Below, one piece after another: positions 1 through 10,449 of a stretch of DNA of 10,449 bases (its first letter is position 1; each line of letters begins with the position of its first letter). Below the pieces are notes generated by a model. That model had not been told where the DNA came from, searched no databases, and saw nothing but the letters and a program-made list of their open reading frames with translations. The stretch comes from Candidatus Altarchaeum sp. (GTDB lineage Archaea; Altiarchaeota; Altiarchaeia; Altiarchaeales; Altiarchaeaceae), in NCBI GenBank assembly GCA_018260755.1, contig JAGTWP010000017.1, positions 15,352 through 25,800 of the forward strand, read 5' to 3'. The position numbers and the translations under genes are program-made.

Positions 1-78
1 TCTTCTTAAAATTTAATAGTATTTTGCTTCTTCTTAAAATTTAATAGTATTTTGCTTCTTCTTAAAATTTAATAGTAT
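1..78. repeat. 28-bp tandem repeat, about 2.8 copies
   Basis: The unit begins TCTTCTTAAAATTTAATAGT and recurs at 1, 29 and 57 with an exact 28-base period. The first two copies are identical and the third matches for 22 bases (57-78). The array may continue to the left of the window. It lies 54 bases upstream of the secF start, so it is either promoter-proximal or the 3' flank of an unseen upstream gene. There is no spacer between units, so it is a minisatellite-like array and not a CRISPR array. Function unknown. Confidence 0.93.
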
Positions 79-132
79 AATTCTAATTAAAATTCTAAAA
101 TTTAATTCACAATATAATCCTAAAATTTAAAA

Positions 133-1257
133 ATGTATTCAAAACTAACGACAAAGATACCCTACAAAATATTGATGGCAATTCCGATAGTCATAGCAGT
201 TGTTATGCTTGCAGTAATAGCAATTAACGGATTTCAGATGAGTTTTGATTTTAGCGGAGGTATGTCGCTTGAAATTTATGAAAAATTATCCGACAGCCAG
301 ATAAATGAATTGCATAACGGATTAAACAATGCCAATCTGCAAAATTTAAGATTTTCTTATGATGGAAATACTGTTAAAATAACAACGACCTCTAAAATTT
401 CCAACACCGAACTTCTTTCACTTGTAGAAAAATATATTGAACCGATAAAACTCAATACAAAGAACATATTTGCAATAAATTTAAATTATAGCATTTCTCG
501 CGATGCCAAAGAAAAATTAGAAAGCCGGTTCGGAAATGAAATAACTATAACAGGTAATGACGACAGTACAAACATCATAATAGAAAGAAGGCAAATGAGC
601 GAAAAAGAAATGAAAGAAATTTTATCAGATCCGAATTATAAGATTGACTTTATCAGAGGTAGTTATTCTTTTGAACCGGCAAACGCAAATGTCGGAAGTG
701 TAAGTTCTGTGCTCGGTGCTCATTTAATGGAGGAAATGGTGCGGGCGTTTGCTGTTGCGGTTATTTTAATTACTTTTGTTATATTTATCGCTTATCGCAT
801 ACCTATTCCAACAGTGGCAATTCTTGCAGCGGCATCAATAGATATAATATTTGCAGCAGGATGTATGTCAATATTCGGAATAGAATTAAATTTAACGACT
901 ATGCTTGCATTAGTTATGCTGTTGGGATATTCCGTTGATACGGATATATTATTAACAACCAGAATATTAAACAGAAAAACAAGTGTTAATGAGACCATAG
1001 ATGAAACAATAAAAACCGGACTTACTATGACATTTGCAGCAATGGGAGCTGCTATGACAATATTCATCGTTTCAAATTTCACAACACCGAAAATTGAAGT
1101 ACTTAACGAACTTTCAATGGTAATATTATGCGGACTTTTTATGGATATATTTTCAACATGGTTAATGAACACAGGAATACTGAAATGGTATGTTGAAAGA
1201 AAGACAACAAACATAAGAAGAAAAAAATTATTTAAATTTTCATTATTTCACGAATAA
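133..1257 (+). CDS. secF: Protein-export membrane protein SecF, archaeal type
   Basis: SecF pairs with SecD in the cytoplasmic membrane and assists Sec-dependent translocation; archaea lack SecA, so its role there is presumably late or chaperone-like. The 374 residues show the SecF plan: a first membrane segment at about 12-32, the conserved FDFSGG motif at 38-43, a soluble extracytoplasmic domain at about 44-200, then five membrane segments at roughly 203-221, 225-247, 251-271, 295-315 and 325-350. The signature LGYSVDTDILLTT begins at residue 264 and is the archaeal form of the family motif in the fourth membrane segment. The basic tail (RKTTNIRRKK) fits a cytoplasmic C-terminus. The start is an ATG preceded by TTTAAAA with no Shine-Dalgarno sequence. 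secD follows after 2 bases, so the two are almost certainly co-transcribed. Length and motifs look complete. Confidence 0.95.
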   Translation: MYSKLTTKIPYKILMAIPIVIAVVMLAVIAINGFQMSFDFSGGMSLEIYEKLSDSQINELHNGLNNANLQNLRFSYDGNTVKITTTSKISNTELLSLVEKYIEPIKLNTKNIFAINLNYSISRDAKEKLESRFGNEITITGNDDSTNIIIERRQMSEKEMKEILSDPNYKIDFIRGSYSFEPANANVGSVSSVLGAHLMEEMVRAFAVAVILITFVIFIAYRIPIPTVAILAAASIDIIFAAGCMSIFGIELNLTTMLALVMLLGYSVDTDILLTTRILNRKTSVNETIDETIKTGLTMTFAAMGAAMTIFIVSNFTTPKIEVLNELSMVILCGLFMDIFSTWLMNTGILKWYVERKTTNIRRKKLFKFSLFHE

Positions 1258-1259
1258 AA

Positions 1260-2924
1260 ATGGAACGGAAATCATTCGTCAGGATGTTGAAGAACATAAA
1301 AATATTGCTTTTGCTCACCGCAATAATATTATCGGTTGTATTTTTATATGTGAAACCGTTAAATTTCGGTTCGGAGTTTGTCGGAGGGGTTTATATAGAA
1401 TTAGAACTTGAACATTCCGCAAACAGCACCGAAGAAATGCAGACAATGAAAACAATTCTTGAGAATCGTTTAAATGGCATGGGACTAAGAGATATTCAGG
1501 TTATTACTTGGGGGGATCAATTCTTGGTTGTAAAGATGGCAAAGGCGTCACCCGAGCAGATTAATGAAATTGAAAGTATAATAATGCGTCAGGCAAAATA
1601 TATTGAGAGGGTTGATGGAAAACTGGCGCTTAAAGGAGATGAACTTACTTTGGATACATCAAGCAGAGGTGTGGCAATTACATCTACCGGCGGGGGCTAT
1701 CAGTGGCAGGTTGCAGTCATACATAATCTTGAAGGTGCAAACCGATTCGGCGAGGCAATTGCAGGCAAAATGGGCAGACCTATTGACTCTTTTATAGACG
1801 CTCCTGAAAATACATCAATCCTGCTTACAGAGGCAACTTATAAACGTCTTCATTCAATGACAAGTTTTAAAACATTGGAGGGGTGGGATATTGCATTTCA
1901 CGGATTTGATAACGGGATATATATAATAGAAAACAGATCCCAGATTCAGATTACACAAATAAAGACAATAAAGACAAACAATGATGAAAATAACAAAAGC
2001 ACTGCACAGGAAGAAAATTTTGACTTTGACGACCTGAAAGCACAATTAGATGAATTAAAAAACAAAGGTATCAACACAATAATCATAGCACAGGACAAAG
2101 ATGACAATATTACAATTCAGGTTGAAAATTTCATTGCTGAAAACGGATTTAAAGTAATAAGAAAGCCAAAAGGTGATACAATTTATGCAGAGTGGATAAA
2201 AGAACTTACCGGACTTCAAAGTTCTCCGCGGCTTAATTTCTTTTCATCGGGACCTGTATATAATGCAGTAATTGAAGGAACTAGCCCAACGAAAGCAGAT
2301 GCCGAAAATAAGGTGGTCGCCACACAGGTCTTATTAAGTTCTGGAAATTTACCTATAAAAATCCTTCCAATATGCGGGACAACATTTGCCGAAAATACAG
2401 AACAATGCGGAGGAAAGGAAACAACCTTTGACTCTGTATTAGGAGAGAAATTTTTAAGCATTTCTGCAATAATCGGAATAATAACAATTATTGTTGTTTC
2501 CATAATAATTTTTATCAGGTACAGAAAGATGATATTAGCAATTCCCGTAATGCTTACCTGTTTAAGCGAGATAATAATAATACTTGGGTTTGCATCAATG
2601 ATTCACTGGGAACTTGATTTACTTGCAATCGCAGGTATAATAATCGTTGTCGGAACTGGGGTTGATAACCAGATAGTAATTCTTGATGAAACATTAAAGA
2701 GGGGAAAGAAAAAAGAGGTTGTAAGTATCGTAGAAAGAATCAAAAGTGCGTTTTTCATAATATTCGTAAGTGCGGGAACCATAATAGTTGTTATGCTTGC
2801 ATTAATGGGTATTGAGGCCGGAATGCTTAAGGGCTTTGCATTTACAACAATTGCAGGAGTCCTGATCGGAGTAATTATTACAAGACCTGCATTTGCAAAG
2901 ATTGTGGAATATATTATGAGGTGA
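1260..2924 (+). CDS. secD: Protein-export membrane protein SecD, archaeal type
   Basis: SecD is the larger partner of SecF in the Sec accessory complex. The 554-residue protein has a first membrane segment at 11-31, the FGSEFVGG motif at 36-43 (counterpart of SecF FDFSGG), a long extracytoplasmic region to about 400, and five closing membrane segments at about 402-419, 424-446, 451-468, 494-517 and 522-545. The archaeal signature GTGVDNQIVILDE occupies 465-477, and LSSGNLPIKI (359-368) matches the conserved stretch before the second membrane segment. Residues about 232-268 are a charged, Asn/Asp/Glu-rich linker that contains a 9-base tandem repeat. Two cysteines (C372, C383) flank a short loop on the outer side and could form a disulfide. 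The ATG lies 2 bases after the secF stop without a Shine-Dalgarno sequence, so translation coupled to secF is likely (inference). Confidence 0.95.
   Translation: MERKSFVRMLKNIKILLLLTAIILSVVFLYVKPLNFGSEFVGGVYIELELEHSANSTEEMQTMKTILENRLNGMGLRDIQVITWGDQFLVVKMAKASPEQINEIESIIMRQAKYIERVDGKLALKGDELTLDTSSRGVAITSTGGGYQWQVAVIHNLEGANRFGEAIAGKMGRPIDSFIDAPENTSILLTEATYKRLHSMTSFKTLEGWDIAFHGFDNGIYIIENRSQIQITQIKTIKTNNDENNKSTAQEENFDFDDLKAQLDELKNKGINTIIIAQDKDDNITIQVENFIAENGFKVIRKPKGDTIYAEWIKELTGLQSSPRLNFFSSGPVYNAVIEGTSPTKADAENKVVATQVLLSSGNLPIKILPICGTTFAENTEQCGGKETTFDSVLGEKFLSISAIIGIITIIVVSIIIFIRYRKMILAIPVMLTCLSEIIIILGFASMIHWELDLLAIAGIIIVVGTGVDNQIVILDETLKRGKKKEVVSIVERIKSAFFIIFVSAGTIIVVMLALMGIEAGMLKGFAFTTIAGVLIGVIITRPAFAKIVEYIMR
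1958..1975. repeat. 9-bp tandem duplication inside secD
   Basis: AATAAAGAC occurs twice back to back and keeps the reading frame. It encodes part of the IKTIKT stretch in the low-complexity linker of SecD (about residues 233-239). It is short enough to be chance alone, but it fits the window-wide pattern of small tandem duplications. Confidence 0.6.
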
Positions 2925-2948
2925 AAATTTTATGTGTGAAAATTTTAT
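2921..2948. repeat. 15-bp tandem duplication over the secD stop
   Basis: GTGAAAATTTTAT is found at 2921-2933 and again at 2936-2948, a 15-base period. The first copy contains the secD stop codon (TGA, 2922-2924). The second copy supplies the left arm of the AT-only hairpin described at 2939-2960. Confidence 0.8.
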
Positions 2949-2969
2949 CTTTAAAATTTTAAAATTTTT
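2939..2969 (+). terminator. Possible secD terminator: AT hairpin and T-rich tract
   Basis: In the 57-base convergent gap between secD and cobU, AAAATTTTA (2939-2947) can pair with TAAAATTTT (2952-2960) around a 4-base loop, giving a 9-bp stem made only of A and T. It is followed by A/T sequence with a five-T run (2965-2969) and further T-rich sequence. Archaeal termination mainly needs T tracts, so the T runs may matter more than the weak stem. In such AT-rich DNA this can arise by chance. Confidence 0.35.
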
Positions 2970-2981
2970 CCTTTCACTTTT

Positions 2982-3530
2982 TCACTTTATTTTGAGCGGA
3001 ATTCCTGCAAACATAAAATAAAATTGAGTTGAGTGTTTCGCAATAATCTGATTTGCTCTGCCAAGTAGATCAGCATACCTTCTTGAAATTTTATTTGCCG
3101 GAATAATTCCTTTTCCGACTTCATTTGAAATTATTATAAATTTATTATTGTTCTTTTTTATTCCTTTCCTGATTTCTTTGAGCATTTTTTCAATCTCAGA
3201 TGTTATGCTACTTTCATCAGCATTCTTATTTTCGGCAAAAAAATTTGATACGAGAAGCGTTAAGCAGTCAATTATAATTACCGAATTTTCAATTTCTCTG
3301 AGCTTTGATGCAACATCGTAAATTTTTCCTACTTCCATAACATTCCATGTGTTTGGCCTGTTGTTTTTGTGTCTTTCAATCCTTTCGGTCATTTCGGCAT
3401 CCTTTCCGTCATTTTTATATGTTGCAATATAAACAATTTTTTTATTTTCGTTTTTTGAAATTTTGTTTGCAATTTCGCCAGCATACCTGCTTTTCCCACT
3501 CCTAATCCCGCCTAAAATAAATATGAGCAT
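2982..3530 (-). CDS. cobU: CobU-type adenosylcobinamide kinase / adenosylcobinamide-phosphate guanylyltransferase
   Basis: CobU phosphorylates adenosylcobinamide and then transfers GMP to give AdoCbi-GDP, the activated donor for nucleotide-loop assembly in cobalamin synthesis or salvage. The 182-residue length is normal. Visible motifs are the P-loop GGIRSGKS (7-14), the RIERH block (50-54) containing the conserved histidine region used in guanylylation, a Walker B-like VIIIDCLTLLVSN (84-96), NEVGKGIIP (136-144) and the C-terminal GIPLKIK. It is the last gene of a minus-strand block, 25 bases after the phosphatase gene, and converges on secD. The ATG is preceded by AAATTTAAAA with no Shine-Dalgarno sequence. 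CobU is the bacterial enzyme; archaea generally use the unrelated CobY, so a transfer from bacteria is likely (inference). Confidence 0.92.
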   Translation of the reverse strand: MLIFILGGIRSGKSRYAGEIANKISKNENKKIVYIATYKNDGKDAEMTERIERHKNNRPNTWNVMEVGKIYDVASKLREIENSVIIIDCLTLLVSNFFAENKNADESSITSEIEKMLKEIRKGIKKNNNKFIIISNEVGKGIIPANKISRRYADLLGRANQIIAKHSTQFYFMFAGIPLKIK

Positions 3531-3542
3531 TTTTAAATTTTG

Positions 3543-3562
3543 CTTTTAGATACTTTTAGATA
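3543..3562. repeat. 10-bp tandem duplication at the cobC/cobU junction
   Basis: CTTTTAGATA is present twice without interruption (3543-3552 and 3553-3562). The second copy contains the phosphatase stop codon (TAA on the minus strand, 3558-3556), and the first lies in the 25-base gap before cobU. It is a perfect repeat at a gene boundary. Confidence 0.8.
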
Positions 3563-4203
3563 TTTCCATTGAGCATACCAATAACCCCGAAAATTTTGTG
3601 TGTGTCCCCATTCTGATAATATTCAAGGACATTGATACCTCCGAAATCTTGCTTTATCATGAAAAAATTTTCAAAAGATAAATTTAACGCATCACAAATT
3701 ATGATTCTATTTGTTCCGCCGTGTGCTACAACAATTATGGTGCGTTCCTTTGTATCCTTTATTTCTTCTTTATTTGCATTGATAATAAAATTTAGTCCTT
3801 TTAATACCCTGTCTTTAAAGTCCTTAAATGTCTCCGCATTCGGGATTGAAAAATTTAACGGACTGTTTAAGTATTCATCCGTCTTACTTTTTCCGTATTT
3901 AGACGAAATTTCATTGTAGGTCATGCCTTCCCAGTCGCCAAAATTTCTTTCGTTAAGTTCACAAATTTTATTTAAGGATTCAAAGCCATTATGCTCCGAA
4001 ATTATTCCTGCTGTTTCGTAACTTCTTGACAAACAAGACGAATAAATTTTTGAAATTTTGTAATTTAAAGTTTTAATTTTGTTTCCGAGCAAGACGGCAT
4101 TCTTTCTTCCGATGGAATTTAAAGGCACATCTTTGTTTCCCTGATATCTTTTTTCAATTGCCCAGTCGGTTTCACAGTGCCTTACGAGGATTATTCGCAA
4201 CAT
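3556..4203 (-). CDS. cobC: Histidine phosphatase, probable alpha-ribazole phosphatase (CobC-like)
   Basis: This is a member of the histidine phosphatase (phosphoglycerate mutase-like) superfamily, 215 residues. The catalytic set is visible: LVRHCET at 6-12 with Arg8 and the phospho-acceptor His9, SRSYETA (59-65) with Arg60, ELNERNFGDWEG (82-93) with the general acid/base Glu85, and VAHGGTNR (159-166) with His161. The FGxWEG block is typical of CobC and its phosphoglycerate mutase-like relatives. Placement directly before cobU supports removal of the phosphate from alpha-ribazole phosphate or cobalamin phosphate; a general sugar-phosphate phosphatase is the main alternative. The usual RHG is RHC here. 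I chose the ATG at 4203: a longer frame opens with TTG at 4236 but adds only 11 residues before the universally early RH motif, and the ATG has the TAAAAATG context seen in neighbouring genes. Confidence 0.82.
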   Translation of the reverse strand: MLRIILVRHCETDWAIEKRYQGNKDVPLNSIGRKNAVLLGNKIKTLNYKISKIYSSCLSRSYETAGIISEHNGFESLNKICELNERNFGDWEGMTYNEISSKYGKSKTDEYLNSPLNFSIPNAETFKDFKDRVLKGLNFIINANKEEIKDTKERTIIVVAHGGTNRIIICDALNLSFENFFMIKQDFGGINVLEYYQNGDTHKIFGVIGMLNGNI

Positions 4204-4244
4204 TTTTATTAAAATTTTAATTAAATTTTGATGCAAAATAATGT

Positions 4245-7200
4245 CTATACGAACAACTTTTCAATATCTTCCCTGCCTAATTTCTTGAAAATCCCTTCGT
4301 CAACTGCAATCACATTCTTAACAAGGTTCAGTTTGCTTTCCTGAAGCAAGAGTATTTTTTCTTCAATGCTGTCTTTTGTAATTGTTTTATAAACGAATAT
4401 GTTTTTATTCTGTCCTATCCTGTGTGTTCTGTCCATTGCCTGCATCTCAGCAGCGGGATTCCACCACGGATCAACAATAAACACATAATCTGCTTCGGTG
4501 AGATTCAAACCCAGTCCACCGGCTTTCAAACTGATGAGAAATGCACTTATGTTTGAATCATTCTGAAACTGCTCTACAACAGATTTTCTGTTTGTGGTGC
4601 TTCCGTCAAGATAGGAAAATTTTATACCTTTTCTTTCAAATTCATTTCTGAAGACATGCAACATCTTGACAAACGAAGAAAAAACAAGGACTTTATGCCC
4701 CCCGGCAATGACTTCCTCAATTTGTTTCATGAGCATGTTTAATTTACCTGACCCTCCTGTGTATCTTTCATCAACAAGCACGGGATGATTGCATATCTGT
4801 CTTAATTTTATAAGTCCCTGCAATATCTTAAATCTGGATTTCATGAAACCTCCGGCATTTATCGCATCCTCTATCTCTTTTTTGATTTTAAATTTCCATG
4901 CTTCATAAATTTCTCTTTGTTCCGGCTCCATCTCGCAGTAGGATGTGAAAATTTGTTTTTCAGGAAGTTCCTTTGCAACCGTTTCTTTCTTCCTCATCAG
5001 TAAAAAAGGGTTTATTATGTTTTTAAGTGCATTCATTTTATGTTCGTCTTTCTCCTTTTCAATGCTCTTTGCAAATGTCTCTTTAAAATACTTTATGTTT
5101 CCCAATAGCCCTGGATTGAGAAATGCAAACTGCGACCATAATTCAAGGGAATTATTTTCTATCGGTGTTCCTGTCATCGCCAGTTTATGCTTTGCTTTAA
5201 GTTTATATATTTCTTTGGTGGTTTTTGAGAGGGGGTTCTTTATACTTTGTGATTCGTCAAGGATTACATAATGGAAGTCCTTATCTTTAAACATATCCGT
5301 ATCATTCCTTAAAGTCGCATAAGTAGTAAGAATTATATCCGCATTCTTTTTCCAAATTTTTGTGCTGTCACGAACTCTTTCAAGCCCGTGATGAACATAA
5401 ACATTGAGCGAGGGGGTAAATTTCCGAATTTCATTTACCCAGTTAAACACAAGAGATGCAGGAACTATTACAAGTGAAGGCATCTTAACCCCATGTTCTT
5501 TTTCGTAAAGCAGCAAGCTCAACACCTGAACCGTTTTGCCTAATCCCATCTCATCTGCAAGGCATCCCCCTAAACCAAACTCCTTCAGGAACTGCAGCCA
5601 GTCATAACCTGCTTTTTGATATGCTCTTAGTTCACCGTTTAGTTTTTTAGGGAGCGGAATATGTTTTATCTCCTTAAAACTGGAAAATTTATCTCTGATT
5701 TCTTTAAATTTTTCATCTGCCTTTGACATTTCTGAAATATCCAGCAGCGCCTCTATAATGGCAATCTGTGACCTTGATGCCCTTATGGTTTCATTTTTTT
5801 CATCCTGTTCCAAAAGACCTGCAATACCTGATAGTTTATCAAGCCATTTTTTCGGAATAACTCCTCTTCTTCCGTCACTCAATTTAATAAATCTCTCGTT
5901 GCTATTTATTGAAGAAATTATTTGATTAAAAGAAACATCCTCTTTTCCGAAAGATACACCCCCTTTTAAATCAAACCAGTCAATTCCGCTTGATATCTCT
6001 AATTTCAGCTTTGGCTCTTCCAAAGAAATTTTATTATTGACCAATTCGGATTTTCCGTAAATTTCATAACCCTTTGCGATTAAATCATTTGACACATCTG
6101 TAAGCCAGAGATATGGCTCTATATCAGGTATAAGCAAATCGCCGCGTTCTGCTGTGTGATGGTCAAGAAGTACTTTGAAATATTCCTTCTCTTTTTCCCG
6201 GTTCCTTGGTATCCTGATAATTTTTCCTTTTTCGTTTTTGAACACAATATCCTGCCTGTCGGTGTATAAGCTCTCGTGTTTATCATAGAGAAACCGCAGC
6301 TCAATACCAAATGATTCACCATAGTCCCTGAGATACAAACGGGGAATCGGCTCAAAATTTTGTTCTTCAATCTCATAATCCCTCGGAAGTGTAACCTTCC
6401 CTATTTTTGATAACTTATAATAGTATTTTTCAATAACATCATTTAGCTGGCCGAGTTCTATTTCCGCATCCGAAAATTCCGATATGTTCTTTATGATTTC
6501 AATGTACGAACATTCAATCTCAAATAAAATAAAATTATTCTTTTTATCATTATAGACAGAAACCCATAAAGGCTCTTTTCCGAGAAAATCAATATTCTTT
6601 TTATTAATCCGAAATTTTTCTTCGCCTTTATTTATCATTAATCTCAGGACTGCTTTTTTTCGATTTTTGTCCTCGCTAATATTGATCTCAATTTCACCTT
6701 TTTCGTTATAAAATATACAGTTCTGAAACGCCTGCGGGTCTTCATTGTATAAATTTCTCATTTCTGCCAACAACCTGCTGCTGTCTATTCCCTTAAATTT
6801 TGTCTCAACGAGCTTTTCAGATGAGGCAAGCCATCCTTTTTCATGCTCCAAATTCGTGATAAACAAATCAAAAATTTTTCTTCTGTTGGTAGGTATTGTG
6901 TCATAATATTCTCTTATAGTTTTAAGGGTTGTATCAGAAGGTTTTCCGAGAGCGCCTGATTTGAGAATACTTTTTTTTACTACGGATATAAAAAAGTAAT
7001 TGCCGTACTCGGATGTATGTTTTTCTACATTAAAATAAAACAAATATCTTTTTTCATGATTTATTTTTGGTTTTTCAGGAAGGATCGAATCAACTTTGCT
7101 AATGAAATTATAAAACTGTTCCGCACGGATTTCGGACATAAATTCTTCCTTCACTTCTGATATTTGTTTTTTGTTTTTTTGCAGAAATAAAGCAAGCAAT

Positions 7201-7865
7201 GATGCAGCGGCGTGTTTGCATCTTGAGTGTTCATATTGAGGATGGCAATCACAGCGCGTATAGAGTGAAAAGATATTATCAAATCCCCGTCTCGATGTGT
7301 GAACTTTTATTTTACCCCGCATGGATCGCATTTCCCACGAATAAACAGCTGTGATTTTTTCATCTATTTCCGTAAGCATTTCTCTGTCAGTTAAGGACTT
7401 TATTTCTATCTTCTTTTTTTCCAATATATCAAATGCATCGGAAACAGCTTCTTTTGAAGTGCATTTTATTATATCCTTCAGGGCGAAATTCCATGAGTCC
7501 TCTTCTTTGTTATCGCCTTTATTTTCTTTATCCGGTGCGTTTTCTTCCGAAGGACGATTTAAATTATCATTAATTGTGTCTTTGTATTCGTATAAAAATT
7601 TAAGTAAAACCGCAATAACATGTTTGCAGCCATTACCATCATAAGGACATGTGCAGTTGCTGTGAATTGCATTCTTAACAAGAGTGATATTAACATTATA
7701 TATGCCATAGTGTCCTTCAACCCGTGCATAAATTTTTTTACCTCCTTCTGTTACATTCATAAATTTTATATTTCCATCATAATAATATCTTTTTCCTCGC
7801 TCAAATATGTTTGTTGAATCCGCGTATGCTCTGATTTTATTTTCGGTGAGTTCGTTTAAATCCAT
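4245..7865 (-). CDS. SNF2-family DNA-dependent ATPase with two SWIM zinc-binding motifs
   Basis: This 1206-residue Swi2/Snf2 superfamily-2 ATPase probably translocates on double-stranded DNA and remodels bound proteins; its target is unknown. Residues 71-82 (C71, C73, C80, H82) and 205-218 (C205, C207, C216, H218) both fit the SWIM pattern CxC...CxH, joined by an acidic linker at about 100-125. Residues about 250-735 match no motif I recognise and probably include the helicase-associated region of the bacterial SNF2 family. The motor begins near 745: DEMGLGKT (771-778, Walker A), DESQ (870-873, motif II), MTGTPIENN (897-905, motif III), LKAGGLGLNL (1113-1122, motif V) and DRTHRIGQ (1145-1152, motif VI). 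All motor motifs are intact. It is the first gene of the minus-strand block, 41 bases ahead of the phosphatase. Its start codon lies in a 35-base duplication. The architecture is best known from bacteria, so transfer is possible. Confidence 0.95.
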   Translation of the reverse strand: MDLNELTENKIRAYADSTNIFERGKRYYYDGNIKFMNVTEGGKKIYARVEGHYGIYNVNITLVKNAIHSNCTCPYDGNGCKHVIAVLLKFLYEYKDTINDNLNRPSEENAPDKENKGDNKEEDSWNFALKDIIKCTSKEAVSDAFDILEKKKIEIKSLTDREMLTEIDEKITAVYSWEMRSMRGKIKVHTSRRGFDNIFSLYTRCDCHPQYEHSRCKHAAASLLALFLQKNKKQISEVKEEFMSEIRAEQFYNFISKVDSILPEKPKINHEKRYLFYFNVEKHTSEYGNYFFISVVKKSILKSGALGKPSDTTLKTIREYYDTIPTNRRKIFDLFITNLEHEKGWLASSEKLVETKFKGIDSSRLLAEMRNLYNEDPQAFQNCIFYNEKGEIEINISEDKNRKKAVLRLMINKGEEKFRINKKNIDFLGKEPLWVSVYNDKKNNFILFEIECSYIEIIKNISEFSDAEIELGQLNDVIEKYYYKLSKIGKVTLPRDYEIEEQNFEPIPRLYLRDYGESFGIELRFLYDKHESLYTDRQDIVFKNEKGKIIRIPRNREKEKEYFKVLLDHHTAERGDLLIPDIEPYLWLTDVSNDLIAKGYEIYGKSELVNNKISLEEPKLKLEISSGIDWFDLKGGVSFGKEDVSFNQIISSINSNERFIKLSDGRRGVIPKKWLDKLSGIAGLLEQDEKNETIRASRSQIAIIEALLDISEMSKADEKFKEIRDKFSSFKEIKHIPLPKKLNGELRAYQKAGYDWLQFLKEFGLGGCLADEMGLGKTVQVLSLLLYEKEHGVKMPSLVIVPASLVFNWVNEIRKFTPSLNVYVHHGLERVRDSTKIWKKNADIILTTYATLRNDTDMFKDKDFHYVILDESQSIKNPLSKTTKEIYKLKAKHKLAMTGTPIENNSLELWSQFAFLNPGLLGNIKYFKETFAKSIEKEKDEHKMNALKNIINPFLLMRKKETVAKELPEKQIFTSYCEMEPEQREIYEAWKFKIKKEIEDAINAGGFMKSRFKILQGLIKLRQICNHPVLVDERYTGGSGKLNMLMKQIEEVIAGGHKVLVFSSFVKMLHVFRNEFERKGIKFSYLDGSTTNRKSVVEQFQNDSNISAFLISLKAGGLGLNLTEADYVFIVDPWWNPAAEMQAMDRTHRIGQNKNIFVYKTITKDSIEEKILLLQESKLNLVKNVIAVDEGIFKKLGREDIEKLFV

Positions 7866-7929
7866 CTTTGTTATTCCCCAATGTAAGAATTAAAATCCAT
7901 CTTTGTTATTCCCCAATGTAAGAATTAAA
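7858..7929. repeat. 35-bp tandem duplication spanning the SNF2 start codon
   Basis: Two perfect copies with a 35-base period run from 7858 to 7929 (72 bases in total), joined without a spacer. The proximal copy carries the real start codon of the SNF2 gene (7865) with its first codons, and the distal copy carries an identical ATG context at 7900. Because 35 is not a multiple of three, the distal ATG is out of frame. Perfect identity suggests a recent duplication or one kept by selection. Confidence 0.95.
7871..7900 (-). other. Nine-codon upstream ORF created by the duplication
   Basis: On the minus strand the distal repeat copy reads ATG, eight more codons (peptide MDFNSYIGE), then TAA at 7873-7871, ending 5 bases before the SNF2 ATG. 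Its start context is identical to that of the SNF2 gene. If the transcript begins upstream of 7900, ribosomes would meet this start first and could then re-initiate. The ORF is certain in sequence; its translation is speculation. Confidence 0.3.
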
Positions 7930-7946
7930 TTTAAATAGTTATATTT
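7926..7946 (-). promoter_or_regulatory. Possible TATA-like promoter element for the SNF2 block
   Basis: Read on the minus strand, this segment contains AATATA followed by ATTTAAATTTA, which resembles archaeal TATA boxes. A start site about 25 bases downstream would fall near 7900-7910, just ahead of the upstream ATG at 7900. The 162-base gap is divergent with pheT and very AT-rich, so several TATA-like strings occur and this one cannot be singled out with confidence. Confidence 0.25.
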
Positions 7947-8027
7947 TGTTTATTAATAACTGAAATTTTAATTATAATTTTAGAAAATGTTAATTTGATA
8001 ATTGATTTTTCATAAATTTCTATAAAA

Positions 8028-8834
8028 ATGCCAACAGTAGAATTTAATACATCCGAATTAGTTGAATTGATTGGAATTAAAGATATAAATTTTTTGAGAG
8101 AAAGGATTCCTATGCTCGGGGTTGATTTGGAATCCATTGACAGCGAGAAAGCAATAATGGAAATTTTTCCGAACAGGCCTGATATGTTAGGCATAGAGGG
8201 ATTTTCCAGGGCATTGAGAAATTTTTTAGGTGTAAAAAAAGAGGTCGGAATATATGAAGTTAAAGAAGAAAAAGAAGGTGCGGAAAGGAAAATTTTTGTT
8301 GACAAATCCGTTAAAACAATCAGGCCATTTATATCTTCTGCAATAGTAAAAAATTTAACCATAACGGATGCACGACTGAAATCCCTGATGAATATTCAGG
8401 AAAAATTGCACATCACACACGGGAGGAACAGAAAAAAGGTTGCAATCGGAATACATAATTCAGATGTTGTTAAATTTCCTGTTACTTATAAAGCAGTAAA
8501 ACCAAAAGAGTACAAATTTGTCCCGTTAAATTTTAATGAGCTTATGGATTTGGATGAAATTCTAAAAATACATCCGAAGGGAATTACATACGGAAAAATA
8601 ATCTCTGAATTTGATAAATTTCCCCTACTCGTTGATGCAGACAATAATGCAATTTCAATGCCTCCGATTATAAATGCCGCTCGCACAAAGGTTACAGCAG
8701 AAACAAAAAATTTATTTATAGAGGTTACGGGAACAAATCAGTATGCCGTTGAAAAAGCATTGGCAATTGTCGCCTGCACACTCGCGGATATGGGTGGAGA
8801 AATTTACAATATGAGCATAAAGTTGAAACATTAA
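8028..8834 (+). CDS. pheT: Phenylalanyl-tRNA synthetase beta subunit, N-terminal half only (B1 and B3/B4 editing module)
   Basis: Full PheRS beta supplies tRNA binding, editing of mischarged Tyr-tRNA(Phe) and a structural partner for the catalytic alpha subunit. This 268-residue protein begins like archaeal PheT (MPTVEF) and carries the conserved NRPDMLGIEGFSRAL (49-63). It then has the B3/B4 signatures: RPFISSAIV (99-107), IQEKLH (123-128), GRNRKKVAIGIH (132-143), KYG-like ITYGKII (186-192), SMPPIIN (210-216) and LFIEVTGT (229-236). It stops at residue 268, where B5 should begin; archaeal PheT proteins are about 550 residues. purF starts 4 bases later, so no C-terminal half or frameshifted remnant exists here. 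It may be one half of a split beta subunit, a free-standing editing protein, or a decayed paralogue. The ATG lacks a Shine-Dalgarno sequence and has the TAAAAATG context. Confidence 0.9.
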   Translation: MPTVEFNTSELVELIGIKDINFLRERIPMLGVDLESIDSEKAIMEIFPNRPDMLGIEGFSRALRNFLGVKKEVGIYEVKEEKEGAERKIFVDKSVKTIRPFISSAIVKNLTITDARLKSLMNIQEKLHITHGRNRKKVAIGIHNSDVVKFPVTYKAVKPKEYKFVPLNFNELMDLDEILKIHPKGITYGKIISEFDKFPLLVDADNNAISMPPIINAARTKVTAETKNLFIEVTGTNQYAVEKALAIVACTLADMGGEIYNMSIKLKH

Positions 8835-8838
8835 AAAA

Positions 8839-10389
8839 ATGAATGGTAGAAAAGTTAAGGAGGCATGCGGAATCTTCGGAATTGCAGCAAAAGAAAGCAC
8901 AAATGTTTACGGTAAAATTTATTACGGACTCTTTGCTTTACAGCATCGCGGACAGGAATCAGCAGGAATAGCGACATCAAAAATAGATACAGATAATACA
9001 AATAATAGAGATAATACAAATAATAGGGATAATACAAATAAGAGTATAAAAATAGAAATAGTTAAAGATATGGGTATTGTTCCCGAGGCATTGCGAAGTA
9101 AATTTATTGAAGGAAATATAGGAATTGGACATGTAAGATATTCAACAACCGGCTCGTCATCCGTAGAAAATTCCCAGCCGATTCAGATAAAGTGCGGTGA
9201 GGAAATTTTTGCAATCGCACATAACGGAAATATTATAAATACGGAAGAAATCAGACAAAAGTTAAAAGGTGCGACATTTCTTACGACAACTGACAGCGAG
9301 GTAATTGCAAATTTAATTGCACACAATTATGCAATAAACAAAAATTTTCTTGAATCCATAAAGTTATCAATGAATGAAATTGTCGGTTCTTATTGTTTGG
9401 TAATTTTATATAAAAACAAAGTTATTGCAGTAAGAGATCCGAAAGGATTCCGGCCGCTGGTTATCGGAAAAAACGAAGAAGGTGAAATTTGTATCGCATC
9501 GGAAACATGTGCATTAGACGCAATCGGTTTTTCATACATCCGTGATGTTGAGCCGGGAGAAATTTTTGTTGTAGAGTGCATATCAAAAAAAGAAAATCAT
9601 ATAACTTTCAGCGGATTTGAAAACAACACTCAAAACCAAAACTATTCTCAAAACGATAATAATAAAATTTCATCATTAAAAATTTCATCATCAACCTATT
9701 CTCTCTTAAAAGACAAAATTTCCTATTGCATGTTTGAGTATGTTTATTTTGCCAGGGCCGATAGTGCGATTAACGGGGCATCCATATATCAAATCAGGAA
9801 GGACCTGGGAAAAATTTTAGCAAGCGAAAGTTATGTTGATGCGGATATTGTTATTCCTGTTCCTGATTCCGGAATTACCGCTGCAATCGGATATGCAGAG
9901 TGGTGTATTGAAAATCACAAGCGAATCGGTTATAGCGAAGGTCTTATGAAAAACAGATATTCAGGAAGGACATTTATCCTTCCGAATCAGGCGGACAGAG
10001 AAAAGGAATTATGCACAAAATTAAATCCGATAAAAACAGAGATTGAAGGGAAAAGAATAATTCTTATTGATGATTCCATTGTAAGAGGCACAACCATAAA
10101 GCGAATTATAAAAATTTTAAGAGATAAAGGAGCAAAAGAGGTTCATATAAGGGTTTCGTGTCCACCTATAAAATTTCCATGTAAATTCGGAATAGATATG
10201 CAGACGGCAAAGGAATTCATAGCAAGTGATAATAGTGTTGATGAAATTGCGGCATTGATAGGAGCGGATTCTTTGCAATATATAAGTATGGAAGGATTAG
10301 TAAGAGCAATCGGAACAAAAAATTTATGCGATGCATGCCTGACGGGAATTTCTCCGGTAATTGAAAAGCAGATGAAATTAAGCGAGTAA
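8839..10389 (+). CDS. purF: Amidophosphoribosyltransferase (glutamine PRPP amidotransferase)
   Basis: PurF converts PRPP and glutamine to 5-phosphoribosylamine, the first committed step of purine synthesis. The Ntn-type glutaminase domain starts at the nucleophile Cys10 in ACGIFGI, implying removal of a 9-residue propeptide. It continues with LQHRGQESAGI (34-44), GHVRYSTTG (97-105), AHNGNI (127-132), TTDSE (150-154) and RDPKGFRPLVIG (199-210). The phosphoribosyltransferase domain has FEYVYFARADS from residue 299 and the PRPP loop LIDDSIVRGTT (409-419). Cysteines 297, 448, 497 and 500 match the four ligands of the [4Fe-4S] cluster in the Bacillus subtilis type enzyme. At 516 residues it is longer than most; the excess sits in two low-complexity inserts, about 48-69 and 250-292. 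It lies 4 bases after pheT, so the two are probably co-transcribed. Confidence 0.96.
   Translation: MNGRKVKEACGIFGIAAKESTNVYGKIYYGLFALQHRGQESAGIATSKIDTDNTNNRDNTNNRDNTNKSIKIEIVKDMGIVPEALRSKFIEGNIGIGHVRYSTTGSSSVENSQPIQIKCGEEIFAIAHNGNIINTEEIRQKLKGATFLTTTDSEVIANLIAHNYAINKNFLESIKLSMNEIVGSYCLVILYKNKVIAVRDPKGFRPLVIGKNEEGEICIASETCALDAIGFSYIRDVEPGEIFVVECISKKENHITFSGFENNTQNQNYSQNDNNKISSLKISSSTYSLLKDKISYCMFEYVYFARADSAINGASIYQIRKDLGKILASESYVDADIVIPVPDSGITAAIGYAEWCIENHKRIGYSEGLMKNRYSGRTFILPNQADREKELCTKLNPIKTEIEGKRIILIDDSIVRGTTIKRIIKILRDKGAKEVHIRVSCPPIKFPCKFGIDMQTAKEFIASDNSVDEIAALIGADSLQYISMEGLVRAIGTKNLCDACLTGISPVIEKQMKLSE
8992..9045. repeat. 18-bp tandem repeat, three copies, inside purF
   Basis: Three 18-base units (8992-9009, 9010-9027, 9028-9045), each beginning GATAATACAAATAA, encode DNTNNR, DNTNNR and DNTNKS (residues 52-69). 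The first two differ by one base and the third is slightly more diverged. The insert sits between the first strands of the glutaminase domain, where relatives have a short turn, so it is probably a tolerated surface loop grown by slippage. Confidence 0.92.
9664..9693. repeat. 15-bp tandem duplication inside purF
   Basis: Two 15-base units, each starting AAAATTTCATCAT, encode KISSL and KISSS (residues 276-285). They lie in the Asn/Ser-rich insert between the glutaminase domain and the phosphoribosyltransferase domain. The period is a multiple of three, so the frame is kept. Confidence 0.75.
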
Positions 10390-10449
10390 AAATTGGAAAT
10401 ATTGAGACCGTTTAATCTTCTGTTGTTATAAATTATCCTTCAAATACAA

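What the first reader, a model, noticed from the sequence alone, without database searches (positions are those of the whole stretch)
8028..8834. pheT is cut exactly at a domain border: B1-B3/B4 without B5 and the C-terminal half
The gene encodes recognisable archaeal PheRS beta signatures through the end of the B3/B4 editing module and then stops with TAA; purF starts 4 bases later. The reading frames after the stop belong to purF, so a simple point frameshift or premature stop is excluded. A break this clean suggests either a split essential synthetase subunit with its other half encoded elsewhere, or an independent trans-editing protein derived from PheT. A free-standing N-terminal PheT half is, to my knowledge, not a standard arrangement.
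Basis: partly seen in the sequence, partly recalled or inferred. Interest (0 to 1): 0.72.

Follow-up and report, generated by a model that had tools for sequence, protein, structure and literature searches.

The report
Split phenylalanyl-tRNA synthetase beta subunit (Altiarchaeota)
In this archaeon (Candidatus Altarchaeum group) one essential protein-synthesis enzyme subunit, normally encoded by a single gene, is encoded as two separate genes far apart in the genome; this is real and ancient but was already reported for the group in 2016.

Summary
Window 8028-8834 (+) is an intact ORF for the B1-B3/B4 half of archaeal PheRS beta (pheT), ending 4 nt before purF. The other half (B5 to the end, 303 aa) is a separate mid-contig gene in the same genome (G000:C49), in the row HMG-CoA synthase - pheT-C - aRF1. 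No full-length pheT was found there. The halves tile the human beta subunit as 1-293 and 300-589, so practically nothing is lost. 28 of 29 genomes of the class carry only halves; in a single-contig genome they lie 355 kb apart, so misassembly is excluded. Only G004, sister to all split members, keeps a full-length gene: one fission within the class. Both halves are under purifying selection, editing residues are kept, and one full-length PheS is present. Best explanation: a three-gene PheRS whose betaN and betaC associate non-covalently with alpha. This is the 'split pheT' already described as a synapomorphy of Altiarchaeales (Bird et al. 2016, PMC4975002). Added here: distant loci on one chromosome, class-wide extent, the intact sister G004, and no true split among 222 genomes of two other archaeal phyla. 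Real, already known, modest interest.

The parts
8028..8834 (+). pheT N-half (PheRS beta-N: B1 and B3/B4 editing module), 268 aa, complete ORF ending in TAA
   Evidence: TIGR00471 positions 1-259/551, 306 bits; fold match to 2cxi residues 2-270, Z 31.6
8625..8735 (+). core of the editing site (PLLVDADNNAISMPPIINAARTKVTAETKNLFIEVTG), with the equivalents of P. horikoshii L202, S211, N217, D234 (E here) and T236; coordinates approximate
   Evidence: alignment to 2cxi and table over 24 N-halves
8839..10389 (+). purF, amidophosphoribosyltransferase: unrelated downstream neighbour; adjacency not conserved
   Evidence: TIGR01134 464 bits; neighbourhood comparison
4245..7865 (-). SNF2/SWIM helicase, divergently oriented upstream neighbour, also seen next to the N-half in G001 and G003 of the same genus
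   Evidence: Pfam SNF2-rel_dom, Helicase_C, SWIM

Best explanation
It is one half of a genuinely split, functional archaeal phenylalanyl-tRNA synthetase beta subunit. An ancient fission, after the G004 lineage had branched off within the class, cut pheT in the linker between B3/B4 and B5. The two pieces became independent genes at distant loci. The N-half protein (B1-B3/B4, Tyr-tRNAPhe editing) and the C-half protein (B5-B6/B7, the catalytic-like module that pairs with PheS) are made separately and assemble without a covalent bond with PheS into an (alpha betaN betaC)2 enzyme. Shown: the gene structure, its conservation, complete domain coverage, selection, and a single origin on the gene tree. 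Inferred: the assembly, its stoichiometry, and that both charging and editing work.
For: C-half at G000:C49:10121-10996, TIGR00471 positions 267-549, 255 bits, mid-contig; no full-length copy. 28 of 29 class genomes carry only halves, G004 alone a full-length gene; G012 (one contig, 1.39 Mb) has N at 740,534 and C at 384,853; G010 has both on one contig 449 kb apart. The halves tile human beta 3l4g_B as 1-293 and 300-589; N-tail (median 12.5 aa past the GG anchor) plus C-lead (at least 17 aa before the YVN anchor) equals the 26-32 aa of intact genes. Split genes form one clade (99/96), G004 is its sister (98/92). dN/dS 0.14-0.20 (N) and 0.22-0.30 (C) within the genus. Editing residues kept. 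One full-length PheS of 497 aa. Reads and several assemblers supported the split in earlier genomes (PMC4975002).
Against: No biochemical or proteomic evidence that the two proteins meet or that the enzyme is active. The N-half and C-half genes are never adjacent here, so no shared operon supports co-assembly. G000 is only 85% complete, so a missing full-length pheT cannot be ruled out from this genome alone; the class as a whole makes it very unlikely. No complex was modelled.
Confidence: 0.9

Rival explanations
1. Free-standing trans-editing factor: the N-half works alone as a Tyr-tRNAPhe deacylase, while PheS plus the C-half charge the tRNA without it.
For: The N-half is a complete editing module with a confidently predicted fold; free-standing editing proteins with the B3/B4 fold exist, e.g. 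the canavanyl-tRNAArg deacylase CtdA, which ranks among the structural matches (Z 10). The two genes are unlinked.
Against: B1 is retained as well as B3/B4, unlike CtdA, whose match covers model residues 85-266 only. The break removes nothing, as expected for parts of one enzyme. No intact pheT was found for it to be a paralogue of.
Confidence: 0.07
2. Assembly join or sequencing artefact at about position 8835.
For: The genome is a fragmented assembly (78 contigs), and contig ends do mimic half genes in other phyla (G215, G197, G221, G247, G191, G189).
Against: The same cut recurs across the class in contig interiors with stop codons, including one single-contig genome; the false halves in other phyla all abut contig ends.
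Confidence: 0.01
3. Decaying pseudogene: the pheT N-half is a remnant, its function replaced by another PheRS.
For: None found.
Against: dN/dS 0.14-0.20, many invariant columns in 20 N-halves, intact ORFs throughout, and no other PheT.
Confidence: 0.01

Closest known systems
Split pheT of Altiarchaeales (Bird et al. 2016, Front Microbiol 7:1221, PMC4975002)
   Same: Same group of archaea, same gene, same break just before B5, halves at non-adjacent loci, both in contig interiors.
   Different: Nothing essential. They could not place the two loci relative to each other and worked with seven genomes; here one single-contig genome places them 355 kb apart, 28 genomes carry the split, and one sister lineage (G004) still has the whole gene.
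Full-length archaeal/eukaryotic PheRS beta (TIGR00471; P. horikoshii 2cxi fragment, human 3l4g)
   Same: Domain content, fold and editing residues.
   Different: Encoded by one gene there, by two here.
Split aminoacyl-tRNA synthetases elsewhere (LeuRS of Aquifex aeolicus, AlaRS of Nanoarchaeota; cited in PMC4975002)
   Same: An essential synthetase encoded in two pieces that together cover the whole protein.
   Different: Different enzymes and independent events; not compared by sequence here.
CtdA, free-standing canavanyl-tRNAArg deacylase with a B3/B4-like fold (9f7e, 9mkl)
   Same: Fold of the B3/B4 editing module (Z about 10).
   Different: No B1, bacterial, different substrate, not one half of the host's own pheT.

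Membership tests
Archaeal PheRS beta subunit (TIGR00471) | Sequence match above the curated cut-off | tested here: met
   306 bits against 282.65 for the N-half alone; C-half 257 bits, below the cut-off on its own
Archaeal PheRS beta subunit (TIGR00471) | All domains B1, B3/B4, B5, B6/B7 present in the genome | tested here: met
   N-half positions 1-269, C-half 267-549 of 551; structure match 1-293 and 300-589 of 3l4g_B
Archaeal PheRS beta subunit (TIGR00471) | All domains in one polypeptide | tested here: not met
   two separate genes
Archaeal PheRS beta subunit (TIGR00471) | Editing-site residues of the archaeal/eukaryotic type | tested here: met
   equivalents of L202/S211/D234(E)/T236 in 24 N-halves; Asn217 equivalent invariant (residue named in PMC3275996)
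Archaeal PheRS beta subunit (TIGR00471) | Partner PheS encoded in the genome | tested here: met
   TIGR00468, 380 bits, 497-aa frame at G000:C77
Archaeal PheRS beta subunit (TIGR00471) | Assembles with PheS and charges/edits tRNAPhe | not testable with these tools
   needs biochemistry
Split pheT of Altiarchaeales (PMC4975002) | Break just before B5, halves at non-adjacent loci | tested here: met
Split pheT of Altiarchaeales (PMC4975002) | Organism belongs to Altiarchaeales | tested here: met
   closest named records are Candidatus Altarchaeum / Altiarchaeales at 74-78% identity; contigs of the same lengths appear in the same-genus handles G001-G003
Free-standing trans-editing factor (CtdA-like) | Exists beside a complete synthetase that does the charging | tested here: not met
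   no full-length pheT in G000 or in any of the 28 split genomes

The most novel reading that the evidence does not exclude
The fission uncoupled the editing half from the synthetic half, so that the N-half, expressed from its own locus, also acts as a free Tyr-tRNAPhe deacylase besides being a PheRS subunit, giving these archaea a separately tunable proofreading subunit.
Probability: 0.08. Interest if true: 0.6.

Novelty: already known. Interest (0 to 1): 0.3.

Why it matters
A near-universal, essential translation enzyme subunit has stayed split through the diversification of almost a whole class of archaea, which shows that the beta subunit tolerates separation of its editing and synthetic halves. 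It is a rare-event phylogenetic marker for Altiarchaeota, explains apparent pheT 'duplications' in marker-gene counts (as PMC4975002 noted), and offers a natural test of whether editing can be supplied in trans.

Tried and rejected
Misassembly: rejected by recurrence across the class and in a single-contig genome. Point frameshift or premature stop: rejected; the downstream sequence is purF and the C-half lies on another contig. Convergent splits elsewhere: 222 genomes of two other archaeal phyla searched; every half-length hit checked turned out to abut a contig end (G189, G191, G197, G215, G221, G247), so none is a true split. An apparent B1 copy at the start of the C-halves of this genus (custom HMM positions 12-59) was rejected as an extra domain: the aligned stretch is the B5 domain itself, which resembles B1 (the resemblance of B1 and B5 is from memory). 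Trans-splicing by a split intein: the N-half tail is only about 11-20 residues past the GG anchor and the C-halves begin with the intact linker, leaving no room for intein halves. Later papers on the split: full-text searches found only the 2016 paper; a survey of archaeal fusions and fissions (PMC11237513) does not mention PheT or Altiarchaeota in its main text. A joint model of betaN, betaC and alpha was not possible with the structure tool.

Full report
Observation. ORF 8028-8834 on the + strand is complete (ATG, TAA) and encodes 268 residues; purF starts at 8839, 4 nt after the stop. It matches the archaeal PheRS beta model TIGR00471 from position 1 to 259 of 551 with 306 bits, above the curated cut-off, and Pfam's B3/4 domain. 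An AlphaFold2 model from 20 natural N-halves (mean pLDDT 87.8) superposes over its whole length on residues 2-270 of the P. horikoshii beta fragment (2cxi, Z 31.6, rmsd 1.8 A over 262 residues) and on residues 1-293 of human cytosolic beta (Z 29.3). The protein is therefore a clean, complete B1-B3/B4 module.

The other half. The window lies in G000 (1.32 Mb, 78 contigs, 85% complete; contig C50). A search with TIGR00471 finds just two places: the window gene, and G000:C49:10121-10996 on the minus strand, positions 267-549 of the model, 255 bits, in the middle of a 25.9-kb contig. This is a 303-aa ORF between HMG-CoA synthase and the release factor aRF1, in tight same-strand order. Its model (pLDDT 86.2) covers human beta 300-589 (Z 26.9; the high rmsd of 6.6 A over the whole suggests a different tilt between B5 and B6/B7). 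Together the two proteins leave only about residues 294-299 of the human subunit unaccounted for. In the alignment, the N-halves stop a median 12.5 residues after the GG anchor and the C-halves have at least 17 residues before the YVN anchor of B5, while intact proteins have 26-32 residues between the same anchors. So the break falls in a linker and removes practically nothing.

How general it is. All 29 held genomes of the class were searched: 28 have only halves and one, G004, has a single full-length gene. 22 of the 28 show pieces of both halves; the others, incomplete assemblies, show one. G012 is a single contig of 1.39 Mb with the N-half at 740,534-741,328 (minus) and the C-half at 384,853-385,728 (plus), 355 kb apart; in G010 both lie on one contig 449 kb apart. 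In 222 genomes of two other archaeal phyla no interior split was found; the half-length matches abut contig ends. This is also a useful control: contig breaks look quite different from the halves of this class.

Origin. A maximum-likelihood tree of N+C sequences with 11 full-length archaeal PheTs (LG+C20, 560 columns) puts all 18 split genomes in one clade (99/96) with G004 as sister (98/92). With full-length genes in all other outgroups, the simplest reading is one fission after the G004 lineage diverged. A re-fusion in G004 is less simple but not formally excluded. The C-half is immediately adjacent to aRF1 in 17 of 21 loci, whereas the surroundings of the N-half vary (SNF2, purF, TrkH, a phosphomethylpyrimidine kinase gene).

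Function. Within the genus, dN/dS (NG86) is 0.14-0.20 for the N-half and 0.22-0.30 for the C-half, so both are under purifying selection (dS is high in some pairs, so values are rough). The residues equivalent to P. horikoshii L202, S211, D234 and T236 (their role recalled from the mutational work on the 2cxi protein, their place taken from the alignment) are kept in 24 N-halves with mild exchanges only (I/L/F, D/E), and the Asn217 equivalent, described as part of the editing site in PMC3275996, is invariant. One full-length PheS (497 aa) is present. The most likely mechanism is therefore non-covalent reassembly into an (alpha betaN betaC)2 PheRS in which the N-half brings B1 and the editing site and the C-half the B5 and catalytic-like domains. 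Assembly, stoichiometry and activity are inferred, not shown.

What is known. The nearest named genomes are Candidatus Altarchaeum and Altiarchaeales assemblies (74-78% identity). Bird et al. 2016 (PMC4975002) reported exactly this: pheT split just before B5 in Altiarchaeales, both halves in contig interiors and supported by reads and several assemblers, proposed as a synapomorphy; they could not determine the relative placement of the loci. No later paper on it was found in the held library, which lacks most subscription journals. The present data add the distant positions on one chromosome, the class-wide extent, a sister lineage with the intact gene, complete structural tiling and selection estimates. 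The same paper reported a second split gene, Dph2; this too is confirmed class-wide (positions 1-84 and 86-320), and its N part occurs as a separate 103-aa ORF even in G004, which suggests that the dph2 fission is the older one (the C part was not found in the incomplete G004).

Verdict. Interest is modest (0.3).

Noticed in passing
G000:C8:3585-3962 and G000:C21:4804-5463 (L087, L088); G004:C7:285-596 (L086): Dph2 (diphthamide synthase) is also split in nearly all class members, at model positions 84/86; the N part is a separate stop-terminated ORF even in G004, which still has an intact pheT, so the dph2 fission seems older than the pheT fission.
   Followed up: partly
L084:8939-12089 (G000:C49): The pheT C-half sits in a tight row HMG-CoA synthase - pheT-C - aRF1; adjacency to aRF1 holds in 17 of 21 class loci, so the C-half may be co-regulated with a translation termination factor.
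   Followed up: partly
window 7858-7927: A 35-bp tandem duplication (aatccatctttgttattccccaatgtaagaattaa) spans the start codon of the SNF2 gene, in the intergenic region shared with the divergent pheT N-half.
   Followed up: no
window 8987-9045: purF carries a low-complexity insertion (NTNNRDNTNNRDNTNK) near its N-terminus, encoded by short DNA repeats.
   Followed up: no
G000:C27:17001-17483 and equivalents in most class genomes: A second PheS-like class II synthetase (matches PheS positions 154-312, about 80 bits, frame of about 490-550 aa), possibly an O-phosphoseryl-tRNA synthetase.
   Followed up: no
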